This document shows positions 1 through 64,000 of a stretch of 64,000 nucleotides of DNA, one piece after another (within the stretch, counting starts at the first letter, position 1; every line of letters begins with the position of its first letter). The stretch covers positions 186,001 through 250,000 of the forward strand of contig NZ_AFOZ01000014.1 in the NCBI RefSeq assembly GCF_000217915.1, in the 5' to 3' direction. Under the pieces are notes generated by a model, which saw only the letters and a program-made list of their open reading frames with translations, did no database searches and was not told the DNA's origin. Made by a program: the position numbers and the translations under genes. The stretch comes from Shewanella sp. HN-41 (GTDB taxonomy: Bacteria; Pseudomonadota; Gammaproteobacteria; Enterobacterales; Shewanellaceae).

Positions 1-1204
1 TATCATCTTTGAGGCGGGCGACTAATACACAAGCATCAAAGTGTTCGCGCAAACAAGAGGCAACGTGTTTGAGCATCTCGTTGCCTTGGGACGAACCAAA
101 TACATGATTAAAGTCGGAAAACTTATCAATATCTATGAGCAATAAATTAAATTTTTCACGAATATTCTCTGTGAGTACACCTTCTAGGGTGCGGATCAAC
201 ACGTTGCGATTGGGTATCTTAAGTAGCGGATCCTCAAAGGCAATCTTATCTAGCTGACTCATTAGTGACACACTGTGCAGGCCGCCACAAATATTCATGC
301 TAAACACGCGGATCATTTCTATTTCCGTAATATCCAGTGGCCTACCTGTGGCTAAATAAACCGAGTAATCCGCGCCTGCAAGTTCGTCAGGAAAAAAGAG
401 GCAAGTAAAGTCATTTTCAATACGAGATTCCCTGCGGCTCAGGCAAAGTTCAAGTTGCGCCCGTATGTGTTGTTGCTCAAGTTGTTGTAATGAATAGCCA
501 AAATACGGTTCAAACTCACCTGATGCGGCAATGATTTGGTGGGAAATACCTTGTTCGGTTAATTCATTTGTCGATTTTACGCAGACAATGCCACCATGGG
601 GCAGGTTTAATAAGGTAGATAACTGACGCAACATCTTGCCTGAGAGTTCTTTGATATTGCGTGAGGTGTAGAGTGCGCCGCTGGACTCGGCAATCAGTTG
701 TAAGCCACGCTTAGCATTGGCAATACTGCTAATTTGTTGATATGAGCGCAGGCTGGTGGTGAGGATAGTTTGCAGTCTATCGGCCGATAGCTCGGATTTA
801 GTCCAATAGTCGTTGATGTCGTAATCACGCATTACATCGAAAATCGGGGCCATACCTGGCTGACCCGTAAGCAGAATGATGCGGATTTTTTCGTTGCCGA
901 GCACTTCCCGAATGGCACGCACCAAACGTAGACCTGCATCTTCGGTTTCCATCATCACATCGACTAAGGCGATCGCAAAATCAATTTCCTCCGCTAACAC
1001 TTGGCAAGCTTCTGCATAGCTAAAGGTTTGTGTTAGCTCAATTTTACAATCTAATACTTTAAGGGTAGATAACGCAAAGGCGGTTGAACGTTGAAAGTTT
1101 GTGTCATCGTCCACCGCGAGTATTTTGACTATTTTTTGATTTTCGAGGTGTTGTGGTGAAGGCTGTTCGTCTAAAAAAAAGACATCTTGTTCTTGGCTAA
1201 TCAT
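1..1204 (-). CDS. response regulator, DUF3369 and degenerate GGDEF (partial)
   Basis: The 3' part is cut by the window edge. The visible ~401 residues begin with a receiver domain (KILAVDDD near residue 28, phospho-acceptor Asp in ALVDVMM near 90, LLTGQPG). A DUF3369-like sensor region follows, then the first half of a GGDEF fold (LLIDIDKFSDFNH). Where an active cyclase has RLGGDEF, this protein reads RLKDD just before the window ends, so the active-site loop is probably non-catalytic. Such proteins usually continue with an EAL or HD domain that would be off-window. The ATG at 1204 is preferred because GGAG lies just upstream; an in-frame ATG at 1213 is possible. A cytosolic two-component output acting through c-di-GMP binding or breakdown is inferred. 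Confidence 0.8.
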   Translation of the reverse strand, partial: MISQEQDVFFLDEQPSPQHLENQKIVKILAVDDDTNFQRSTAFALSTLKVLDCKIELTQTFSYAEACQVLAEEIDFAIALVDVMMETEDAGLRLVRAIREVLGNEKIRIILLTGQPGMAPIFDVMRDYDINDYWTKSELSADRLQTILTTSLRSYQQISSIANAKRGLQLIAESSGALYTSRNIKELSGKMLRQLSTLLNLPHGGIVCVKSTNELTEQGISHQIIAASGEFEPYFGYSLQQLEQQHIRAQLELCLSRRESRIENDFTCLFFPDELAGADYSVYLATGRPLDITEIEMIRVFSMNICGGLHSVSLMSQLDKIAFEDPLLKIPNRNVLIRTLEGVLTENIREKFNLLLIDIDKFSDFNHVFGSSQGNEMLKHVASCLREHFDACVLVARLKDD

Positions 1205-1346
1205 TATCTCCATCCTTGAGATGCCCTTCGCATCCTTATTTACTCAGCAAATAAAACGAGCATTTTTTATACATAGAGTATTTGCGACAGATGGGGTTAA
1301 TTCAAGCAAGTATTTTGATTAGTCAATTATATAAATGGTTATATCA

Positions 1347-2186
1347 CTACTCGATCTTAAAATCCTTAGCAAACAAGAGTTGTAGGGCCTTAAGGTATTC
1401 TTGATCTGGCTTAGGTTGCACGAGTTGGGCGAGTTCATCACCAATCGGCGTGAAGCGATAATAGCTAAAAAGCAGGTTGCCACTCTTAGGCGTGAGTTTC
1501 ATTTGTATGCCCTGCAGGGCAAATTGGATGGGCGTTTTATTGTTGAGTAAGCCAGTTTCGAACTCGCTGCTGTGCAGTATCCCCGCATCGACTAAGGTCA
1601 GAATGCTGGAGTAGGGCAGACCAAACTGGGATAAGCCTAAATTGACCGAAGTCGTTTTTCTAAAGTATTGCCCAATCCCACCGGATAGCCGATAGCCACT
1701 GATCAGTTTTAGCCGTTGTTCGTTATTAACCTTTGCAGCCATACCGAGGGCTTTTTCTAGAATTTGTGCTTCCCTGTGGGTCAGTTGCTTGAGTAGCGCT
1801 AAGGTGCGCAGACTGAAGTTACCGGGATTGACTATCTCGCTCGATAGTATCCGTGCCCATAAGTCTTGCATCCTACGGTTATGGATTTGCTCCGCCATTA
1901 GAAAGAACTGGTGGCTCCAGTCGGGATCGAGATCTACACCCGTTACATCCGATGGGGTATAGCTCAAAGCAAGGGCAAAGATAGTTTCAACATTGGCCTG
2001 GTATTGGCTCGATAGTTTACGTGCCCTATGCTGTGCCCGCTCTGCAATGGAAGCATTTGCAGGGCGATAATCTTGCTCACTGGCTAAGCCTAATTGGCGT
2101 CCGAGAAGCAGGGCCTTTTTGCGAGCGGATACCTCGGATGTTGACTCGCCTTCTTCTGCCAACATTAAAATATCTGAATCCTTCAT
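1347..2186 (-). CDS. TIGR03899 / DUF2806-type conserved protein
   Basis: A 279-residue soluble protein without signal peptide or membrane segment. Its sequence (Lys/Arg-rich start, AERAQHRARK near residue 48, MQDLWARILSSE in the middle) resembles the TIGR03899 family of Shewanella and Vibrio, whose function is unknown. The reading frame extends upstream to a TTG at 2267, but ATG 2186 is preceded by AAGGA at 8-nt spacing and is the better start. It lies alone between a response regulator and an MFS gene, all on the minus strand. The family name is from memory of sequence style and the function is not known. Confidence 0.7.
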   Translation of the reverse strand: MKDSDILMLAEEGESTSEVSARKKALLLGRQLGLASEQDYRPANASIAERAQHRARKLSSQYQANVETIFALALSYTPSDVTGVDLDPDWSHQFFLMAEQIHNRRMQDLWARILSSEIVNPGNFSLRTLALLKQLTHREAQILEKALGMAAKVNNEQRLKLISGYRLSGGIGQYFRKTTSVNLGLSQFGLPYSSILTLVDAGILHSSEFETGLLNNKTPIQFALQGIQMKLTPKSGNLLFSYYRFTPIGDELAQLVQPKPDQEYLKALQLLFAKDFKIE

Positions 2187-2351
2187 CGGGTTAATCCTTG
2201 AGCCTGCATTAGGGGTGAAGGTGAGGGCTTGGTGTGCTCGCACCTTAAGTTGTACCTTTAGTTTCAATCTCTAACTTGGCCTAGGCATTGGGCTAAGTAT
2301 TTCGAGGGAATATCTCACCTAGCTTATTCGCTGTTCAGCTATTATGTCGCT

Positions 2352-3560
2352 TTATTCGGCAACTTTGGCAATGGTTTTCGCATTTTTGCCTGACCAAGAC
2401 CATAAGGTTTCGTTACCGGGTTCAGGATGGCGCGGAACATTGAGCGCCAATATTAAGGAACATACGGCAAAACCTGCACCAATATAAAAGACAAGAGCAG
2501 GGTCCGTTAACCATAATAAGCCTAGGAGTACGGGAATGATGACCGCGGCGATATGGTTAATGGTAAAACTGACTGACATGGTTGCTGCGATGTCCTTACT
2601 GTCGGCGATTTTTTGGAAGTAGGTCTTCATGGCAATCGCCATGGCAAACAACAAATGATCGATAACATACAGCGCTGCAGCCATATGGGGCTGCTCGACT
2701 AACGCGTAACTGACGAAGACAAAAAAGAGCCCAATATATTCCACAGCAAGTGCATTACGTTCGCCAATTCGACCAATAACACGACCGATAGCGGGGGCAA
2801 AGAGTAAATTTACCACATAGTTGATCAAAAATAAGGCCGTGATTTCACTGACGCTATAGCCGAATTTCTCGACCATCATAAAGCCCGCGAAGACCATAAA
2901 AATCTGCCTCCTTGCCCCCGAAAAGAAGGTCAGCAGGTAATACAGCCAGTAGCGTTTGCGCAGGATAATCTTTTTATGTTGAACCTCTTTGGTCTCAAAC
3001 TCTGGATAGTAGAGGCCCATGCTCAGTACCATAATGAGACCTAAGATCCCAATAATCAGATACATATGCCAGTAGTCCAACTTAAGCCATGTCATCACCA
3101 GCCAGATACTCCCGTAGCCCACAAGGGCCGCCGCTGAGCGCCACGCCAGTGCTTTACCCATAAATCCTGCGGCATCTTTTTTATCGACCCATTGGAGCGT
3201 GAGTGATTGATTTATGGTTTCAAAATAGTGAAATCCAACTGACATCAATACCGTGGTGATATATAGCCCCATTACCTGAGGGAAAAAGCCTGTTATGGCC
3301 ACACCAATACATAACAGTGCCAGTGACAGTAGAGCGAAGGCTTGCTCGCGGATTAGTAGTAGTACAAAGATGGCGGTAAAGGCGAGAAAGCCGGGTATTT
3401 CCCTCAGGCTTTGTAGCATACCAATTTCAGCACCGGTGAATTGCGCTTTTTCAATCACGAAGTTATTGAGTAGGGCTTGCCAGACTGCGAACACTAATGA
3501 CATTACAAAGGTCATCCACAGCAAGAGTGCTTTAGGATCTTTGGTTTGAATGGATTTCAT
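2352..3560 (-). CDS. MFS transporter
   Basis: A 402-residue integral membrane protein with about 12 hydrophobic segments in two six-helix halves, typical of the major facilitator superfamily. A charged central loop (EFETKEVQHKKIILRKRY, near residues 188-205) separates the halves. The substrate cannot be deduced. ATG at 3560 is used; the ribosome-binding site is weak. The intergenic region to the divergent porin gene is ~265 bp and holds a Fur-box-like palindrome closer to the porin gene. Confidence 0.8.
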   Translation of the reverse strand: MKSIQTKDPKALLLWMTFVMSLVFAVWQALLNNFVIEKAQFTGAEIGMLQSLREIPGFLAFTAIFVLLLIREQAFALLSLALLCIGVAITGFFPQVMGLYITTVLMSVGFHYFETINQSLTLQWVDKKDAAGFMGKALAWRSAAALVGYGSIWLVMTWLKLDYWHMYLIIGILGLIMVLSMGLYYPEFETKEVQHKKIILRKRYWLYYLLTFFSGARRQIFMVFAGFMMVEKFGYSVSEITALFLINYVVNLLFAPAIGRVIGRIGERNALAVEYIGLFFVFVSYALVEQPHMAAALYVIDHLLFAMAIAMKTYFQKIADSKDIAATMSVSFTINHIAAVIIPVLLGLLWLTDPALVFYIGAGFAVCSLILALNVPRHPEPGNETLWSWSGKNAKTIAKVAE

Positions 3561-3753
3561 GGATATGGACTCAGGCGATAAGTCTACAAATGCTAATGCT
3601 TTTTTGGTAATTAGGCTAGATAACTTAACGCTTAAATAATGTGTGGTTTATGAATCAATATCGCGATTTTTTTGAATGAAAATACGGCCGTCAGATCCGG
3701 TATACAATCAGATTCTAATGTAATTTATTTGTAAATTTATTTGTAAATTCTAA

Positions 3754-3768
3754 TGCAAATCATTCTCA
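3754..3768 (+). promoter_or_regulatory. candidate Fur box upstream of the porin operon
   Basis: TGCAAATCATTCTCA fits the 7-1-7 Fur pattern TGATAAT-N-ATTATCA with about three mismatches. It lies ~60 bp before the porin start in an AT-rich promoter region. The downstream genes (porin, imelysin, di-heme oxidoreductase) are of types often linked to iron, which makes Fur control plausible. This is inference from the motif. Confidence 0.55.
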
Positions 3769-3826
3769 ATTGATCTATTTTGTTCGCGCATTTACGGGGA
3801 AGCTGTTACACAGCGCGGAGAAAGAA

Positions 3827-5233
3827 ATGAGAGCAGAGTTAAAGTTGAGTTCACTGGCCATCCTGGTCACTGCGTTCATAGGTGGGGTTAATTGCACCGC
3901 ACAGGCAGCGACGGACCCTGCGATTTTAGAGCAGGCTATCGCAAGGCAAGAGGCTCAATTACAAGAATTAAAGCAGCAGTTATCGGAATTAGCAGCGCAA
4001 CAGAAACAGCAGCAAGTTCAGCAGGCAGACTATCAAACTAAGACCAATACCACGGTAAATAGTGTTGAAACCGCCGCCGATAAACTTAGCAAGTTTTCAT
4101 TTCAATCCTACGGTACCGCCGTTTATACCAGTGATGAGTACTTTGATAATGTCCAAGACACCACACCAGAGCGCCGTAATCGTTTCGATTTAGAGCGCGT
4201 TGTCACTGAGTTCGGCTATCAATTTACCGATGCTTGGAGCATGGAAGTCGAAATAGAGTATGAACATGGCGGCACAGGCGTCGCCTTAGAATATGATGGT
4301 TTTGATGAGTTCGGTGAATTTGAAACAGAAGTCGAAGCTGGCGGTGAGGTGATGATTGAAAAGGCCGAGCTGCGTTATCGTCCCTCTAAAGCCTTTGGGA
4401 TTAAATTTGGTAATATCCATGTTCCTATTGGCTTGACCAGTATGCTGCACAAACCAAATCAATATCTTACTGTGATGCGTCATCGAAGCGAAGCCGCCAT
4501 GATCCCCGCCGTTTGGAATGAAAACGGTATCGGAATATATGGTGAAATGGCCGATTTCCACTATCAGGCCCAAATTATCAGTGGTCTCAATTCAGAATAT
4601 TTTAGAACCTATGATTGGGCTGCATCGGGTCATCAAAAACGATTCGAGCATGTTAATGGTGACGATTTAGCATTTGCAGGACGTCTAGATTACGGCAACT
4701 TTAAAAAAGGTTCCGCCGTTGGTGTCGCTTACTACTATGGCAATACCAGTGGTAATCGTCACAAGAGTAATAAAATCAATGTGGATGGCACAGTTAGCAT
4801 AGTGTCAGTCGCCGCGGCTTATGTTGAAGGTCCTTGGATCTTACGCGGTCAGTATCTCTACGGCACCTTAAGCGACAGCGATGCCATTACCCAAGCCAAT
4901 AAAACAACGCCAGGCTTAAGGCCAGGTAACTTCGCACAGCTAGGATCGCAGTCACAGGCCTTTTTTGTCGAAGCGGGCATCGATTTGAATCATTTCACCT
5001 CTCTTCCGTTAACCGTTTTTGCCAACATAGATTATTCCAATCCTTTGATGGAAGTCGAAACTGGCACGGCGACTCAGCGTTTTGAAAATACTTGGACCAG
5101 TGTCGGCATTAACTATTTCCCTATCTCCCAGATAGTGATTAAAGCGGAAGCAGGCTTACAACAAGTGGCCGTAGCGAGCATTCCCGATACTAATTTCTTC
5201 GCCCTTGGCGTGGGTTACCAATTTTCGCTCTAG
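3827..5233 (+). CDS. outer-membrane porin with N-terminal coiled coil
   Basis: A 468-residue exported protein. It starts at ATG 3827, with GGAG 7 nt upstream and a signal peptide ending near AQA-ATD; the frame also extends upstream to 3770. After cleavage comes a ~50-residue Gln/Glu-rich coiled coil (LQELKQQLSELAAQQKQQQ), then alternating amphipathic strands with many Tyr/Gly residues, ending in YQFSL as outer-membrane barrels do. It resembles the phosphate-selective OprO/OprP-like porin group. It is the first gene of the probable Fur-controlled group with imelysin and DUF1111 downstream (42-bp gap to the next gene). The solute is unknown; an iron-related substrate is only suggested by context. 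Confidence 0.8.
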   Translation: MRAELKLSSLAILVTAFIGGVNCTAQAATDPAILEQAIARQEAQLQELKQQLSELAAQQKQQQVQQADYQTKTNTTVNSVETAADKLSKFSFQSYGTAVYTSDEYFDNVQDTTPERRNRFDLERVVTEFGYQFTDAWSMEVEIEYEHGGTGVALEYDGFDEFGEFETEVEAGGEVMIEKAELRYRPSKAFGIKFGNIHVPIGLTSMLHKPNQYLTVMRHRSEAAMIPAVWNENGIGIYGEMADFHYQAQIISGLNSEYFRTYDWAASGHQKRFEHVNGDDLAFAGRLDYGNFKKGSAVGVAYYYGNTSGNRHKSNKINVDGTVSIVSVAAAYVEGPWILRGQYLYGTLSDSDAITQANKTTPGLRPGNFAQLGSQSQAFFVEAGIDLNHFTSLPLTVFANIDYSNPLMEVETGTATQRFENTWTSVGINYFPISQIVIKAEAGLQQVAVASIPDTNFFALGVGYQFSL

Positions 5234-5274
5234 TCACATTCACTTTTGATGGAACAAATAGGAAATTAAGCACT

Positions 5275-6435
5275 ATGACATTACGTAAAACGGCAATAGC
5301 CATCGCCCTTATGAGTACCTTAGCTGCCTGTGGTGGCTCTGGATCGGATGATTCAACGCCCACAACACCGACAACGCCGGATAATCGCTTTAGTTACGCC
5401 GCCACTGAGATGATCATTAACTTGACCGATGACGTTATCGTGGCTGGTTATGCGGACTTAGCCGCGAAAGCGCAAGCACTTTTACTGGCGACTCAGAAGC
5501 TCACTAACTCAACGGCACAAGCGGATTTAGACGCTGCTCAAGCTGCGTGGAAAGCGGCACGTTTACCATGGGAGCAAGGTGAATCACATATTTTTGGCCC
5601 AGTAGACTCACTCAGTATCGATCCACATCTTGATAGCTGGCCGCTTAATACGACCGATCTACAAACACAGCTAAATTCTAATTCAGGTTTTGATGCTGAG
5701 ACGATTAAGGGCTGGAACGATGATGTACAAGGTTTTCATACCATTGAATTCTTATTATTCGGCGATGGTGTGAATAGTAATACTAAACCTATCAGTCAGT
5801 TAACAGCAAAAGAACGTGAGTATCTCATTGCATTGGCCGAAGTGTTCCGTGATTACACTAAGCAGCTCGACGACGCTTGGCAGGTAAACCACAATCCGCA
5901 AGATACTGCCGCTAAATCCTATGCTGAGTTGCTGAAGAATCCCGGTGTAGCAGGCAATACTATTTACTCATCGCAATTGGCTGTAGTTGAAGAGTTGATC
6001 AATGGCATGATCGCGATTGTCGATGAGGTTGGTAACGGTAAGATTGCCGATCCCTTTGGTGATTCCCTTGCCACCGCTGATACTTCAAAGGTGGAGTCGC
6101 AATATTCTTGGAACTCATTAGATGACTTTGCCAATAACATCATTGGGGTACGAAATGTATATCAAGGAGAGTTTACCGGTAACAGTGATCGTCAGGGCAT
6201 CATTAACTTCGTGGCCGCTGCCGATGCGAACTTAGCGACACGTGTTAGCAGTGAAATCGATGATGCCATTATCAAGATCCGCGCTATTGCTGGCAGCAAT
6301 CAACAGCCTTTCCGTCAAGCGATTAAAGATGATGCGGGAAGGGCAAGAATTCAAGTGGCAGTGGATGCCTTGACTAAGCTGAAAACCACACTTGAGTCTG
6401 ATGTCATACCATTACTTTCTCGTTGGAAATCTTAA
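5275..6435 (+). CDS. imelysin family (peptidase M75-like) lipoprotein
   Basis: A 386-residue lipoprotein: the lipobox LAAC puts the acylated Cys at residue 19, followed by a Ser/Thr/Pro-rich linker. The imelysin fold is supported by the family motif GxHxxE at G153-F-H-T-I-E158 and by the upstream RLPWEQGE motif near residues 96-103. Family members include IrpA and EfeO-like proteins. They bind metal or act in iron uptake rather than being proven peptidases. Gene order porin-imelysin-DUF1111 and the upstream Fur-like box support an iron role at the cell envelope. Family call is firm; the exact function is inferred. Confidence 0.9.
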   Translation: MTLRKTAIAIALMSTLAACGGSGSDDSTPTTPTTPDNRFSYAATEMIINLTDDVIVAGYADLAAKAQALLLATQKLTNSTAQADLDAAQAAWKAARLPWEQGESHIFGPVDSLSIDPHLDSWPLNTTDLQTQLNSNSGFDAETIKGWNDDVQGFHTIEFLLFGDGVNSNTKPISQLTAKEREYLIALAEVFRDYTKQLDDAWQVNHNPQDTAAKSYAELLKNPGVAGNTIYSSQLAVVEELINGMIAIVDEVGNGKIADPFGDSLATADTSKVESQYSWNSLDDFANNIIGVRNVYQGEFTGNSDRQGIINFVAAADANLATRVSSEIDDAIIKIRAIAGSNQQPFRQAIKDDAGRARIQVAVDALTKLKTTLESDVIPLLSRWKS

Positions 6436-6590
6436 TTTCATATTCAGAGCAATGCTAAGGCGATAGCGGTTCTTGGCATTGTCATGAAATGACGCTAAAC
6501 GACGGAACCCGTTTGGTGAGTTATGTCTTAAGCAGCAAGGATGCAATTGCATAGTTGCTGCTTTGTCATTTTATTTGTGTGAGATTTTTG

Positions 6591-8216
6591 ATGAATAACA
6601 GACTCGTTTTATTACCCGCCTTTTTCATTGGCTGTTTACAGCTGAGTGCCTGTGGTGGCAGTGGCGATGCTCAAGATGTTGATACCCCAATACCTGAACC
6701 CATTGTTTATCCTGAATATACGGATATCACTGCCAGCGGCGGCGCGACAACAACCTTTGATGCAGGCAATTCTGGACATGGTTTTTCTACACCATCGGTA
6801 AATCTAACGGCGACCGAACTTGCGCTGCATATGGTGGGCGATAAGTTTTTTGAGACTTCTTTTACCACGGCGCCAAACGCTGAACACCCTGAGTTAGATG
6901 GTTTAGGTCCTGTATTTAATAACGCTAACTGCAATGCATGCCATCAACGCGATGGACGTAATTCGACTCCACAAGTCAGCGCAGGCCAGACTCGAGTCAA
7001 ACTGGGATCTGATGCGGGCATCTTTTTGCGGATAAGTAAGGCTGCCAAGGATGTCTGTATTAAAGGCGATGCGAGTAATGATTATTGTGCACCCATTCCA
7101 GTACCTGATTTCGGCGGACAACTGTTTCATCGAGGCGTACTGCAGGCACGTGTTGATTGGCAGCAGAATCAGTTTATTGGGCAAGCGGATGTTTACTTAT
7201 CCTATGAGGCAAAGTCAGTGACCTACCCCGACGGTACTGAAGTCTTATTGAAGAAGCCGCTATTTGAAGTGGAAAACCCCTATGATGCGCCAGGAGAAAC
7301 TAAGCAAAGCCCCAATTTGACCTCAAATCTTTTGCAAGACGATGTGTTAATGGGATGGCGTAATGGCATGCCAGTGTTTGGCTTAGGTCTGCTCGAAGCG
7401 ATTGCGCAGGAGGATATTTTGCAACATGTCGATGAAAATGATGCAAATCATGACGGGATCTCTGCAAAGGCAAACTATGTTTTTGATGCTGTGAAGGCAC
7501 AAGCGGGTGAGCAGGAACCTGTGTCCTTAGGTCGTTTTGGTTGGAAGGCGAATACCCCGAGTGTGCGTGTACAATCCCTAGGTGCAATGCGTGGCGATAT
7601 TGGCATAACTAATCCGTTATTCCCCGATGAAAGTATCAAAGGAACGGCGCTACACGATGCTTATCTCACTCGAACTGGTTTTATTGATACAGGGGCAGAT
7701 GAAAATGGTGCGCCTGAAGTCGGAGCCGAGTTCAGCGATGCCGTCGTTTTTTATGCTGAAACCTTGGCCGTTCCTGCAAGGCGGAATGTCGCTCAACCGA
7801 ATGTAAGAGAGGGGGCGAGATTATTCACTCTGCTTAATTGTACCGCTTGTCATGTGCCCTCTTATACCACTAAAACGAGTGGTGAAATTGGTGGGCGAGC
7901 CATGAGTGATAGCTTAAAAGGACAGAAGATTTATCCCTTTACCGATTTATTATTACACGACATGGGCGAAGGACTCGCCGATGGTCGACCAGACTTTTTA
8001 GCCTCGGGAAGCGAATGGCGTACAAGGCCACTGTGGGGCATAGGTTTAACCCAGACGGTCAATCCTCAAGCCGGTTTCTTACATGATGGACGAGCCGCGA
8101 CCCTAGAAGAAGCGGTATTGTGGCATGGTGGTGAAGCTGAGAAGAGTCAAATTGCCTTTATGAATTTATCTAAAAATGAACGTGAGCAAGTCATTGCATT
8201 TTTAATGTCTTTGTAA
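6591..8216 (+). CDS. di-heme DUF1111 oxidoreductase lipoprotein
   Basis: A 541-residue lipoprotein: ATG 6591 precedes a signal peptide with lipobox LSAC (Cys21). Two c-type heme sites are visible, NCNACHQRD near residue 114 and NCTACHVPS near residue 417. The rest (PVFGLGLLEAI, LHDGRAATLEEAVLWHGGEA) is typical of the DUF1111 family, related to MauG/cytochrome c peroxidase-like proteins and often called thiol oxidoreductase. It acts in the periplasm as a redox enzyme of unknown substrate. The frame continues upstream to a TTG at 6555, but the signal peptide fits the 6591 start. It is commonly found beside imelysin genes, as here. Confidence 0.9.
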   Translation: MNNRLVLLPAFFIGCLQLSACGGSGDAQDVDTPIPEPIVYPEYTDITASGGATTTFDAGNSGHGFSTPSVNLTATELALHMVGDKFFETSFTTAPNAEHPELDGLGPVFNNANCNACHQRDGRNSTPQVSAGQTRVKLGSDAGIFLRISKAAKDVCIKGDASNDYCAPIPVPDFGGQLFHRGVLQARVDWQQNQFIGQADVYLSYEAKSVTYPDGTEVLLKKPLFEVENPYDAPGETKQSPNLTSNLLQDDVLMGWRNGMPVFGLGLLEAIAQEDILQHVDENDANHDGISAKANYVFDAVKAQAGEQEPVSLGRFGWKANTPSVRVQSLGAMRGDIGITNPLFPDESIKGTALHDAYLTRTGFIDTGADENGAPEVGAEFSDAVVFYAETLAVPARRNVAQPNVREGARLFTLLNCTACHVPSYTTKTSGEIGGRAMSDSLKGQKIYPFTDLLLHDMGEGLADGRPDFLASGSEWRTRPLWGIGLTQTVNPQAGFLHDGRAATLEEAVLWHGGEAEKSQIAFMNLSKNEREQVIAFLMSL

Positions 8217-8265
8217 GGAGTGACAGGATGATTTGTCGATTCATCCTGTTTAATATATCTCAGTA

Positions 8266-8296
8266 TGGGCAAACCTCAGGGTTTGCCTTTTTTTTG
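8266..8296 (+). terminator. rho-independent terminator after DUF1111 gene
   Basis: An 8-bp GC-rich stem GGCAAACC/GGTTTGCC with a 4-nt loop is followed by a run of eight T, 50 bp past the stop codon. Confidence 0.85.
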
Positions 8297-8495
8297 TGAG
8301 CTGGCTAAAACTACCACATATCCCTGAGTTGTTTGGCGCTAAGCTCGTGATCTATTTCATGTAAATGGGTGAGTAAATCACCTAGTATGCGATAGAGTAA
8401 TAGGCTGTTTGCCTATTGGGAGATAAATTTAAGCCGCCTCCTATTATCTTTCAGGCCGCTTTTTCTTATTTTTGTTGAGATAAACCGAGACTAAA

Positions 8496-9020
8496 GTGAA
8501 AAAAATTCTGATCATTTTCTCCAGTGTCCACGGCCAGACCCGTAAAATCACGGATCAGCTAGCACAGCAGCTTAGAGACGCGGGCAATTCGGTTGTTATT
8601 GCGGACATAAAGGCGGTTCCAGCCATGGAGTCCTTCGATAAAATTATCATAGGTGCCAGTATTCGCCATGGTAAGCATAACTCTGTTTTATATGAGTTTA
8701 TTCAAAAAAATCAGTCTCTGTTAACCCAAAAAGTAGGGGGCTTTTTCTCCGTGAGTTTAGTCGCCCGTAAACCGGAGAAAAATACGCCCGAAACGAACCC
8801 TTACATGCAGGCCTTTTTAAGTAAAACCACTTGGCGACCTAAATTGTTACAGGTTTTTGGTGGTAACTTAAACTATCAAGGCTATAACGCTCTAGATAGA
8901 AACATTATCCGTTTTATTATGTGGTTAACTAAAGGCCCAACGGATCCTGTGACTAATGTTGAATATACGGATTGGCAGAAAGTAGCCGAGTTTGCCGAGC
9001 AAATTCATCAAGCAAAGTAA
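8496..9020 (+). CDS. hemG: menaquinone-dependent protoporphyrinogen IX dehydrogenase
   Basis: A 174-residue flavodoxin-fold protein with the FMN loop SSVHGQTRKI at residues 9-18. The C-terminal part (LNYQGYNALDRNIIRFIMW, GPTDP, VEYTDW) is characteristic of HemG, which oxidises protoporphyrinogen IX to protoporphyrin IX using menaquinone at the inner membrane. The start is a GTG. Nine bp downstream, with a good GGAG, begins a cytochrome b-like membrane protein that probably shares the transcript. A heme-biosynthesis gene next to a heme-binding membrane protein is a coherent pair. Confidence 0.88.
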   Translation: MKKILIIFSSVHGQTRKITDQLAQQLRDAGNSVVIADIKAVPAMESFDKIIIGASIRHGKHNSVLYEFIQKNQSLLTQKVGGFFSVSLVARKPEKNTPETNPYMQAFLSKTTWRPKLLQVFGGNLNYQGYNALDRNIIRFIMWLTKGPTDPVTNVEYTDWQKVAEFAEQIHQAK

Positions 9021-9029
9021 GGAGATTAA

Positions 9030-9566
9030 ATGCCGAGTCTGGTCGCTAAGCTCAGTAAAGTATTGGCTATTTTGCTTGCGCATCTGCATGTCTGGATTGT
9101 GATTTGCTCTACCTTATTAGTGTGTACTAGCCCATGGATTTTTATTGGCAGAAGCCTGAGAAGCCACGCTAGTATTTGGGATTACCTCCATGTTTACCTC
9201 GGGCTTTTTTGTGCCTTCCTCGGCGGGTTATTTCTGGTTCGCAATACCTTACAGGGTAAGTGGCACTTATATTTTGGTTGGTTGATGGGGGACTGGGCAC
9301 AACTTAAGCAAGATATTGTGGGGATCACGCGAGGTAAGCTCCCCGTAGCGGGTGGTAAAGGGTTATTCAGCACAGTGGAAGGCATGGGTATGTTATTACT
9401 TGTCGCAACTGGGCTGACGGGGGGAGTGTGGTTTATCTACCAAGATACCGCCGTGGCAATGGAATGGCGCACTTATCACCAAATATTTGCCCAAGCTTTT
9501 ATCGCCTTTTTGGTTATTCATATAGTGCTGGCCGCAACCCATATTATTGAATTTATTCGTCAATAG
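9030..9566 (+). CDS. cytochrome b561-like membrane protein
   Basis: A 178-residue protein with four hydrophobic segments. Histidines sit inside or next to them (LLAHLHVW near residue 19, DYLHVYLG near 53, YHQIF near 149, IHIVLAATHI near 164-171), as expected for a di-heme cytochrome b561/PepSY-like domain. GGAG 5-6 nt before ATG supports the start. It follows hemG closely and could be an electron carrier to or from the quinone pool. The heme ligands are inferred from position only. Confidence 0.72.
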   Translation: MPSLVAKLSKVLAILLAHLHVWIVICSTLLVCTSPWIFIGRSLRSHASIWDYLHVYLGLFCAFLGGLFLVRNTLQGKWHLYFGWLMGDWAQLKQDIVGITRGKLPVAGGKGLFSTVEGMGMLLLVATGLTGGVWFIYQDTAVAMEWRTYHQIFAQAFIAFLVIHIVLAATHIIEFIRQ

Positions 9567-9896
9567 ATTCTAGAATTGTTTTATTTTTTCCGTTGTTACA
9601 CCGAGATTGAGTTCCGCCTATCGTAGAGACATCATGATTCGGAACCTATATTTAAGTTTGTTCCCCAGCAATCATACTCTGTCTGTAGTTAAACGCTGTT
9701 AAACGTTCAGCCCATGTTCATCGACAAGGTATACATTTACTCTTAGACTTAATTCCATATGCGTCCCTAAGCTTGACTCTTACTCTGTCTCTTCAAGATG
9801 TTCTACTAAAGATCAGTGTCTTTTTATTTGCAGAAATGAGTCTAAGCCTATTGAAGCGTTGAGAATTATTTTTGAAATCTTAAATGGAGGTATCCT
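9567..9896. other. 330-bp intergenic region
   Basis: No convincing ORF or RNA is seen. It is presumably the promoter and leader of the DUF4382 gene, which has a good GGAGG 6 nt before its ATG. No clear terminator follows the cytochrome b gene. Confidence 0.5.
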
Positions 9897-10904
9897 ATGA
9901 ACATTCAAAAAAGTGCTCTTGCTGTTGTTTTAACGGGTTTACTGTTTGGTTGTGGCGGCTCAGATTCCGATGATCCCGTCCCCCAGATGGGAACCTTTAG
10001 TCTAGGCGTCTCCGATAATCCCGCCGATGCCAGATCAGTCGTTATTGCATTTAAACAAGTCGTTTTGAAAAATGATACAGGCAGTCATTCATTCAATGTT
10101 ATGCCTAATGGTGAACTCAAATTTGTTGATTTGCTGGAGTTTCAAGGCAGTGCAGTAGAAACCTTAGTCAGTGGTCAGTCTATTCCCGTTGGTGAATACC
10201 AAATGTGCCTTTATATGAAAAATAGCACTGTGGCGAATACGGACAGTTCATTTGTGCAGACTATGGGCGATGCGATGCACGGGCTAGTGACCAATAGTAA
10301 TGGTTCCTGTGGTGGCGTCGGTGCGGAGGATAGCGATACAGGAAGACTGTTTTTCAATCAAAAATTTACTATCGCGGCAGGTGTTAATAACTTTGTCGCC
10401 GAGTTTAATTTAAATAAAGGATTGCAGGGGCCACACGGGAACAAGGACCACTGGACTTTGAAACCAACTTCAGTTCAGTTGTTTAATCAATCCGAAGTCG
10501 GGGCGATTAAGGGGACAGTGGGTGCGACCGTGATGGAAGGATGCGAAATGGCTGCTACCGGTTCAGAATTTGCCCCCACGGTCTACTTATACCCCGCTAA
10601 TACTGGGTTAGCGCAGATGAAGGATTTCCGTCCTGAGGCCGATACTGCCACTGAAATCGCTCCTATTGCCGCCGCCCGCGTCAATGACATTACTGATGCG
10701 ACTGGCCAAGTTGTTGGGCATGGCTACGAATTTGGTTTTGTTGTTACTGGGGATTACAGCCTAGGCTACACTTGTTTGGCACAGAATGATGATCCCGATG
10801 TGAGCAATAGTGCAGACGATGTGGGTGCGCCATTTTTCATTTATGCCGATGAGCAGGGCATTACTGTTACTGCAAAAGCGGTCACTGAGCGTAATTTCCC
10901 ATAG
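9897..10904 (+). CDS. DUF4382 domain lipoprotein
   Basis: A 335-residue lipoprotein with lipobox LFGC (Cys19) and an acidic linker (GGSDSDD). The start of the mature part, GTFSLGVSDNPADARSVVI near residues 32-50, matches the opening of DUF4382, an Ig/transthyretin-like domain found in secreted lipoproteins of aquatic bacteria. Several Cys (CLYMK, NGSCGG, EGCEM, GYTCL) could pair. Function unknown. A bidirectional terminator follows. Confidence 0.75.
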   Translation: MNIQKSALAVVLTGLLFGCGGSDSDDPVPQMGTFSLGVSDNPADARSVVIAFKQVVLKNDTGSHSFNVMPNGELKFVDLLEFQGSAVETLVSGQSIPVGEYQMCLYMKNSTVANTDSSFVQTMGDAMHGLVTNSNGSCGGVGAEDSDTGRLFFNQKFTIAAGVNNFVAEFNLNKGLQGPHGNKDHWTLKPTSVQLFNQSEVGAIKGTVGATVMEGCEMAATGSEFAPTVYLYPANTGLAQMKDFRPEADTATEIAPIAAARVNDITDATGQVVGHGYEFGFVVTGDYSLGYTCLAQNDDPDVSNSADDVGAPFFIYADEQGITVTAKAVTERNFP

Positions 10905-10955
10905 GCACGATGCCGTTGTGGATTTCCCCCACAGAATAAAACTGAGCTTCATAAT

Positions 10956-10984
10956 AAAAAACCAGCAGAAATGCTGGTTTTTTT
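10956..10984. terminator. bidirectional terminator between DUF4382 and dsbA-like genes
   Basis: CCAGCA-GAAA-TGCTGG is flanked by A-run and T-run (AAAAA left, TTTTTTT right), so it can serve both convergent genes. Confidence 0.88.
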
Positions 10985-10997
10985 ATGGCATGAATAT

Positions 10998-11747
10998 TTA
11001 AGAACGCTGTTGGCGACCTAAACCTAACATTGCAGCAAATACGAGGAACAGCCAGCCTAAACTGCCACCCGAGCTTGTTGGGGCTTTGGCATCTTTTTCG
11101 ACGGCAAGATAATTTATTACGCCAATTAATTCATCTAACGTTTTGATATTACTTAAATTGACTGCATATTTATCATTCACAATAAATGTGGGAACGCTTT
11201 CAACTCGGAACTGTTCCTGCTGCGCGCGCCACAGGGCAAGTTTTTCATCGGTGTTTTTGCTATCGGCAAGTTCATCATACTTGGCAGCATCTATGCCGAA
11301 TTGGGCGAAGACTTGCTTAATATCGTCGCGACTGTTGATTTGCACTTGGTGTTCATGATTCGGTGCACTGTGATCATGGCCATTTGCACCTGCTTCACCT
11401 TGGATAGCAGTGAACATGGCATGGGTAATCGCCTCTTTATTATCAACGTGTTGAATAACCGAGAGTGAGCGCATCACCTCTGTCCCGATTGCGCTATTCA
11501 TAAAATCAACATGTTTGCTATCAAAGCGAATCTGCTTATTTAAATTGGCTTTAATATCAGGTAGATAATTTGTTTCCATATTGAAGCAGTTATGGCAGTA
11601 AAATGAGTAAAACTCAGTGAGTTTGGGCTCGCTGCTGGGGGCCTTATCAGACACTTGAGTATAATGGGTGCCTTCGACAAAGTTGGCGGCAAACGCGCTT
11701 AATGGTGTGACAATTAAGGCTACAGCCAAGGTTAATGGTTTGATCAT
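10998..11747 (-). CDS. DsbA-like thiol:disulfide protein with GlyGly-CTERM tail
   Basis: A 249-residue exported protein: a signal peptide ends near AFA-ANF, the thioredoxin-fold active site is CHNC (FYSFYCHNCFNME), and the cis-Pro loop is VPTF. A His-rich insert (NGHDHSAPNHEH, near residues 121-132) could bind metal. The C-terminus is GGSLGWLFLVFAAMLGLG then basic residues, which is the GlyGly-CTERM sorting signal recognised by rhombosortase (family knowledge). This predicts cleavage and surface display or membrane anchoring, which is unusual for a DsbA. GAGGAA before ATG 11747 supports the start. It is likely a periplasmic or surface oxidase; which partner it has is unknown. Confidence 0.85.
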   Translation of the reverse strand: MIKPLTLAVALIVTPLSAFAANFVEGTHYTQVSDKAPSSEPKLTEFYSFYCHNCFNMETNYLPDIKANLNKQIRFDSKHVDFMNSAIGTEVMRSLSVIQHVDNKEAITHAMFTAIQGEAGANGHDHSAPNHEHQVQINSRDDIKQVFAQFGIDAAKYDELADSKNTDEKLALWRAQQEQFRVESVPTFIVNDKYAVNLSNIKTLDELIGVINYLAVEKDAKAPTSSGGSLGWLFLVFAAMLGLGRQQRS

Positions 11748-11936
11748 ATGTTCCTCAAAGTCGGTTAGATTGAATTCAGATCTTCTGTTAACGGCTCGGC
11801 AAATTAGGCATTAGACAAACTGGGGATGTTTCTTCTCGAAGTGACGCTTGCCAAAATGCCCGTGTTCACACAGGGTTCCAGAGTAAATTGAAAGGCTTAA
11901 TTATCGCTGAATTACAGTGGGGATATTGGAGTAAAT

Positions 11937-11993
11937 GTGTGATCCCTGAAGGGAGTTTCCATGAGATTTACAGGACTGCAAAGGGGATCACAC
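11937..11993. repeat. 10-bp inverted repeat in a gene-poor 350-bp gap
   Basis: GTGTGATCCC at 11937-11946 and GGGATCACAC at 11984-11993 form a perfect 10-bp stem with a 37-nt loop. The stem half also resembles a CRP half-site (TGTGATC). It lies in the 11748-12095 gap, where only short unconvincing ORFs occur on both strands. It could be a structured RNA, a regulatory pair, or a relic. Confidence 0.4.
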
Positions 11994-12095
11994 TTCTCTA
12001 TGGGTCTATTTCGCACCTTACAGGGCCGAATGGTAGTGCAGTTGATAGCAGGAGCAAGCCCCTGTGCTAGGGCGAGCATCGCTAGTGACACCATC

Positions 12096-12740
12096 TTAAG
12101 CAATATCTCTTAAGGATTGCCAAGCCTCACAGACTTCGCGGAATCGTGTGGCATCGCCATCTGGCCGATCGGGATGCCATTTTAATGCTAAACGGCGCCA
12201 CTGTTTGCGGATATCCCGCGCGCTTGCACTTTCATCTAACTCGAAGACTCTAAGGGCATGGCCCTTGTTCATTAAGTTCACATTGAGGCCAATATAACTC
12301 TTATAACTGCTCCAGAAGGCTTCCAATAACTCTCGAATTACATTTTCACTAGCATCGTAATTATTCCAGTCAAAGTAGTAATCCCTCAGGGCAGAATCTT
12401 GCATGATCAATAGGTTAACATTAGATGGGACTAAGCGGAATATTTGGATCTCCATGGCTTTGACTTGTAACCATTGCTTAGGTAGCAGTATTTCTTGTAA
12501 TTCAAACAGGGCATTCATTAGCAGGAAATTGCGTTTAAAAAGATCGTTACCTGGATTGTCATCGAGGGGGTGAATAAGCCCTTTGCTTTGTAATTCTGTC
12601 GCAAGATGGTGGATTTTCCAACTGTGATTTGAGGCTTGCAATACAGAGAGAAGGGGCCAAATAAGAGGGTTGTCACCTTTAGTGGTCGATAACCGCTCCG
12701 ATTGTGCCTGATCTGTGAGTGAGGATTTAGCGAGTAGCAT
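12096..12740 (-). CDS. DnaJ-related protein with C-terminal J domain
   Basis: A 214-residue cytosolic protein. Residues ~1-150 match the DNA-J related N-terminal region (PF12339 type) found in gammaproteobacteria. Residues ~160-214 form a J domain with the diagnostic HPD in WHPDRP, which stimulates DnaK-type ATPases. The J domain being C-terminal is the normal arrangement for this family. ATG at 12740. Client and partner are unknown. Confidence 0.85.
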   Translation of the reverse strand: MLLAKSSLTDQAQSERLSTTKGDNPLIWPLLSVLQASNHSWKIHHLATELQSKGLIHPLDDNPGNDLFKRNFLLMNALFELQEILLPKQWLQVKAMEIQIFRLVPSNVNLLIMQDSALRDYYFDWNNYDASENVIRELLEAFWSSYKSYIGLNVNLMNKGHALRVFELDESASARDIRKQWRRLALKWHPDRPDGDATRFREVCEAWQSLRDIA

Positions 12741-13003
12741 ACTGACTGTCCCATCCTATATGGTTTGCAAAGCTTAAGTGATGAAAAATAAACTTTATCT
12801 TATCGAACAGATGGTTGTGGCTAACCGTGGATTTTAAAGCCCTACCTTCGTCCATAAAACATCAGCGAAAATAGACTATGCCATAGAGCAAAAGTGTAGG
12901 TAAAGATGGATTTTAGAGCAATCGATCCGCGAGTCACTCCATCTTTTTGTTGGTTTTTAGGGATGATTTGGAGCTAGCGAAGCGGCATTTTTATGCAAAA
13001 AAC

Positions 13004-13044
13004 AAAATGCCCCGATTTAAACACTGTTAAATCAAAGGCATTTT
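13004..13044. terminator. long hairpin terminator after nfsB
   Basis: AAAATGCC at 13004-13011 pairs with GGCATTTT at 13037-13044, with an inner stem GATTTAA/TTAAATC. A and T runs flank it, so it can end the minus-strand nfsB transcript. Confidence 0.8.
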
Positions 13045-13058
13045 ATTTATGGTTCGGT

Positions 13059-13713
13059 TTAGATTTCGGTGAAGATCACTTCTTGTGCTAAACGAGACTT
13101 AGGCAGCTGAGCGTTGAAATCGTTATCCGAGCGATAGCCGAGGGCGACGACCACTGAAGCACATAGACCTTTTTCCCGCAGACCTAAAACTTGGTTCAGT
13201 TTAGTAGCATCGAAACCTTCAATCGGACAGGCATCGATATCTAACACGCTCGCGCCAAGCATTAAGGTGCCGAGTGCTAAGTAGACTTGCTTCTCCATCC
13301 AATGTTGGGCATCTTTCAGCTCATATTTGTGCATATTGGCGAAGAAAGAGCGGCCATTATGTTGGCCTTGCTTGGCTTCTTCATTGGCAAAGCGACCATC
13401 CTTTGCTTCTTGTTCCAGCACTTGCAGTAAGTGCGCTTCATCTAATTGGGTACGAGTACAGAGTACAACTACATGGGAAGCATTGAGGATTTTTTGGGGT
13501 ATTAAATGCGAAGTTTTCAGTCGCCTGCGCCACTAAGGCTTTGCCTTCGGCGGTGCTGGCCAGCACAAAGTGCCAAGGTTGCGAGTTAGTCGATGATGGG
13601 CTGAACTGCAGTAAGGTTTTGATTTCTTCTATTTTATCCGCAGGAATTGTCTTAGTAGGATCAAATGCCTTAGTGGTGTAACGCTTTTTCGCGAGAAAAC
13701 TTAAATCACTCAT
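13059..13713 (-). pseudogene. nfsB: oxygen-insensitive nitroreductase, frameshifted
   Basis: Two adjacent frames together give an almost complete NfsB. The N-terminal part (KRYTTKAFDP, LLQFSPSSTNSQPWHF) ends in frame 1 near 13490, and the C-terminal part (SHVVVLCTRT, EQEAKDGRFANEEAK, CPIEGFDATKLNQ) continues in another frame to the stop at 13059. The switch lies at a run of six A on the coding strand (13490-13495). Five A would restore the reading frame TPKILNASHVVV. It is therefore either an inactivated gene, a sequencing error in a homopolymer, or a gene relying on slippage. NfsB proteins are FMN-dependent NAD(P)H nitro- and quinone reductases. ATG 13713 is the likely start. Confidence 0.82.
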
Positions 13714-13838
13714 GTAACGGCTCCATATCATCGAGGAATACAAATGTAGTACAGCATTTTAAGCGGGTTTAAGTAAAAAACAATGTGATCGAGACAGGTA
13801 TTAGTTTCAAAAAATTTTTGAAACTGGATTCAGGATAA

Positions 13839-14381
13839 ATGATGAAAATTATTGAAACACAAAGAAGCTTAATAGAAATTCTAGATAGGAATTCTGCCCC
13901 TTTACTGTTGAAGTACTACCTAGATAATCAACAGCATTTAGCACCTTGGGAGCCTATTCGTGGAAGTCATTATTTAACGCTTGAGTATTGGCAAGATGCA
14001 TTAACCGCGGCGGAGCAAGCATTTAGTCATGGCAGTGAGTTCAAGTTTGTCGCATTGACAAAAGACCGACAGGAAGTCATAGGCATTTGTAATTTTACAG
14101 GTGTTACCCGTGGTGTTTTTCAAGCCTGTTTTCTTGGCTATTCTATCTCGCAAAGATTTGAGGGGCAGGGGCTAATGACTGAAATTTTGTCTGCCGGAAT
14201 AGATTACATGTTTAAGAACGTTGGACTTCACCGAATCATGGCAAATTATATGCCTGAAAATAAGCGTAGTGCTGCAGTTTTGGCACAATTAGGATTTGAA
14301 AAGGAAGGTTTTGCCCGAGATTACTTGATGATTGCAGGGCAATGGCGGGATCATGTTTTGACGGCAAAGATCAATGGATGA
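13839..14381 (+). CDS. GNAT N-acetyltransferase, RimJ/RimL-like
   Basis: A 180-residue protein with the GNAT layout of ribosomal-protein acetyltransferases: the acetyl-CoA loop region SQRFEGQGLMTEIL near residues 104-117, then NVGLHRIMANYMPENKRSAAVLAQLGF. Two ATG codons stand side by side at the start. It probably acetylates an N-terminal amine; the target is unknown. Immediately downstream begins transposase debris. Confidence 0.82.
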   Translation: MMKIIETQRSLIEILDRNSAPLLLKYYLDNQQHLAPWEPIRGSHYLTLEYWQDALTAAEQAFSHGSEFKFVALTKDRQEVIGICNFTGVTRGVFQACFLGYSISQRFEGQGLMTEILSAGIDYMFKNVGLHRIMANYMPENKRSAAVLAQLGFEKEGFARDYLMIAGQWRDHVLTAKING

Positions 14382-14409
14382 GCTTAGTGCTAAGTTATGA
14401 TCTGGCTTT

Positions 14410-14901
14410 AGATATAAGGCTTAGGTTGATTAAGGCAAAGCTTTTAGCCTGTATGGCCTATGCTGATTACTCTTTATTAAAAGAAGTCCCATCAGAGTCC
14501 AACTGGCTGATACGCCAGAACAATCCAACCATACCAGTATCCAGCTGCGGATTCGGGCTGCATTAAAAGGTGAGCACCCAAAAAATCTATTGCCTTTAAT
14601 CGGTAATGAACACGAAAACCAGCCCAATGGCATTGCGTTTTCCTTAACGGATTACCTCGAATTGGTTGATGATACTGGTCGAATCATCCGCAATGATAAA
14701 CGTGGTGCTATCAGTGAAAATAGCGCTAAGTTACTGACAAGATTAAATATTCCCCATGGCAATTGGCTTAAATTGACCACAGAGTTTGGCAAGCTATTTC
14801 ATGGCCCAGTGGGCACGCTGCAAGAACTGACCGGTTACTGCGAACATTTAGAAAAGCGACGACACTTTGCGGCAAGCAGTCAGCACTTACACAGCAACTG
14901 A
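14410..14901 (+). pseudogene. 5'-truncated, frameshifted transposase remnant (Y1/REP-associated type)
   Basis: Only the last third of a transposase-like protein is visible, in two frames. KLLACMAYADYS is in one frame. A shift near 14475 then leads to RVQLADTPEQSNHTSIQLRI, LLPLIGNEHENQPNG, SLTDYLELVDDTGRIIRNDK, and the GPVGTLQELTGYCEHLEKRR end. This matches the C-terminus of the large IS200/REP-associated-like transposases frequent in Shewanella (from memory). The catalytic N-terminal part is missing, so it is dead. It marks the left border of an accessory region. Confidence 0.75.
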
Positions 14902-15033
14902 CAGCAACTTACATCACTTCGAAAATAATTATCGTCTAGCACCTCCCAAGTGCTGGGATGACTTACTTCGTCTGAAATACACCATTTTTGAAGGAATTAG
15001 CTCAATTTATTGTCTTAAATACAGTCCCTGCAA

Positions 15034-15137
15034 CTGTTGATGGTTCTTATTTTAGCTATTTTAACTCGTACAAGTTGTAGACAAGTCGAAAGTGCATTAT
15101 GTCGTTAATCTAAAATGGGTGGCTAGATTTATTGGCA
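15034..15137 (+). repeat. dispersed repeat A, copy 1
   Basis: About 104 bp aligning without gaps to copies 2 and 3. The most conserved stretch is AAGTGCATTATG followed by GTNRTTRATCTAAAATGG and GGCTAGATTT. It contains TTGTAG, a 17-bp spacer and TATGTC, a sigma70-like spacing, and a GTTAATC core at 15104-15110. No plus-strand gene follows; the next gene is on the minus strand. Confidence 0.8.
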
Positions 15138-15191
15138 GAACCCACATTTCGGAGTCTATATTCCGCAAAAAGTGTTATGTCCTGAAATATC

Positions 15192-15641
15192 TTAAAAAAC
15201 TTCTGATTTATCTACAAAATCAATTAGATCAATACTGCAGTTAATCGCATGGGTGCCAGATGAGTCTTGGTAAACACCATTCTCATCCATACTTCTTACA
15301 AACACGTGATACGCTTCATTACTTCTTACATTAAAAAACAATAGATCCTTAGATGGTATGAAAACTTGTAAGTAAAAATCTTCGCTCGGATGACCTTCGG
15401 GAAATTTTCTTTTCCACAATGGCTGATAAGCTTGCAAACAATCATAAAAATCGGCAAACCTAATTATCTCTTCCTGTTTACCATATCTGGATAACTTTAT
15501 CGCTTGATAGACTTCGGTTTTACTAACATCCGTCATAACATTAATGAATTTATGATCATCCTTTATAAAAACAAAATAAATAAACACTGGTGGTACCAGT
15601 AGAAAAAACAATAACACTATTTTTAAACGTAACTCAAACAT
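15192..15641 (-). CDS. small protein of unknown function with one membrane segment
   Basis: 149 residues starting at ATG 15641, which is preceded by GGAGG at good spacing; the frame extends upstream to 15704. An N-terminal hydrophobic segment (KIVLLFFLLVPPVFIYFVF, residues ~7-25) is followed by a soluble, aromatic-rich domain. I recognise no family. It lies between repeat A copies 1 and 2 in opposite orientation to the repeats. This suggests it entered with the same accessory elements, though no attC-like site is visible for it. Confidence 0.6.
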   Translation of the reverse strand: MFELRLKIVLLFFLLVPPVFIYFVFIKDDHKFINVMTDVSKTEVYQAIKLSRYGKQEEIIRFADFYDCLQAYQPLWKRKFPEGHPSEDFYLQVFIPSKDLLFFNVRSNEAYHVFVRSMDENGVYQDSSGTHAINCSIDLIDFVDKSEVF

Positions 15642-15765
15642 CCACTTTCCCTCCTGCAAATACTTTTCACTACCTACCACTTTTTTCAAAAAATGTCCCG
15701 TCATACCCTATATTGTAGTAGGCTTCCGGCACAGGAAGGATGCTGGGTGACTCCAGCGTTATCAT

Positions 15766-15877
15766 TAGCCCTTTAACTTTTGATGACTCTAGTTTAAGCG
15801 ATTTTAGCTTGTACAAGTTGTAGACAAACCCAAAGTGCATTATGTTGTTGATCTAAAATTGATAGCTAGATTTTACA
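15766..15877 (+). repeat. dispersed repeat A, copy 2
   Basis: Starts TTAGCCCTTTAAC and ends in TAGATTTTA. It is exactly 150 bp upstream of copy 3 and nearly identical to it. The promoter-like pair is TTGTAG (15818-15823), 17-bp spacer, TATGTT (15841-15846). A GTTGATC core follows. Confidence 0.85.
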
Positions 15878-15902
15878 ATTTTTTAATGGGTTAACTCATT
15901 TT

Positions 15903-16027
15903 TATGCTTCAGCTTTAGCTCTTTAACTTTTGATGACTCTAGTTTAAGCAATTTTAGCTCGTACAAGATGTAGACAAACCCAAAGTGCATTATGTTATTG
16001 ATCTAAAATGGATGGCTAGATTTTTGG
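15903..16027 (+). repeat. dispersed repeat A, copy 3 (left border of cassette array)
   Basis: The same element, with an upstream extension (TTTATGCTTCAGCTTTAGCTC) that is also recognisable in copy 4. The conserved CATTATGTTATTGATC contains GTTATTG, a candidate recombination core. The gene at 16048 begins 20 bp after the repeat, so the repeat's promoter-like hexamers (ATGTAG, 17 bp, TATGTT) could drive the cassette genes. Confidence 0.85.
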
Positions 16028-16047
16028 CAATAGAGAAGGAAAATAGG

Positions 16048-16491
16048 ATGGGATGGATTCTGTTTGCAGTAGCAATTGGGGTTTACTTTATATACCGTAC
16101 TCTCTCAGGTAATATCAGGAAAGCTTCGAAAATCATAGGGTACAGCCTCAATATCAAAGACACTATGGTTACGGAATGTATAGGCGCAATGCGAACGGAC
16201 CCAAGTGCGGGCCCAGAGAATACCACAAGACAGCGACTTTTTTGTGAATCTGTGATTCGTTCACATGGGAGCATCGAGAAAATGAGCCCATTGGTTAAGA
16301 CATTTTACATTTATCAGATACTGAAGAACCCTCACGATGATAATGTAAGCTGGTGGGCGAATCGGCTTAAAGATTGTGGGTTTTCAGCTGAAATAACAGC
16401 GCATGAACGTGAGATATTCGAAACCTTTTTTGAAGTTGACCATGGTGGTTTTAAAGAGTTTGTTTCAGTGCACAACCAAACACTCATATAA
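16048..16491 (+). CDS. cassette protein of unknown function, one N-terminal membrane segment
   Basis: 147 residues from ATG 16048 (AAGGA/TAGG upstream); the frame also runs back into repeat A to 15985. The N-terminus GWILFAVAIGVYFIYRTL is a membrane anchor, followed by a cytosolic or periplasmic helical domain with many charged residues. No family is recognised. The stop codon overlaps the R'' core of an attC-like site (16486-16563), which is typical of integron cassettes. It is first in the array, directly after repeat A copy 3. Confidence 0.65.
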   Translation: MGWILFAVAIGVYFIYRTLSGNIRKASKIIGYSLNIKDTMVTECIGAMRTDPSAGPENTTRQRLFCESVIRSHGSIEKMSPLVKTFYIYQILKNPHDDNVSWWANRLKDCGFSAEITAHEREIFETFFEVDHGGFKEFVSVHNQTLI

Positions 16492-16563
16492 CAAGCCCAA
16501 TCAGAAATACGTACTGCGCGCGCGGGATCTTGCTATGCTCGCCCCTTGTTGGAGGCGTTAGCA
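16486..16563 (+). repeat. attC-like site after first cassette
   Basis: A 78-bp segment beginning with ATATAAC (R'' of RYYYAAC type) then AAGCCC, and ending in GGAGGCGTTAGCA, whose last seven bases fit GTTRRRY loosely. An internal imperfect palindrome is GC-rich. GCGTTAG at the end is the classic attC 3' signature. The length is in the usual 57-141 bp range. Confidence 0.65.
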
Positions 16564-16588
16564 CTCAACCGAGCATGGAGATAATGAA

Positions 16589-17419
16589 TTGAGAAAGCCA
16601 AGATTATTTATTGCTTCATCTGTTGAGAGTTTAGCTATTGCCGAAGCTGTGAATGTAAATTTGGATCATGAGTTTGAAGTTACTCTCTGGAAGAATGGCA
16701 CTTTCAAGCTCTCATCTTCTGCAATTGATGATCTTGTAGAGAAATCATCTTTTGTAGATTTTGCGCTCTTTATTTTTGCTCCAGACGACATATCTACGAT
16801 TCGGAGCAGAAGCCAGCATGTAGTCCGAGATAACGTAATCTTCGAGATGGGGTTATTTGTTGGTGCAATTGGTAAATCGCGCTCATTCATATTAAAGCCC
16901 CGCGATGTAGAAATGTACCTTCCAACTGATTTGCTAGGTGTAACCCCTGCTGATTATGATGCAAATCGATCGGACGGGGATTTGGTTTCAGCGACTAATC
17001 GTGCGTGTTCATTGATTAAATCTGAGGTTGAAAGGCTGGGTTTAATAAATCACGAAAGACTCTCTGAATCCAAAAAGATTATTGCCAATCCCACAAGTTA
17101 CGAACTCAAAGAGCAAGACTACAAATTTCTAGCAGCTTGCCTACAAAGCCATACCGCAAATCCTGTGGGCCTACCGTTTCATAGAATTTCAAACAATTTC
17201 CGCGGTACAAATGAGGCAGCGTTACAAATATCGTTGATAAAATTAGAAAGAATGGGGTATTTGAGCAAAACAGTGGAAACCGACGAGCATGATGGCTACG
17301 ACTTTTATGCGTACTCTATTACTGAGATGGGAGTTGATATTCTGTTGCAGAACGAAGATCTTCTACAACCAAAAGCTCCCTTACCACCGCTAGGTTTTGA
17401 TAGTGATGTGCCATTCTAG
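16589..17419 (+). CDS. PF10137-type TIR domain protein (cassette-encoded, defence-like)
   Basis: 276 residues from a TTG start with GGAG 8 nt upstream (the nearby ATG at 16584 is out of frame). Residues ~4-155 match the CAP12/Pycsar-effector TIR family: PRLFIASSVESLAIAEAV, VTLWKNGTFKLSSSAIDDL, FALFIFAPDD, then RDNVIFEMGLFVGAIGKSR, in which Glu86 is the expected NADase catalytic residue, and LPTDLLGVTPADYD. The C-terminal ~110 residues look like a winged-helix domain (ALQISLIKLERMGYLSK). Relatives degrade NAD+ on phage infection in CBASS and Pycsar. No cyclase partner is nearby, so the trigger is unknown. It is flanked by attC-like sites on both sides, so it is carried as a mobile cassette. 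Confidence 0.85.
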   Translation: MRKPRLFIASSVESLAIAEAVNVNLDHEFEVTLWKNGTFKLSSSAIDDLVEKSSFVDFALFIFAPDDISTIRSRSQHVVRDNVIFEMGLFVGAIGKSRSFILKPRDVEMYLPTDLLGVTPADYDANRSDGDLVSATNRACSLIKSEVERLGLINHERLSESKKIIANPTSYELKEQDYKFLAACLQSHTANPVGLPFHRISNNFRGTNEAALQISLIKLERMGYLSKTVETDEHDGYDFYAYSITEMGVDILLQNEDLLQPKAPLPPLGFDSDVPF

Positions 17420-17491
17420 TGCTAACAAGCGCATGTTGCCGGACTGTTTTTCCGCTGCGCCCCAAACCAGCCACAAATGCGGGCGTTACCC
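17420..17491 (+). repeat. attC-like site of the TIR cassette
   Basis: 72 bp beginning TGCTAACAAGCGCAT and ending ATGCGGGCGTTACCC, with GCAT/ATGC and TTGCCGG/CTGG-type arm complementarity. R'' TGCTAAC is the exact reverse complement of GTTAGCA at 16557-16563, the left border of the same cassette. This is expected if the cassette circularises at G/TT. It starts one base after the stop codon of the TIR gene. Confidence 0.75.
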
Positions 17492-17722
17492 CATAGAAAT
17501 ATTAATCCGAAACCAACGTATTAGAGTAAAAAATCTAACAAGGTTTTGTCCCAAAACGTGCCGCGTATTTCTTTAAAACTTACAGGCCACACCGATGCTA
17601 AGCAGGTGAGCCATGGTGATTGGCGAGACGACCGTCCGCCCCATGGACGGGGCGGTCGAGCATCCAGGGAGGGACTTGCTGCGTGTCGGTGAGCGAGCAA
17701 CATGGCAAGCCTGCGTTAGTGG
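17485..17722 (+). repeat. repeat B, copy 1 (right flank of cassette array)
   Basis: From the attC core GTT at 17485 onward, about 160 bp align without gaps to the right flank of the minus-strand cassette locus (53001 down to 52839). Shared blocks include CCGAAAC, TGTCC, ACAGG and a 36-bp block with one mismatch (CCATGGTGATT to CCGCCCCATGG). The 3' end (GTGTCGGTGAGC, ATGGCAAGCCTG) is shared too. No gene is seen here. Confidence 0.85.
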
Positions 17723-17764
17723 ATATCAGCCAACGAATATGCGGGTTCTGTGTAAACTAATCTG

Positions 17765-17919
17765 GTTACCATAACTTTGCTAATGCTATTAATCACCTTT
17801 AGTGCCTTAAACTTACGTATTTTTGTCCCAAAGCGTACTACCTATGTCTTTAAAATCTACAGGTTACGCTAGTGCTAAAAAGGTCAGCCAGAGAGATATG
17901 CAAGATGACAATCCGCCCC
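17765..17919 (+). repeat. repeat B, degenerate copy 2
   Basis: TTTTGTCCCAAAGCG, then CTATGTCTTTAAAATCTACAG and GGTTACGC, parallels copies 1 and 3. It is preceded by GTTACCA at a distance similar to the core in copy 1. No gene is seen between 17492 and 17955. Confidence 0.65.
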
Positions 17920-17955
17920 TGCCTCCAATAATGAATTTAACTTAAGCCGCTTTAG

Positions 17956-18681
17956 CTAGCGCAGTACTTTGCTTAAAAACGCTTGGGTGCGGGCTTCTTT
18001 GGGATGGGTAAATAACTCATCGGGTGGGCTCGATTCGACCACATAGCCGCCATCCATAAAGATCACTCGGTCAGACACATCGCGCGCAAAGCCCATTTCA
18101 TGGGTGACAATCACCATGGTCATGCCCTTCAGCGCTAGGTCTTTCATCACATCTAGCACATCGCCGACCATTTCGGGATCGAGTGCCGATGTCGGCTCAT
18201 CAAATAACATCAAGTCTGGTTCCATCGCCAGTGCGCGGGCAATGGCGACCCTTTGTTTTTGGCCGCCGGATAAGCTGGCGGGATAAGCATTGGCTTTGTC
18301 ACTTAAGCCGACCTGTGCCAGTAGGTCGAGGGCTTTCGTTTCGGCCTGAGGTGGCGTCATCAGTTTTAGACTGATGGGGGCTAAGGTAATGTTTTGGATG
18401 ACAGTTTTATGGGGAAACAGGTTAAAGTTTTGAAACACCATGCCCACTTTTTGCCGCAGTTTATCGACACAGGCATCTTTGGCTGTTATCGACTGGCCTT
18501 CGATTTCAATATCCCCTTGGCTAGGTTGCTCAAGCAGATTGATACAGCGCAAAAAGGTACTCTTGCCACTGCCGCTGGGGCCAATGACACTGACCACTTC
18601 ACCTTGGCGAATATGCTCGTTTATGCCTTTAAGCACATGGTTATCACCGAAATTTTTATGCAGGTTGGTTATCTTAATCAC
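17956..18681 (-). CDS. polar amino acid ABC transporter ATP-binding protein
   Basis: A 241-residue ATPase of the GlnQ/HisP type with Walker [10 protein letters not shown] near residues 34-42, signature [15 protein letters not shown], Walker [13 protein letters not shown] and switch His in VTHEM. It energises uptake of a polar amino acid. It overlaps the permease gene by 8 bp and ends a three-gene operon (binding protein, permease, ATPase). An ArgR-like box upstream of the operon hints at arginine or another basic amino acid. Confidence 0.92.
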
Positions 18682-19354
18682 TTTGTTTCAACCTCTTTTC
18701 GAATTTCGACAGCATGAATGTGAAGCTGTAGGTCAGGAATAGGTAGATGAGTGCGCAGGTAAATAAGGGCACACTGTCTTCGAAGGTGCGACTACGGATG
18801 ATCTCTCCGGCGCGCATTAAGTCGACACCGCCGATAAAGCCAATGACCGCGGTTTCCTTGAGTAGCACAATAAATTCATTACCAAGGGCTGGCAGAATAT
18901 TCTTGATGGCCTGGGGCAAGATGATCGACTTCATCGTCATGGCCTGGGATAAACCGAGTGAGCGTGCCGCTTCGGTTTGCCCTTTGTCTACGGCTTGAAT
19001 GCCTGCGCGGATAATCTCCGAAATATAGGCGCCACTGTTTAGGCCAAAGGCGATGATGGCGGCGGTGATTTTATCGACATCTAAGGCTGAAAGTACGATG
19101 AAGTAAAGGATCACTAACTGCACAACCACAGGTGTGCCACGGATCACGCCGACATAAAGGTTCGCTGGGAAGCGGATATACCACTTAGATGACATTTTCA
19201 TCAGCGTGGTGCCAACGCCCAGAACTGCACCTAATAACATGGCAAAAAAAGTGACGATAAGCGTGACCTTCAAACCATTTAAAATCAGCAGTATGCCTAT
19301 CATGCCATCGTCGCCTATGGGGCTAAATAGCGAGGTATTGATTGCATCTATCAT
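18674..19354 (-). CDS. polar amino acid ABC transporter permease
   Basis: A 226-residue membrane protein with about five helices and the HisM/GlnP permease EAA-type loop ([20 protein letters not shown], near residues 140-159), which contacts the ATPase. The ATG at 19354 lies just past the stop of the binding-protein gene; an in-frame GTG at 19363 overlapping that stop is an alternative. It is part of the same operon. Confidence 0.9.
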
Positions 19355-19359
19355 AGGTA

Positions 19360-20094
19360 TCACTTGATATGGGCTGAAACGAGCGTCTGATATTGGCCGT
19401 CGGCTTTCATGTTAGCCAGTGTTTTGTTGATGCTCGCCAGCAGTTCTGGTTGCTCTTTCGACACGGCGAAGCCATAAAACTCAGCAGGAAAATCCAGTTT
19501 AATCAGCTTTAATTCAGGATTTTTAGCCAGGTAGTTAGCGGCAGGTTCGCTGTCAAATAGCACTAAATCCACCTTGGCATTTTTAAGTTCCATGATGGCT
19601 TCAAAACCCGTATTAAAGGCGGTGATATTTTGCGTGTATTTTTTCGACATGATGTCAGCTGTTGTGCCTAACTGCACCGCAAAATGTTTACCCTTAATAT
19701 CTTCAAGTGTGTGAATACTATCGTTATCTTTGTTAACTAATACGACTTGAGTCGCTTCGTAGTAAGGGTCAGAGAAGTTTACGTTTGCTTGACGTTCGGC
19801 GGTGATCGTCATGCCCGAGGCGATAAAGTCAATTTTGCCGGAATTGAGCGCGACGATCAGTGAATCGAATTTCATATTTTCGACTTTCAGCGTCTTGCCT
19901 GCATCTTTAGCGATTTGTTTTGCCAGTTCGATATCGAAGCCTTTGATTTCATCGCCACTTTGGCCGCCAACATATTCGAAGGGAGGAAAGGCGGCATTGG
20001 TGCCAACCACTAATACCTCATCGCTTTTTCCACATCCAGCTAACAACAAGGTGGCAGTCAAGGTGAGGCCGCCTAATAACGTGGATTTTTTCAT
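19360..20094 (-). CDS. amino acid-binding lipoprotein of ABC importer
   Basis: A 244-residue SBP_bac_3 protein: signal peptide with lipobox LLAGC (Cys20) and family motifs AAFPPFEY, GFDIELAKQIAKDAGKTL, FDSLIVALNSGKIDFIASGM, FSDPYY. The frame runs upstream to 20160, but the signal sequence fits ATG 20094 with GAGAG upstream. It captures a polar amino acid in the periplasm. First gene of the operon. Confidence 0.92.
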   Translation of the reverse strand: MKKSTLLGGLTLTATLLLAGCGKSDEVLVVGTNAAFPPFEYVGGQSGDEIKGFDIELAKQIAKDAGKTLKVENMKFDSLIVALNSGKIDFIASGMTITAERQANVNFSDPYYEATQVVLVNKDNDSIHTLEDIKGKHFAVQLGTTADIMSKKYTQNITAFNTGFEAIMELKNAKVDLVLFDSEPAANYLAKNPELKLIKLDFPAEFYGFAVSKEQPELLASINKTLANMKADGQYQTLVSAHIK

Positions 20095-20177
20095 TTCTGA
20101 CTCTCTTATCAATTTGGTTATGCTGACGGCGACTATAGGCAGATGAACCAGTTGTGTCAATATTTATGCTTTAAAAT

Positions 20178-20191
20178 TGATTATAAATTCA
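20178..20191 (-). promoter_or_regulatory. candidate ArgR box upstream of ABC importer
   Basis: TGATTATAAATTCA matches the ARG-box TGAATWWWWATTCA at 13 of 14 positions, ~85 bp before the binding-protein start. The adjacent TGCTTTAAAATTGA is a weaker match sharing three bases. ArgR control would suggest an arginine or basic amino acid substrate. Confidence 0.45.
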
Positions 20192-20513
20192 CTTTGTTTT
20201 GGGGTTTTAGTGACTATTTCGAAATCGTTTTATGCTATAGCTTGATTTGATACTGAATTGTTTTTAAATAGTTAGCTTGTTGTGTGTCGGAGGGCTTGGG
20301 TGGTAAACATCAGTGTTATAGTGTAATAATTTAAATCAGTTTATATTCATTCATTGAATAAAAAGGTATTTAACGAGCCATTTACGATAAACACTTGGCT
20401 AAACTGATTATTTTATTCGCTTTTTAATCACATTTTTTAGGAATAATGGGTATTTAGCGCATAAATTAGGCTAATCTTTAGGTCGGATTGAATGGTCATT
20501 ATGGGAGCAAAAT
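20192..20513. other. 320-bp AT-rich intergenic region
   Basis: It separates two divergent transcripts. No ORF, RNA or strong repeat is seen; it presumably holds the promoter of the outer-membrane protein gene. Confidence 0.5.
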
Positions 20514-21338
20514 GTGAGATATCTTAGTTTAGCGTCGCTTGTTCTTTTATTAAATTTATCAACCTCGGTGAGTGCTGAAGAGCAGACTCAATGGCATTAC
20601 AGCTTAGGTATCCACGATTTTGTGGTGGAGGAGGAGAACTCTCACACATTCGGTGCAGACATGAGTTTATTGATTGCACATAGGACCGCATCGGATATTC
20701 AGCTTTCCGCTTCGATCGATGTTTTCCTCGATGTGGATGTGGATGACTTAGATCCTGACCATATTCCAGTCTGGTTCAAGTCTGATTATGCGGCGATAGG
20801 TGAACTCTATCGTTTCGCACCCGAGTTTTTCCTGGGTTGGCAGGTGGATTTGCAGGGCAAACGTAATACGGTTAGCTCGGTAGAAAAACAAATTAAGTTA
20901 TTTCCCGGGTTAACTGCCAATTACCAAGGTCAACGAGCGCAGGCTCAGTTAAAAGCGGGGGCGGGGTATTACTTTATGGAGATTGATGACGATGTGCCAA
21001 GAACCCGTGGTTATGATCGGGGCGATTTTGGCAATGATGGGATAGCCTACACTGTGATGGGCAGTTTTGGCGCGGATATCACGCCTAAGTTACATATGAG
21101 CGCTGCGGCGCAAACTTGGCATGATGGTGACGCATGGCTTGAGGATCAATATAAGTTTGACCTAACCTATCAAACGAATTTCTGGGCAGAGCATAGCCAG
21201 TGGGTGTTGAGCGTTGAACACACTCAATACAATCTTGACCAATATGCCAAGGTCGATGTGGATTCACCCGAATACCTGCCCATTTTACCTTGGGATAACG
21301 ATACTCTAGTGCGTTTGAGCTTAGTGATCCCTTGGTAA
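20514..21338 (+). CDS. predicted outer-membrane beta-barrel protein
   Basis: 274 residues from a GTG start with GGGAG upstream. The signal peptide ends near VSA-EEQ. The remainder alternates polar and hydrophobic residues in strand-length units (HYSLGIHDFVVEEE, AQLKAGAGYYFMEIDDD, LVRLSLVIPW) and ends in PW, consistent with an outer-membrane barrel. It is rich in Asp. No named family is recognised; function unknown. Confidence 0.6.
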   Translation: MRYLSLASLVLLLNLSTSVSAEEQTQWHYSLGIHDFVVEEENSHTFGADMSLLIAHRTASDIQLSASIDVFLDVDVDDLDPDHIPVWFKSDYAAIGELYRFAPEFFLGWQVDLQGKRNTVSSVEKQIKLFPGLTANYQGQRAQAQLKAGAGYYFMEIDDDVPRTRGYDRGDFGNDGIAYTVMGSFGADITPKLHMSAAAQTWHDGDAWLEDQYKFDLTYQTNFWAEHSQWVLSVEHTQYNLDQYAKVDVDSPEYLPILPWDNDTLVRLSLVIPW

Positions 21339-21345
21339 CATAGGG

Positions 21346-22236
21346 TCATTTATGGGCTAAGTGTTTCTCGACCAAGGTAATCATGGCCTTGGCTGCGAAG
21401 GATAACACTTGATCTCTACGCCAGAAGAGTGACAACTCCCAACGCAGTTCGTCACTCGCTAGCGGAATATTGACGACCCCAGCGACACTATAGCGCCGTG
21501 CTATTGAGCGCGGCAGTATCATCACCCCCGTGCCCGCTGCCACTAAGGCGATACCAAAATCGGCTTGGCTGACACGGGTGATATTCTGGGGAGTAAATCC
21601 CGCAAGTTGGCAGGCCTTGAGCACTAATTGGTAGAGGGTATACTCAGTTTCAAACATGACCTGAGGCTGATCCTTTAGATCGACAATCGATAATATCTCT
21701 CTGGAAGCTAATGCATTTTCCCTTGGTAGTACGACAACCATAGGATCGTTAAATACCCGAATGCCATCGTAACCCTCATCGAAGTTGATAATCCCTGTGG
21801 CGAGTTCAATTTCCCCTTTTTGAATGGCAATCGTTTGCTCAACGCCGCCACGGACGAGCAAGTGCATCTCTATTTGCGGATATTGCTGACGATATTTGGC
21901 TATTATGGGGGCAAAAATTTCGGCGCTGCCAAGGGGAGCCAACCCCAGTTTGAGTTCACCAGCGGTTAAGCTGCGCTGCGCCGTGAGTTCGGCAAGCATA
22001 CGTTGTCTTCCTGCGAGCAACTCTTTACCGTGTCGATAGACCACTTCCCCTGCGGGGGTAAGTTTAACTTGAGTACCGCGTTTGCCCCGTTCAAGCAAGG
22101 TAAGATCCAGCTCATCCTCTAATTGCCGCACGGCTTTTGAGAGGGCTGGCTGAGTCAGGTGTACTTTTTCCCCTGCTTTACCAAAACCGCCCGCATCAAC
22201 GACCTCAATAAAATAACGGATCACTTTAAGATCCAT
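21346..22236 (-). CDS. LysR-type regulator, divergent from lrgAB
   Basis: 296 residues with an N-terminal winged helix-turn-helix (MDLKVIRYFIEVVDAGGFGK, LTQPALSKAVRQLEDEL) and a LysR substrate-binding domain. ATG 22236 has AAGGTGG upstream; an earlier in-frame ATG at 22257 lacks this. It is divergently transcribed from the lrgA/lrgB pair with ~120 bp between, so it is the likely regulator of that pair, comparable to CidR (inference). Confidence 0.85.
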   Translation of the reverse strand: MDLKVIRYFIEVVDAGGFGKAGEKVHLTQPALSKAVRQLEDELDLTLLERGKRGTQVKLTPAGEVVYRHGKELLAGRQRMLAELTAQRSLTAGELKLGLAPLGSAEIFAPIIAKYRQQYPQIEMHLLVRGGVEQTIAIQKGEIELATGIINFDEGYDGIRVFNDPMVVVLPRENALASREILSIVDLKDQPQVMFETEYTLYQLVLKACQLAGFTPQNITRVSQADFGIALVAAGTGVMILPRSIARRYSVAGVVNIPLASDELRWELSLFWRRDQVLSFAAKAMITLVEKHLAHK

Positions 22237-22356
22237 GTTTACCCACCTTAAAAGCATTCTTAAAATTTATGGATTACATTCTTAATATTCATTTTTTTTA
22301 TCAAATAGGCAAGCCTAAACTACCACTATAGAAACTGAGAGTTAATCGAGAACGTC

Positions 22357-22788
22357 ATGTTATTTCCAGCCGCAACACGTCGATGCCGTTATGGGGCCTT
22401 GCTCTTTATCCAAATAGGTCTCTTTTGTTTACTGTCCTTTGCTTGCCACTGGGTGGCAATTTGGGCGCATTTGCCCATACCCGGTAGCGTGCTTGGTTTA
22501 GGTATCTTATTGATTTTGCTTGGCTCTAAACTTATACCTGAGAGTGCTGTGCAATTAGGCGCCGCATGGCTTATCGGGGAGTTATTGCTGTTTTTTATTC
22601 CCCCAGTGATATCCGTGATTAAGTATGAAGGGTTATTTGAGCAATATGGCGCCAATATCCTGTTTACGTTGGTGATAGGCAGTGTATGTGTGATGGTGGG
22701 AACCGGATTTGTGGTAGACAGAGTGTTTCGTTTCGAGCGTCAGCTCAATATTAAAAAGCATGCTCGCCGCCATGCTAAGGCCATTTAG
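22357..22788 (+). CDS. lrgA: LrgA/CidA holin-like membrane protein
   Basis: 143 residues with four hydrophobic segments and the family motif LPIPGSVLGLGILLILL near residues 35-51. Family members behave as holin- or antiholin-like proteins and have been linked to murein hydrolase control and to metabolite transport. One base separates its stop from the lrgB start, so the two are translationally linked. Confidence 0.85.
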   Translation: MLFPAATRRCRYGALLFIQIGLFCLLSFACHWVAIWAHLPIPGSVLGLGILLILLGSKLIPESAVQLGAAWLIGELLLFFIPPVISVIKYEGLFEQYGANILFTLVIGSVCVMVGTGFVVDRVFRFERQLNIKKHARRHAKAI

Positions 22789-22789
22789 G

Positions 22790-23524
22790 ATGTCTAACCT
22801 AGATCTAAGCACTGTGGGTTTATCCTCATTGCTGTTTTCCCAAACAGGGTTAGCACTGCTCAGCCTATTGCTGACGCTATGCTGTTATTTCGCCGCTAAA
22901 TGTTTATATCAACGCCATAGGGTCTGGTGGCTAGCCCCGATAGTATTTGCCCCTGTGGTGATCACTGTATTGGTATTTAACTTAGATATCCCCTTACCGA
23001 TCTATTTTGAATATACCCATTGGTTAATGGCCATGTTAGCTCCGGCTACTATCGCCTTTGCGCTGCCGATTTACCGCGAACGCAAGTTGATCCGTCAGTA
23101 CCCGCTTACTCTCAGTTTGGGGGTAGTTGCAGGCCTATTCCTCGGCATGATCTCGAGTTGGCTGTTGGTGAAGTGGGTACCACTTCCCGTTGAGCTTTCA
23201 AGGAGTCTATTCGTTCGCTCCGTTTCAACTCCCTTTGCGATGGAGGCGACAGGTGCATTTGGTGGGGTGCCAGAACTGACGGCCATGATGGTACTCATCA
23301 CTGGGATTATTGGCATGTTAGTGTGTGAACCTTTATTTAAACTGATGCACATTCGAACCTCCCTAGGCAAAGGTGTTGCACTGGGGGCATCGGCCCATGG
23401 TGCTGGCGCGGCTAAGGCAACGGAGCTTGGACAACAGGAGGGCGTTATCGCCAGCTTAACGATGATTTTTATTGGTATTGCTATGGTGTTAGGCGCGCCA
23501 GTTTTTGCTCTGATGTTCAGTTAG
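22790..23524 (+). CDS. lrgB: LrgB family membrane protein
   Basis: 244 residues, multi-pass, with LrgB signatures ELSRSLFVRSVSTPFAMEAT, GVPELTAMMVLITGI and LGASAHGAGAAKATELG. ATG 22790 is one base after the lrgA stop; the frame also runs back to 22760. It works with LrgA; substrate and role in this organism are uncertain. Confidence 0.88.
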   Translation: MSNLDLSTVGLSSLLFSQTGLALLSLLLTLCCYFAAKCLYQRHRVWWLAPIVFAPVVITVLVFNLDIPLPIYFEYTHWLMAMLAPATIAFALPIYRERKLIRQYPLTLSLGVVAGLFLGMISSWLLVKWVPLPVELSRSLFVRSVSTPFAMEATGAFGGVPELTAMMVLITGIIGMLVCEPLFKLMHIRTSLGKGVALGASAHGAGAAKATELGQQEGVIASLTMIFIGIAMVLGAPVFALMFS

Positions 23525-23635
23525 CATTTTATCTATTTTGTTTTGCCTCTTAGGGCGTTGGCCGCATTCGGTTATACGCCCATTTTTTTGCTTGAGTCTT
23601 AGTTGGTAAAGTATGGCATGCTCTAGCCAGATGAA

Positions 23636-24151
23636 ATGCAACCTAAAATGGTAGATCAGATGTCCAATAAGCCAGAAACATCGCCAACAACAATCCTCAA
23701 GGTGAGTTTGCGTCCGGTCACGGAGCAGGATCTTGAGGTGTTGTATACGCACCAATGCGATCCGATAGCGAATCAACTCGCCCAGTTTTCCCCACGGGAT
23801 CGCGAAGCCTTTTTTGCCCATTGGCAGCACAATATTCTCGGACAGGAAAATGTGCTCGCAATGGCGATAGTGGTCGATGGCAAGCTTGTCGGTTATCTCG
23901 GTCATTGGCAAAGTGAAGGCCAATCACTGGTAGGATATTGGATTGACAGGGAGTATTGGGGTAAGGGTGTCGCCACCCAAGCCCTAGGTGAGTTTTTGCC
24001 ATTAGTTCGTTTAAGGCCACTCTTTGCCCATGTGGCTTCCCATAACATCGCTTCCCAGCGGGTACTTTTACACCACGGGTTTCGCCTAACAAACGCATAC
24101 ATCCAAGAGAGTGGCGATACACAACCCCTTGTGGAGTTCGTACTCGATTAG
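23636..24151 (+). CDS. GNAT family N-acetyltransferase
   Basis: 171 residues of RimL-like type: LVGYWIDREYWGKGVATQAL (acetyl-CoA loop, near residues 99-118) and VASHNIASQRVLLHHGF. The exact start is uncertain (ATG 23636 or 23660). Target unknown. Confidence 0.82.
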   Translation: MQPKMVDQMSNKPETSPTTILKVSLRPVTEQDLEVLYTHQCDPIANQLAQFSPRDREAFFAHWQHNILGQENVLAMAIVVDGKLVGYLGHWQSEGQSLVGYWIDREYWGKGVATQALGEFLPLVRLRPLFAHVASHNIASQRVLLHHGFRLTNAYIQESGDTQPLVEFVLD

Positions 24152-24303
24152 CCCATGCTTTCTAGCCAGAGCGCTTTTTAGTTAAAGTACTTTTTAGTTA
24201 AAGAATTGGGGGCTGTTTTATGTGGTTCACGTTAATACTATTTTCATAAACTGGCGTCAGTATTGAATATTGTCACTGAGCCATATTCCATTGTATCGAA
24301 ATT

Positions 24304-26124
24304 ATGTTAGATTCTGGCGAACTGATGGAGATAGAGGTATGTTTATCACTGTCATCAACAGTTCTCCACAGGGCAGTCACTGCAATAACGCTTAAATTTG
24401 CAGAGATGTGTCAGGAAGTTACACCAATTCAGAGTCTGCTTATGCAACCCAATTTATTTCCCGAACAAAGAAATGTTAACCGTGGAACTAGGCTGATACC
24501 TTCGTCGGTTGAAGCCAAATCTCACCGCGGCCGCCTACAACGTATGGTTGGCAGTGTATTGCTGACCTGCAGCGTATTACTGAGTCTCTCAGCCTGTGCG
24601 GCTGGCAAGGCTAACACGCCGCAAGAGGGTGAAGCATTTAGCTACGCTTGGCTAAAAGGCTATGCCCATACGCTGGCGTCAGAATCCTATGTCAGCCATA
24701 AGGGCGAATTGCCTAAGAGCTTACAGGGCATGAGCTGGGACGATTACCAGCAATTCCATTATAAGAAAAAGGCGGCCATGTGGCGTGAGGATGATTCAGA
24801 GTTTCGCGCCGAACTGTTTCACTTAGGCCTCTATTTTGATACACCTGTCCACATCTATGAGCTTGATGGGGGGAAGGCGGAGCTTATCGAATATTCACCC
24901 TCGATGTTTGATTATGGCAAATCCAAAGTGAAGGGCAGTCAGATGCCGAAGGACCTAGGGTTTGCTGGCTTTAGAATGCAGTTTAATACTGACTGGCAAC
25001 GCGATGTAGTCGCCTTCTTAGGGGCAAGCTATTTCCGTGCGGTAGGCCAAGAAATGCAGTACGGTCTGTCAGCCCGTGGTTTAGCTGTGGATACGGCATT
25101 ACCAAAACCGGAAGAGTTTCCGATGTTTACGCACTTCTGGTTAGAGAAGCCACAACCAGGTTCTAACATTGCTACTGTTTATGCCTTGCTTGATTCACCG
25201 AGTGTGACAGGGGCTTATCGCTTCGATATCGAGCCGGGTGAGCGTTTAAAAATGAAGGTGGATGTGGCGATTTATCCACGTAAAGCCATCGAGCGTTTAG
25301 GGGTTGCACCGCTAACGAGTATGTATATGGTCGGTGAAAATGATCGCCGCACCGGTTACGACTGGCGTCAAGAGATCCACGATACCGATGGCCTTGCCAT
25401 GCACACGGGTAACGGTGAATGGATTTGGCGTCCTTTAGCTAACCCAAGCAATTTACGTTTTAATGCCTATAGCGACGAGAATCCAAAGGGGTTTGGTTTG
25501 CTGCAGCGGGATCGTCATTTCGATCATTACCAGGATGACGGCGTTTTCTATGAAAAACGTCCGAGCCTGTGGATCGAACCAACGGGGAACTGGGGTAAAG
25601 GTTCCGTACAGTTAGTGGAAATCCCAACCCTAGATGAAACCTTCGATAACATAGTGGCCTTCTGGAATCCTGCTGAACCCATCCAGCCCGGTCAAGAATT
25701 GCTATATAGCTACAACATGTACTGGGGCGGAATTCCACCCGTTCAGTCACCACGTGCCCGCGTAGTGGATACTTTCACTGGCCTAGGTGGTGTGGTTGGC
25801 CAAAAACGTAAGTACTATAGCAAGCGTTTTGTGATTGATTTTGCTGGTGGTTCCTTACCTATGTTAGGCAAGGATACCCAAGTGAAGGCGGTGATCAGCA
25901 CCTCTCAGGGCCGTGTAGAAATTGAGTCTGCCCGTCCTCTAGCATCGATCAACGGTTATCGTGCCATGTTTGATCTTGTGCCTCCAGAAGATAGTCTCGA
26001 GCCGATAAATCTGCGAGTGTACTTGGAGGTTGATGGACAGCCACTCACTGAGACTTGGATGTACCAGTGGACTCCACCACCGATGGATGATCGCGAATTA
26101 CACAATGCGGGTCATCTGCAATAA
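24304..26124 (+). CDS. glucan biosynthesis protein of the OpgG/OpgD family
   Basis: Up to 606 residues. From residue ~105 the protein matches MdoG/OpgG and OpgD across its length (YQQFHYKKKAAMWRED, GLSARGLAVDT, LDSPSVTGAYRF, TGNGEWIWRPLANP, GFGLLQRDR, YEKRPSLWIEP). These periplasmic proteins shape osmoregulated periplasmic glucans. The N-terminus is odd: ~80 residues precede a hydrophobic stretch ending in LSAC (Cys98), a lipobox, and no twin-arginine motif is present. The true start may be ATG 24442 or 24544. No opgH glycosyltransferase lies beside it. Confidence 0.88.
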   Translation: MLDSGELMEIEVCLSLSSTVLHRAVTAITLKFAEMCQEVTPIQSLLMQPNLFPEQRNVNRGTRLIPSSVEAKSHRGRLQRMVGSVLLTCSVLLSLSACAAGKANTPQEGEAFSYAWLKGYAHTLASESYVSHKGELPKSLQGMSWDDYQQFHYKKKAAMWREDDSEFRAELFHLGLYFDTPVHIYELDGGKAELIEYSPSMFDYGKSKVKGSQMPKDLGFAGFRMQFNTDWQRDVVAFLGASYFRAVGQEMQYGLSARGLAVDTALPKPEEFPMFTHFWLEKPQPGSNIATVYALLDSPSVTGAYRFDIEPGERLKMKVDVAIYPRKAIERLGVAPLTSMYMVGENDRRTGYDWRQEIHDTDGLAMHTGNGEWIWRPLANPSNLRFNAYSDENPKGFGLLQRDRHFDHYQDDGVFYEKRPSLWIEPTGNWGKGSVQLVEIPTLDETFDNIVAFWNPAEPIQPGQELLYSYNMYWGGIPPVQSPRARVVDTFTGLGGVVGQKRKYYSKRFVIDFAGGSLPMLGKDTQVKAVISTSQGRVEIESARPLASINGYRAMFDLVPPEDSLEPINLRVYLEVDGQPLTETWMYQWTPPPMDDRELHNAGHLQ

Positions 26125-26146
26125 CGCCAGCGTGAGTCGCTAACCT

Positions 26147-26177
26147 AAAACGCCAGCTAATTTAAGCTGGCGTTTTT
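26147..26177. terminator. bidirectional terminator
   Basis: AACGCCAGCT and AGCTGGCGTT form a 10-bp stem with A and T runs on either side, between two convergent genes. Confidence 0.88.
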
Positions 26178-26235
26178 GTGCGTGGGCATTCGGCTTGCTT
26201 CTGTGCCATGGCAAGTCTGCGAGCGTCATTGTGGG

Positions 26236-27198
26236 CTATGTTGGCTCGCTAAACAGCCCCATTTGGGTGCTGGTTTCCTCTGGTGTTTTAACGAGTAAAC
26301 TCAGTGCTGAGAGTTGAACTTGCTCTGCAATCTGCTCTCGCAGCTTTTGATATAGGCGAATGGCAAGTTCGGGGGCGGTTCGATTATCGGGAGTGTGGAT
26401 AAAAAGATAGGGTTCGCGGCCTTCGATGAGCCAGAGCGGCAATTGCTTCTGCCAATTGGCAAAGAAGACATCATTATTCTTGGGGAGTCCCGCGGTTTCT
26501 GCCTGTATGAGTCCTTGCTCTGTCACGTCAGTTTGTCCAATAAAACGTACTACGGGTGTATTCGCTGTGGCAATAGGATGTACAGGCAGTCGCGGTTTTT
26601 TCTTATGGGCATCGATGATGGCTTGATTGCTGGGAGGTAGGGCAAACAATGGACGACTATCCATAATGATACGATTGATACCCTTACCTATGAGGAGTCG
26701 ATTTAGTGCTCGTTCTGCATCACCCTTAGCAAAAAAAGCGGGATGTCTCACTTCTACACCGTAGTTGAGTCCCTGGGGAACTTGGTCTAAAAACTGTTTC
26801 AGTACAGGCAATTGTTCCGGCCCGAAGTGAGCGGGTAACTGTATTTTCCAAACTCCCGTTTTCTCTATCAGCGGCGCCATTACTCGAAAAAAATCATTGA
26901 GTTCTTGTCCGCAAAGTAAAAGCTGTTTTTGGTGGGTGATGGTCTGTGGCAGCTTAAAGGTAAAACGAAAACTCTCTGGGGTCGCACTGTGCCAATTCAA
27001 TACGGTTTGTTGGCTCGGTGTTGCGTAGAAACTGGTGTTGCCTTCAACGGTATTAAAAATGTCGGCATAGCGGGCAAGTCGATCGACCTGTTTGGTTTCG
27101 CGGCCATAAATACTGCCTTGCCAATGCTGATGCGACCACATGGCTAACCCAAGACGTAGACTTCCATGACGGTGTGAAGGCGGTACGAGTGGATTCAA
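26236..27198 (-). CDS. DUF72 (YecE-like) protein
   Basis: 320 residues of the DUF72 TIM-barrel-like family: LRLGLAMWSHQHWQGSIYG, FNTVEGNTSFYATPSQQTV, FRFTFKLPQTITHQ and VEVRHPAFF are typical. Biochemical function is unknown. The start is a TTG at 27198 with AAGGA at 8-nt spacing. Cytosolic, monocistronic. Confidence 0.85.
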   Translation of the reverse strand: MNPLVPPSHRHGSLRLGLAMWSHQHWQGSIYGRETKQVDRLARYADIFNTVEGNTSFYATPSQQTVLNWHSATPESFRFTFKLPQTITHQKQLLLCGQELNDFFRVMAPLIEKTGVWKIQLPAHFGPEQLPVLKQFLDQVPQGLNYGVEVRHPAFFAKGDAERALNRLLIGKGINRIIMDSRPLFALPPSNQAIIDAHKKKPRLPVHPIATANTPVVRFIGQTDVTEQGLIQAETAGLPKNNDVFFANWQKQLPLWLIEGREPYLFIHTPDNRTAPELAIRLYQKLREQIAEQVQLSALSLLVKTPEETSTQMGLFSEPT

Positions 27199-27605
27199 AT
27201 CGACATTCCTTTCACAATGCTGCGGGTTAGTCCCCGTATGATTTACTCAACTAATAATTGAGCGCTATTGTGCCTATATCCTTATATAGGCGTCAAATTT
27301 GTTGCAATTGCCTGTGTTAGTTCGATTTTATACTCAATCATCATGGATAAATTAGCTGGCTCGAAACGTCTATTCATCAATGTTGGTGATGGATAGAGGT
27401 TGAAAAATATCCTACTCTAATAGTGTGTTATTGTACGCTTAACATGCCTAATGGAATCGAGATAAGCCTATATCTACGGTATATTGTGTTGTTAGTTACT
27501 ACGTTGTGAGTGATTAAGTTTAAGTACAGTGCTAATGTTGATTTTTCATATGTTGACTCGTTTGCATTGCTTTTTTTTTGCAATGGATCTTGAGTGGAGA
27601 ACCGC
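27199..27605. other. 400-bp intergenic region
   Basis: Divergent promoters are expected here. I see no ORF or structured RNA, only AT-rich sequence with a T-run near 27572. Confidence 0.5.
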
Positions 27606-29027
27606 GTGAATAATGATGGTTACACATCCCTAAGTCATTTTATCGATCTTCTTTTGGATGCGATTTGTGTCGTCGATAAAACGGGACGATTTGAGTTTGT
27701 TAGCGCAGGTGCCGAGCGCATTTTTGGTTATACCCCTGAAGAAATGATTGGCATGCAGATGTTAGATCTGGTGTTGCCTGAAGATCGAGAGCGCACCCTT
27801 GCGACGGCGCAGGAGATCATGACGGGACGTTTTAAGGTGGATTTTGAGAACCGATACATCCGTAAAGATGGTTCAATTGTGGATATTCTCTGGTCCGCAC
27901 GATGGTCAGAGGCCTACCAGCAGCGAGTCGCCGTAGCCCGTGATATCACTAAGAGCAAGAATGCTGAACGTAGGCAGTCAGCCCTGTACGCGATCTCCGA
28001 GGCTGTGCATGTCGCTGAGAATTTACTCGCGCTCTATAGTCGCCTTCATCAAATCATGGCGAAACTCCTACCCGCGGCTAATTTTGCCATTGCACTCTAT
28101 GATCAAGATTTAAATGAATTAAGCTTTCCTTACCGGGTCTTGTCCGAAGAGTATGCGGAAGTCGATACCACAAGTTTTAACATTTTCACCGAGCAAGTGA
28201 TCCACAGTGCCGAGTCTTTACTGTTATGTCCCATCATGTTAAGTGGGGAGGACAGCGCCGCACAGTGTGAGTTTGATCATTGTAATATGAGCTGGCTTGG
28301 CGTACCGCTTAAGCTACAAAAGGGGGTGATAGGCGCACTGGTGATGCATAGCGATCCAAGGTCAGCCTCCTATACCCAACAAGATCGTGAGCTCGTTGAA
28401 TTTGTTTCGGCTCAAATTGCTTTTGCCATTGAACGTCGGCAGATGTTGGCTCGTTTAGAACATATCGCTCTGTACGATCAGTTAACCCATTTGCCAAACC
28501 GCGAGCTGTTTTACGATAGATTTCAGAAAGCATTGACTCTGGCCAACAGGGAGTCGAGCTACTTCTCTTTGCTTTACTTAGATTTAGATAAGTTTAAATG
28601 GGTCAACGATACCTATGGTCATAGTGTGGGCGATCTATTACTGCAAATCACCGCCCAGCGTATTCTCAGTTGTGTGAGGGAATCGGATACAGTGGCGCGT
28701 TTGGGTGGCGACGAATTTGTTATTTTGCTCGAGCGAGTGGATTCGGCTCAAAATACGCTATTAGTGGCGCAGAAAATACTACAAATGCTAAATCAACCAT
28801 TTGAGCTTGCCGAACAACAGATCCATATTTTACCCAGTATAGGTATTGCCCTATACCCAGAGCACGGTTTGGATGAGACACAACTACTTTCCTGTGCAGA
28901 TGCCGCCATGTATAAGGCGAAAAAGAATGGTGGAAATCGTATTGAGATGGGCTACCAAGGTTTAAGAACGGTACAAGTGGAATCTTTACCTCACCTCAAA
29001 ATTCAATTGATTGATAATAAAAAATGA
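27606..29027 (+). CDS. PAS-GAF-GGDEF diguanylate cyclase
   Basis: 473 residues, cytosolic. The PAS domain spans residues ~10-125 (AICVVDKTGRFEFVSAGAER), a GAF-like domain ~130-285, and the GGDEF domain ~300-460 with LTHLPNRELFYDRF and an intact RLGGDEFVILLE. An inhibitory I-site RESD lies five residues before GGDEF, so product feedback is expected. GTG 27606 follows GGAG at 6 nt; another GTG at 27594 is possible. It makes c-di-GMP in response to an unknown ligand or redox cue. Confidence 0.92.
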   Translation: MNNDGYTSLSHFIDLLLDAICVVDKTGRFEFVSAGAERIFGYTPEEMIGMQMLDLVLPEDRERTLATAQEIMTGRFKVDFENRYIRKDGSIVDILWSARWSEAYQQRVAVARDITKSKNAERRQSALYAISEAVHVAENLLALYSRLHQIMAKLLPAANFAIALYDQDLNELSFPYRVLSEEYAEVDTTSFNIFTEQVIHSAESLLLCPIMLSGEDSAAQCEFDHCNMSWLGVPLKLQKGVIGALVMHSDPRSASYTQQDRELVEFVSAQIAFAIERRQMLARLEHIALYDQLTHLPNRELFYDRFQKALTLANRESSYFSLLYLDLDKFKWVNDTYGHSVGDLLLQITAQRILSCVRESDTVARLGGDEFVILLERVDSAQNTLLVAQKILQMLNQPFELAEQQIHILPSIGIALYPEHGLDETQLLSCADAAMYKAKKNGGNRIEMGYQGLRTVQVESLPHLKIQLIDNKK

Positions 29028-29045
29028 TGTAACTTACCATCAATA

Positions 29046-29080
29046 AAATGCCCGATAATGTCAGCTTATCGGGCATTTTT
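29046..29080. terminator. bidirectional terminator
   Basis: AAATGCCCGATAA and TTATCGGGCATTT form a 13-bp stem with a T-run, between the convergent cyclase and chemoreceptor genes. Confidence 0.9.
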
Positions 29081-29117
29081 ATTTATGGCTGATAATCAAT
29101 TGATGGTTAGCCCAGTA

Positions 29118-31010
29118 CTACAGCTTAAAGCGGTTGACCTCTTGCTGCAGTGACGCCGCCAAATGGGCGAGTTCCTGAGCCTGTACCATAGACGTTTGGG
29201 CTTCGATAGAGAGATTTTCAGAGACCTCACGGATGGATTCGGTGTTGCGGTTGATCTCGCTGGTGACTGAGGTTTGTTCCTCCGCTGCGGTAGCAATTTG
29301 ACTCGCCATATCCGAAATATCATTAATGGCTTTGCTGATTTGCAATAGACTCTCACTGGCCGAATTGGCGTCGGCCACACTGGTTTCAGCCATTTCGTGA
29401 CTCTGGGTCATGGATTTAACCGCTTTACCTGCCGTTTGTTGTAGGGTCTCGATCATGGCTTGAATTTCTTGGGTTGATGAATGGGTGCGCTGTGACAATA
29501 CCCGCACTTCGTCGGCAACGACCGCAAAACCTCGGCCCTGTTCGCCAGCGCGAGCGGCTTCGATAGCTGCGTTTAGAGCCAATAGATTGGTCTGCTCGGC
29601 AATGCCGCTGATGGTCAGTAGAATGCTGTTGATTTTCTGCGAATGTTCGTTGAGTTCACCGATAATACGGCCAGCGGTTTCCACTTCATTGGCTAAATTA
29701 CGAATGGATTGCTGACTTTGCATAACTTGCTTTTGCCCGTGATTTGATAGACCTACGGCATTTTGCGCCGTTTGTGCCGTGTGCTCGGCATTGCTGGCAA
29801 TCTCCTCTGTCGCACTCGCCATTTCGGTAACAGCAGTGGCAACCATAGTCACTTCATCCTGTTGTACTTCAATGCGTTGGCTATTATCGGTTGCCGAAGC
29901 ACTACTGCCTTTCGCTTGGTATTCGAGCTGGCCTGCGATTTTGTGCATGCGAGAGATCATACCGTGGAGACGTTCGACAAAGCGGTTAAAACCTGAGGCC
30001 AGCATACCTATTTCATCGTGCTGATTGGCAGTATGAATACGTACCGTTAAATCACCATCCCCCTCGGCAATATCATTGAGCGCTTGGGCTACACGTTCCA
30101 GATCTCTGAATTGGATTTTGAAAATGGCAACCAGAATCAAACCAAACAGGAACAACAGAGCGGCACCAACGGCGGACATCCACCATGCCAAATTAGTCGC
30201 TTGGGACATGATCTCCCGTTTATCCATAACGAAAATGAGCGCCCAGTCAGTTGAGGGGATGGCAGCGACATAGACTAATTTCGTCGTACCATCGAGATCT
30301 CGCTCCTCTATGCTATTGGCATTAGTGCGTTGGGATAACCAGCTGGTGGTGAAATCGCCGTCAATTTTATTGAGTTGTTGGTTATTGAGTTGGCTATCGG
30401 GGTGGCTGATGATAAGGCCTGCCCTATCAACCATTAAGGCGTAACCTTTGCCCGGTACGAGAAGGCGCTGCACCGCATCGGTTAGTTGATCTATGGTTAA
30501 GTTTGCCGCTGTAACCCCAAAGAGTTGCCCTGATACCATCACAGGCTCCGCTATGGTGACGACTTGTTTTTTTAAGGTCGCGCTGACATAGGGGGCCGTC
30601 ATTATCATCGCATTGGCGGCCTTAGCATCCATATACCAAGGGCGTACCCTAGGGTCATAGTTTGCGGTATTGAGCGATGGATCTTGGCGGTACATATTGC
30701 CTTGTTCATCACCGAAATACGTCAGAGCAAAGCCCATAGTATTGTGGGCCTGGAGTAAATATGGGGTCACTTGCACGGAAGGATCGGCCTCTATGGTCTT
30801 TTTGAGGCTGGTGATGGCGGTTTTTCGATCCTGCATCCATAGGCCAATACCTTGAGCAAAGGTATTGGCAAGCTGATCAATTTCATGCTGGGTATTTTCT
30901 AATGCATTATTTCTGATGAAATAGCTGGAGATGCTTACCAAAACCGCAACGGTAATAAGTACGGCCAGGAGACTGCTTAATAATAAGCGGGTTTTGAGAG
31001 TGGATCGCAT
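29118..31010 (-). CDS. methyl-accepting chemotaxis protein, dCache-type sensor
   Basis: 630 residues. An N-terminal membrane helix (~8-28) and a second (~280-302) bracket a periplasmic double-Cache domain ([16 protein letters not shown] is the Cache signature). A HAMP domain and the cytoplasmic signalling hairpin follow, with the conserved tip [17 protein letters not shown]. dCache receptors often bind amino acids or organic acids; the ligand is unknown. Monocistronic. Confidence 0.93.
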
Positions 31011-31449
31011 TATCTATTCCTCTATATTCCGTTGGCGCTTAAAGTTACTTTAGTATAGCGGCTATAGGTGATAAAACATGGTGAGGTCATCATTATTTAC
31101 CGTTTGAGTAACGGTTTGATATCCATAAAGAATGGCACTAAATATTAATAGGTTCTATTGGAATGGTTAACAAATGCAGTGACTAAATAAAATTCTAAAT
31201 CTTGAGAATAAACCGATAATGCTAGTATTTAATCCCGCTCAAATACTCTGAATGATTTCCCATTATTGCGTATGGGTAGTGGTAAAGTGGGATGCTAATG
31301 AAAGGGAAATCCCCTGTTTTTGAGGACACAAGTTTTACTCTGTGTTTTTATGGCCATCAAAGCTGCTATATAAAAAACTATTGCTATACCAAAGCATGGG
31401 CCTTAACTAAAGGCGTGATTATTTAGCATGATATTTCCTTATGGGTATA
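31011..31449. other. intergenic region without visible gene
   Basis: About 440 bp between two minus-strand genes, AT-rich, presumably holding the chemoreceptor promoter. Nothing else is recognised. Confidence 0.5.
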
Positions 31450-31475
31450 AAAAGAGGCTCCTAGGAGCCCCTTAC
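31450..31475 (-). terminator. terminator of the M1 aminopeptidase gene
   Basis: A perfect 14-bp palindrome GGCTCCTAGGAGCC followed, on the minus strand, by TCTTTTT. Confidence 0.8.
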
Positions 31476-31494
31476 AGTGATTTTTATATAAAAA

Positions 31495-34128
31495 TCAATG
31501 AGTCATTTTATTCTTGATCAACACACAACGTTGCTCTGCTTGCCGGGTTTCGAGCAGGGCTCGGCGCCCGAGATTGGAGAGCCCTGTCTGAGTATCTAGT
31601 ACTTTATCCAATGCGGCAATACTCGTGTAATTACAGTCAGTTGGGATTAAGTTTTTGCTATAGCTACGCATAAACACGGGTCCCTTTTTATCCATATCCA
31701 CTAAGCTGGCTAAACGTTCTTCTGCGGTTGCAGCATTTAATAGTTTTTGCTCAGCTGGGTATAAATGCTCCATTACAATTCGCTGTTTCGCAAATGGTAG
31801 GGTGTCTGAATGAACTTTGCTCAACCAACGGCGTTTAGCCGTCGCTTCAGGACGGATAACCTGAGCCGCGAGGGCCGCTTTTTCACCCGAGTCTGAGTTA
31901 TCCTTTGTCGCTTCTTTGGTTAAGCGTTGTTGGGCATTAGGAAAATCATAACGATTGAGTTGGGTTATGATTGTCCAGCGTAGATCTTGATCTAGCGTTA
32001 GGCCTTTTATTTTTGAGGTGCCATCTAAAAGTTGTGCCAGGTGGCGCAGACTATCGCGATCGCTCGCTAGCTGTATATAGGCGTTAAACCAACGACGCTG
32101 AAAGTCACTATCATCTTTGCTTTCCATGGTTTTTCTCAGGCTCATTTGCGCTAACCCTTTCACCGCATTCTCGGCATAGTTTTGCTGGATAGGGGCGATT
32201 TGCGCTAAATATTCTTTTGAGCGCAGCAGGCTTGAGATAATTTGACCTACGACAGTGTAATCCGTCTCCGCTGGTGCGTTGACAAACACTGTGCTCAAGT
32301 ATTGATCTAAGCTCAAGTTACCTTCACGTACGCTATCCCACAGGCTTTGCCACAGCATAGAACGCAGCAAAGGATCGGACACGTTACTGAGTTCTTGCTT
32401 GGCAGTAGCAAAGGACTTGTCATCTAACTCTACCTTTACAAAGCCCCAGTCATCATAGTTTGGATACACTAAATCTGGGCAACGCTCGCCGACTAGCTGT
32501 TTGACTTCGGTACGTTCACCCTTGTAAGTCACAGGTACTGTGATGTCATTTCTTAAATCGAAGCGGCCCTGGGTGAATAGGGCTATCTGCACCTTTTGCT
32601 CGCGCAGCGTGGGTAACTCTGTGCTTGCGGGGAGTTGCAATAGGCTAAACTCGCTGATGCGATTACCTTCGCAGCGATATTCTGCTTTGATGGTGTTAAC
32701 CCCGGCACTGTAGAGCCATTCCTGAGTCCATACCTTTAAGTCGCGCCCAGCCGCCTGGCCTAAGCTATTGATAAAATCGTCTAGTTCGGCATTTTGATAA
32801 CTGTACTGTTTTAAGTAATTGCTGACACCGCGGCGGAACACCATATCACCTAGCAGGTGGCGCAGTTGTTTCAGTGTCGAGGCTCCCTTTTGATAGGTAA
32901 TCGCATCGATATTATCGAAGGCATTTTGCGTCGTTGCGACGGGGACTTCAATCGGGTGAGTGGTGACTAAACTGTCCTGTTCATAGGCTCTTTGCTTGCC
33001 TTGGGCATAAAAACTGCGCCAGGCATTGGTAAATTCGGTGGCTTCTTGGGTCGCAAGTGTTCCCATAAAGGAAGCAAAGCTTTCATTTAACCAGAGGCCG
33101 TTCCACCATTTCATCGTGACGAGATCGCCAAACCATTGATGCGCCATTTCGTGCATGATAACGCCTGCGAGGCTTTGCTTTTGTTCTGCCGTCATGGCCG
33201 CTTTATGGAGGAAATGATCCTCCGCAAAGGTCACTGCCCCGGCATTTTCCATCGCTCCGTAGAGAAAATCAGGCACCAGAATTTGATCATATTTCTTGAA
33301 GGGGTAGGGGATGCCAAAATAGTTATCAAAGAAGGTTAAACCTTGTTTTGTATAGGTAAACCAGTCCTGTGGTGTCACTTGACTGGCGACAGACTCCCGT
33401 GCAAATAAGCGCATTGGATAGCGGCCGGAGTTATCTTGCCACATATGGTAAGGCCCCGCATGCATCGAGAAGTTATAGGGACTTAATTTAGGTGTTTGTG
33501 GAAACTCCCAGCGATTAAAAGCTCCCACTGCGGTGATATTGGTTTCTCGCATCGCACTGATCACTTGCCAGTCCTTTGGGGCGGTTACTGTAATTTGATA
33601 GTTGGCCTTAATATCGGGTTGGTCAAATACGGCAAACATCTGCTGCGCGGCGGCGGGTTCGAAATGGGAATAGAGGTACACCTTACCATCGACGGGATCT
33701 TGGAAACGGTGTAAGCCTTCACCATTGGTGCTGTGGGCGCGGGTAAACAGGACTTCGACCGTGTTTTCACCCGAGGTGAGTAAACGGGTATTTAAGCTGA
33801 TATAGGCGCCATTATAATTAGGATAAACGGCTGTGCCATTGATTATAAAACGTTTTATTTGCGCTTTATTTAAATCTAAGCTCAGTTGTTTTGGCACTTC
33901 ACTTAAGTTGAAGGTCACCTTAGTGCTTGCAGTGAACTCGGCTTCGCCCGTCAGTTGAAAATCCAGTGCATAGTGAACGTCGGAAACGAATTGGGAACGC
34001 AGACTCGCCTGATATTGGCTGATATAAGGGCTGGCATCCCTTGGCCCAGTATTGAGTGTGCTTTGGGTGGCACATGACATTAATGCAGAGCAGGTTAGGG
34101 CGATCAGGCTAGCTTTAAACAAGTTCAC
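31495..34128 (-). CDS. M1 family aminopeptidase lipoprotein
   Basis: 877 residues. Lipobox LMSC (Cys19) makes it membrane-anchored, unlike cytosolic PepN. GAMENAG (exopeptidase motif) and the zinc site HEMAHQWFGD with the downstream NESFASF Glu show an active gluzincin. Length and layout match aminopeptidase N. It probably trims N-terminal residues from peptides in the periplasm. The start is a GTG with AGGA upstream. Confidence 0.92.
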   Translation of the reverse strand: MNLFKASLIALTCSALMSCATQSTLNTGPRDASPYISQYQASLRSQFVSDVHYALDFQLTGEAEFTASTKVTFNLSEVPKQLSLDLNKAQIKRFIINGTAVYPNYNGAYISLNTRLLTSGENTVEVLFTRAHSTNGEGLHRFQDPVDGKVYLYSHFEPAAAQQMFAVFDQPDIKANYQITVTAPKDWQVISAMRETNITAVGAFNRWEFPQTPKLSPYNFSMHAGPYHMWQDNSGRYPMRLFARESVASQVTPQDWFTYTKQGLTFFDNYFGIPYPFKKYDQILVPDFLYGAMENAGAVTFAEDHFLHKAAMTAEQKQSLAGVIMHEMAHQWFGDLVTMKWWNGLWLNESFASFMGTLATQEATEFTNAWRSFYAQGKQRAYEQDSLVTTHPIEVPVATTQNAFDNIDAITYQKGASTLKQLRHLLGDMVFRRGVSNYLKQYSYQNAELDDFINSLGQAAGRDLKVWTQEWLYSAGVNTIKAEYRCEGNRISEFSLLQLPASTELPTLREQKVQIALFTQGRFDLRNDITVPVTYKGERTEVKQLVGERCPDLVYPNYDDWGFVKVELDDKSFATAKQELSNVSDPLLRSMLWQSLWDSVREGNLSLDQYLSTVFVNAPAETDYTVVGQIISSLLRSKEYLAQIAPIQQNYAENAVKGLAQMSLRKTMESKDDSDFQRRWFNAYIQLASDRDSLRHLAQLLDGTSKIKGLTLDQDLRWTIITQLNRYDFPNAQQRLTKEATKDNSDSGEKAALAAQVIRPEATAKRRWLSKVHSDTLPFAKQRIVMEHLYPAEQKLLNAATAEERLASLVDMDKKGPVFMRSYSKNLIPTDCNYTSIAALDKVLDTQTGLSNLGRRALLETRQAEQRCVLIKNKMTH

Positions 34129-34310
34129 AACTTAAATCCTTCGACGATTCGTTATCTTTTCTGCGCTGATTTCGGCATGAATCTAGCCTACTGGGCTGGC
34201 CGTGCTGACATCACCCCAAGGTTAAGGTTGAGCCCAATTGTGGCATCATTGCAGTGTATTTTGGGGCAGTACACTACCTTATTTACCTTGGATAACCAAT
34301 GTTAAAAATG

Positions 34311-34338
34311 TAAAAAAAAGCCAGCAATGATGCTGGCT
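34311..34338 (-). terminator. terminator of lpoB operon
   Basis: GCCAGCA-TCAT-TGCTGGC followed by eight T when read on the minus strand, ~45 bp after the lpoB stop. Confidence 0.88.
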
Positions 34339-34379
34339 TCTACTGGATGATAGGGCACTGCTTGTTCCCTGTGCAGTAA

Positions 34380-34973
34380 TTACATACCTAAGAAAGACTT
34401 AGACTTAGTCTTACGGATTTCTTTTTCATCAGACCATTCGATCAGGCCCGTTTCTAAATCCATTAGACGCATGGTCATCTTGTAGTAAACATCTTTGGTG
34501 CTGCCATCTTGTTTTACTATGCTAGACAGGTTGCCATAGAGCATATATTGGGCGCCAATTTGACGACCAAACTTGATGGCAGTTGATGGGTCAACCATGC
34601 CCGTGTTGTTTTGATAATCCAGCTGCTTACGCACCGAATCGACCTTGGTCATATCGATAAAACGGAACTTGCCAGAGCGTAACAGCTTATTGCTGATGGA
34701 GTCTGTCACTGACTCAGTATCAATATGTTCTGAGGTTTTGTTTTTAATGCTATCGACAAATAAAATCGGACGATTATTTGCAGTCATCGCTACGATCGGC
34801 GGGAAAGTCATCATGCTATCCACCATCTTAGCGGCGATGGCTTGCAGATCCGTTGAGCCAAAGTTTTCGTTGACGGTTTCAACTTCGGTGGCATCACCAT
34901 ATTCGACTTTAGATTGACATGCAGCCAGACCCATTACGGCAGCCAGCACAAAAATCAGTTTAAATTGTTTCAT
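34380..34973 (-). CDS. lpoB: penicillin-binding protein activator LpoB
   Basis: 197 residues. Lipoprotein signal with LAAC (Cys19 from ATG 34973). The mature part (PPIVAMTANNRPILFVDSIKN, SGKFRFIDM, KFGRQIGAQYMLYGNLSSI, GLIEWSDEKEIRK) matches LpoB, the outer-membrane lipoprotein that activates PBP1b peptidoglycan synthesis. GGA precedes the ATG; a second ATG at 34985 is in frame. It lies downstream of a COG3014 lipoprotein gene and is likely cotranscribed. Confidence 0.92.
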   Translation of the reverse strand: MKQFKLIFVLAAVMGLAACQSKVEYGDATEVETVNENFGSTDLQAIAAKMVDSMMTFPPIVAMTANNRPILFVDSIKNKTSEHIDTESVTDSISNKLLRSGKFRFIDMTKVDSVRKQLDYQNNTGMVDPSTAIKFGRQIGAQYMLYGNLSSIVKQDGSTKDVYYKMTMRLMDLETGLIEWSDEKEIRKTKSKSFLGM

Positions 34974-35034
34974 AGTCAGTTCCATTTTGTGATTGTAAAA
35001 ACTTAAGACACTCGTTTTATCCCAACATTCACCG

Positions 35035-36438
35035 CTAGATGATTATTGAATAAATCCGAGTGTAATTACCAGTATCAATTGCCCAGACTAAGGTGGTTTT
35101 GCCTGCTGCAACGTCAATTTTGGCTGGTGGAGCCTTATCCAACTGCAAAGTATATTCCCCCGGATTGAGATAACGTCTGCCTATTTGTGCCTGTTTAGGC
35201 AGTGTTAGCCAACTGCGGCGATCCGCCTGTTCGCTGACAACGTTAAAAATCTGCATGGCTATACTGCCAATATCGGCGGCATTGTTGCCAGGCTTACCGC
35301 TTTTTTCGACCTGATAGGCCATTTCTGATTTGGCATATACCCGCGCGACTTGGCGGACCAAGGTGCCGGGTAAATCTTCCTTCAGTGCAGTAATGGCTAA
35401 GGCATCGATATTGGCAATAGGTTCGGTTTTCAGCACTGTGCCTAACCCTTGTACTTGGGTCTCCTGCACAAAAGTATTGTTTGGCCCATAGGTCGCCAGC
35501 GAAACGGTTTGCCAGTTACCGTGTATGGTAAATGGCACTGTAAGTGCTTGCTTCTCGGGTACAAAACCACGCTCGACCATTAAAATAACTTGGCCCTCAG
35601 CCGCCTCGGGGAGCTTGGCATCACCCCAGCGCTTTTTAAACTCATCGTACTGTGGCATACCGAGCTGTTTGGCAAGGCGGACTAAATCCTGTTGCAGATA
35701 GGTGTTGTCAGGGGTGATTTGTGCCGCTTTGCGGTAATCAATAAAGGCATCGTTTGGCTCGCCGAGCACTTCATGCAGTACGCCCGTGGTGTAATAACTG
35801 TAGGCATTTAAGAAAGAGCTGGTCACAGTGCCAGCCGCCTGGCCGAGTTTACTCACTTCGGCATCGACAGTGCCATTGGCCATGGCTTGTACTGACTTTT
35901 GCGACTTTTGATAGCGTTCCTGTTCAGAGCTTTGCAGCTCGTTACTGCGGCGGACTTCGACGAGCGCCCCCTGATAATCCCCACCGAACAAGTAATTCAG
36001 TGCTTGATATTGATGCAGCATAATCCGCTCATATCCAGGTCCGCGGTAGGGAATCGCGTTGTCGTTTAACACTAAGCTACTGGCTGTTGCGCCAACATCG
36101 CTGGCGCTGATTTTGGCTTTATCGTCAAAGGCGGTATAGGCGGCTACGGCTTGTTGATAGTATTGTTTGCTGCTAGCAAAATCGCCGGCGACTTGGGCAA
36201 TACGGCCCGCTTCTTGGGCGTAGAGTAAACCATCGTTGCCTTGAATATTGCTCGCCAGTTTATCTATGCCTGCCAAGGGGGTTGCAGTGTTTAGCCCTTG
36301 TTTAATGGGGGCAATTTGCGAGGGATAATTGATAAAAATACTGTTATAGGCACAACCGCTGGTTCCTAATGTGAAGCCGATAATTAAGGTGCAGGTAATG
36401 GCCGATTTTACCAAAGAATTGCTGAAGGTCGTTTTCAT
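35035..36438 (-). CDS. COG3014 family lipoprotein, TPR-like
   Basis: 467 residues. Signal peptide with lipobox TSGC (Cys29). The N-terminal half is helical and TPR-like (YAQEAGRIAQVAGDFASSKQ, EVLGEPNDAFIDYRKAAQI). The C-terminal half is beta-rich. This family is regularly found beside lpoB, suggesting a role with cell-wall synthesis proteins. Its ATG overlaps the stop of the upstream deformylase gene by 4 bp (ATGA). Exact function unknown. Confidence 0.82.
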   Translation of the reverse strand: MKTTFSNSLVKSAITCTLIIGFTLGTSGCAYNSIFINYPSQIAPIKQGLNTATPLAGIDKLASNIQGNDGLLYAQEAGRIAQVAGDFASSKQYYQQAVAAYTAFDDKAKISASDVGATASSLVLNDNAIPYRGPGYERIMLHQYQALNYLFGGDYQGALVEVRRSNELQSSEQERYQKSQKSVQAMANGTVDAEVSKLGQAAGTVTSSFLNAYSYYTTGVLHEVLGEPNDAFIDYRKAAQITPDNTYLQQDLVRLAKQLGMPQYDEFKKRWGDAKLPEAAEGQVILMVERGFVPEKQALTVPFTIHGNWQTVSLATYGPNNTFVQETQVQGLGTVLKTEPIANIDALAITALKEDLPGTLVRQVARVYAKSEMAYQVEKSGKPGNNAADIGSIAMQIFNVVSEQADRRSWLTLPKQAQIGRRYLNPGEYTLQLDKAPPAKIDVAAGKTTLVWAIDTGNYTRIYSIII

Positions 36439-36983
36439 GCTCGAGGATTGCCTTCTTGATGGATATGCTGTTTTTGCTCCGGCATTTGTGAACGCTCTAA
36501 TAGGGTAATGCCTTGTAAATGGTCGAATTCATGTTGGAAGATCCGTGCAATAAATCCTGATAATTCAGTCTGCTGCCATTCACCCTGTAAATTTTGATAA
36601 CGCACTTCGATCGTCTGGTGTCGAAGAATGTTAAATCTTTGTCCCGGTACTGACAGGCAACCTTCTTCGCCTGCGGTGAGGCCAGCCGATACGCTTAATA
36701 TTTGTGGATTTACGACCACAAGGGGGGCCATATACGGGGCGTCAGGATAACGCTTGTTAGGGCGCGAGGCCATAATAAACAGGGCTAAAGGGCTATACAC
36801 TTGGGGGGCTGCAATACCAACACCCTTGGCGGCCTCCATGGTGACTGACATTTGCTTGGCTAAATGAGAGAGTTCGGTATCGAATCGACGCACTTGGATG
36901 GCGACTTGCCTTAAGATGGCATCGCCAACGACGGCAATGGCCAATGGTGGTGGCGTTTTTTCTAACATATCATCTCTAAACAT
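36435..36983 (-). CDS. def: peptide deformylase
   Basis: 182 residues with all three deformylase motifs: GVGIAAPQ, EGCLS (Cys metal ligand) and QHEFDHLQG (two His ligands and catalytic Glu). It removes the formyl group from nascent N-terminal Met. Its place in an operon with lipoprotein genes rather than with fmt suggests a secondary paralogue (inference). The start may be ATG 36983 or 36968. Confidence 0.92.
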   Translation of the reverse strand: MFRDDMLEKTPPPLAIAVVGDAILRQVAIQVRRFDTELSHLAKQMSVTMEAAKGVGIAAPQVYSPLALFIMASRPNKRYPDAPYMAPLVVVNPQILSVSAGLTAGEEGCLSVPGQRFNILRHQTIEVRYQNLQGEWQQTELSGFIARIFQHEFDHLQGITLLERSQMPEQKQHIHQEGNPRA

Positions 36984-37036
36984 CGCATTCCCTGGATATT
37001 TATTGGCTATAGTTTCGTTAACGGACTCAGTTGCAA

Positions 37037-37249
37037 TCAGTAATGCGGCGGTGGCGTTTCTTCTGCTTGAGTCGCCATATTACTCGGCTCTATCGCCTGT
37101 AACTTACCGACTAATAATTGGATCTGGTGTTGCTGATGAGCCACGAGCCGATTCAGTTTTATCACTTCTTGGTTTAGCTCTTCGACCGTGAGCTCCTGAA
37201 AAGCCAATTTCGTTTGTAGCTCTTCAATCTGTGTTTGTACGCCTTGCAT
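37037..37249 (-). CDS. slyX: SlyX protein
   Basis: 70 residues, almost all a coiled coil with heptads of Leu/Val ([40 protein letters not shown]) and the family's characteristic PPPHY end. Role unknown. It starts 9 bp after the stop of the WD40 gene and may be cotranscribed. Confidence 0.92.
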
Positions 37250-37258
37250 GACTAACCT

Positions 37259-38209
37259 CTATTGCTGCCAAGTCTCTACTAAGCCTTGGCTACTGATACT
37301 AACGACTTTATTGGTATCTCGAATTGCCACTGAGTATACAACGGCTCCTCGGTTTTGGCTGTTTTTAGTGAGTGCTACCTGCCATTTACCGATTTGTTTC
37401 CCCGTATCTCGTTGCCAGAGTATCACCTCTCTGGCGGGGGTGCCGGTCAATAGCTGGCTGTCTTGCTTAATAAAGCGTACCGCAGAGAAGTTCATTTGGC
37501 GACGTTTAATCTCTAATTGATTGAGTAGCTTACCGCTAGTGTTGTCCCAGATTTTCGCTTCATTAGTGCTACCATTGGTAAAACTTAGGCTGCCACTATC
37601 ATTGAGGGCAACTTTGGTGATTCGACTGCTTAAGGTCCAAGTGTGCAGGGGTTGTCCGGTTTGTGCCTGCCAGAGAATGGCCTGCATATCGTTAGATCCA
37701 GTCAAGGCGATGCGACCATCGGCTGAAAGGGCGACGCTATTTACTCGCTCTTTATGACCTAGAAATTTGATTAACGCTGTTTTGGCCGCATTTAACGACA
37801 TGACAGTTCCATCATTCAGCCCAATTAAGAGGGCGCCAGTATCGGCAACCGCGACGCTTTCGCCCGATGAGGGCAATGACCACCAACCTATGGATTTACC
37901 GTCGGCTATTGTCCATAGCGCAACTGAATCCCGGCTTAATGAAGCGGCAAATAGCCCATTGGGGGAGATGGCGGTGCTTGTGACACCTGTATTGATATCG
38001 CCATGTATCCATTGGTATTTTAATGTATGGGTGCTTAAATCCCAATATTGGACGCCCTCACTTTGAGTCGCAACCAAGGCGAATTGAGCATTACTCGAGA
38101 GGCTGGCACTATAACTAGGTCCAGTCGTGAGGACGCTAATATCATCGGCTTTGGGCTGGCAAGCAGTCAGAAAAATTGCACAAATTACCAGCAGTAGATT
38201 TTTCTTCAT
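37259..38209 (-). CDS. WD40-repeat lipoprotein
   Basis: 316 residues. Lipobox LTAC (Cys17). Six or seven WD-type blades are visible (GVQYWDLSTHTLKYQW, DSVALWTIADG, VNSVALSADGRIALTGSND, AKIWDNTSGKLL, VILWQRDTGKQIG), enough for a beta-propeller scaffold. Probably periplasmic face of a membrane. Partner unknown. Confidence 0.85.
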   Translation of the reverse strand: MKKNLLLVICAIFLTACQPKADDISVLTTGPSYSASLSSNAQFALVATQSEGVQYWDLSTHTLKYQWIHGDINTGVTSTAISPNGLFAASLSRDSVALWTIADGKSIGWWSLPSSGESVAVADTGALLIGLNDGTVMSLNAAKTALIKFLGHKERVNSVALSADGRIALTGSNDMQAILWQAQTGQPLHTWTLSSRITKVALNDSGSLSFTNGSTNEAKIWDNTSGKLLNQLEIKRRQMNFSAVRFIKQDSQLLTGTPAREVILWQRDTGKQIGKWQVALTKNSQNRGAVVYSVAIRDTNKVVSISSQGLVETWQQ

Positions 38210-38363
38210 GAACTTGCTCCTAAAGTTGGTGTCTCTAGTCTCGAGAGAGTGAGATTAATCACTGTTAACCCATAAAGAATCTAGTTGGTATAACTGAGAT
38301 AACTAGTATAAAGTTGTCGCGCTTAGGTTATTGTAACCGCTTGAGGATGCTGAGGAAGCTTTA

Positions 38364-39134
38364 ATGAAATCGATTTATAAATTATCGTTAGTTGCATTGG
38401 CTGTTATTGGCCTATCTGCTTGTAACCAAGAAGAAAAAGCAACAAACACAAGCGCAAATGTTGAATTAACGACAGAAGCCCAAAAAGAAGCATATAGTGT
38501 AGGCGCTTCAATCGGTCGTTACATGTCTGGCCATATCAAAGAGCAAGAAGAATTAGGCCTGCCAGTTGACCGCACTCTGATCGTTACAGGTTTTACTAAC
38601 GGTTTGAATGATCAACTGAAATTAACCGAAGAAGAAATGCAAACCATTCTTCAAGGTTTAGACAAGAAGTTAAACGACAAACGTCAAGAACAAGCTAAAG
38701 CCATTGCCGCGAAAAATGTTGAGGACGGTAAAAAGTTCCTCGAAGACAACAAGGCTAAACCTGGCGTAGTCACTACTGAATCGGGTCTGCAATACGAAGT
38801 GTTAACCCCTGGTTCTGGTGAAAAACCCGCAGCAGAAGACACTGTTGAAGTGGATTACGTAGGGACTTTAATCGACGGTACTGAATTCGACAGTTCATAC
38901 AAACGTGGTCAAACGGCTAAGTTCCCACTGAATCGCGTTATTCCAGGTTGGACCGAAGGCGTGCAATTAATGCCTGTGGGCGCTAAGTATAAGTTTGTTA
39001 TTCCTGCAAACTTAGCCTACGGTGACCGTGATACTGGCACTATTCCACCTAACTCAACACTGATTTTCGAAGTTGAATTGAAATCAGTTGAGAAGGCCCA
39101 AGCAGAGCCTGCCGTTGAACCTGCTAAAAAGTAA
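38364..39134 (+). CDS. fkpA: FKBP-type peptidyl-prolyl isomerase
   Basis: 256 residues. Signal with lipobox LSAC (Cys20), unlike the soluble FkpA of E. coli. An N-terminal helical dimerisation domain (~30-130) is followed by an FKBP domain with VEVDYVGTLIDGTEFDSSY, FPLNRVIPGWTEGVQLMPVG and IPANLAYGDR. It isomerises prolyl bonds and acts as a periplasmic chaperone. Divergent from the WD40 gene. Confidence 0.92.
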   Translation: MKSIYKLSLVALAVIGLSACNQEEKATNTSANVELTTEAQKEAYSVGASIGRYMSGHIKEQEELGLPVDRTLIVTGFTNGLNDQLKLTEEEMQTILQGLDKKLNDKRQEQAKAIAAKNVEDGKKFLEDNKAKPGVVTTESGLQYEVLTPGSGEKPAAEDTVEVDYVGTLIDGTEFDSSYKRGQTAKFPLNRVIPGWTEGVQLMPVGAKYKFVIPANLAYGDRDTGTIPPNSTLIFEVELKSVEKAQAEPAVEPAKK

Positions 39135-39171
39135 GAGATTAACTGCCGCATATAAGATGCAGCAATTGAAA

Positions 39172-39200
39172 TGCCGCTCCTAGTTGAGCGGTATTTTTTT
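39172..39200 (+). terminator. fkpA terminator
   Basis: CCGCTC-CTAGTT-GAGCGG followed by TATTTTTTT. Confidence 0.85.
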
Positions 39201-39696
39201 GTCTTGAAAATGCCGATTGTTTTAATGTGCTTAGCAAAGGTAGATACAGCAAGCCTCAGGTAACACAGATATGTTTAACCTTTAGATTTTATCTGACACG
39301 GTGAGTTATTTTATTTCAAAATAATGAATACATAGTTAAGTTTTAAATAAATCAATTGAGCTTTGTATGGGATTTTTTATATTTTATTTGGTACTTCGTT
39401 CTGAATAATATCATTAAAATATCACATTTAAATATTGTTGATTATTTGTTCGTTGACGGGAAGAAATTCAGTTTATATGTACTAGTCTTACTGGTTGTTT
39501 TTATTTGACTAATACTTTTGTTTTATACGCCTGTTCTGTAGTGTGAACAATTGACTGCATATAATCATTTACTCATCAATATGTTACATAGCCAATGTGA
39601 GATCTTGCCCTCTTTTTTTACGCTTACAACTCTGAAATAATCCGCCCGCACGTTAATAGAAGTTAGCGGCAATATTATAACAATGGGGTTGATGAT
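39201..39696. other. 500-bp AT-rich upstream region of exeM
   Basis: Strongly AT-rich, with no ORF or clear RNA fold recognised. It is long for a simple promoter, so several regulators or a long leader may act on exeM. Confidence 0.5.
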
Positions 39697-42309
39697 ATGG
39701 ATAATGTTAATAAGTTAACGGCTATTTCTTTAGCGGTTGCGGCAGCTTTACCTATGATGGCAAGCGCTGATGTGATGATTACCGAATATGTTGAAGGTAG
39801 CTCAAATAATAAAGCGATTGAACTGTATAACGGCGGCGATACGGTAATTGACCTCGCGGGTTATAAACTGGTTCGTTATAAAGATGGTGCAACAGATGCG
39901 TTAGATATGCAGGCCTTAGATGGCCAAACTATTGCGCCTAAATCTACTAAGGTTATTTTAAATTCCAGTGGTACTATTACTCTGGCTCAAGGTGTCGATA
40001 GTTTCTCTGGCACGTTAAGTTTTAACGGTGGCGATGCGGTTGCTTTAGTGAAAGATGGCGCCGTTGTCGATATTATTGGTGACGTGCCAACTCCAGCGGG
40101 TTGGGGGTTGGATGTTACCCTCAAGCGTAAACTTGACTCATTAGTGGCGAACACTGTCTTCAATTCTGTCCAGTGGGAACAATTACCAAAAGATACTTTT
40201 TCTGGCTTAGGTTCGTTAGACACACCAGCGGAGCCTGAAGTACCTGTTTTTAACTGCAGTGGTGCGAAAATAGTACCGATTTATCAAGTGCAAGGCGCGG
40301 GTGAGTCTAGCCCCTACGTTCCAGAAGGTGTATTTGAATCTGAAGCCGAAGTCACAGTGCGCGGCGTAGTGACTGCCCGTGGCGAAAGCTTATTTAAAGG
40401 TTTTTATCTACAAGAAGTGAAAGGTGATAACTCACCGTATACCTCTGATGGTGTGTTTGTTTTCCTCGGTGAAGCTGCGCCTGAAGCGATTCAACCAGGA
40501 GTTGAAGTCTGCGTACAAGGTAAGGTGAAGGAATATTTCGGTCTAACCCAAATTGATATAAAAACCGACAAGAAATTTGAGGTCGGTACTAAGGGAGAAG
40601 TCCCCGTTGTCGCGCCTTTCTATGTCGCCGATGGCGAAACCTTAGCGCAAGCACTAGAGCGTTATGAAGGCATGAATGTGGCTTTAGATGCGGGCAGCGA
40701 TCTTAAGATCAGCCGTACCTTCAGCTATGATTACGCTGGCCGTCGCAACAACATGTTAGTGTCTTATAAAGAACCGCTAATGAAGTCAACACAGCTGTAT
40801 CCCGCGCTTTCTCCCGAAGCGATTGCCTTAGTCAAATCTAACCTAGCTAACCAACTCTTTATCGAGTCTGATTACAAACCTGCTGATGGCGTTATTCCAT
40901 ACTTCCCTGATTTTAATGTGGAAACAGGTTATATCCGCGTGGGTGACCAACTGACTAACCTGCAGGGTGTGATTGGTTACAGCTACGGTGCCTATCGTTT
41001 AGTGGCAACTAACACTATTACCGCGGGGGATTTCATTCGTGGTGACGACAGAACCGATGCGCCAAGCGTAGCAACTAAGGGCGATCTGCGGGTTGCCAGC
41101 TTTAACGTATTGAACTTCTTCAACGATGTCGTTGGCGGCGATACTAACCCTTCAGGTAGCAACCGTGGTGCATTGACCGAAGAGGAAATGCTGTTACAAC
41201 GCACCAAAATTGTCAGTGCCATTACCGCTATGAATGCCGATATTGTCGGTTTGATGGAAATCGCTAACAATGGCTTTGGCGAAAAGAGCGCGATTAAAAA
41301 CTTAGTCGATGCGTTAAACGAGAAGCAAACGCCTGAAAATGCGTATAGTTTTGTTGAGCTCGCCGATGACGACAAGTATGACGGCAAGTACTTTGGCTCC
41401 GATGCGATCACTGTGGGCATGTTATACCGTGGCGGCAAAGTGACCTTAGCGGGTGCGGCGCAAGCTATCGATACTCCCGAGCAACATGCCAGTGCTGGCA
41501 GCGTGACTCGTACTAAAGATGGCAAAACGGAGACTAACCCAGGTAACGATGCTTACCAACGCCACAGCTTAGCGCAAACCTTTAAGATCCATGACGAATC
41601 CCTGACGGTAGTCGTTAATCACTTGAAATCGAAAGGCTCAGGCTGTTTAGAGGATTGGGCTAACTTTGAAGATAAGACAGATCCTGCCGATCAACAGGGC
41701 AAGTGTAATGCCTTCCGTGTATCTGCAGCCAAAGTCTTGGGTGAAGCGCTAAAAGATGTGAAGGGCGATTTACTGGTTATCGGTGATATGAATGCCTATG
41801 GCATGGAAGATCCTATCCGTGTGCTGACCGATTTTGATGCGAGCAAGTCAGATCGCGACATCATGACAGCCTCTTGGACGACGCTCGATGGCAGAGTGTT
41901 TGAACGCCAAGGCAGCAAGATTGAGAAGGGTTATGGCCTAATCAACTTAAACACTAAGGCACACGGCGCAGGCACTTATTCCTACAGCTATAACGGCGAG
42001 TTAGGTAACTTAGACCACGCTTTAGCCAATGCTAGCCTAGCCAAACGTTTAGTGGATATTGAAGATTGGCATATCAACTCGGTGGAATCGAACCTGTTTG
42101 AATACGGCAAGAAATTCTCTGGTGATTTAGCTAAATCTGAAAATGCCTTCTCGGCCTCGGATCACGATCCTGTGATTGTCGCCCTGAGTTACCCTGCGCC
42201 AGTTGAACCCCCTAAGCCAGAACCTAAACCTAAGGATGATGGCGGTGCACTGGGCTATTTAGGCTTAGCACTGATGTCCTTGTTTGGCTTACAACGTCGT
42301 CGCCGTTAA
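39697..42309 (+). CDS. exeM: extracellular nuclease ExeM-like, GlyGly-CTERM
   Basis: 870 residues. Signal peptide ending SA-DV. A lamin-tail domain (~22-120: ITEYVEGSSNNKAIELYNG), an OB-fold region (~200-290) and an endonuclease/exonuclease/phosphatase domain (~460-825) with DLRVASFNVLNFF, GLMEIANNG, VVNHLKSKG, VIGDMNAYG and catalytic SASDHDPVI. The tail DDGGALGYLGLALMSLFG plus RRRR is a GlyGly-CTERM signal. ExeM of S. oneidensis is an exported DNase involved in extracellular DNA use and biofilm (established). It is one of two GlyGly-CTERM proteins in the window. Confidence 0.92.
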   Translation: MDNVNKLTAISLAVAAALPMMASADVMITEYVEGSSNNKAIELYNGGDTVIDLAGYKLVRYKDGATDALDMQALDGQTIAPKSTKVILNSSGTITLAQGVDSFSGTLSFNGGDAVALVKDGAVVDIIGDVPTPAGWGLDVTLKRKLDSLVANTVFNSVQWEQLPKDTFSGLGSLDTPAEPEVPVFNCSGAKIVPIYQVQGAGESSPYVPEGVFESEAEVTVRGVVTARGESLFKGFYLQEVKGDNSPYTSDGVFVFLGEAAPEAIQPGVEVCVQGKVKEYFGLTQIDIKTDKKFEVGTKGEVPVVAPFYVADGETLAQALERYEGMNVALDAGSDLKISRTFSYDYAGRRNNMLVSYKEPLMKSTQLYPALSPEAIALVKSNLANQLFIESDYKPADGVIPYFPDFNVETGYIRVGDQLTNLQGVIGYSYGAYRLVATNTITAGDFIRGDDRTDAPSVATKGDLRVASFNVLNFFNDVVGGDTNPSGSNRGALTEEEMLLQRTKIVSAITAMNADIVGLMEIANNGFGEKSAIKNLVDALNEKQTPENAYSFVELADDDKYDGKYFGSDAITVGMLYRGGKVTLAGAAQAIDTPEQHASAGSVTRTKDGKTETNPGNDAYQRHSLAQTFKIHDESLTVVVNHLKSKGSGCLEDWANFEDKTDPADQQGKCNAFRVSAAKVLGEALKDVKGDLLVIGDMNAYGMEDPIRVLTDFDASKSDRDIMTASWTTLDGRVFERQGSKIEKGYGLINLNTKAHGAGTYSYSYNGELGNLDHALANASLAKRLVDIEDWHINSVESNLFEYGKKFSGDLAKSENAFSASDHDPVIVALSYPAPVEPPKPEPKPKDDGGALGYLGLALMSLFGLQRRRR

Positions 42310-42358
42310 TTCAACAGTTTGATCATCACAAAGAAAATTTGTGAACTAAACTGAGAGC

Positions 42359-42387
42359 AAAGGGATGGTTAACCATCCCTTTTTTAT
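42359..42387 (+). terminator. exeM terminator
   Basis: A perfect 20-bp palindrome AGGGATGGTTAACCATCCCT followed by a T-run. Confidence 0.88.
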
Positions 42388-42412
42388 GCTTTGTACTTAA
42401 CGGGGGGAATAT

Positions 42413-42865
42413 ATGATCGCCACGGCTTCTTATCCCATGGAAGGTGCGAAAGCACCCATGTGGTTTTATTTTGTCGCAACCTTTAGTTTATTGTGGAATA
42501 TCATGGGGTTCTTGGCATTTGTTATTCAAATGACGATAACGCCGGAAGCGATGACGCAGATGAGCCCTGATCAAATCAAGCTCTATGAATCTACACCGGG
42601 ATGGGTTGATCTTGTTTTTGGCTTTGCAGTGGTATCCGGGGTACTAGGATGTTTGTTGTTAATTTTGAAAAAAGCCTTATCTTATAAAGTATTATTGGCA
42701 TCACTTATCGCAGTGTTAATGCAAATGGGTTATGTATTCGGTATTCAGCAAGCCGCCGTTGTCCTAGGGAGTGGCAGTCTTATTATGCCGAGTGTCGTGA
42801 TCCTTTGGGGCATTTTTCTCGTCTGGTTTAGCCATTTTTGCATCACTAAACGGTGGTTAACCTAA
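42413..42865 (+). CDS. small four-helix membrane protein
   Basis: 150 residues with four hydrophobic segments (residues ~15-40, 62-85, 90-112, 117-140). GGGGG precedes the ATG. No catalytic motif. Function unknown; homologues are sometimes labelled sugar transporter without evidence I can see here. Confidence 0.7.
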   Translation: MIATASYPMEGAKAPMWFYFVATFSLLWNIMGFLAFVIQMTITPEAMTQMSPDQIKLYESTPGWVDLVFGFAVVSGVLGCLLLILKKALSYKVLLASLIAVLMQMGYVFGIQQAAVVLGSGSLIMPSVVILWGIFLVWFSHFCITKRWLT

Positions 42866-42959
42866 ATGGATTTTGGTTTGATTTAGCTCTTGTGAATCTA
42901 TTGAACTTCATCCAGTTCCCAGTAAACTGCTCATTGGTTTTATTTACTAGGATGTTGAA

Positions 42960-43397
42960 ATGAGTATTTGGTTTAGACCTGTAACCTTAGAAGATTGCGC
43001 ACGTTTAGATGCTGGAATGGGCGGTAAAGGCACATTAATGCAGACCTTAGGGATTGAGATCAGCGAAATTGGCGATGATTATATGAAGGCCACTATGCCA
43101 GCCAGTCCTGCGGTACATAACCCACTAGGCATAGTACATGGCGGCGCGAATGTTGCTCTTGCCGAAACCGTTGCCAGCTATGCGGCCAATTTTGCAGTGG
43201 ATTTTGAGCAGTACTATTGTGTCGGACAAGAGATTAATGCCAATCATCTAAGAGCTTCCCGTAATGGGGTGTTAACTGCCACGGCTAAACCCATCCATTT
43301 AGGGAAACGCAGTTCGGTATGGGAAGTGTTAATCCATAACAGCGCCGGTGAATTGACTTGTATTTCACGGATGACGGCGGCTGTTGTTAAACGCTAA
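42960..43397 (+). CDS. hotdog-fold thioesterase, PaaI/YdiI-like
   Basis: 145 residues with the hotdog signature: HNPLGIVHGGANVALAETVA contains the catalytic Glu on the central helix. Layout and length match YdiI/MenI and PaaI acyl-CoA thioesterases. Substrate not determined; a DHNA-CoA role in menaquinone synthesis is possible but unproven. Confidence 0.82.
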   Translation: MSIWFRPVTLEDCARLDAGMGGKGTLMQTLGIEISEIGDDYMKATMPASPAVHNPLGIVHGGANVALAETVASYAANFAVDFEQYYCVGQEINANHLRASRNGVLTATAKPIHLGKRSSVWEVLIHNSAGELTCISRMTAAVVKR

Positions 43398-43479
43398 ATG
43401 TAATGAAATAGCCTATTTCCTGTGGTGTAAATGGCGTGTCAATCGTTTGATTTCAATAGCATATTAATAAGGATGGGAT

Positions 43480-43722
43480 ATGGATAACGCGACAATTTGG
43501 GAATGGGTTGGTTATTTAGCGTCTGTGGTCGTCGCAATATCATTGATGATGTCAAACATCAAAAAACTGCGCTGGTGGAACCTCATCGGTGCGGCTTTAT
43601 TTGTGGCTTACGGCGTGGCAATAGGGGCTTATCCTGTTGCCTTAGTTAACTTTTTTATCGTACTGATTGACACTTATTATCTGGTTAAGCTTTACCGCGA
43701 AGCCGACTTACCCGCCAGTTAA
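43480..43722 (+). CDS. small membrane protein, YgjV-like
   Basis: 80 residues with three hydrophobic segments (GYLASVVVAISLMMSNIKKL, WWNLIGAALFVAYGVAIGAY, VALVNFFIVLIDTYYLVKLY), the pattern of the YgjV/PnuC-like half-repeat. Function unknown. Confidence 0.65.
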   Translation: MDNATIWEWVGYLASVVVAISLMMSNIKKLRWWNLIGAALFVAYGVAIGAYPVALVNFFIVLIDTYYLVKLYREADLPAS

Positions 43723-43866
43723 TGACAATGCCTCATTTTTCTCCGCTTTATCGCAGCGAGCAGCCATTGGGATTTTCAACCGCATCTTAAGTGATGTGAG
43801 CGGATCATTGGCTGTGAGTCCACCTAATCGTTTACCTGCCTTGCTAACTCATTCTTAATCCTTTTT

Positions 43867-43918
43867 ATAGATTACATAAATCTAGTTTAATCGTTTTATT
43901 CTCGAACGATAATTATCT
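43867..43918 (+). promoter_or_regulatory. nested inverted repeats upstream of katB
   Basis: TAGATT-ACATA-AATCTA (43868-43884), TCGTT...AACGA (43891-43909) and GATAATTATC (43908-43917) lie 50-100 bp before the leader ORF. ATAG-type spacing partly resembles OxyR sites and GATAATTATC partly a Fur half. Peroxide control of katB would be expected from family knowledge; the sites themselves are only candidates. Confidence 0.4.
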
Positions 43919-43963
43919 ATTCTTGCTCCATCAACAAAACGTTGTCCGCCAAGGAGATAAGCC

Positions 43964-44017
43964 ATGGCCACCATTTACGATTTAATTGAATCTTGGGTTA
44001 ACACCAATCAAGAATGA
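43964..44017 (+). CDS. 17-residue leader ORF before katB
   Basis: ATG 43964 has a near-perfect AAGGAG at 6-nt spacing and encodes MATIYDLIESWVNTNQE. Its stop lies 10 bp before the katB ATG, and the katB ribosome-binding site GAGGAG overlaps the leader's stop codon. This arrangement suggests translational coupling or a short regulatory or functional peptide. No codon bias pointing to attenuation is seen. Confidence 0.6.
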   Translation: MATIYDLIESWVNTNQE

Positions 44018-44027
44018 GGAGCAAGCT

Positions 44028-45488
44028 ATGAGCCAACAATATTTAACAAGCCAAAACGGCGCCCCTGTCGCCGACGATCAAAACTCATTGTCAGCAGGTG
44101 AACGTGGTCCTTTATTACTGCAAGATTGGCATCTAATTGAAAAATTAGCGCATTTCAACCGTGAGCGTATCCCTGAGCGTATCGTGCATGCCAAAGGCAC
44201 TGGGGTTTACGGCACATTTACCCTGACCAAAGATTTAAGCGATTACACCATTGCCGACCATTTCAATGGCGTTGGTAAGCAAACTGAAACCTTTATTCGT
44301 TTCTCGACCGTAGGTGGCGAAATGGGCTCTGCCGATGCCGAGCGCGATCCACGCGGTTTTGGTTTACGTTTCTACACGGCACGCGGTAATCACGATATTG
44401 TGGGTAACAACACCCCGACTTTCTTCCTGCGTGACGGGATTAAGTTCCCTGATTTTATCCATACGCAAAAGCGCAACCCATTGACTAATCTTAAAGATCC
44501 ACAAGCAATGTGGGACTTCTGGTCATTAAACCCTGAAGCTATGCATCAAGTGACCATTTTGATGTCGGATCGCGGTATTCCGGCCAATTACCGCCAAATG
44601 CACGGTTATGGTTCGCATACCTTCTCTTTCTGGAATGCGAAGGGGGAGCGTTTCTGGGTGAAGTTCCACTTTAAATCACAGCAAGGGGTGGTGAACTTAA
44701 CTAACGAACAGGCTGATAAATTAAAAGGGATCGATCCCGATTCATCGCAGCGCGATATGGTGGTGGCGATCACCGATGGTAACTTCCCGCGTTGGGCTGT
44801 TAACGTGCAGATCATGCCTGAGGCCGATGCCAACACTTATCGTATCAACCCATTTGATTTAACGAAGGTTTGGCCGCATAGCGACTATCCGTTAATTGAG
44901 ATTGGGGTGTTAGAGCTGAACCGTTTACCACAAAACTACTTTGCCGAAGTTGAGCAAGTGGCATTGGCGCCAAGCAATTTGGTTCCTGGGGTTGGGGCTT
45001 CACCAGACAAGATGTTGCAGGCACGTTTATTTGCCTATGCCGATGCCCAGCGTTACCGCATCGGGGCGAATTACAACCAGTTACCCGTAAACTGCCCACA
45101 TGCGGCTAAGGCAAACCATCATCAACGTGCGGGTGCGATGGCGGGCACACAATGCCCTTACCATGGTAGTCAAACGGGTGGTGACGCGTCAGCAAACTAT
45201 GGCCCGAACAGCACAGCGGATGCCTTGGTGGAACCAGCAAACTTTGCCGAACCACCGCTGCGTTTAGAGGGCGAAGCGGCACGTTACAGCCGTTACAATC
45301 AGGATGATTACACCCAAGCGGGTAATCTGTACCGCATCTTCAGCGAAGATGAGAAAGCACGCTTAGTGGCAACCATTTCTGGCTCACTCAGTCAGGTGAG
45401 TTTAGATGTACAACAACGCATGTTGGCACATTTCCAAAAGGCCGATACGGATTACGGCCAAAGGATCAAAACCGCACTGGGGTTATAA
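44028..45488 (+). CDS. katB: heme catalase KatB
   Basis: 486 residues, a small-subunit monofunctional catalase. The active-site region RFSTVGGEMGSADAERDPRG and the proximal heme ligand region RLFAYADAQRYRIG (Tyr near residue 340) are intact, as are FFLRDGIKFPDFIHTQKR and the Asn of VGNNTP. It breaks down H2O2 in the cytosol. ATG 44028 follows GAGGAGC; the frame runs upstream but the leader ORF occupies that stretch. Confidence 0.94.
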   Translation: MSQQYLTSQNGAPVADDQNSLSAGERGPLLLQDWHLIEKLAHFNRERIPERIVHAKGTGVYGTFTLTKDLSDYTIADHFNGVGKQTETFIRFSTVGGEMGSADAERDPRGFGLRFYTARGNHDIVGNNTPTFFLRDGIKFPDFIHTQKRNPLTNLKDPQAMWDFWSLNPEAMHQVTILMSDRGIPANYRQMHGYGSHTFSFWNAKGERFWVKFHFKSQQGVVNLTNEQADKLKGIDPDSSQRDMVVAITDGNFPRWAVNVQIMPEADANTYRINPFDLTKVWPHSDYPLIEIGVLELNRLPQNYFAEVEQVALAPSNLVPGVGASPDKMLQARLFAYADAQRYRIGANYNQLPVNCPHAAKANHHQRAGAMAGTQCPYHGSQTGGDASANYGPNSTADALVEPANFAEPPLRLEGEAARYSRYNQDDYTQAGNLYRIFSEDEKARLVATISGSLSQVSLDVQQRMLAHFQKADTDYGQRIKTALGL

Positions 45489-45511
45489 GTTAATCAGTCA
45501 GACGCTATAAA

Positions 45512-45540
45512 AAAGGCCAGTGTTATCACTGGCCTTTGGT
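45512..45540. terminator. bidirectional terminator katB / GDT1 gene
   Basis: AAAGGCCAGTG-TTAT-CACTGGCCTTT, an 11-bp stem with A-run left, between convergent genes. Confidence 0.9.
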
Positions 45541-45562
45541 TTATCCAAACTTAATCAACTCG

Positions 45563-46117
45563 TTAAAACACTAGCGTTGCAACGCCTAAGAATGCGAACA
45601 ATACAGCGCAGCCACGGTGTATCCATTGCATAGGTAATTTTTCGGCACTGAAATGGCCTGCGATCACTACGGGTACATTGGCAAGCAGCATGCCTAAGGT
45701 CGTGCCCGCAACCACCATAGTTAATGAATCGTATTTTGCGGCTAATACGACAGTCGCGATCTGAGTCTTGTCGCCCATTTCGGCGATAAAGAACAGAATA
45801 AAGGTCGCGACAAAAGGCCCCATCTTGTAGAAACGGCTCTCTTCGGCATCGACTTTATCGGGGATTAACACCCAAAGGGCAATTGCGAAGAAAGATGCGG
45901 CCACCAAATAACGTGCTACATCTGGGCTGACCCAGTTAATTGCCCATTGGCCAATCCAAGCTGCGGCAAAATGGTTGAATAGTGTCGACAGCAAAATACC
46001 TAAAATAATGGCAGTTTTATTTTTAAATCTTGCGGCGAGCAATAGTGCAAGTAATTGAGTTTTATCACCAATTTCGGCAATGGCAACCGTAAAGGTTGAG
46101 GAGAGTAGAGCTTCCAA
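45563..46117 (-). CDS. TMEM165/GDT1 (UPF0016) family manganese exporter
   Basis: 184 residues with six helices in two halves, each carrying the family motif: EIGDKTQLLALLLA (residues ~11-24) and EMGDKTQIATVVLAA (~110-124). Bacterial members export Mn2+ (MneA of Vibrio). The TTG start has AAAGGA 7 nt upstream. The leader carries a yybP-ykoY Mn2+ riboswitch, which strongly supports the manganese role. Confidence 0.9.
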   Translation of the reverse strand: MEALLSSTFTVAIAEIGDKTQLLALLLAARFKNKTAIILGILLSTLFNHFAAAWIGQWAINWVSPDVARYLVAASFFAIALWVLIPDKVDAEESRFYKMGPFVATFILFFIAEMGDKTQIATVVLAAKYDSLTMVVAGTTLGMLLANVPVVIAGHFSAEKLPMQWIHRGCAVLFAFLGVATLVF

Positions 46118-46123
46118 GTGTGA

Positions 46124-46310
46124 TCCTTTAGGGGTGGTTAAGACATAAGCACAATAAACCGTCCACCCCTAGGTGCAGTCATTGTGCTCAGGTCTTGCTG
46201 GGCAAATCGATGATTTGCTGTGAACACCATGGCGTGTGGCCAAGTATGTTGATGTTCACCCTAGATGACGATGGTTCGACATCCAGTTAGCTACTCCCCC
46301 GAAGCGAGGT
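46124..46310 (-). ncRNA. yybP-ykoY manganese riboswitch
   Basis: On the minus strand the leader contains GGGGGAGTAGCTAAC, then GAACATCAACATACTTGGCC and CCAGCAAGACCTGAGCAC, the conserved blocks of the yybP-ykoY aptamer. Downstream, AGGGGTGG (46163-46170) can pair with CCACCCCT (46130-46137), directly before the AAAGGA ribosome-binding site of the GDT1 gene. Expression is therefore probably switched at translation by Mn2+. No T-run follows the hairpin. Confidence 0.85.
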
Positions 46311-46518
46311 GGGCATTATACCTAAGTGAAAGTCGGTTTCAAGCACGAGTTTATTACAGTAGGCATGAATGTTTGACGGGTGTCAGAATAATACCGCGCG
46401 ACATTCTGTAATTATATGAATATAAATGAATTAATTTTTGACAGCGCTGTCTTTTGTTGCTAATTTAGCCAGGTCATTGCTACTCGATTACATACTATTA
46501 ACTCGTAGTGATTCGATG

Positions 46519-46623
46519 ACACCTACTGTATTTGGCAAACTAATTGAAAAGTTAGGACGCAAAGCTTCCGGTCTAAGGTTGTAAAGGGATTTTTTAGTGA
46601 ACTAAGATAGCGGAGTTGCCGCA
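46519..46623 (+). ncRNA. cyclic di-GMP-I (GEMM) riboswitch upstream of gbpA
   Basis: TTTGGCAAACTAATTGAAAA followed by GTTAGGACGCAAAGCTTCC and GGTCTAAGG carries the GEMM-I core, GAAA tetraloop and receptor-like CTAAG. The following TAGCGGAGTTGCCG resembles the region after the Vibrio cholerae aptamer. It sits ~110-210 bp before the gbpA start; gbpA of V. cholerae is also preceded by a GEMM riboswitch (established). Confidence 0.9.
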
Positions 46624-46730
46624 GAATTCGATTTCTGTGAAAGATAAACGACTGCTGTTTAATGCTGTTGTTTGCCCAAATACCACTTTTATACCTAAGC
46701 CCAAGCCAATACTGGCGAAGAGGGCTGCAA

Positions 46731-48191
46731 ATGGAGTGCATTAAAGTGGCAAATCCTACTGTTTTTTCCCCTGTTTCTAAATTGAGTTTATTGGCCGCCG
46801 CAGTGATGGCAGCCAATGCGTTTGTGAGTCTCTCTGCACAGGCACACGGCTATGTAGTGGCGCCAGAGTCACGCTCCTATGCCTGTAAAACCGGCAACAA
46901 TGCCAACTGTGGCGCGGTGCAATGGGAACCGCAAAGCGTTGAAGGACCATCGGGTTTTCCTGAATCGGGTCCTGCGGATGGCAAACTGGCGAGTGCGGGT
47001 AATGGTGCTTTCTCGCCTTTAGATGAACAGAGTCCCAGCCGTTGGTCAAAGACAGATATTAAAGCGGGCTGGAATAAGTTCAGTTGGCAGTTCACTGCCA
47101 ATCATGTCACCCGCAATTGGCGTTATTATTTAACCCGCCAAGATTGGGATCAAAACCAAGCTCTGAGCCGTGCGAGCTTTGACTTAGCGCCATTCTGCGT
47201 GGTCGATGGTGGCATGGTGCAGCCGCCTAAGTTAGTGACCCATGACTGCTACGTGCCAGAAGGTCGCAGCGGTTATCAAGTCATTTTAGCCGTGTGGGAA
47301 GTGGGCGATACCACCAACAGTTTCTACAATGCTATCGATGTGAACTTGGGCTCGGGTCCCGTCGTACCGGGTGAATGGCTCGATGTGGGCGACATTAATC
47401 CGTCACTCGATCTCAAGGCCGGTGATAAAGTGATGACCAGAGTGTTTGATGCCAATGGTGAGCAAACGGCTAAGCAAACAGTCATTACCATTAGCGATGC
47501 GACTCAAGGTGATAAACAAAATTGGCCTTTCCTATTGGCGAGCGCGATTAATGCCCAGCGGTCTCAGTTAAAAGCGGGACAAAAAAATGCATCTGGTGTG
47601 ATTGAGCCTGTGTATGGCAAAAACGACATTTTTACCGCGACAACTTCAGGTATTGAGCGTGTCGAAGTGGGATTCGATCTGGCGCCTGCGCCGGGCAACA
47701 GCTTAGAAGTCACTTCACTTGCCGACGATTATCACATTATCGACGGCGCGGCGCAGGTCAGCTTCGATGTGACCAGTAACACCGAAATGCTAGTGTCAGC
47801 GTATTTATTTAGCCACGATGGCACGGCTGCGGGTTTTGTGAGCCAAACCGTTAACAATACCAGTGCGAGCTTAGTGTTAGACGTGGTTGCGCCTAAAGCT
47901 GGGCATTATCACTTGCAGGTTAAAGCTGAGCCTAAACAAGGTGATGTTATTCAGCAGAACTTTGATCTCTTCTTAAAGGATCAAGCACCAACGCCGGAAG
48001 CGGATTTTGTCTTCCCTGAAGGCGTCAAAGGTTACGTTGCGGGCACCACAGTGTTACAGCCTAAAAATGGCAAAGTGTATCAATGTAAGCCATTCCCCTA
48101 TAGCGGCTATTGTATACAGTGGTCGGCTTCTGCTACAGGATTTGAGCCTGGTGTTGGCGCTTCTTGGACTATGGCGTGGACCGAGCTGTAA
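46731..48191 (+). CDS. gbpA: GlcNAc/chitin-binding LPMO (AA10)
   Basis: 486 residues from ATG 46731. The signal peptide ends AQA, leaving His39 as mature N-terminus; His39 and His125 (TANHVTRN) form the copper histidine brace of AA10 lytic polysaccharide monooxygenases. Residues ~40-210 are the LPMO domain, ~220-420 two GbpA beta domains, and the last ~55 residues a chitin-binding module (YVAGTTVLQPKNGKVYQCKP). Secreted; binds and oxidatively cleaves chitin and aids attachment. Controlled by the upstream c-di-GMP riboswitch. Confidence 0.92.
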   Translation: MECIKVANPTVFSPVSKLSLLAAAVMAANAFVSLSAQAHGYVVAPESRSYACKTGNNANCGAVQWEPQSVEGPSGFPESGPADGKLASAGNGAFSPLDEQSPSRWSKTDIKAGWNKFSWQFTANHVTRNWRYYLTRQDWDQNQALSRASFDLAPFCVVDGGMVQPPKLVTHDCYVPEGRSGYQVILAVWEVGDTTNSFYNAIDVNLGSGPVVPGEWLDVGDINPSLDLKAGDKVMTRVFDANGEQTAKQTVITISDATQGDKQNWPFLLASAINAQRSQLKAGQKNASGVIEPVYGKNDIFTATTSGIERVEVGFDLAPAPGNSLEVTSLADDYHIIDGAAQVSFDVTSNTEMLVSAYLFSHDGTAAGFVSQTVNNTSASLVLDVVAPKAGHYHLQVKAEPKQGDVIQQNFDLFLKDQAPTPEADFVFPEGVKGYVAGTTVLQPKNGKVYQCKPFPYSGYCIQWSASATGFEPGVGASWTMAWTEL

Positions 48192-48752
48192 ATTAAGATG
48201 CTGAGTTAACATTTTTCTCAATATTATGTGACTGGGCTTAAACACAGCGAATATGTTTAAGCCTATATTCTGCGCGTTTGTGACGGTTAAAATTAAAATA
48301 CACGTTTTACCTCTATTCACCCCTAATGCGGCATTTCATGCATTTCCAACAAAGGTAGTGACTTTGTCGGCTTGTATGTTTTCGTTTACCACAGTGCTAT
48401 TCAGTTGTTACCGTACAGCGCGCGACTTATCTTTGTTCATAACTGGCTTGCCCACTGGGTTTGGCTCTGTTAATGTCCCAAGCTATCTATTTTGCCTATG
48501 TTGTTATTGGGATTATCACAATTGAAAGTCATGCCACTTTTATGCAACCGATTTAGTTAGCCTCAATGGCTACTGGGTTGCAATATTCAAAAGCTATTGG
48601 GGCCAATTGATCTGCTAGATGGAGATCCGATTGGATGCTTTTTGAAGATGTTCTAAGTGATGTGTCACTTATTTCGATTTAAGACGCAAGGCTTTATCGG
48701 TTCAAATCTTACTCAAATAAAATAATAATTAATCATTGAACAGGACTATTGT
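48192..48752. other. 560-bp intergenic region with hairpin and possible gene relic
   Basis: A 9-bp stem GGCTTAAAC/GTTTAAGCC (48235-48262) may end gbpA, though no T-run follows. Around 48450-48540 one frame reads GLALLMSQAIYFAYVVIGII then a stop, resembling the tail of a membrane protein; the upstream frame is closed. The rest holds the promoter of the tyrP-like gene. Confidence 0.4.
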
Positions 48753-49940
48753 GTGAATTCAAAAATGTTAGGCTCGATCGCCATCGTTGCCGGGACTGCA
48801 ATTGGCGCAGGTATGTTAGCCTTACCTTTAGCGACCGCCGCTTTGGGGATTATCCCTGCGATTCTACTGTTGGTTGTTATCTGGGGTGTTTCTGCATATA
48901 CCTCGCTATTAATGCTCGAAATTAATTTACGTTCAGGAGTGGGTGATAATGTGCATGCCATCACAGGCAAGCTCCTAGGTAAAAAGGGGCAAATTATTCA
49001 AGGGGCTTCTTTCTTGAGTTTATTGTTTGCCTTGACCGCAGCTTATCTTACTGGCGGTTCTTCATTATTAGTGCTTAAAGCGAAGAACATGTTCGATATC
49101 GTGCTGGATAATCAACTCGCGGTCGTGCTATTTACTTTAGTTCTCGGCGGTTTTGCGGCGCTCGGCGTAGCTTGGGTCGATAAAGTGTCCCGCTTCCTGT
49201 TTTCGTTAATGATCTTACTGCTGGTGGTTGTGGTGTTATTTCTCCTGCCTGAAGTCAGTATTGCCAGCATGGCAACGGGGGCGATTGCCGAGTCGATGAC
49301 TAGCAGTTGGATGGCGGCAATCCCCGTTGTGTTTACCTCATTTGGCTTCCATGTCTGCATCGCTACCTTAGTGCGTTACCTCGATGGTGACGCGGTATCC
49401 CTACGCAAGGTGTTGTTGATTGGCTCGACAATTCCTTTGGCGTGCTACATTTTTTGGTTATTAGTGACCTTAGGAACTGTTGGTGGGGCTGAGATCAGTG
49501 GTTTTAACGGCTCTTTACCATCACTGGTTACCGCATTGCAGGAAATTGCCCATACGCCTTGGATCAGCAAATGCATCTCGTTATTCGCCGACTTAGCGCT
49601 AGTGACTTCATTTCTTGGAGTGACCTTAAGCCTATATGATTTTGTTGCTGAACTCACCCGCGCGAAAAATACCCTTATTGGCCGTATTCAGACCTGGGCA
49701 CTCACCTTTGTGCCGCCCTTGCTATGTGCCTTGTATCTGCCGGAGGGCTTTGTCGCTGTGCTTGGATTCGCAGCGGTGCCTTTGGTGGTGATGATTATCT
49801 TTCTGCCGATTGCAATGGCTCTGCGTCAACGTCAACCGCAAGCTGAAGGGTATCAAGTCTCTGGCGGTTCTATTGCCTTACTTGCCGCCGGTGTATTAGG
49901 CGTTGTCATTATTGGTGCCCAGCTTGCTGTCGCCTTGTGA
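48753..49940 (+). CDS. aromatic amino acid permease, TyrP-like
   Basis: 395 residues, ~11 helices, of the HAAAP family: GSIAIVAGTAIGAGMLALPL at the N-terminus is the TyrP/Mtr/TnaB signature. VFTSFGFHVCIATLVRYL and the rest fit TyrP best. It imports tyrosine or tryptophan with protons. The start is a GTG with AGGA at 7 nt. No TyrR box was recognised. Confidence 0.85.
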   Translation: MNSKMLGSIAIVAGTAIGAGMLALPLATAALGIIPAILLLVVIWGVSAYTSLLMLEINLRSGVGDNVHAITGKLLGKKGQIIQGASFLSLLFALTAAYLTGGSSLLVLKAKNMFDIVLDNQLAVVLFTLVLGGFAALGVAWVDKVSRFLFSLMILLLVVVVLFLLPEVSIASMATGAIAESMTSSWMAAIPVVFTSFGFHVCIATLVRYLDGDAVSLRKVLLIGSTIPLACYIFWLLVTLGTVGGAEISGFNGSLPSLVTALQEIAHTPWISKCISLFADLALVTSFLGVTLSLYDFVAELTRAKNTLIGRIQTWALTFVPPLLCALYLPEGFVAVLGFAAVPLVVMIIFLPIAMALRQRQPQAEGYQVSGGSIALLAAGVLGVVIIGAQLAVAL

Positions 49941-50051
49941 TGGACATTACATCGCGCTATTTTAGCGAACGAAGCAGGGTAATCTCTGGGGAATGTATTT
50001 GCTTTGTAAGCGAATTTTTCTGAACCTGTTATAGAGTGTACCCCATGTGAT

Positions 50052-50085
50052 AGAGTCAGGCCCAGTGCCTGACTTTTTGCTTTTT
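50052..50085 (+). terminator. terminator of tyrP-like gene
   Basis: GTCAGGC-CCAGT-GCCTGAC followed by two T-runs. Confidence 0.85.
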
Positions 50086-50196
50086 AGGGTTTAAAGCGAG
50101 TGGTACTCGGTTTTAGCACTGTTACTCATAACGATTAAAACAAGAACATAGCCCAGCTTGCGCGTGGCTTTATTCACATCAAACGGACTTAACACA

Positions 50197-52353
50197 ATGA
50201 AAAAATGGTTACTCACAGTTGCCGTGGCCGCCAGTTTTGGCGCTCAGGCTGACGAAGGTATGTGGCAGCCCCATCAGCTGCCCGCTATGGCCGATGAGCT
50301 TAAAGCAAAAGGTCTAGAAATTGATGCCAAATCGATTTCAAAACTCACCGAATTCCCAATGAACGCCGTGATCAGCCTTGGTGGCTGTACTGCATCATTC
50401 GTATCGCCAAAAGGCTTGGTTGTCACTAACCACCACTGTGCCTATGGTGCGATTCAATATAACTCCACCCCAGAAAAAAACCTGCTGCAGGAGGGTTTTT
50501 TAGCTAAGACCTTCGCCGATGAATTACCTGCCACACCGGGTTCACGTGTGTATGTGACCGAAGATGTGACCAATGTGACCGAGCGCGTTAAAGGCGGGCT
50601 CGAAGGCAAAGTGGGTAGCGACTTCTATCAAGGCGTTGAAAGCCAAGAAAAAGCCTTAGTGGCAGAGTGTGAGAAAGATGAGGGGTACCGTTGCCAAGTG
50701 TATAGCTTCCACGGCGGCCTCGAATATTATCTGGTCAAGCAACTGGAAATCCGTGATGTTCGCTTAGTCTATAACCCAGCGGGCAGCGTGGGTAAATACG
50801 GTGGCGACGTCGATAACTGGATGTGGCCGCGTCACACCGGTGATTTTTCTTTCTATCGCGCCTATGTTTCTAAAGCGGGCAAACCTGCCGATTTTAGCAG
50901 CGACAACGTGCCATACGAGCCAAAGAGCTTCTTAAAAGTATCGGCTAAAGGCGTGAGCGATGGCGATTTTGTGATGGTGGCGGGTTACCCAGGTCGCACC
51001 AACCGATATCGTATTGCCAATGAAGTGCAAAATCAGTTCGAGTGGGCTTATCCCGAAGGCAAAATGTTGCGCGAGCGCTTTATTGAGATCATTAAAGAAA
51101 CTGCGCCCGAGGGTAGCGATGAGCGTATTAAGTACGAGAGCCAAATTGCAGGCCTTGCAAACTACGCGAAAAACTTCACCTCGATGATCGAGTTTTATGG
51201 CAAATCCACTATGCTTGCGGACCGTAAAGCCCTCGAAGCTAAGCTTGCTGAGTGGATAGCTAAAGACAGCAGCCGTGAAGCGAAATACGGCAAAACCTTA
51301 GCCGAATTAGATGCGTTAATTGCTAAGAGTAAAGTGCATCAAGAACGCGACATGATCTTAAGTTACATTGATAGTACGACTATGTTGCCAACGGCGCGCA
51401 GCTTATACCGCCTCGCGAACGAGAAGCAACTGCCGGATATGCAGCGTGAACCGGGCTTCCAAGAACGTGATATGACACGCCTTAAAGCCAGCATGGAGCG
51501 TATCGACCGTCGTTATGCGCCAAGCGTCGATAAAGCCGTGTTATTCGATATGCTGAAACGTTACGCCGCACTGCCAGAAGACAAACGTTTACCTGCATTG
51601 GATAAAGCCTTTGGGATCGATAAAAAGTTCAGCGAAGCTAAGCTTTCTAAAACCTTAGATAAAATGTACGCCAAAACTGAGTTAGGCAAAAAAGACGTGC
51701 GTCTGGCATGGATGGATAAATCCGTTGCCGATTTTAAAGCCTCTAAAGATCCTTTCATTCAATTCGCCGTCGCTATGTATGACACAGATATAGCAGAAGA
51801 AAAGAAAGAAAAACAACTGGATGGCGAGCTGATGAAAGTGCGTCCTCAGTATATGGATGCCATCATTGCCTACAACCTAGAGCAAGGTAAGCCTGTTTAT
51901 GCCGATGCGAACTCCAGCCTACGTGTCACGGTTGGCCATGTGAAAGGCTATTCACCAAAAGACGGCTTAGTGGCTGTGCCATTCACTCGCCTTGAAGGTA
52001 TAGTGCAAAAGGACACAGGTATTGACCCATTCGATGCGCCGAAAAAACAGTTAGAGCTAATTAAGCAGAAGCAATACGGTGATTTCTATGTGAAAGCCAT
52101 CGATTCTGTACCGGTTAACTTCCTGTCGACGTTAGACACAACGGGCGGTAACTCAGGTTCACCCACCCTAAACGGCCGCGCCGAACTCGTCGGCCTGCTG
52201 TTCGACGGTGTGTATGAAAGCATTATCGGCGGTTGGGCATTTGATAATGAAATTAACCGTTCTATTCATGTTGATAGCCGCTATATGTTGTGGGTGATGA
52301 AGTATTTAGATCATGCAGACAATTTATTAGCCGAGATGGAAATCGTTAAATAA
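50197..52353 (+). CDS. S46 family dipeptidyl-peptidase, DPP7-like
   Basis: 718 residues from ATG 50197 with a signal peptide ending AQA-DEG. The chymotrypsin-fold halves carry the catalytic His in TNHHCAYGAI and Ser in GGNSGSPTLNGRAELVGLLF, with a large helical insert (~270-520). The residue after LLFD is Gly; in the family Gly here goes with DPP7-type preference for hydrophobic P1 while Arg marks DPP11 (acidic P1). It releases N-terminal dipeptides in the periplasm. The frame extends upstream to 50158. Confidence 0.9.
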   Translation: MKKWLLTVAVAASFGAQADEGMWQPHQLPAMADELKAKGLEIDAKSISKLTEFPMNAVISLGGCTASFVSPKGLVVTNHHCAYGAIQYNSTPEKNLLQEGFLAKTFADELPATPGSRVYVTEDVTNVTERVKGGLEGKVGSDFYQGVESQEKALVAECEKDEGYRCQVYSFHGGLEYYLVKQLEIRDVRLVYNPAGSVGKYGGDVDNWMWPRHTGDFSFYRAYVSKAGKPADFSSDNVPYEPKSFLKVSAKGVSDGDFVMVAGYPGRTNRYRIANEVQNQFEWAYPEGKMLRERFIEIIKETAPEGSDERIKYESQIAGLANYAKNFTSMIEFYGKSTMLADRKALEAKLAEWIAKDSSREAKYGKTLAELDALIAKSKVHQERDMILSYIDSTTMLPTARSLYRLANEKQLPDMQREPGFQERDMTRLKASMERIDRRYAPSVDKAVLFDMLKRYAALPEDKRLPALDKAFGIDKKFSEAKLSKTLDKMYAKTELGKKDVRLAWMDKSVADFKASKDPFIQFAVAMYDTDIAEEKKEKQLDGELMKVRPQYMDAIIAYNLEQGKPVYADANSSLRVTVGHVKGYSPKDGLVAVPFTRLEGIVQKDTGIDPFDAPKKQLELIKQKQYGDFYVKAIDSVPVNFLSTLDTTGGNSGSPTLNGRAELVGLLFDGVYESIIGGWAFDNEINRSIHVDSRYMLWVMKYLDHADNLLAEMEIVK

Positions 52354-52452
52354 TCCATAGCCGCACTAGCAATGGTGCGGCCTAGCGTTATTCGGATTAC
52401 TAGCATTCAAGCGCAATTTAGCGCTCTTTGAATGCAGCCATAACAAGATAAT

Positions 52453-52490
52453 AAAATAGCGATAAACTCACTGGGTTTATCGCTATTTTT
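52453..52490 (+). terminator. terminator of S46 peptidase gene
   Basis: AATAGCGATAAAC and GTTTATCGCTATT form a 13-bp stem ending in a T-run. Confidence 0.9.
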
Positions 52491-52690
52491 GTATTCAAAG
52501 GTTGGAAACCGTTTTGCGTAATTTGGTGGTGAGAAAGCCGTTTTATATAAATTTTTAATTGGTTGAGTTTGAGCTAATAGCGGGGATTCATCGTAACTCG
52601 ATTTGCGGTTGGAACATGTTGGCCAGTGCTGGGGAGTCGTCTAGTTAAACCTGTAACTTCAGTCATTAGGAACTTTGTGTTCGCTGATTT

Positions 52691-53001
52691 CCACTCATAC
52701 AGGCTTGCCATGGCATTAGCTCACCGACACGGTGAATAGAAACCTAGGGTTTCTAAGCTTATGAACGAGAGCCATGGATGGCGAACTGGCCGTTAAACAA
52801 GGATGTTGTTCAAGTCCATCCATGGATGCCAAAAAGCGGCCATGGGGCGGACGGTCGTCTCGCTAATCACCATGGCGCACCTTTCGAACATTCGCGTAAC
52901 CTGTAGATTTAAAAGACATACGCAACATACTTTTGGACATCTCCTAGTTAAAGCCTTAATCCTAACTCGTCAGTTTCGGGCTAAAAATTGTATAGATTAA
53001 C
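52691..53001 (-). repeat. repeat B, copy 3 (right flank of second cassette locus)
   Basis: Read on the minus strand, it starts at the attC core GTTAATC and aligns without gaps for ~160 bp with the sequence after the core at 17485. It then carries an extra ~90 bp with small palindromes (CATCCATGGATG, AAACCCTAGGTTT) before the shared end GTGTCGGTGAGC...GCCATGGCAAGCCTG. No gene is seen between 52354 and 53070. Confidence 0.85.
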
Positions 53002-53063
53002 GCCCAACTCAACGTGCAATTAGAGCGCAGCGTAAATTGAGCCGCTGCAGTGGTTTGTTAAGT
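52995..53063 (-). repeat. attC-like site of the DUF3644 cassette
   Basis: 69 bp on the minus strand from ACTTAACAAACC (perfect RYYYAAC core) to TTGAGTTGGGCGTTAATC (GTTRRRY-like, one mismatch). Arms pair through TTAAC/GTTAA and CTCAA/TTGAG. It begins 7 bp after the stop codon of the cassette gene. Confidence 0.75.
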
Positions 53064-53070
53064 GACATTC

Positions 53071-54375
53071 TTATTTGCTAATCTTTTGTGGCTTATAACA
53101 ACTTTTTGCATTGGCTACGAAATTTTGAACATTACCAATCTTTTCAACCAACAAATCAACAAGATTTTCTGAATAATAATGCAACTCTGGATTATTATGA
53201 TGATATTCATTGTTTGCATTTTTAACTTTTATCTTATCAAGCATAGCTCTAAAACAGTGTTGATTTAGGGTTGGCTTTCCTGATTTTTTGCAACGAGCAA
53301 CTAAAAATTTATCTAGTGATTCAGGTGAATATTGCTCCGAAAGCCTTTGATTCACTCTTTTTATAGCAGTCCCCTCTAAGTAGGGATGTGATTTTTCTCT
53401 ATCTATAGGTTTATGTAATATCAGGGCTTTTCTTAGCCCAGACATACCATCTTCCGCTTTGGCTAGAGTAATTACTTGACCGTCTTCACCATCTTTTGCA
53501 AACACTAACTTTACATTTAAGGGAATCGCAAATTCTATATCATCTATGTCTTGCACTTCTTCCGTCAGACTTTCAGCCAAATTTAATATTTCATTTGCCA
53601 CATCACCATAGTTTGTTTGTAAAACTGACACAGGTGGATATTTAAAATCTCCAACTAAAGAAATCATTCCTGTGTGTGACGTACTTAAGAATGGCTGTTC
53701 AGAAAAATCTTCAAATTTTGATGAGTAATTAAGTACGCCAGATTGAAACAAGCGAGAAGCAATTCCCTGGATCTCAGGCATTAATAAATGTACAGCTTGA
53801 TCTCTAAAAAAAACTATTTTTTCTAGGTTAGATCTTACCTTATTACCCGTCTGGAAAATTATGTTTATGGAATCACGAAGTGAAATCGTCTCTTTCAAGC
53901 CATTTTTCTTTTCCTTTCTGAATATTGCTTGTTCACCATTCAGTTCAATAATCATAGCTTTTAGCAGTTGCTCCCAAGCTGTACAGAAACACATCACAAA
54001 ACCATCCATTCTGTTTTCAAGTGACGGCCTGTTGTATAACTCTAAAGCAAGTAGCATATTATCACGCGACTTTCTCAACAAAGCTTTTGCCAGCTTCGAT
54101 TTACAATTATGCCCTAGTCCACGTCTGTGTTTGCTTTGAGATAATTTTTTGGAAAATTCGATTAAAGATAGGCTTAATGAATTTGATGCGTCGTATACTC
54201 CAGAAGAAATTTCGCTCAGAAAATCCGACAATTGGCCTTTATTTAAGTAAGTTTTGAAAGTCGATTCTTTCCAACCAGTAGCATCAATAAGCTCGGCTTT
54301 TGTGAAAGTTTTTGAAGTCCTTTCTTTTTCTTGAAGGAACGTCAGAAAACGCTCATGGCTTTTGTTTATTTTCAC
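53071..54375 (-). CDS. DUF3644 / HEPN-like protein (cassette-encoded)
   Basis: 434 residues, cytosolic. Residues ~25-55 look like a winged helix (FTKAELIDATGWKESTFKTY). Residues ~98-215 match DUF3644 (MLLALELYNRPSLENRMDGF, TAWEQLLKAMIIELNGEQ, ISLRDSINIIF, NLEKIVFFRDQAVHLLMPE). R191-D-Q-A-V-H196 is the Rx4-6H motif of HEPN ribonucleases, so RNA cleavage is a plausible activity. The C-terminal ~200 residues are unrecognised. DUF3644 proteins occur in defence islands (general knowledge). The gene is more AT-rich than its neighbours and is bordered by repeat A, an attC-like site and repeat B, so it was acquired as a cassette. Confidence 0.78.
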   Translation of the reverse strand: MKINKSHERFLTFLQEKERTSKTFTKAELIDATGWKESTFKTYLNKGQLSDFLSEISSGVYDASNSLSLSLIEFSKKLSQSKHRRGLGHNCKSKLAKALLRKSRDNMLLALELYNRPSLENRMDGFVMCFCTAWEQLLKAMIIELNGEQAIFRKEKKNGLKETISLRDSINIIFQTGNKVRSNLEKIVFFRDQAVHLLMPEIQGIASRLFQSGVLNYSSKFEDFSEQPFLSTSHTGMISLVGDFKYPPVSVLQTNYGDVANEILNLAESLTEEVQDIDDIEFAIPLNVKLVFAKDGEDGQVITLAKAEDGMSGLRKALILHKPIDREKSHPYLEGTAIKRVNQRLSEQYSPESLDKFLVARCKKSGKPTLNQHCFRAMLDKIKVKNANNEYHHNNPELHYYSENLVDLLVEKIGNVQNFVANAKSCYKPQKISK

Positions 54376-54401
54376 TATGTTTCACTCCTGAATCAACTAA
54401 A

Positions 54402-54523
54402 AATAGGCCATCCTTTTTTAATCACCAACATAATGCACTTCCGCTTTGTCGACAACATTCTCTGGCTAAAATGACTTGAATATCAGGCATCAAAAGTAGG
54501 AGGACTACATCTGAGGCAAAAAT
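54402..54523 (-). repeat. dispersed repeat A, copy 4 (left border of second cassette locus)
   Basis: On the minus strand: ACTTTTGATGCC...ATTTTAGCC...TTGTCGACAAAGCGG, then AAGTGCATTATGTTGGTGAT, aligned to copies 2 and 3. TTGTCG, 17 bp, TATGTT keeps the promoter-like spacing. The DUF3644 gene starts ~25 bp after the repeat, on the same strand. Confidence 0.82.
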
Positions 54524-54642
54524 GGTAATAGGGACTGATTTTAAAGAGGTAGTTCAAGGCTTATCTAAGTTCTACTAGGACGCGGCATATAAACCTCCTT
54601 GTTCAACGCTTACACAAATCATAGCCGAAGGTGCTATTAACT

Positions 54643-54804
54643 ATGGGAGTCTCCATTCTCCCTTGGCCCCATCAGACGGCCTTTAAACGGACTCAATTTG
54701 CCAAGCGAAAGCTCTTGTTTATCGACAATCAGCTATTACCCAAAAGCAGTGATACCGAGGCGATTCGGCGGATGCAAAACGAAGTTATCAATGAATTCAG
54801 TTAA
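54643..54804 (+). CDS. possible 53-residue ORF or gene relic
   Basis: In the 54524-54995 gap one frame reads MGVSILPWPHQTAFKRTQFA...EAIRRMQNEVINEFS with protein-like composition, but only a distant GAAGG as ribosome-binding site. No family recognised. It may be the end of a truncated gene. Nothing else is seen in this gap except the approach to the pepsin-like gene. Confidence 0.3.
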   Translation: MGVSILPWPHQTAFKRTQFAKRKLLFIDNQLLPKSSDTEAIRRMQNEVINEFS

Positions 54805-54995
54805 GGTAAGAATTAGATTAAAAGCTCAACTATTCAGCTTGTTAGCAAGTAGTGAGTCGCTGATCAGTTTAATAAAACAGCAGTTAAAATCACTTTGGGT
54901 AATAATCTTTCTTTGCTGGCAAGCCACGCTTGACACCACAGCGCGAGTCTGTGATAACAAGTTCCTAACCTTTACCCTTCTTAATGTTTATTTTT

Positions 54996-56270
54996 ATGTC
55001 TAGCCATTTACATCAAAGTCGACTGGCGTTAACCAACGTCTTAGCAGAAGGGGGCTACACTGCCAGTGTTAAATTGGGCAGTCAGGCCACGAAAGTTAAT
55101 CTCATCATAGATACAGGTAGTTCCACCTTAGTGGTGCACCATAATCGCTATCAACCCCAGCACGATGAATATCTGCGGCCAACGACCTTAGCTCAAGAAG
55201 TCTGTTACGGTTTAGGCGGTTGGCTTGGCGCTGTGATTTATACCAAAGTGACGACGCCGTATCTGCATTTAGATAATACCCCTGTGGCCTTAGTACACCG
55301 TGAGGCTGAGCATACTTTTTTGAACGCCGATGGCATTTGGGGCTTGGCTTATCATAGGCTTAACCCAAGTTATGATATGGGCCGTTATTTGACAGCCCAC
55401 AGTGTCGAGCCACCAGTGACCTATCCTTGGCCCTTTCCTGATCCTCATCATCCGCTTTGCCATCAGGACTTAACCGATTTTAAGGCCTTGCTCTATACCG
55501 CTATCGAGCACGATGTGCCGACCTACTTTAGCTTAATGGAAGAGACGGGCCGCTGCGCCAATCGGTTTGCGTTCATCTCACGCCGCTCTAGCATTCATTA
55601 CGCCAGCGAGCATATCGACCAACATGCTTTACATGCAGATCCGCTCAATCAAGGCTGGCTGATATTAGGCGGTGGCGAAGAACACACTCAGTGTTATCAG
55701 GGAGAGTTTATCGATGTCAAAGTGGTGCATGACCGCTATTACAACGTGAATTTACTCAGCATCAATATAGTGGGCGCTGACCGCATTCATTTGCCCACTG
55801 TAGAAGAGGCGCACTTAAATCGTGGTTCCAGCAATGCCATTATCGATACTGGCGCATCTATGGTGTCACTGCCGCAAACGGCATTTAGCGCATTGATGAG
55901 TCAGCTAAAAGCGCAGGCGCCAAACGCTGCAGAACTGCTGGCGCCGTTCGAGCAAGGATTTAAGGCGCAGCAAACAGGCATTGACGCCAGCGCATTATGT
56001 TTAAGCGATTGGCCGGATATTGAGTTTCATTTTGAAGCTGAAAATGGTCACAGCGTCACTCTTAGCTGTCCGCCTACCAGCTATTGGCAAGTCAACACTC
56101 CAGCTTACGGTAAAGCGTGTTTTAAATTTATGGGGCAGTTACCGCAATGGCCTGCCCAAAGCATTTTAGGCTTGCCACTACTTAACCCCTATTTCGTGGT
56201 GTTTCGTCGCGATGAAGGCGAAGCCGGCATAGTGCGCTTTGCTGCCGTAGCCGATGAGGTGTCAGTGTAA
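54996..56270 (+). CDS. pepsin-like aspartic protease (shewasin-type)
   Basis: 424 residues, bilobal A1-family protease with both catalytic motifs: IIDTGSSTLVV (Asp39) and IIDTGASMVSLP (Asp284). No signal peptide, so it is cytosolic, as described for the shewasins of other Shewanella, which also lack a propeptide. The ATG 54984 twelve bases upstream is in frame; neither start has a strong ribosome-binding site. The GNAT gene begins 3 bp after its stop, and the borosin genes follow, making it a candidate processing protease for the borosin precursor (inference). Confidence 0.88.
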   Translation: MSSHLHQSRLALTNVLAEGGYTASVKLGSQATKVNLIIDTGSSTLVVHHNRYQPQHDEYLRPTTLAQEVCYGLGGWLGAVIYTKVTTPYLHLDNTPVALVHREAEHTFLNADGIWGLAYHRLNPSYDMGRYLTAHSVEPPVTYPWPFPDPHHPLCHQDLTDFKALLYTAIEHDVPTYFSLMEETGRCANRFAFISRRSSIHYASEHIDQHALHADPLNQGWLILGGGEEHTQCYQGEFIDVKVVHDRYYNVNLLSINIVGADRIHLPTVEEAHLNRGSSNAIIDTGASMVSLPQTAFSALMSQLKAQAPNAAELLAPFEQGFKAQQTGIDASALCLSDWPDIEFHFEAENGHSVTLSCPPTSYWQVNTPAYGKACFKFMGQLPQWPAQSILGLPLLNPYFVVFRRDEGEAGIVRFAAVADEVSV

Positions 56271-56272
56271 AT

Positions 56273-56782
56273 ATGATTTCGCTTCAAACCAGTAAAGTCT
56301 GGCTCACGCCTCTGTCAGATGCCGATGAAGACCTATTTGTTGAGCTGTATACCTCGGCGCGTTTGATGAGCAAGATTGCCGAGCCATTAACGGTTGAACG
56401 CGCCCAAAATGCGTTTCAAAAAACACTGGCTGCGACTTTGAATACCCCTCCTAAAATAATGAGTTGGGTCATTAGAGATAAGCTTGCTAATACTGCAATG
56501 GGCATAGTTGGCTTTTCGGCAATCACTTATCCTGAGCAAGCAGAGTTAGGTATTATTTTACGTCGAGAGGCTCACGGTAAAGGTGTAGTCGTTGAAGTTG
56601 GGGATGTGTTGTGTGATTACGCGCTAAAACAAGTGGGACTGCACCGCATTCGCGCTGAACATCACATCGAGAACCGGATCACCCAACGTATATTACGGCA
56701 AATGGGTTTTAACCCACCGCAGCCACATAAATGTAAGGCTGACACTTTAGAATGCTTTTTAACAGCGTCTAAATTCGCTTGA
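56273..56782 (+). CDS. GNAT family acetyltransferase in borosin neighbourhood
   Basis: 169 residues, RimJ/RimL-like: AELGIILRREAHGKGVVVEV near residues 91-110 and VGLHRIRAEHHIENRITQRI. It starts 2 bp after the protease gene stop, so the two are probably one transcript. It could acetylate a peptide or protein N-terminus; an action on the borosin product is speculative. Confidence 0.8.
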   Translation: MISLQTSKVWLTPLSDADEDLFVELYTSARLMSKIAEPLTVERAQNAFQKTLAATLNTPPKIMSWVIRDKLANTAMGIVGFSAITYPEQAELGIILRREAHGKGVVVEVGDVLCDYALKQVGLHRIRAEHHIENRITQRILRQMGFNPPQPHKCKADTLECFLTASKFA

Positions 56783-56846
56783 ACTGTTTCAAAACGAGAT
56801 AAAAAATGTTAATTTCGGCAAATAATAAAACTAACAAATATTTTAC

Positions 56847-57791
56847 ATGTCGGGTCGTTTAACTTGCGTTGGTGTCGGCATGACACTCGGCGCCCACCTT
56901 TGTCCTATCAGTCGCAGCCATATTGAGAACGCCGACGTGGTGTTTTCTGCCATGTCCGATGGCTTTGTCGAGCTGTGGTTAAACGAACTGCATCACGATG
57001 TTCGTAGTCTGCAAGACTATTACGCCGCCGATAAATCCCGCCATATTACTTACCAAGAAATGGTCGATGTAATGCTGGCGCAAGTGCGTTTAGGTAAAAA
57101 AGTGGTCGGGGCTTTTTACGGTCATCCCGGAGTATTTGCTAAGTCGCCCCACGAGGCGATAGCACAGGCAAAACGCGAAGGTTTTACCGCACAGATGATC
57201 CCCGGTATTTCGGCTGAAGACTGTTTGTACGCCGACTTAGGAATCGATCCCGGCAAGTTTGGCTGCCAACATTTTGAAACCACCCAGTTTATGTTGTACC
57301 AACGTCGCGTCGATGCCAGTGCCTATTTAGTGCTATGGCAAATTGGCTTGGCGGGCGATCTCATTATGGGCATTGTGGTGACGGGCCGCGAAGAGCGGCA
57401 ATTATTGCTTGAGCTACTGGCAAAAGAGTATCCGTTAACCCATGAGTGCTATTTATACGAAGCGCCAACTATGCCGCTGCAAACGCCGCGAATCGACAAA
57501 CTGGAATTACAGGCCTTACTGGATGCGCCAATCCATTTACATACTACCTTAGTGATACCGCCAGCGTTGGCACTGCAAGATAACCATGATATGCGCAGAC
57601 GTCTTAAGCAATTGGCTGCAAATAAAGCCAGTACATTAGGTAAGCCTAATGGTGAGCAGACATTTTATGCTAAACCTTACGCCGCAGTGAGCGCTGATGC
57701 GAACAATATTGGCGCGAATGCAATAGACTTACCCCCTCAGCGCAATACGGACAATGTATTGCCATTTATCAAAACGAAAAGGAAGCTTTAA
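56847..57791 (+). CDS. split borosin peptide backbone alpha-N-methyltransferase
   Basis: 314 residues, tetrapyrrole-methylase fold. CVGVGMTLGAHLCPISRSHI opens the SAM domain; KVVGAFYGHPGVFAKSPHEA, MIPGISAEDCLYADLGIDPG, HFETTQFMLYQRRVD and LVLWQIGLAGD are hallmarks of the borosin methyltransferases (OphMA, SonM), which iteratively methylate backbone amides of a precursor peptide. Its own precursor core is not fused. A ~55-residue low-complexity C-terminal extension (from ~260) exceeds the usual split enzyme. The stop overlaps the precursor start (TAATG). Similar to but not the same as S. oneidensis SonM. Confidence 0.9.
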   Translation: MSGRLTCVGVGMTLGAHLCPISRSHIENADVVFSAMSDGFVELWLNELHHDVRSLQDYYAADKSRHITYQEMVDVMLAQVRLGKKVVGAFYGHPGVFAKSPHEAIAQAKREGFTAQMIPGISAEDCLYADLGIDPGKFGCQHFETTQFMLYQRRVDASAYLVLWQIGLAGDLIMGIVVTGREERQLLLELLAKEYPLTHECYLYEAPTMPLQTPRIDKLELQALLDAPIHLHTTLVIPPALALQDNHDMRRRLKQLAANKASTLGKPNGEQTFYAKPYAAVSADANNIGANAIDLPPQRNTDNVLPFIKTKRKL

Positions 57792-58057
57792 TGAACTCAG
57801 CAATTCAATTTCTAGCCCGCTTAGGCAGTGATGCCGCTCTACAAGACACCACAACGTTAGCAACGGCATTAGCCGAAGCCAATTTATCGCCAGAGGCAAT
57901 GACACTTATTCAAGCTAGTGACGTTGAAGGCCTGAAATGCCTGATGCCAGTACGCCATGACATCGTTTGTCTTATGGTGCCTGCTGAAGATGAGCAAGAA
58001 AGCCAAGAATCGGAAGAAAACGATACCGATGTTACCCAACAGGTCGTAAATGGCTAA
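57791..58057 (+). CDS. borosin precursor peptide
   Basis: 88 residues. Residues ~1-52 form a helical borosin-binding domain (IQFLARLGSDAALQ, LATALAEANLSPEAMTLIQA) comparable to that of SonA. Then comes PVRHDIVCLMVPAEDE, a short hydrophobic candidate core (I58-V63), and an acidic Glu/Gln/Asp-rich tail. AAGGAAG precedes the ATG, which overlaps the methyltransferase stop. The core differs from the core I recall for SonA (YLVISHGNGD), so a different product is expected. Methylated positions cannot be read from sequence. Confidence 0.85.
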   Translation: MNSAIQFLARLGSDAALQDTTTLATALAEANLSPEAMTLIQASDVEGLKCLMPVRHDIVCLMVPAEDEQESQESEENDTDVTQQVVNG

Positions 58058-59819
58058 ATTTATAGCCGTTATCATAGCCAGCATTATGCTGGCTATGCCG
58101 TTTGGGGTATTTGCTAGCACTTCAACAGAATCAGCCGTCGATGCTGAGCAAAGCTATTATCAGATCCTTAGCGAAGCGGATGGTCTACGCTCGAGCGATC
58201 CCCAAAGATTTAGCCAGTTATTAACTGAGGTCCGTGAACAGCAAGCCAAGCTGAATCAGCAAGAGCTTGATTACTTAGCTTATTTAAGTGCATATGAGTT
58301 GTCTTTTTCGGGAAAATTCACCGAGGCAGTAGCTGCGTACCAAGCACTCATTAACTCACATGCCGATCCCGAGCTAACCTTGAGGGCTCGGCTGTCTGTG
58401 GTCAATATTTATGCCTTTAGCCAAAACTGGAATGGTGGGCTCACGCAATTAGCGCAGATCCTACCTGAGCTGCCAAGGGTGAGTGACCCACAGCTTAAAA
58501 CCAATGGCTGGGCAATTGCGGCTGTTTTTTATAACGGCCTAGGTCAATATCCCTTAGGGCTGGAATACAGCCAGCAATTAAAAAATACCGCTACCGATCC
58601 CCGTAGCCAATGTATGGCGGTTCAACTCGAAGTCGAATCTAAATTTAGGTTACATAGCATAGCTGCAAGCAGCCCCGATTTTGACGAAGCAATTGCCGTG
58701 TGTGAGGGGAATAATGAACTGGTGATGGCCAGCATCATCAGGAGTAATCGCGCCGAGCAGTATTTAAGCGAGGGGAATAGTGAGAAAGCGCTATCGGTAC
58801 TCGAGTCCAATTTAGCGGCTGTCGAAAGCTCTGGTTATGCACCTATTAAAGCGTCTTATTATTCATTATTGGCCGATGCGTATTTGAATCAAGGACAACT
58901 AGATGCAGCTAAATCCTATGCCGAAATTGTCAGCTCAAATAAAGTCATTTCAACAAATAATATAACGAATGCCAGAGCTAATAGGGTTTTATACGAAATC
59001 TATCGTCAGCAAGGCGATACCGCCGCCGCACTCGAAGCCTATATTCGTTTTGCTGAAGCCGATAAAGCCTATTTAGATGAAGTGAAAACCAAAAACTTGG
59101 CGTTCCAATTGGCCGAGCATCAAAGTATTGAGCAGCAAAATCGTATCAGCTTGCTGGATGAGCAGAATAAATTGCTCACAGTGCAGCAACAGCTAGATCA
59201 GGCCGAAACCTTTAATAATCGACTGCTGATCGCGGTATTGTTCAGCGTCATTTTAGGCTTAGTGACTTGGGGTTATCATTCGTTTAAAAACCAAAAACGG
59301 CTTAAGCAATTGGCCGAATATGACAGTTTGACTGGGCTATTTAGTCGCGGCCATTTTACCCAAGTGTCACGTAGCGCGATGAAACATACCGAAACCTTAG
59401 GGGCGCCTGTCAGTTGTATCTTGTTCGACTTAGATCGCTTTAAACGAATCAATGACATTATGGGGCATAAAACCGGCGATTGGGCGTTAAAACTTGCCGC
59501 AACCGTTTGCCAAGAGCAAGTGCGAGATTATGACATTGTTGGCCGTATCGGTGGTGAAGAATTTTGCGTGTTATTGCCTGAGTGCGTAGCGCAAGATGCT
59601 GAGCTGGTGGCGCAAAGTGTGCGCGAAGCGTTGGCAAACAGGGATACCTCTGAAAGCGGCCACAGCTTTAAGCTCACCGCCAGCTTTGGTGTCAGCGATA
59701 CTTTAAGCTCAGGCTACTGTTTAGAGCAATTGGCCGCCAATGCTGACAAAGCCATGTATCGCGCCAAAAACACGGGCCGCAATCAGGTTTGCGTGTTTGA
59801 TAGCGAGCTTGATAAGTAA
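58050..59819 (+). CDS. TPR-sensor diguanylate cyclase coupled to the borosin genes
   Basis: 589 residues. Signal peptide (~1-24), a periplasmic TPR-like helical region (~30-370) with repeats such as SGKFTEAVAAYQALINSHAD and NQGQLDAAKSYAEIV, a coiled coil (~350-390), a membrane helix (LLIAVLFSVILGLVTWGYH, ~391-409) and a GGDEF domain with RIGGEEFCVLLPE. I-site RDYD lies five residues before GGEEF. The ATG lies inside the precursor gene (8-bp overlap), so its translation is coupled to the RiPP genes. Product feedback by c-di-GMP is expected. Confidence 0.92.
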   Translation: MAKFIAVIIASIMLAMPFGVFASTSTESAVDAEQSYYQILSEADGLRSSDPQRFSQLLTEVREQQAKLNQQELDYLAYLSAYELSFSGKFTEAVAAYQALINSHADPELTLRARLSVVNIYAFSQNWNGGLTQLAQILPELPRVSDPQLKTNGWAIAAVFYNGLGQYPLGLEYSQQLKNTATDPRSQCMAVQLEVESKFRLHSIAASSPDFDEAIAVCEGNNELVMASIIRSNRAEQYLSEGNSEKALSVLESNLAAVESSGYAPIKASYYSLLADAYLNQGQLDAAKSYAEIVSSNKVISTNNITNARANRVLYEIYRQQGDTAAALEAYIRFAEADKAYLDEVKTKNLAFQLAEHQSIEQQNRISLLDEQNKLLTVQQQLDQAETFNNRLLIAVLFSVILGLVTWGYHSFKNQKRLKQLAEYDSLTGLFSRGHFTQVSRSAMKHTETLGAPVSCILFDLDRFKRINDIMGHKTGDWALKLAATVCQEQVRDYDIVGRIGGEEFCVLLPECVAQDAELVAQSVREALANRDTSESGHSFKLTASFGVSDTLSSGYCLEQLAANADKAMYRAKNTGRNQVCVFDSELDK

Positions 59820-59891
59820 TCCCTGCTCGCGCGCATCAGGTGTAATGTTTATTATTTGTTACAAGTATTTGATAAAAACAATAAACATTGA

Positions 59892-59917
59892 AAAGAGCGC
59901 TTATGGCGCTCTTTTTT
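59892..59917 (+). terminator. terminator of the borosin-GGDEF operon
   Basis: AGAGCGC-TTATG-GCGCTCT followed by TTTTT, ~75 bp after the cyclase stop. Confidence 0.88.
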
Positions 59918-59979
59918 ATCGCCATTTTTTACGAAGGTTACATACCAGACGTTTCGCTAACAGCGGTTAAAGAGTCAAT

Positions 59980-60290
59980 CATGAGCTTACTTGCGACAAC
60001 CTCAACACCACCTTATTACGCGGTGATTTTCACCTTGATTCGCACAAAGCAGACCGAGGGTTATATGGAGATAGCGCAAAAATGTTAGCGCTGGCAGTGG
60101 AGCTAAACGGCTTTTTAGGCGTCGAGTCGGCGCGGGGATAAGTGGGGATCACAGTATCTTATTGGTAAAGTCTTGAAACGATAGCGGTATGGAAAGCCAA
60201 TAGCGAGCATCTTATCGTCCTGCACATGGAACGTGAGAGTGGTATCGCCAGTTTAACACCCGTATTGCTAGAGTGAGCGTGATTATTCGT
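59980..60290 (+). pseudogene. antibiotic biosynthesis monooxygenase (ABM) domain protein, degraded
   Basis: From ATG 59981 the frame reads MSLLATTSTPPYYAVIFTLI...GYMEIAQK, then shifts at an A-run near 60080 to MLALAVELNGFLGVESARG. It meets in-frame stops (e.g. TAA after ARG), continues VGITVSYW, IAVWKANSEHLI, and after further shifts ends RIARV and ERDYSF. This order matches the YqjZ-like ABM-domain family. At least three frame changes and two stops make it non-functional. The parts are clear; the exact family is from memory. Confidence 0.75.
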
Positions 60291-60360
60291 TTTAACAGGC
60301 TTAGATTAATGACATCAAGAGGAGATAAAAATGCCGCCCTATCATCTTAAGGAGTTATGA

Positions 60361-60498
60361 ATGAACTTTGGTGTCGATTCATCAGCGATATGGGGCGGCG
60401 TATCGGTACATGCTAAACCAAAGCATTGCCGGAGGTTAATTACTGCGCTATTAACGATGGGTGTCTTCGTTTTCCCCGTTTTCCAATTGTTAGCTTAA
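60361..60498 (+). CDS. possible 45-residue small membrane protein
   Basis: ATG 60361 has AAGGAG 7 nt upstream, an excellent site. The product ends with a hydrophobic helix (LITALLTMGVFVFPVFQLLA). No family recognised. It may be a real small protein or a relic in a decayed stretch. Confidence 0.4.
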   Translation: MNFGVDSSAIWGGVSVHAKPKHCRRLITALLTMGVFVFPVFQLLA

Positions 60499-60571
60499 AG
60501 GATGAGAACTGAGATTTAACTATGGCAGGTTCTCCAACCTTTCTTTAAGAGATCAATTTATATCTATATCA

Positions 60572-61051
60572 TTATTCTTGAATAGCTAACGGAATAATAT
60601 TGAGCTTCTTTGTTTCCATATCGATAAATGCAACCGCTAGTGAAATAGAACCATCTTTTACGTGGCTTTCAATTTTATCCGCAATAGCTAATTGCGTACC
60701 AGATAAGCGCAGTGAGTACACGACCATATTTAACCAAGGCTTAGAGAATTGCAGAAAACAACCCATTGACAGCTTATCAAGCTGAATGCCACCGTCAGAG
60801 CCCGTGATTTTCATACCTAACATTAACAAAAATTGTCCGTTTTTTTCACCCGCTGCAAGCATGTCATTGTTATATTCACCTCCAAATCGCCCTGCTAATA
60901 TCTCAAGACCTTGCTGTTTTGCAACTGTGACAAATATATCACTACGACGACGAGCATCGGCAGAATATTCATTCATCTGATAACTGATATCAGGCATATC
61001 TCCATCGGCATTTACTGGTGAATTATTTTTAAAAATATCAAATATGCTCAT
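60572..61051 (-). CDS. hypothetical protein paired with Imm49-like gene
   Basis: 159 residues from ATG 61051 (GAGAG upstream; the frame extends to a TTG at 61063). Mostly soluble, with MSIFDIFKNN at the start and a beta-rich middle (FLLMLGMKITGSDGGIQLDK, WLNMVVYSLRLSG). No family is recognised. It follows the Imm49-like gene by 14 bp, so the two form an operon and may act together, for example as a second immunity protein (inference). Confidence 0.6.
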   Translation of the reverse strand: MSIFDIFKNNSPVNADGDMPDISYQMNEYSADARRRSDIFVTVAKQQGLEILAGRFGGEYNNDMLAAGEKNGQFLLMLGMKITGSDGGIQLDKLSMGCFLQFSKPWLNMVVYSLRLSGTQLAIADKIESHVKDGSISLAVAFIDMETKKLNIIPLAIQE

Positions 61052-61065
61052 ATAAACTCTCAATA

Positions 61066-61947
61066 TTAGGCAAAGGGTGATGAACCTACAGTAACATCGA
61101 CTCGTTTATCCACTTCACTCACTGGCGAAAAAGGCTCCATTTCATTCGTAAAAGGCTGAAATAGATCAAAATCAGCTAAAAAATCATATTCATCACGATA
61201 TGTGGTAAGGGGGGATATTGGCAGCCATTCCATAGGCAAATAAGGACTATCAACTTGTACCTGATATCCAGCACGCCAAGCCATTTTGGCGTAAATAAAG
61301 CCAAACAACGACATTAAATGCTCGGTTAATCCCAGTGCGCCATCAAAATTGCGCACTTTAGCTTTCGGGCCCGTAAGACTATTTAATACCTGTTCCATGG
61401 CAGGTACATCTCCTTTTGCCAACGCTAGATAGAACTCATGGTCAATTTGGTACTTTGCCATCTTTTTCCCCGGTGGGTTGGCTAAAATATATTCTGCACG
61501 TTCCCCCAACAAATCCCATTTACCTTGAAGCGCTAAAATCGCTTGGAACGCATGATATTCAGGGCACCCCACACGGTTGCGCACTGCTTTCCCACCTGTT
61601 ACACGGTAAAGAGGAGAGATAAACTGGCTATGCCAGCTTATCAAAGGCTCATGATCACTTATCAGTGCCATAAAGTGGCAAAATGTACCTTGCCACTCGC
61701 TGCTGGCCCTCTGAGTATAGAGTCTATCTAACTTAGCCGAGGTATAGGCATGTTGGCGAAGTTGCTCTAAATCCCCATCCTTAAACCATGACAACAAGGA
61801 TTTAGCATAATAGTGAGACTTTAATGCTAATAAGCAACCTTGCCGTGATCCAGTATTCGTCAGAATAAATTCTAGTGCATCGTCAATACGCGTATCGACA
61901 GTCCAATTAAGTCTATCTATTCCCGTTTCAAAGCATATTTTTGCCAT
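61066..61947 (-). CDS. Imm49-like immunity protein
   Basis: 293 residues, helical. The C-terminal part (FYLALAKGDVPAMEQVLNSL, GLTEHLMSLFGFIYAKMAWR, YQVQVDSPYLPMEWLPI) resembles the Imm49 immunity family associated with polymorphic toxins and type VI effectors. No toxin gene is next to it, so it may be an orphan immunity gene. ATG 61947. Family call from remembered motif style. Confidence 0.6.
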   Translation of the reverse strand: MAKICFETGIDRLNWTVDTRIDDALEFILTNTGSRQGCLLALKSHYYAKSLLSWFKDGDLEQLRQHAYTSAKLDRLYTQRASSEWQGTFCHFMALISDHEPLISWHSQFISPLYRVTGGKAVRNRVGCPEYHAFQAILALQGKWDLLGERAEYILANPPGKKMAKYQIDHEFYLALAKGDVPAMEQVLNSLTGPKAKVRNFDGALGLTEHLMSLFGFIYAKMAWRAGYQVQVDSPYLPMEWLPISPLTTYRDEYDFLADFDLFQPFTNEMEPFSPVSEVDKRVDVTVGSSPFA

Positions 61948-62054
61948 CGTGCTCTGTCTCTTAATAACTATTGTCTCGTTCTCGCGTTATCCTAACAAGA
62001 AAAAGGGTTAAACGATTGTCAGTTATTGGCTCAATTTAGAATTCCAATAGTCTT

Positions 62055-62783
62055 TTATACTATCGCCAATGCCGTTTTAAGTGCGGTGATTTCCTGTGGT
62101 GTTAATGGCCGCATTTGACCTTCTTGTAACTCACCCAATGCTAATTCACGTAAATTCAGTGTCATTATGGCGATGCGCTCAAGATCGATAACGCGATACC
62201 CGAGTGCCTTGGACATACGCCGAATTTGTCGATTGAGTCCTTGGGTCAGCACGATTTCAAAGCTGTCCGAACTGAGACGGCGGGCTTGGCAGGGCAGGGT
62301 TTTTAGGTCTTTATAGCTCACTCCACTTGCCATTTGCTCAACAAAATCATCAGCGAACGGCCTATCGAGGCGCACATGGTAGGTTTTGCTGTGGGCAAAA
62401 CTGGGGTGCATCAGTTTATGGGTTAATTCGCCATCGTTAGTTAACAGCAGCAGGCCGCGGGAATCCTTATCGAGCCTGCCGATGGGATAGAGTCTTGGTG
62501 CTTTGGGGAGTAGGTGTATAAGGCTCGTTTTATCCTGCTCCTGCAGACGGCAATCCGTGCCCACGGCTTTGTTGAATATCCAATAGGCGAGTGTTTCGGC
62601 TTTAGTGATAGGTGTGCCATCAAGCTCAATGCCGTCGAGGCAGTTTAATGATCCATCCAAACGGATAGGATCCGTGTGGTGGGCGATACGGCCATTGAGT
62701 GTGATGCGCCCGCCCTCAATTAAACGGCAGGCTTCACGGCGTGAACCAATGCCACATTGGGCGAGGTATTTTGCGAGGCGCAT
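62055..62783 (-). CDS. RNA pseudouridine synthase, RluF-like
   Basis: 242 residues. An N-terminal S4 RNA-binding domain (RLAKYLAQCGIGSRREACRL) is followed by the RsuA/RluB/E/F catalytic domain with the catalytic Asp in YPIGRLDKDSRGLLLLTNDG and GLNRQIRRMSKALGY. The latter motif favours RluF (23S rRNA) over RsuA or RluE. It isomerises uridine in rRNA. Monocistronic. Confidence 0.87.
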   Translation of the reverse strand: MRLAKYLAQCGIGSRREACRLIEGGRITLNGRIAHHTDPIRLDGSLNCLDGIELDGTPITKAETLAYWIFNKAVGTDCRLQEQDKTSLIHLLPKAPRLYPIGRLDKDSRGLLLLTNDGELTHKLMHPSFAHSKTYHVRLDRPFADDFVEQMASGVSYKDLKTLPCQARRLSSDSFEIVLTQGLNRQIRRMSKALGYRVIDLERIAIMTLNLRELALGELQEGQMRPLTPQEITALKTALAIV

Positions 62784-62815
62784 ATCAATCCAAGGCTGGT
62801 GAATTTAAAAATAGA

Positions 62816-62845
62816 AAAGGAGCCAAATTCGGCTCCTTTAATTGT
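62816..62845. terminator. terminator between antiporter and pseudouridine synthase genes
   Basis: AAAGGAGCC-AAATTC-GGCTCCTTT, a 9-bp stem with A/T flanks. It lies 33 bp upstream of the pseudouridine synthase start and ~70 bp after the antiporter stop, so it serves the antiporter transcript. Confidence 0.8.
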
Positions 62846-62913
62846 ACTTATCGGCATCTTAATTAGCTATTTCAACCTGCTACTTAACACGAGATAAGTG
62901 CAGGTGTCATCTA

Positions 62914-64000
62914 TCAATGACGTTTGCGGAAAATCACAATCGCAATCGCCACGGCAGCAAGGATCATGCAGTACCAAGCATAGGACACAGCGGCTAGCGG
63001 TGTGATACTAAAGGTCGATGCGATCAGCAAGGCCTGTGCGCCATAGGGAATTAAGCCTTGGACAATACAGGCGAAAATATCGAGTACGCTGGCGGCACGT
63101 TTTGGGCTTACGCCGTGTTTTTCGGCTAAATCCTTAGCAATATCACCAGTCACCACGATGGAAACCGTGTTATTTGCCACACAAGCATTAGTCACTGCGA
63201 CTATGCCAGCCATGCCAAGCTCGGCTGCGCGGCATGAGGCTTCACCTCGGGCCTTTGAGAAGCGAGCGATCAGTTTTTCAATCTGTTTGCTAACAAAGGC
63301 CAAGCCTCCTTGTTGCTGCATCAGTGCGGCTAAACCACCAACCAACATAGACAGGATAAAAATCTCCTGCATATTGCTAAAACCTGCGTAGATATCCTTA
63401 CCAAACTGGATCACACCGTAATCCATAGTAAACAGGCCCGTAGCGCCCGCTAATAAGATGCCTAAGGTCAGGACCACAAATACGTTCAGACCCGCCACGG
63501 CTAAGATCAAAATGGTCAGATAAGGAATGACCTTAATCAGATCGATATTCTGTGGCGCTAGCTCCGCTTGTCCTTGGCCTGCAATGACAAAGGCGATAAA
63601 AGTGAGCACAGATGCGGGAATCGCAAATATTAAGTTTTCACGGAATTTATCTTTCATATCACAGCCTTGGGTGCGAGTGGCTGCAATGGTGGTATCGGAA
63701 ATAATCGACAAGTTGTCACCAAAAAGCGCACCTGACATCACTGCACCCGCCATCAGGGCGTAATCGATTTGGGCTTGGTCGGCAACGCCTAGGGCAATTG
63801 GTGCAACGGCGGCTATGGTGCCCATAGACGTACCCATGGCCGTGGCGATAAAGGCCGCAATCACAAAGAAGCCGGGTAACAGCAGGTTCGATGGGATCAA
63901 GGATAAGCCTAAAGCGACGGTGGCATCGACGCCACCTGTGGCTTTAGCGACCGCTGCGAAGGCGCCTGCTAATAAATAAATCAAACACATAGCAATAATA
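62914..64000 (-). CDS. NhaC-type Na+/H+ antiporter (partial)
   Basis: The 5' part is cut by the window edge; the frame stays open to 64000. The visible ~362 residues contain many helices and motifs of the NhaC family (ATAMGTSMGTIAAVAPIALG, MSGALFGDNLSIISDTTIAA, GIVAVTNACVANNTVSIVVT). Family members exchange Na+ for H+ or amines and organic acids. Substrate uncertain. Confidence 0.87.
   Translation of the reverse strand, partial: IIAMCLIYLLAGAFAAVAKATGGVDATVALGLSLIPSNLLLPGFFVIAAFIATAMGTSMGTIAAVAPIALGVADQAQIDYALMAGAVMSGALFGDNLSIISDTTIAATRTQGCDMKDKFRENLIFAIPASVLTFIAFVIAGQGQAELAPQNIDLIKVIPYLTILILAVAGLNVFVVLTLGILLAGATGLFTMDYGVIQFGKDIYAGFSNMQEIFILSMLVGGLAALMQQQGGLAFVSKQIEKLIARFSKARGEASCRAAELGMAGIVAVTNACVANNTVSIVVTGDIAKDLAEKHGVSPKRAASVLDIFACIVQGLIPYGAQALLIASTFSITPLAAVSYAWYCMILAAVAIAIVIFRKRH

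Follow-up and report, generated by a model that had tools for sequence, protein, structure and literature searches.

In this study, we describe a gene cluster of Shewanella sp. HN-41 that may both make and sense one small N-methylated peptide, a RiPP maturation unit being joined in it to a TPR receptor, and we give this reading a probability of about one half. The cluster lies in the window, the stretch of 64,000 nucleotides that was analysed, and its parts are listed in Table 1. The initial annotation placed five genes there head to tail, and the ORF coordinates bear this out for all five on the + strand (54984-59819), together with the 2-bp gap between PEP and GNAT, the TAATG junction at which the BMT stop and the PRE start share one base, and the 8-bp overlap of PRE with the TPR-GGDEF gene. 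The gap of 64 bp between GNAT and BMT was absent from that annotation, and its ATG for PEP was 54996, the ORF starting at 54984. Pfam recognizes Asp in PEP (1e-23), Acetyltransf_3 in GNAT (2e-22), TP_methylase in BMT (1e-23) and GGDEF in DGC (3e-38, with weaker TPR families), and the Pfam search with PRE returned no match. The palindrome and T run read downstream could mark the end of the transcript after the cyclase; the promoter and terminator scans returned no more signals here than on shuffled sequence.

Table 1. Features of the cluster, in positions of the window
Feature	Position	Strand	Details
PEP, family A1 pepsin homologue (shewasin family)	54984..56270	+	428 aa; 424 aa from ATG 54996
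GNAT N-acetyltransferase	56273..56782	+	169 aa; Acetyltransf_3 (Pfam)
BMT, borosin alpha-N-methyltransferase, SonM homologue	56847..57791	+	TP_methylase (Pfam) and SonM match
PRE, borosin precursor	57791..58057	+	88 aa; modelled leader, hydrophobic core, acidic tail
DGC (TPR-GGDEF)	58050..59819	+	589 aa; GGDEF and TPR (Pfam)
Palindrome then T run, candidate intrinsic terminator of the cluster	59891..59921	+	read in the sequence; terminator scan lists - strand only

The description of the locus as a split borosin cluster is upheld by both of its central proteins. The closest solved structure to BMT is SonM (7ltc, E 4e-71), OphA is also matched (E 6e-46), and the alignment shows that BMT keeps the catalytic and lock residues corresponding to SonM Y58, R67, Y71, Y93, F99 and W166. 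The AlphaFold model of PRE (five helices, mean pLDDT 71) has the SonA leader fold, with a leader at about residues 3-51 and the core DIVCLMVPAED at about 57-67 followed by an acidic tail. Borosin entries make up 27 of the 28 PDB fold matches of this model, the first 19 being SonM-SonA complexes, with weak E values (0.12 at best). Designed PPR proteins, the sole PDB sequence matches of PRE, were taken for a composition match. As in type IV split borosins, a separate alpha-N-methyltransferase of the OphMA/SonM TP_methylase family is accompanied by a separate precursor with a helical borosin-binding domain, the latter according to the model and its fold matches. BMT and PRE are borosin parts by family membership, and backbone N-methylation of the hydrophobic core of PRE is the modification they would be expected to bring about.

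A discrete methyltransferase and a precursor with a five-helix binding domain are likewise found in SonM-SonA of S. oneidensis MR-1 (PMC8429565), and the window genome has a second, SonM-type cluster on contig C32 (L109). However, the BMT type of the window forms a clade apart from the SonM-type (SH-aLRT 100), and its cluster has the pepsin and the GNAT in addition, neither of which was found at the 16 SonM-type loci examined. Moreover, SonA ends in YLVISHGNGD, whereas the cores of the window type are mostly C-phi-phi-phi-P-A-E-D/E with an acidic tail, a motif kept between genera. A TPR-GGDEF gene follows the SonA-like ORF at all 16 SonM-type loci, as in the window, and the main text of PMC8429565 makes no mention of GGDEF, TPR, tetratricopeptide, SO1480, signaling or c-di-GMP.

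The initial annotation also placed the pepsin and the GNAT in the borosin cluster, and this is supported by a conserved neighbourhood as well as by co-occurrence of the genes even when unlinked. Protease and methyltransferase genes are neighbours in Shewanella and in eight further named genera (Thalassotalea, Colwellia, Neiella, Thalassomonas, Alteromonas, Salinimonas, Aestuariibacter and Aliiglaciecola), a set biased towards PEP because these loci were found with PEP as query; an order sample of 394 genomes is free of this bias. The genomic result that would have spoken against the initial reading, the two genes standing apart in other genomes in general, was not obtained. The order PEP-GNAT-BMT-PRE recurs at 37 of 41 other Shewanella loci of this BMT type, with PEP intact in 36 (two ORFs at L089) and the TPR-GGDEF gene next in 36 (the contig of L083 ends before it). 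Among the 27 non-Shewanella loci found by the PEP query, 19 have PEP, GNAT, BMT and TPR-GGDEF together. GNAT adjoins BMT in 39/42 Shewanella loci, window included, and stands beside it at 35 order-sample loci outside Shewanella. Across genera the gene order is shuffled and the content kept, and at L143 PRE and DGC are duplicated as a pair.

The pepsin is of a known kind. Family A1 shewasins are bilobed, with two Asp-Thr/Ser-Gly motifs and no signal peptide; the window PEP agrees with this by its Asp domain and its motifs, and the hydropathy scan of it returned no hydrophobic segment. Both window motifs are D-T-G, and each of the 38 full-length PEPs listed, the one from the window among them, has two D-T/S-G motifs; a strict catalytic-aspartate pattern gave 60/86 because it was too narrow, so the listed motif positions were used instead. 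By genome coordinates, the window PEP is an orthologue of shewasin A (S. amazonensis) and shewasin D (S. denitrificans): the coordinates published in Table 1 for four pepsins of Shewanella fall on the PEP genes of borosin clusters L072, L069, L096 and L075, and shewasins A and D are among the cluster PEPs (PMC4814920; PMC2761423). The main texts of these two papers are without gene-context words such as operon, neighbour, methyl, methyltransferase and acetyltransferase, and have "genomic" once, in the reference list. Shewasins are cytosolic, favour large hydrophobic P1 residues and have an in vitro optimum of about pH 3.5-4.5, and their in vivo function was left open by the authors (PMC4814920). 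The acidic optimum is odd for a cytosolic maturase.

In 129 Shewanella genomes, 39 of 40 PEP genes lie in this cluster and the 40th at a contig end, and all PEP and all PF00026 matches are at this locus. In the order sample, BMT is present in 39/39 genomes with PEP vs 56/355 without it, and all 11 genera with PEP are among the 24, out of 114, that have BMT (P 4e-9, a Fisher value that ignores kinship). PEP, adjacent or not, occurs in 28/35 GNAT-type BMT genomes (a count that leaves out G492) vs 0/32 others. Of the 29 non-Shewanella genomes with PEP, 15 have it at a distance from BMT. Three loci (L156, L171 and L173) have PEP homologues, yet no BMT was detected in their genomes. In seven order-sample genomes with GNAT and BMT, and with PRE and TPR-GGDEF where the contig reaches, no PEP was detected; the pepsin is therefore not universal, and its place can be taken by another protease unless no cut is required. 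GNAT, too, is missing from the PEP-less Shewanella type-2 loci, which come from two lineages; in the tree, L105 counts as PEP-bearing, with only a PEP remnant left. A core residue suited to pepsin (F/L/M/W/Y) occurs at 65/66 PEP-bearing loci of all genera vs 0/5 PEP-less Shewanella type-2 loci, but this argument, limited as well by there being only those two PEP-less lineages, was dropped since the PEP-less GNAT-bearing genera mostly keep F/L/M in the core, and the contrast is no general rule.

With regard to the presumed receptor, the initial annotation linked the peptide to c-di-GMP. The TPR-GGDEF gene is indeed conserved in the cluster, but the output varies (GGDEF, histidine kinase or none), and a link confined to c-di-GMP was rejected in view of the kinase-linked and output-free TPR partners. 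The constant partner is the putative exported TPR sensor, not the cyclase. A TPR protein is found nearby at 97/106 BMT loci outside Shewanella, which include four from outside the order sample (L354-L357). The initial calling of partners used a whole-cyclase profile (E <=0.01), which a lone GGDEF domain could match; when the profile is restricted to the TPR part, 112/126 partners are matched, and Pfam sees TPR in 12 more. The partner at L349 has GGDEF but shows no sign of TPR, and the GGDEF neighbour L264:10616 looks unrelated. Ten of the 23 kinase partners fail to match the cyclase TPR profile, and Pfam sees TPR in them. No output domain was recognised in 34/126 partners, 29 of which have an N-terminal hydrophobic segment only, and partner arrays of up to four occur (L311).

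In DGC itself, an N-terminal hydrophobic segment is followed by a TPR solenoid at about 36-320, a hydrophobic segment near 392 and then GGDEF. Because of these two segments, seen in the hydropathy scan and the model, the TPR part is predicted to be periplasmic. The GGEEF motif and RxxD I-site of the window DGC predict diguanylate cyclase activity; among type-2 DGCs, GG[DE][DE]F is present in 64/66 and the I-site in 57/66. Over about 300 residues the TPR region matches Rap-pheromone 8rsv (Z 23.8) and NprR-NprX 4gpk (Z 23.2), with LGN peptide complexes tying, among the top 1000 chains; the best 50 Foldseek matches listed for the cyclase are all GGDEF-type proteins. TPR folds are common. In a Mantel-type test on 52 pairs that ignores the tree, with BMT held constant, PRE divergence tracks the TPR part of DGC (partial r 0.33, 0 of 500) and the GGDEF part more weakly (0.12, 35 of 500). 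In the same test, PEP divergence shows no such relation to the TPR part (-0.14, 480 of 500), and that of GNAT only a weak one (0.10, 85 of 500).

We propose that PRE docks on BMT by its helical leader and that the core D-I-V-C-L-M-V-P-A-E-D would be backbone-N-methylated, as SonM does to SonA. The cytosolic pepsin homologue would then cleave the precursor within or near the hydrophobic core, and the new N-terminus would be acetylated by GNAT. The short, capped, N-methylated peptide may diffuse out of the cytoplasm or use an exporter, which would have to be encoded elsewhere since the five conserved genes include none. Once outside, it would bind the product of the gene that directly follows PRE, at its periplasmic TPR solenoid, and binding would set the output, which here is c-di-GMP synthesis; other lineages have a histidine kinase or lack a known output.

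The steps assigned to the pepsin and to the TPR protein each have a competing explanation. It is conceivable, if somewhat doubtful, that the pepsin is a quality-control or turnover protease that destroys unmodified or surplus precursor or the BMT-bound leader, a second general protease making the final cut. The seven GNAT-type clusters and the 16 SonM-type loci without PEP would agree with this, as would the distance of PEP from BMT in about half of the non-Shewanella PEP genomes (15/29) and the acidic pH optimum, which suggests conditional activity; cutting followed by capping accounts better for the nesting of PEP in GNAT-type clusters (28/35 vs 0/32) and for the fact that the PEP-less type-2 loci of Shewanella have no GNAT either. 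We regard it as unlikely that the TPR protein serves in the periplasm as a carrier, scaffold or stabiliser, be it of the peptide or of an exporter, with the window GGDEF sensing load or stress instead of a peptide signal. The output-free partners (34/126, with the N-terminal hydrophobic segment alone in 29) and the arrays of up to four would suit a carrier, but the GGDEF and kinase partners, with an N-terminal and a later transmembrane segment, have the usual layout of membrane sensors.

The purpose of the product may also be read differently. GNATs can confer immunity, and most antimicrobials of the diversifying kind do not keep a core motif between genera. If the product were an antibiotic or toxin, GNAT would provide self-immunity or tailor the product, with the TPR cyclase or kinase acting as an ordinary cluster regulator or envelope-stress sensor; the fungal borosin omphalotin is nematocidal (PMC11285071), but with no exporter among the five conserved genes and a core motif kept between genera, we find this distinctly improbable. 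Finally, an 8-bp overlap and a 2-bp gap are by themselves no proof of function, and the genes could be chance neighbours or be co-transcribed without a shared function. The gene set is conserved, in shuffled order, in eight further named genera, and its members co-occur even when unlinked, which makes this extremely improbable.

Our preferred reading of a peptide that is made and sensed recalls the RRNPP family. RRNPP proteins are cytosolic TPR receptors of imported peptide pheromones in Gram-positive hosts. The TPR solenoid of Rap and NprR is matched over about 300 residues by the putative DGC sensor, with LGN complexes matching equally well, and a short peptide is encoded beside the presumed receptor. 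In contrast to RRNPP receptors, the sensor is predicted to be periplasmic and has a GGDEF or kinase output; its presumed ligand, a RiPP, carries no signal peptide, and the hosts are Gram-negative. We suggest, only tentatively, that the system works as a Gram-negative counterpart of Rap/NprR, in which pepsin-trimmed, capped borosins would be membrane-permeable pheromones, the TPR receptors would face the periplasm, and the outputs (c-di-GMP, histidine kinase or soluble binding protein) would be exchangeable, in Shewanella, Colwellia, Alteromonas and their kin. The swapping of outputs on a constant TPR sensor predicts that the peptide is the ligand.

A cluster-encoded protease for a RiPP, as proposed here, would be a feature shared with the RiPP systems reviewed in PMC10885120. 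The headings of this review cover cysteine, serine and metalloproteases as well as two-step processing and "additional protease families"; in its text "aspartic", "aspartyl", "pepsin" and "Shewanella" are absent and "borosin" occurs once, in the references. The literature searched contained nothing that joins these cluster parts, and an earlier description of the gene neighbourhood may exist; nor did it yield N-methylated RiPP signals wired to c-di-GMP or kinases. If our reading is true, backbone N-methylated RiPPs would be such signals. The cluster, found in several groups of marine bacteria, thereby suggests a probable role for the puzzling bacterial pepsins and hints that a signalling system may exist.

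In this analysis, we find by computation that the window carries a conserved borosin cluster, in which a borosin N-methyltransferase (BMT) and its precursor (PRE) are genetically linked with a family A1 pepsin homologue (PEP), an N-acetyltransferase (GNAT), and a TPR sensor. The domain calls concur with the gene identities of the initial annotation, and the spacing it described (a 2-bp gap between PEP and GNAT, a TAATG overlap between BMT and PRE, and an 8-bp overlap between PRE and the cyclase) is the same in the sequence; 64 bp separate GNAT from BMT. The surrounding genome totals 4.41 Mb over 47 contigs. A 434-aa ORF lies upstream of the cluster (window 53071-54375, reverse strand); a single-sequence search gave no match to it in the 60 other fetched loci.

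Features of the borosin cluster in the window
Feature	Position	Strand	Location	Basis
PEP	54984-56270	+		ORF and domain calls
GNAT	56273-56782	+		ORF and domain calls
BMT	56847-57791	+		ORF and domain calls
PRE	57791-58057	+		ORF
TPR-GGDEF cyclase	58050-59819	+		ORF and domain calls
Palindrome and T run	59891		3' of the cyclase gene	Read in sequence

The closest solved relative of BMT in a PDB sequence search is SonM, the methyltransferase of the type IV split borosin of Shewanella oneidensis MR-1 (E 4e-71), followed by fungal OphA (E 6e-46). BMT keeps the residues aligned to SonM Y58, R67, Y71, Y93, F99, and W166, the roles of which are described in PMC8429565. PRE gave no Pfam match, and its PDB sequence match was composition-like only. 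Its model (35 sequences, mean pLDDT 71) consists of five helices followed by a loose tail. Among its 28 fold matches in the PDB, all with weak E values (0.12 at best), the first 19 are complexes of SonM with its precursor SonA, the next eight are OphA or dbOphMA, and the last is LigAB. The precursors mostly share a core, C-phi-phi-phi-P-A-E-D/E, with an acidic tail; its P and A count among the six most conserved columns in 35 precursors, and Cys stands four positions before the Pro in 55 of 66 precursors from PEP-bearing loci. In an alignment by eye, L63 and I65, at which SonA is methylated, would correspond to the core Cys and the residue two positions further on. Neiella-type precursors (L131, L172, L284, L285) apparently contain two hydrophobic-acidic core segments each. 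A second cluster, of SonM type and with a close SonA homologue, lies on contig C32 of the window's genome. In a quick-method tree, a branch with SH-aLRT 100 separates the window-type BMTs from SonM.

BMT is present in 112 and PEP in 40 of 129 Shewanella genomes. At least 60 percent identity to the window BMT defines type 2, found in 42 genomes, and all 41 type-2 loci besides the window were read (L066-L106). Protease and methyltransferase genes are neighbours in other genomes, as the protease idea of the initial annotation would require. PEP is intact at 36 of these 41 loci; it is split into two ORFs at one (L089), a 104-aa remnant at one (L105), and absent from three (L066, L068, L106). GNAT accompanies every PEP or PEP remnant and is missing from the same three loci, while a TPR-GGDEF gene follows PRE everywhere except at L083 (contig end) and L105, being in two ORFs at L066. 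In the L089 genome (G005), the pepsin gene consists of two overlapping ORFs (5151-6456), with GNAT, BMT, PRE, and cyclase retained. The L105 cluster (G026) is decaying, with the cyclase lost and two precursors in which Gly replaces the core Cys. An extra copy in G024 (L108, 56 percent identity) is without PEP and GNAT. In the quick tree, the type-2 rows that lack PEP form two separate sets, L066/L068/L106 and L108. Across the 129 genomes, all PEP matches and all matches to the Pfam pepsin model (36 genomes) lie at the locus of this cluster; in G087, the PEP-bearing genome nearest to that of the window and the one PEP genome without a visible type-2 BMT, the contig stops 73 bases after GNAT. 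Sixteen SonM-type loci (L109-L120, L122-L125) contain BMT, an ORF resembling SonA, and a GGDEF gene with a match to the TPR profile in its front part; neither PEP nor GNAT was seen at them.

Shewasins A and D belong to this cluster. By coordinates, the four Shewanella pepsins in Table 1 of PMC2761423, which with these coordinates is the source of the species names, are PEP of S. amazonensis (shewasin A; G008, L072), S. denitrificans (shewasin D; G024, L069), S. loihica (G052, L096), and S. sediminis (G082, L075), all within the five-gene cluster. Shewasin D is active and mainly cytosolic and prefers Leu, aromatic residues, and Asp at P1, according to PMC4814920, which leaves its task open.

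A PEP query over named genomes returned 49 loci, 22 in Shewanella and 27 elsewhere. PEP, GNAT, BMT, and TPR-GGDEF occur together at 19 of these 27 (Thalassotalea, Colwellia, Neiella, Thalassomonas, Alteromonas, Aestuariibacter, Aliiglaciecola, Salinimonas, and further Alteromonadaceae), with a precursor recognized by profile at 17; at the remaining two it is a small ORF whose core is similar. Gene order varies, being GNAT-PEP-BMT in Alteromonas and PEP-BMT-GNAT in Colwellia (L143, where the PRE-cyclase pair is tandemly duplicated) and Salinimonas (L164). The other eight PEP loci have no BMT close by: BMT lies elsewhere in the genome for L142, L149 (Marinicella), and L151; L146 apparently belongs to G392, which has BMT; the L161 genome gave only a weak BMT match in an 823-aa frame; and none was detected in the genomes of L156, L171, and L173. 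The pepsin homologues L156, L161, and L173 come from MAGs labelled Chitinophagaceae, Synechococcus, and Opitutaceae, where binning errors are possible.

In an unbiased order sample of 394 genomes, PEP occurs in 39 and BMT in 95; BMT is present in 39/39 PEP genomes versus 56/355 others (Fisher 6e-28, uncorrected for kinship), and at genus level every one of the 11 PEP genera is among the 24, out of 114, that have BMT (P 4e-9). Outside Shewanella, PEP adjoins BMT in 14 of 29 PEP genomes (13 loci read, G492 from coordinates) and lies apart in 15, in one of which (G401) it is at a contig start. PEP is confined to GNAT-type clusters (28/35 such genomes vs. 0/32 others, P 1e-12, G492 left out). The seven GNAT-type genomes in which PEP was not found (G140, G178, G184, G364, G418, G434, G442) count against its being necessary.

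A TPR protein is the constant partner. At 99 of 106 non-Shewanella BMT loci (L243, being no BMT locus, is outside this count), a same-strand protein within 4.2 kb matches the cyclase profile, and the 126 partners so matched end in GGDEF (69), a histidine kinase (23), or no recognized output (34). The GGDEF domain being part of that profile, the TPR part was also searched separately; it matches 112 of the 126 (67 with GGDEF, 13 with a kinase, and 32 with no recognized output), and a further 12, including 10 kinases, have TPR according to Pfam, so that a TPR partner stands at 97 of 106 loci. Four of the nine remaining loci are near contig ends (L263, L324, L350, L355), L264 has the TPR-GGDEF gene on the opposite strand, L349 has a GGDEF protein lacking TPR evidence, and L335 showed no partner within the searched neighbourhood. 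In the last two, L353 (600-2516) and L356 (5226-7694), the BMT domain lies within long ORFs of 638 and 822 aa, possibly fused borosins; L356 and the pepsin homologue L161 come from one and the same MAG, that labelled Synechococcus. At L351 (6137-7778), a tandem pair of BMT genes precedes a TPR histidine kinase, and at L302, L306, and L311, from genomes of about 2.5 Mb, three or four genes for secreted proteins with TPR alone form an array next to BMT. Pfam recognized TPR_12 in 56, HATPase_c in 23, and HisKA in 22 of 59 divergent partners, and GGDEF in 47 and TPR_12 in 26 of 47 close cyclases. GGDEF matches number 59 in the window's genome, or roughly one every 75 kb, so chance would not be expected to put a GGDEF gene at this place repeatedly.

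By a simple hydropathy scan, an N-terminal hydrophobic segment is present in 68/74 GGDEF, 23/23 kinase, and 34/34 output-free proteins among 131 partner ORFs, and a segment further along the chain in 72/74, 23/23, and 5/34, a pattern that predicts a periplasmic TPR part. The cyclase model (47 sequences, mean pLDDT 91.5) has a TPR solenoid at about residues 36-320. Among the best 1000 Foldseek chains, re-aligned with VIA, it resembles the pheromone-bound Rap of phage Phi3T (8rsv, Z 23.8, 312 residues), RapF with inhibitory peptide (4i9c, Z 23.3), and NprR-NprX (4gpk, Z 23.2), with LGN peptide complexes (4wnd, Z 23.3) tying; these matches speak for a solenoid of peptide-binding type, not for kinship. 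In a comparison of 52 five-gene loci that controls for BMT distance, PRE distances correlate with those of the TPR part at 0.33 (0/500 permutations as high), versus 0.12 (35/500) for that protein's GGDEF part, 0.20 (2/500) for PEP, and 0.15 (28/500) for GNAT. Other pairs gave 0.23 (2/500) for PEP and GNAT, -0.14 (480/500) for PEP and TPR, 0.10 (85/500) for GNAT and TPR, and -0.02 for TPR and GGDEF. That PRE tracks the TPR part most closely is a hint only, because the permutations do not model the tree.

We suggest that the precursor of this cluster would be methylated, cut, capped, exported, and sensed. The protease idea of the initial annotation is now stronger than when it was put forward. 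The link that it suggested between the peptide and c-di-GMP signalling should be recast as one to a putative TPR receptor with interchangeable outputs, these being GGDEF, kinase, or none.
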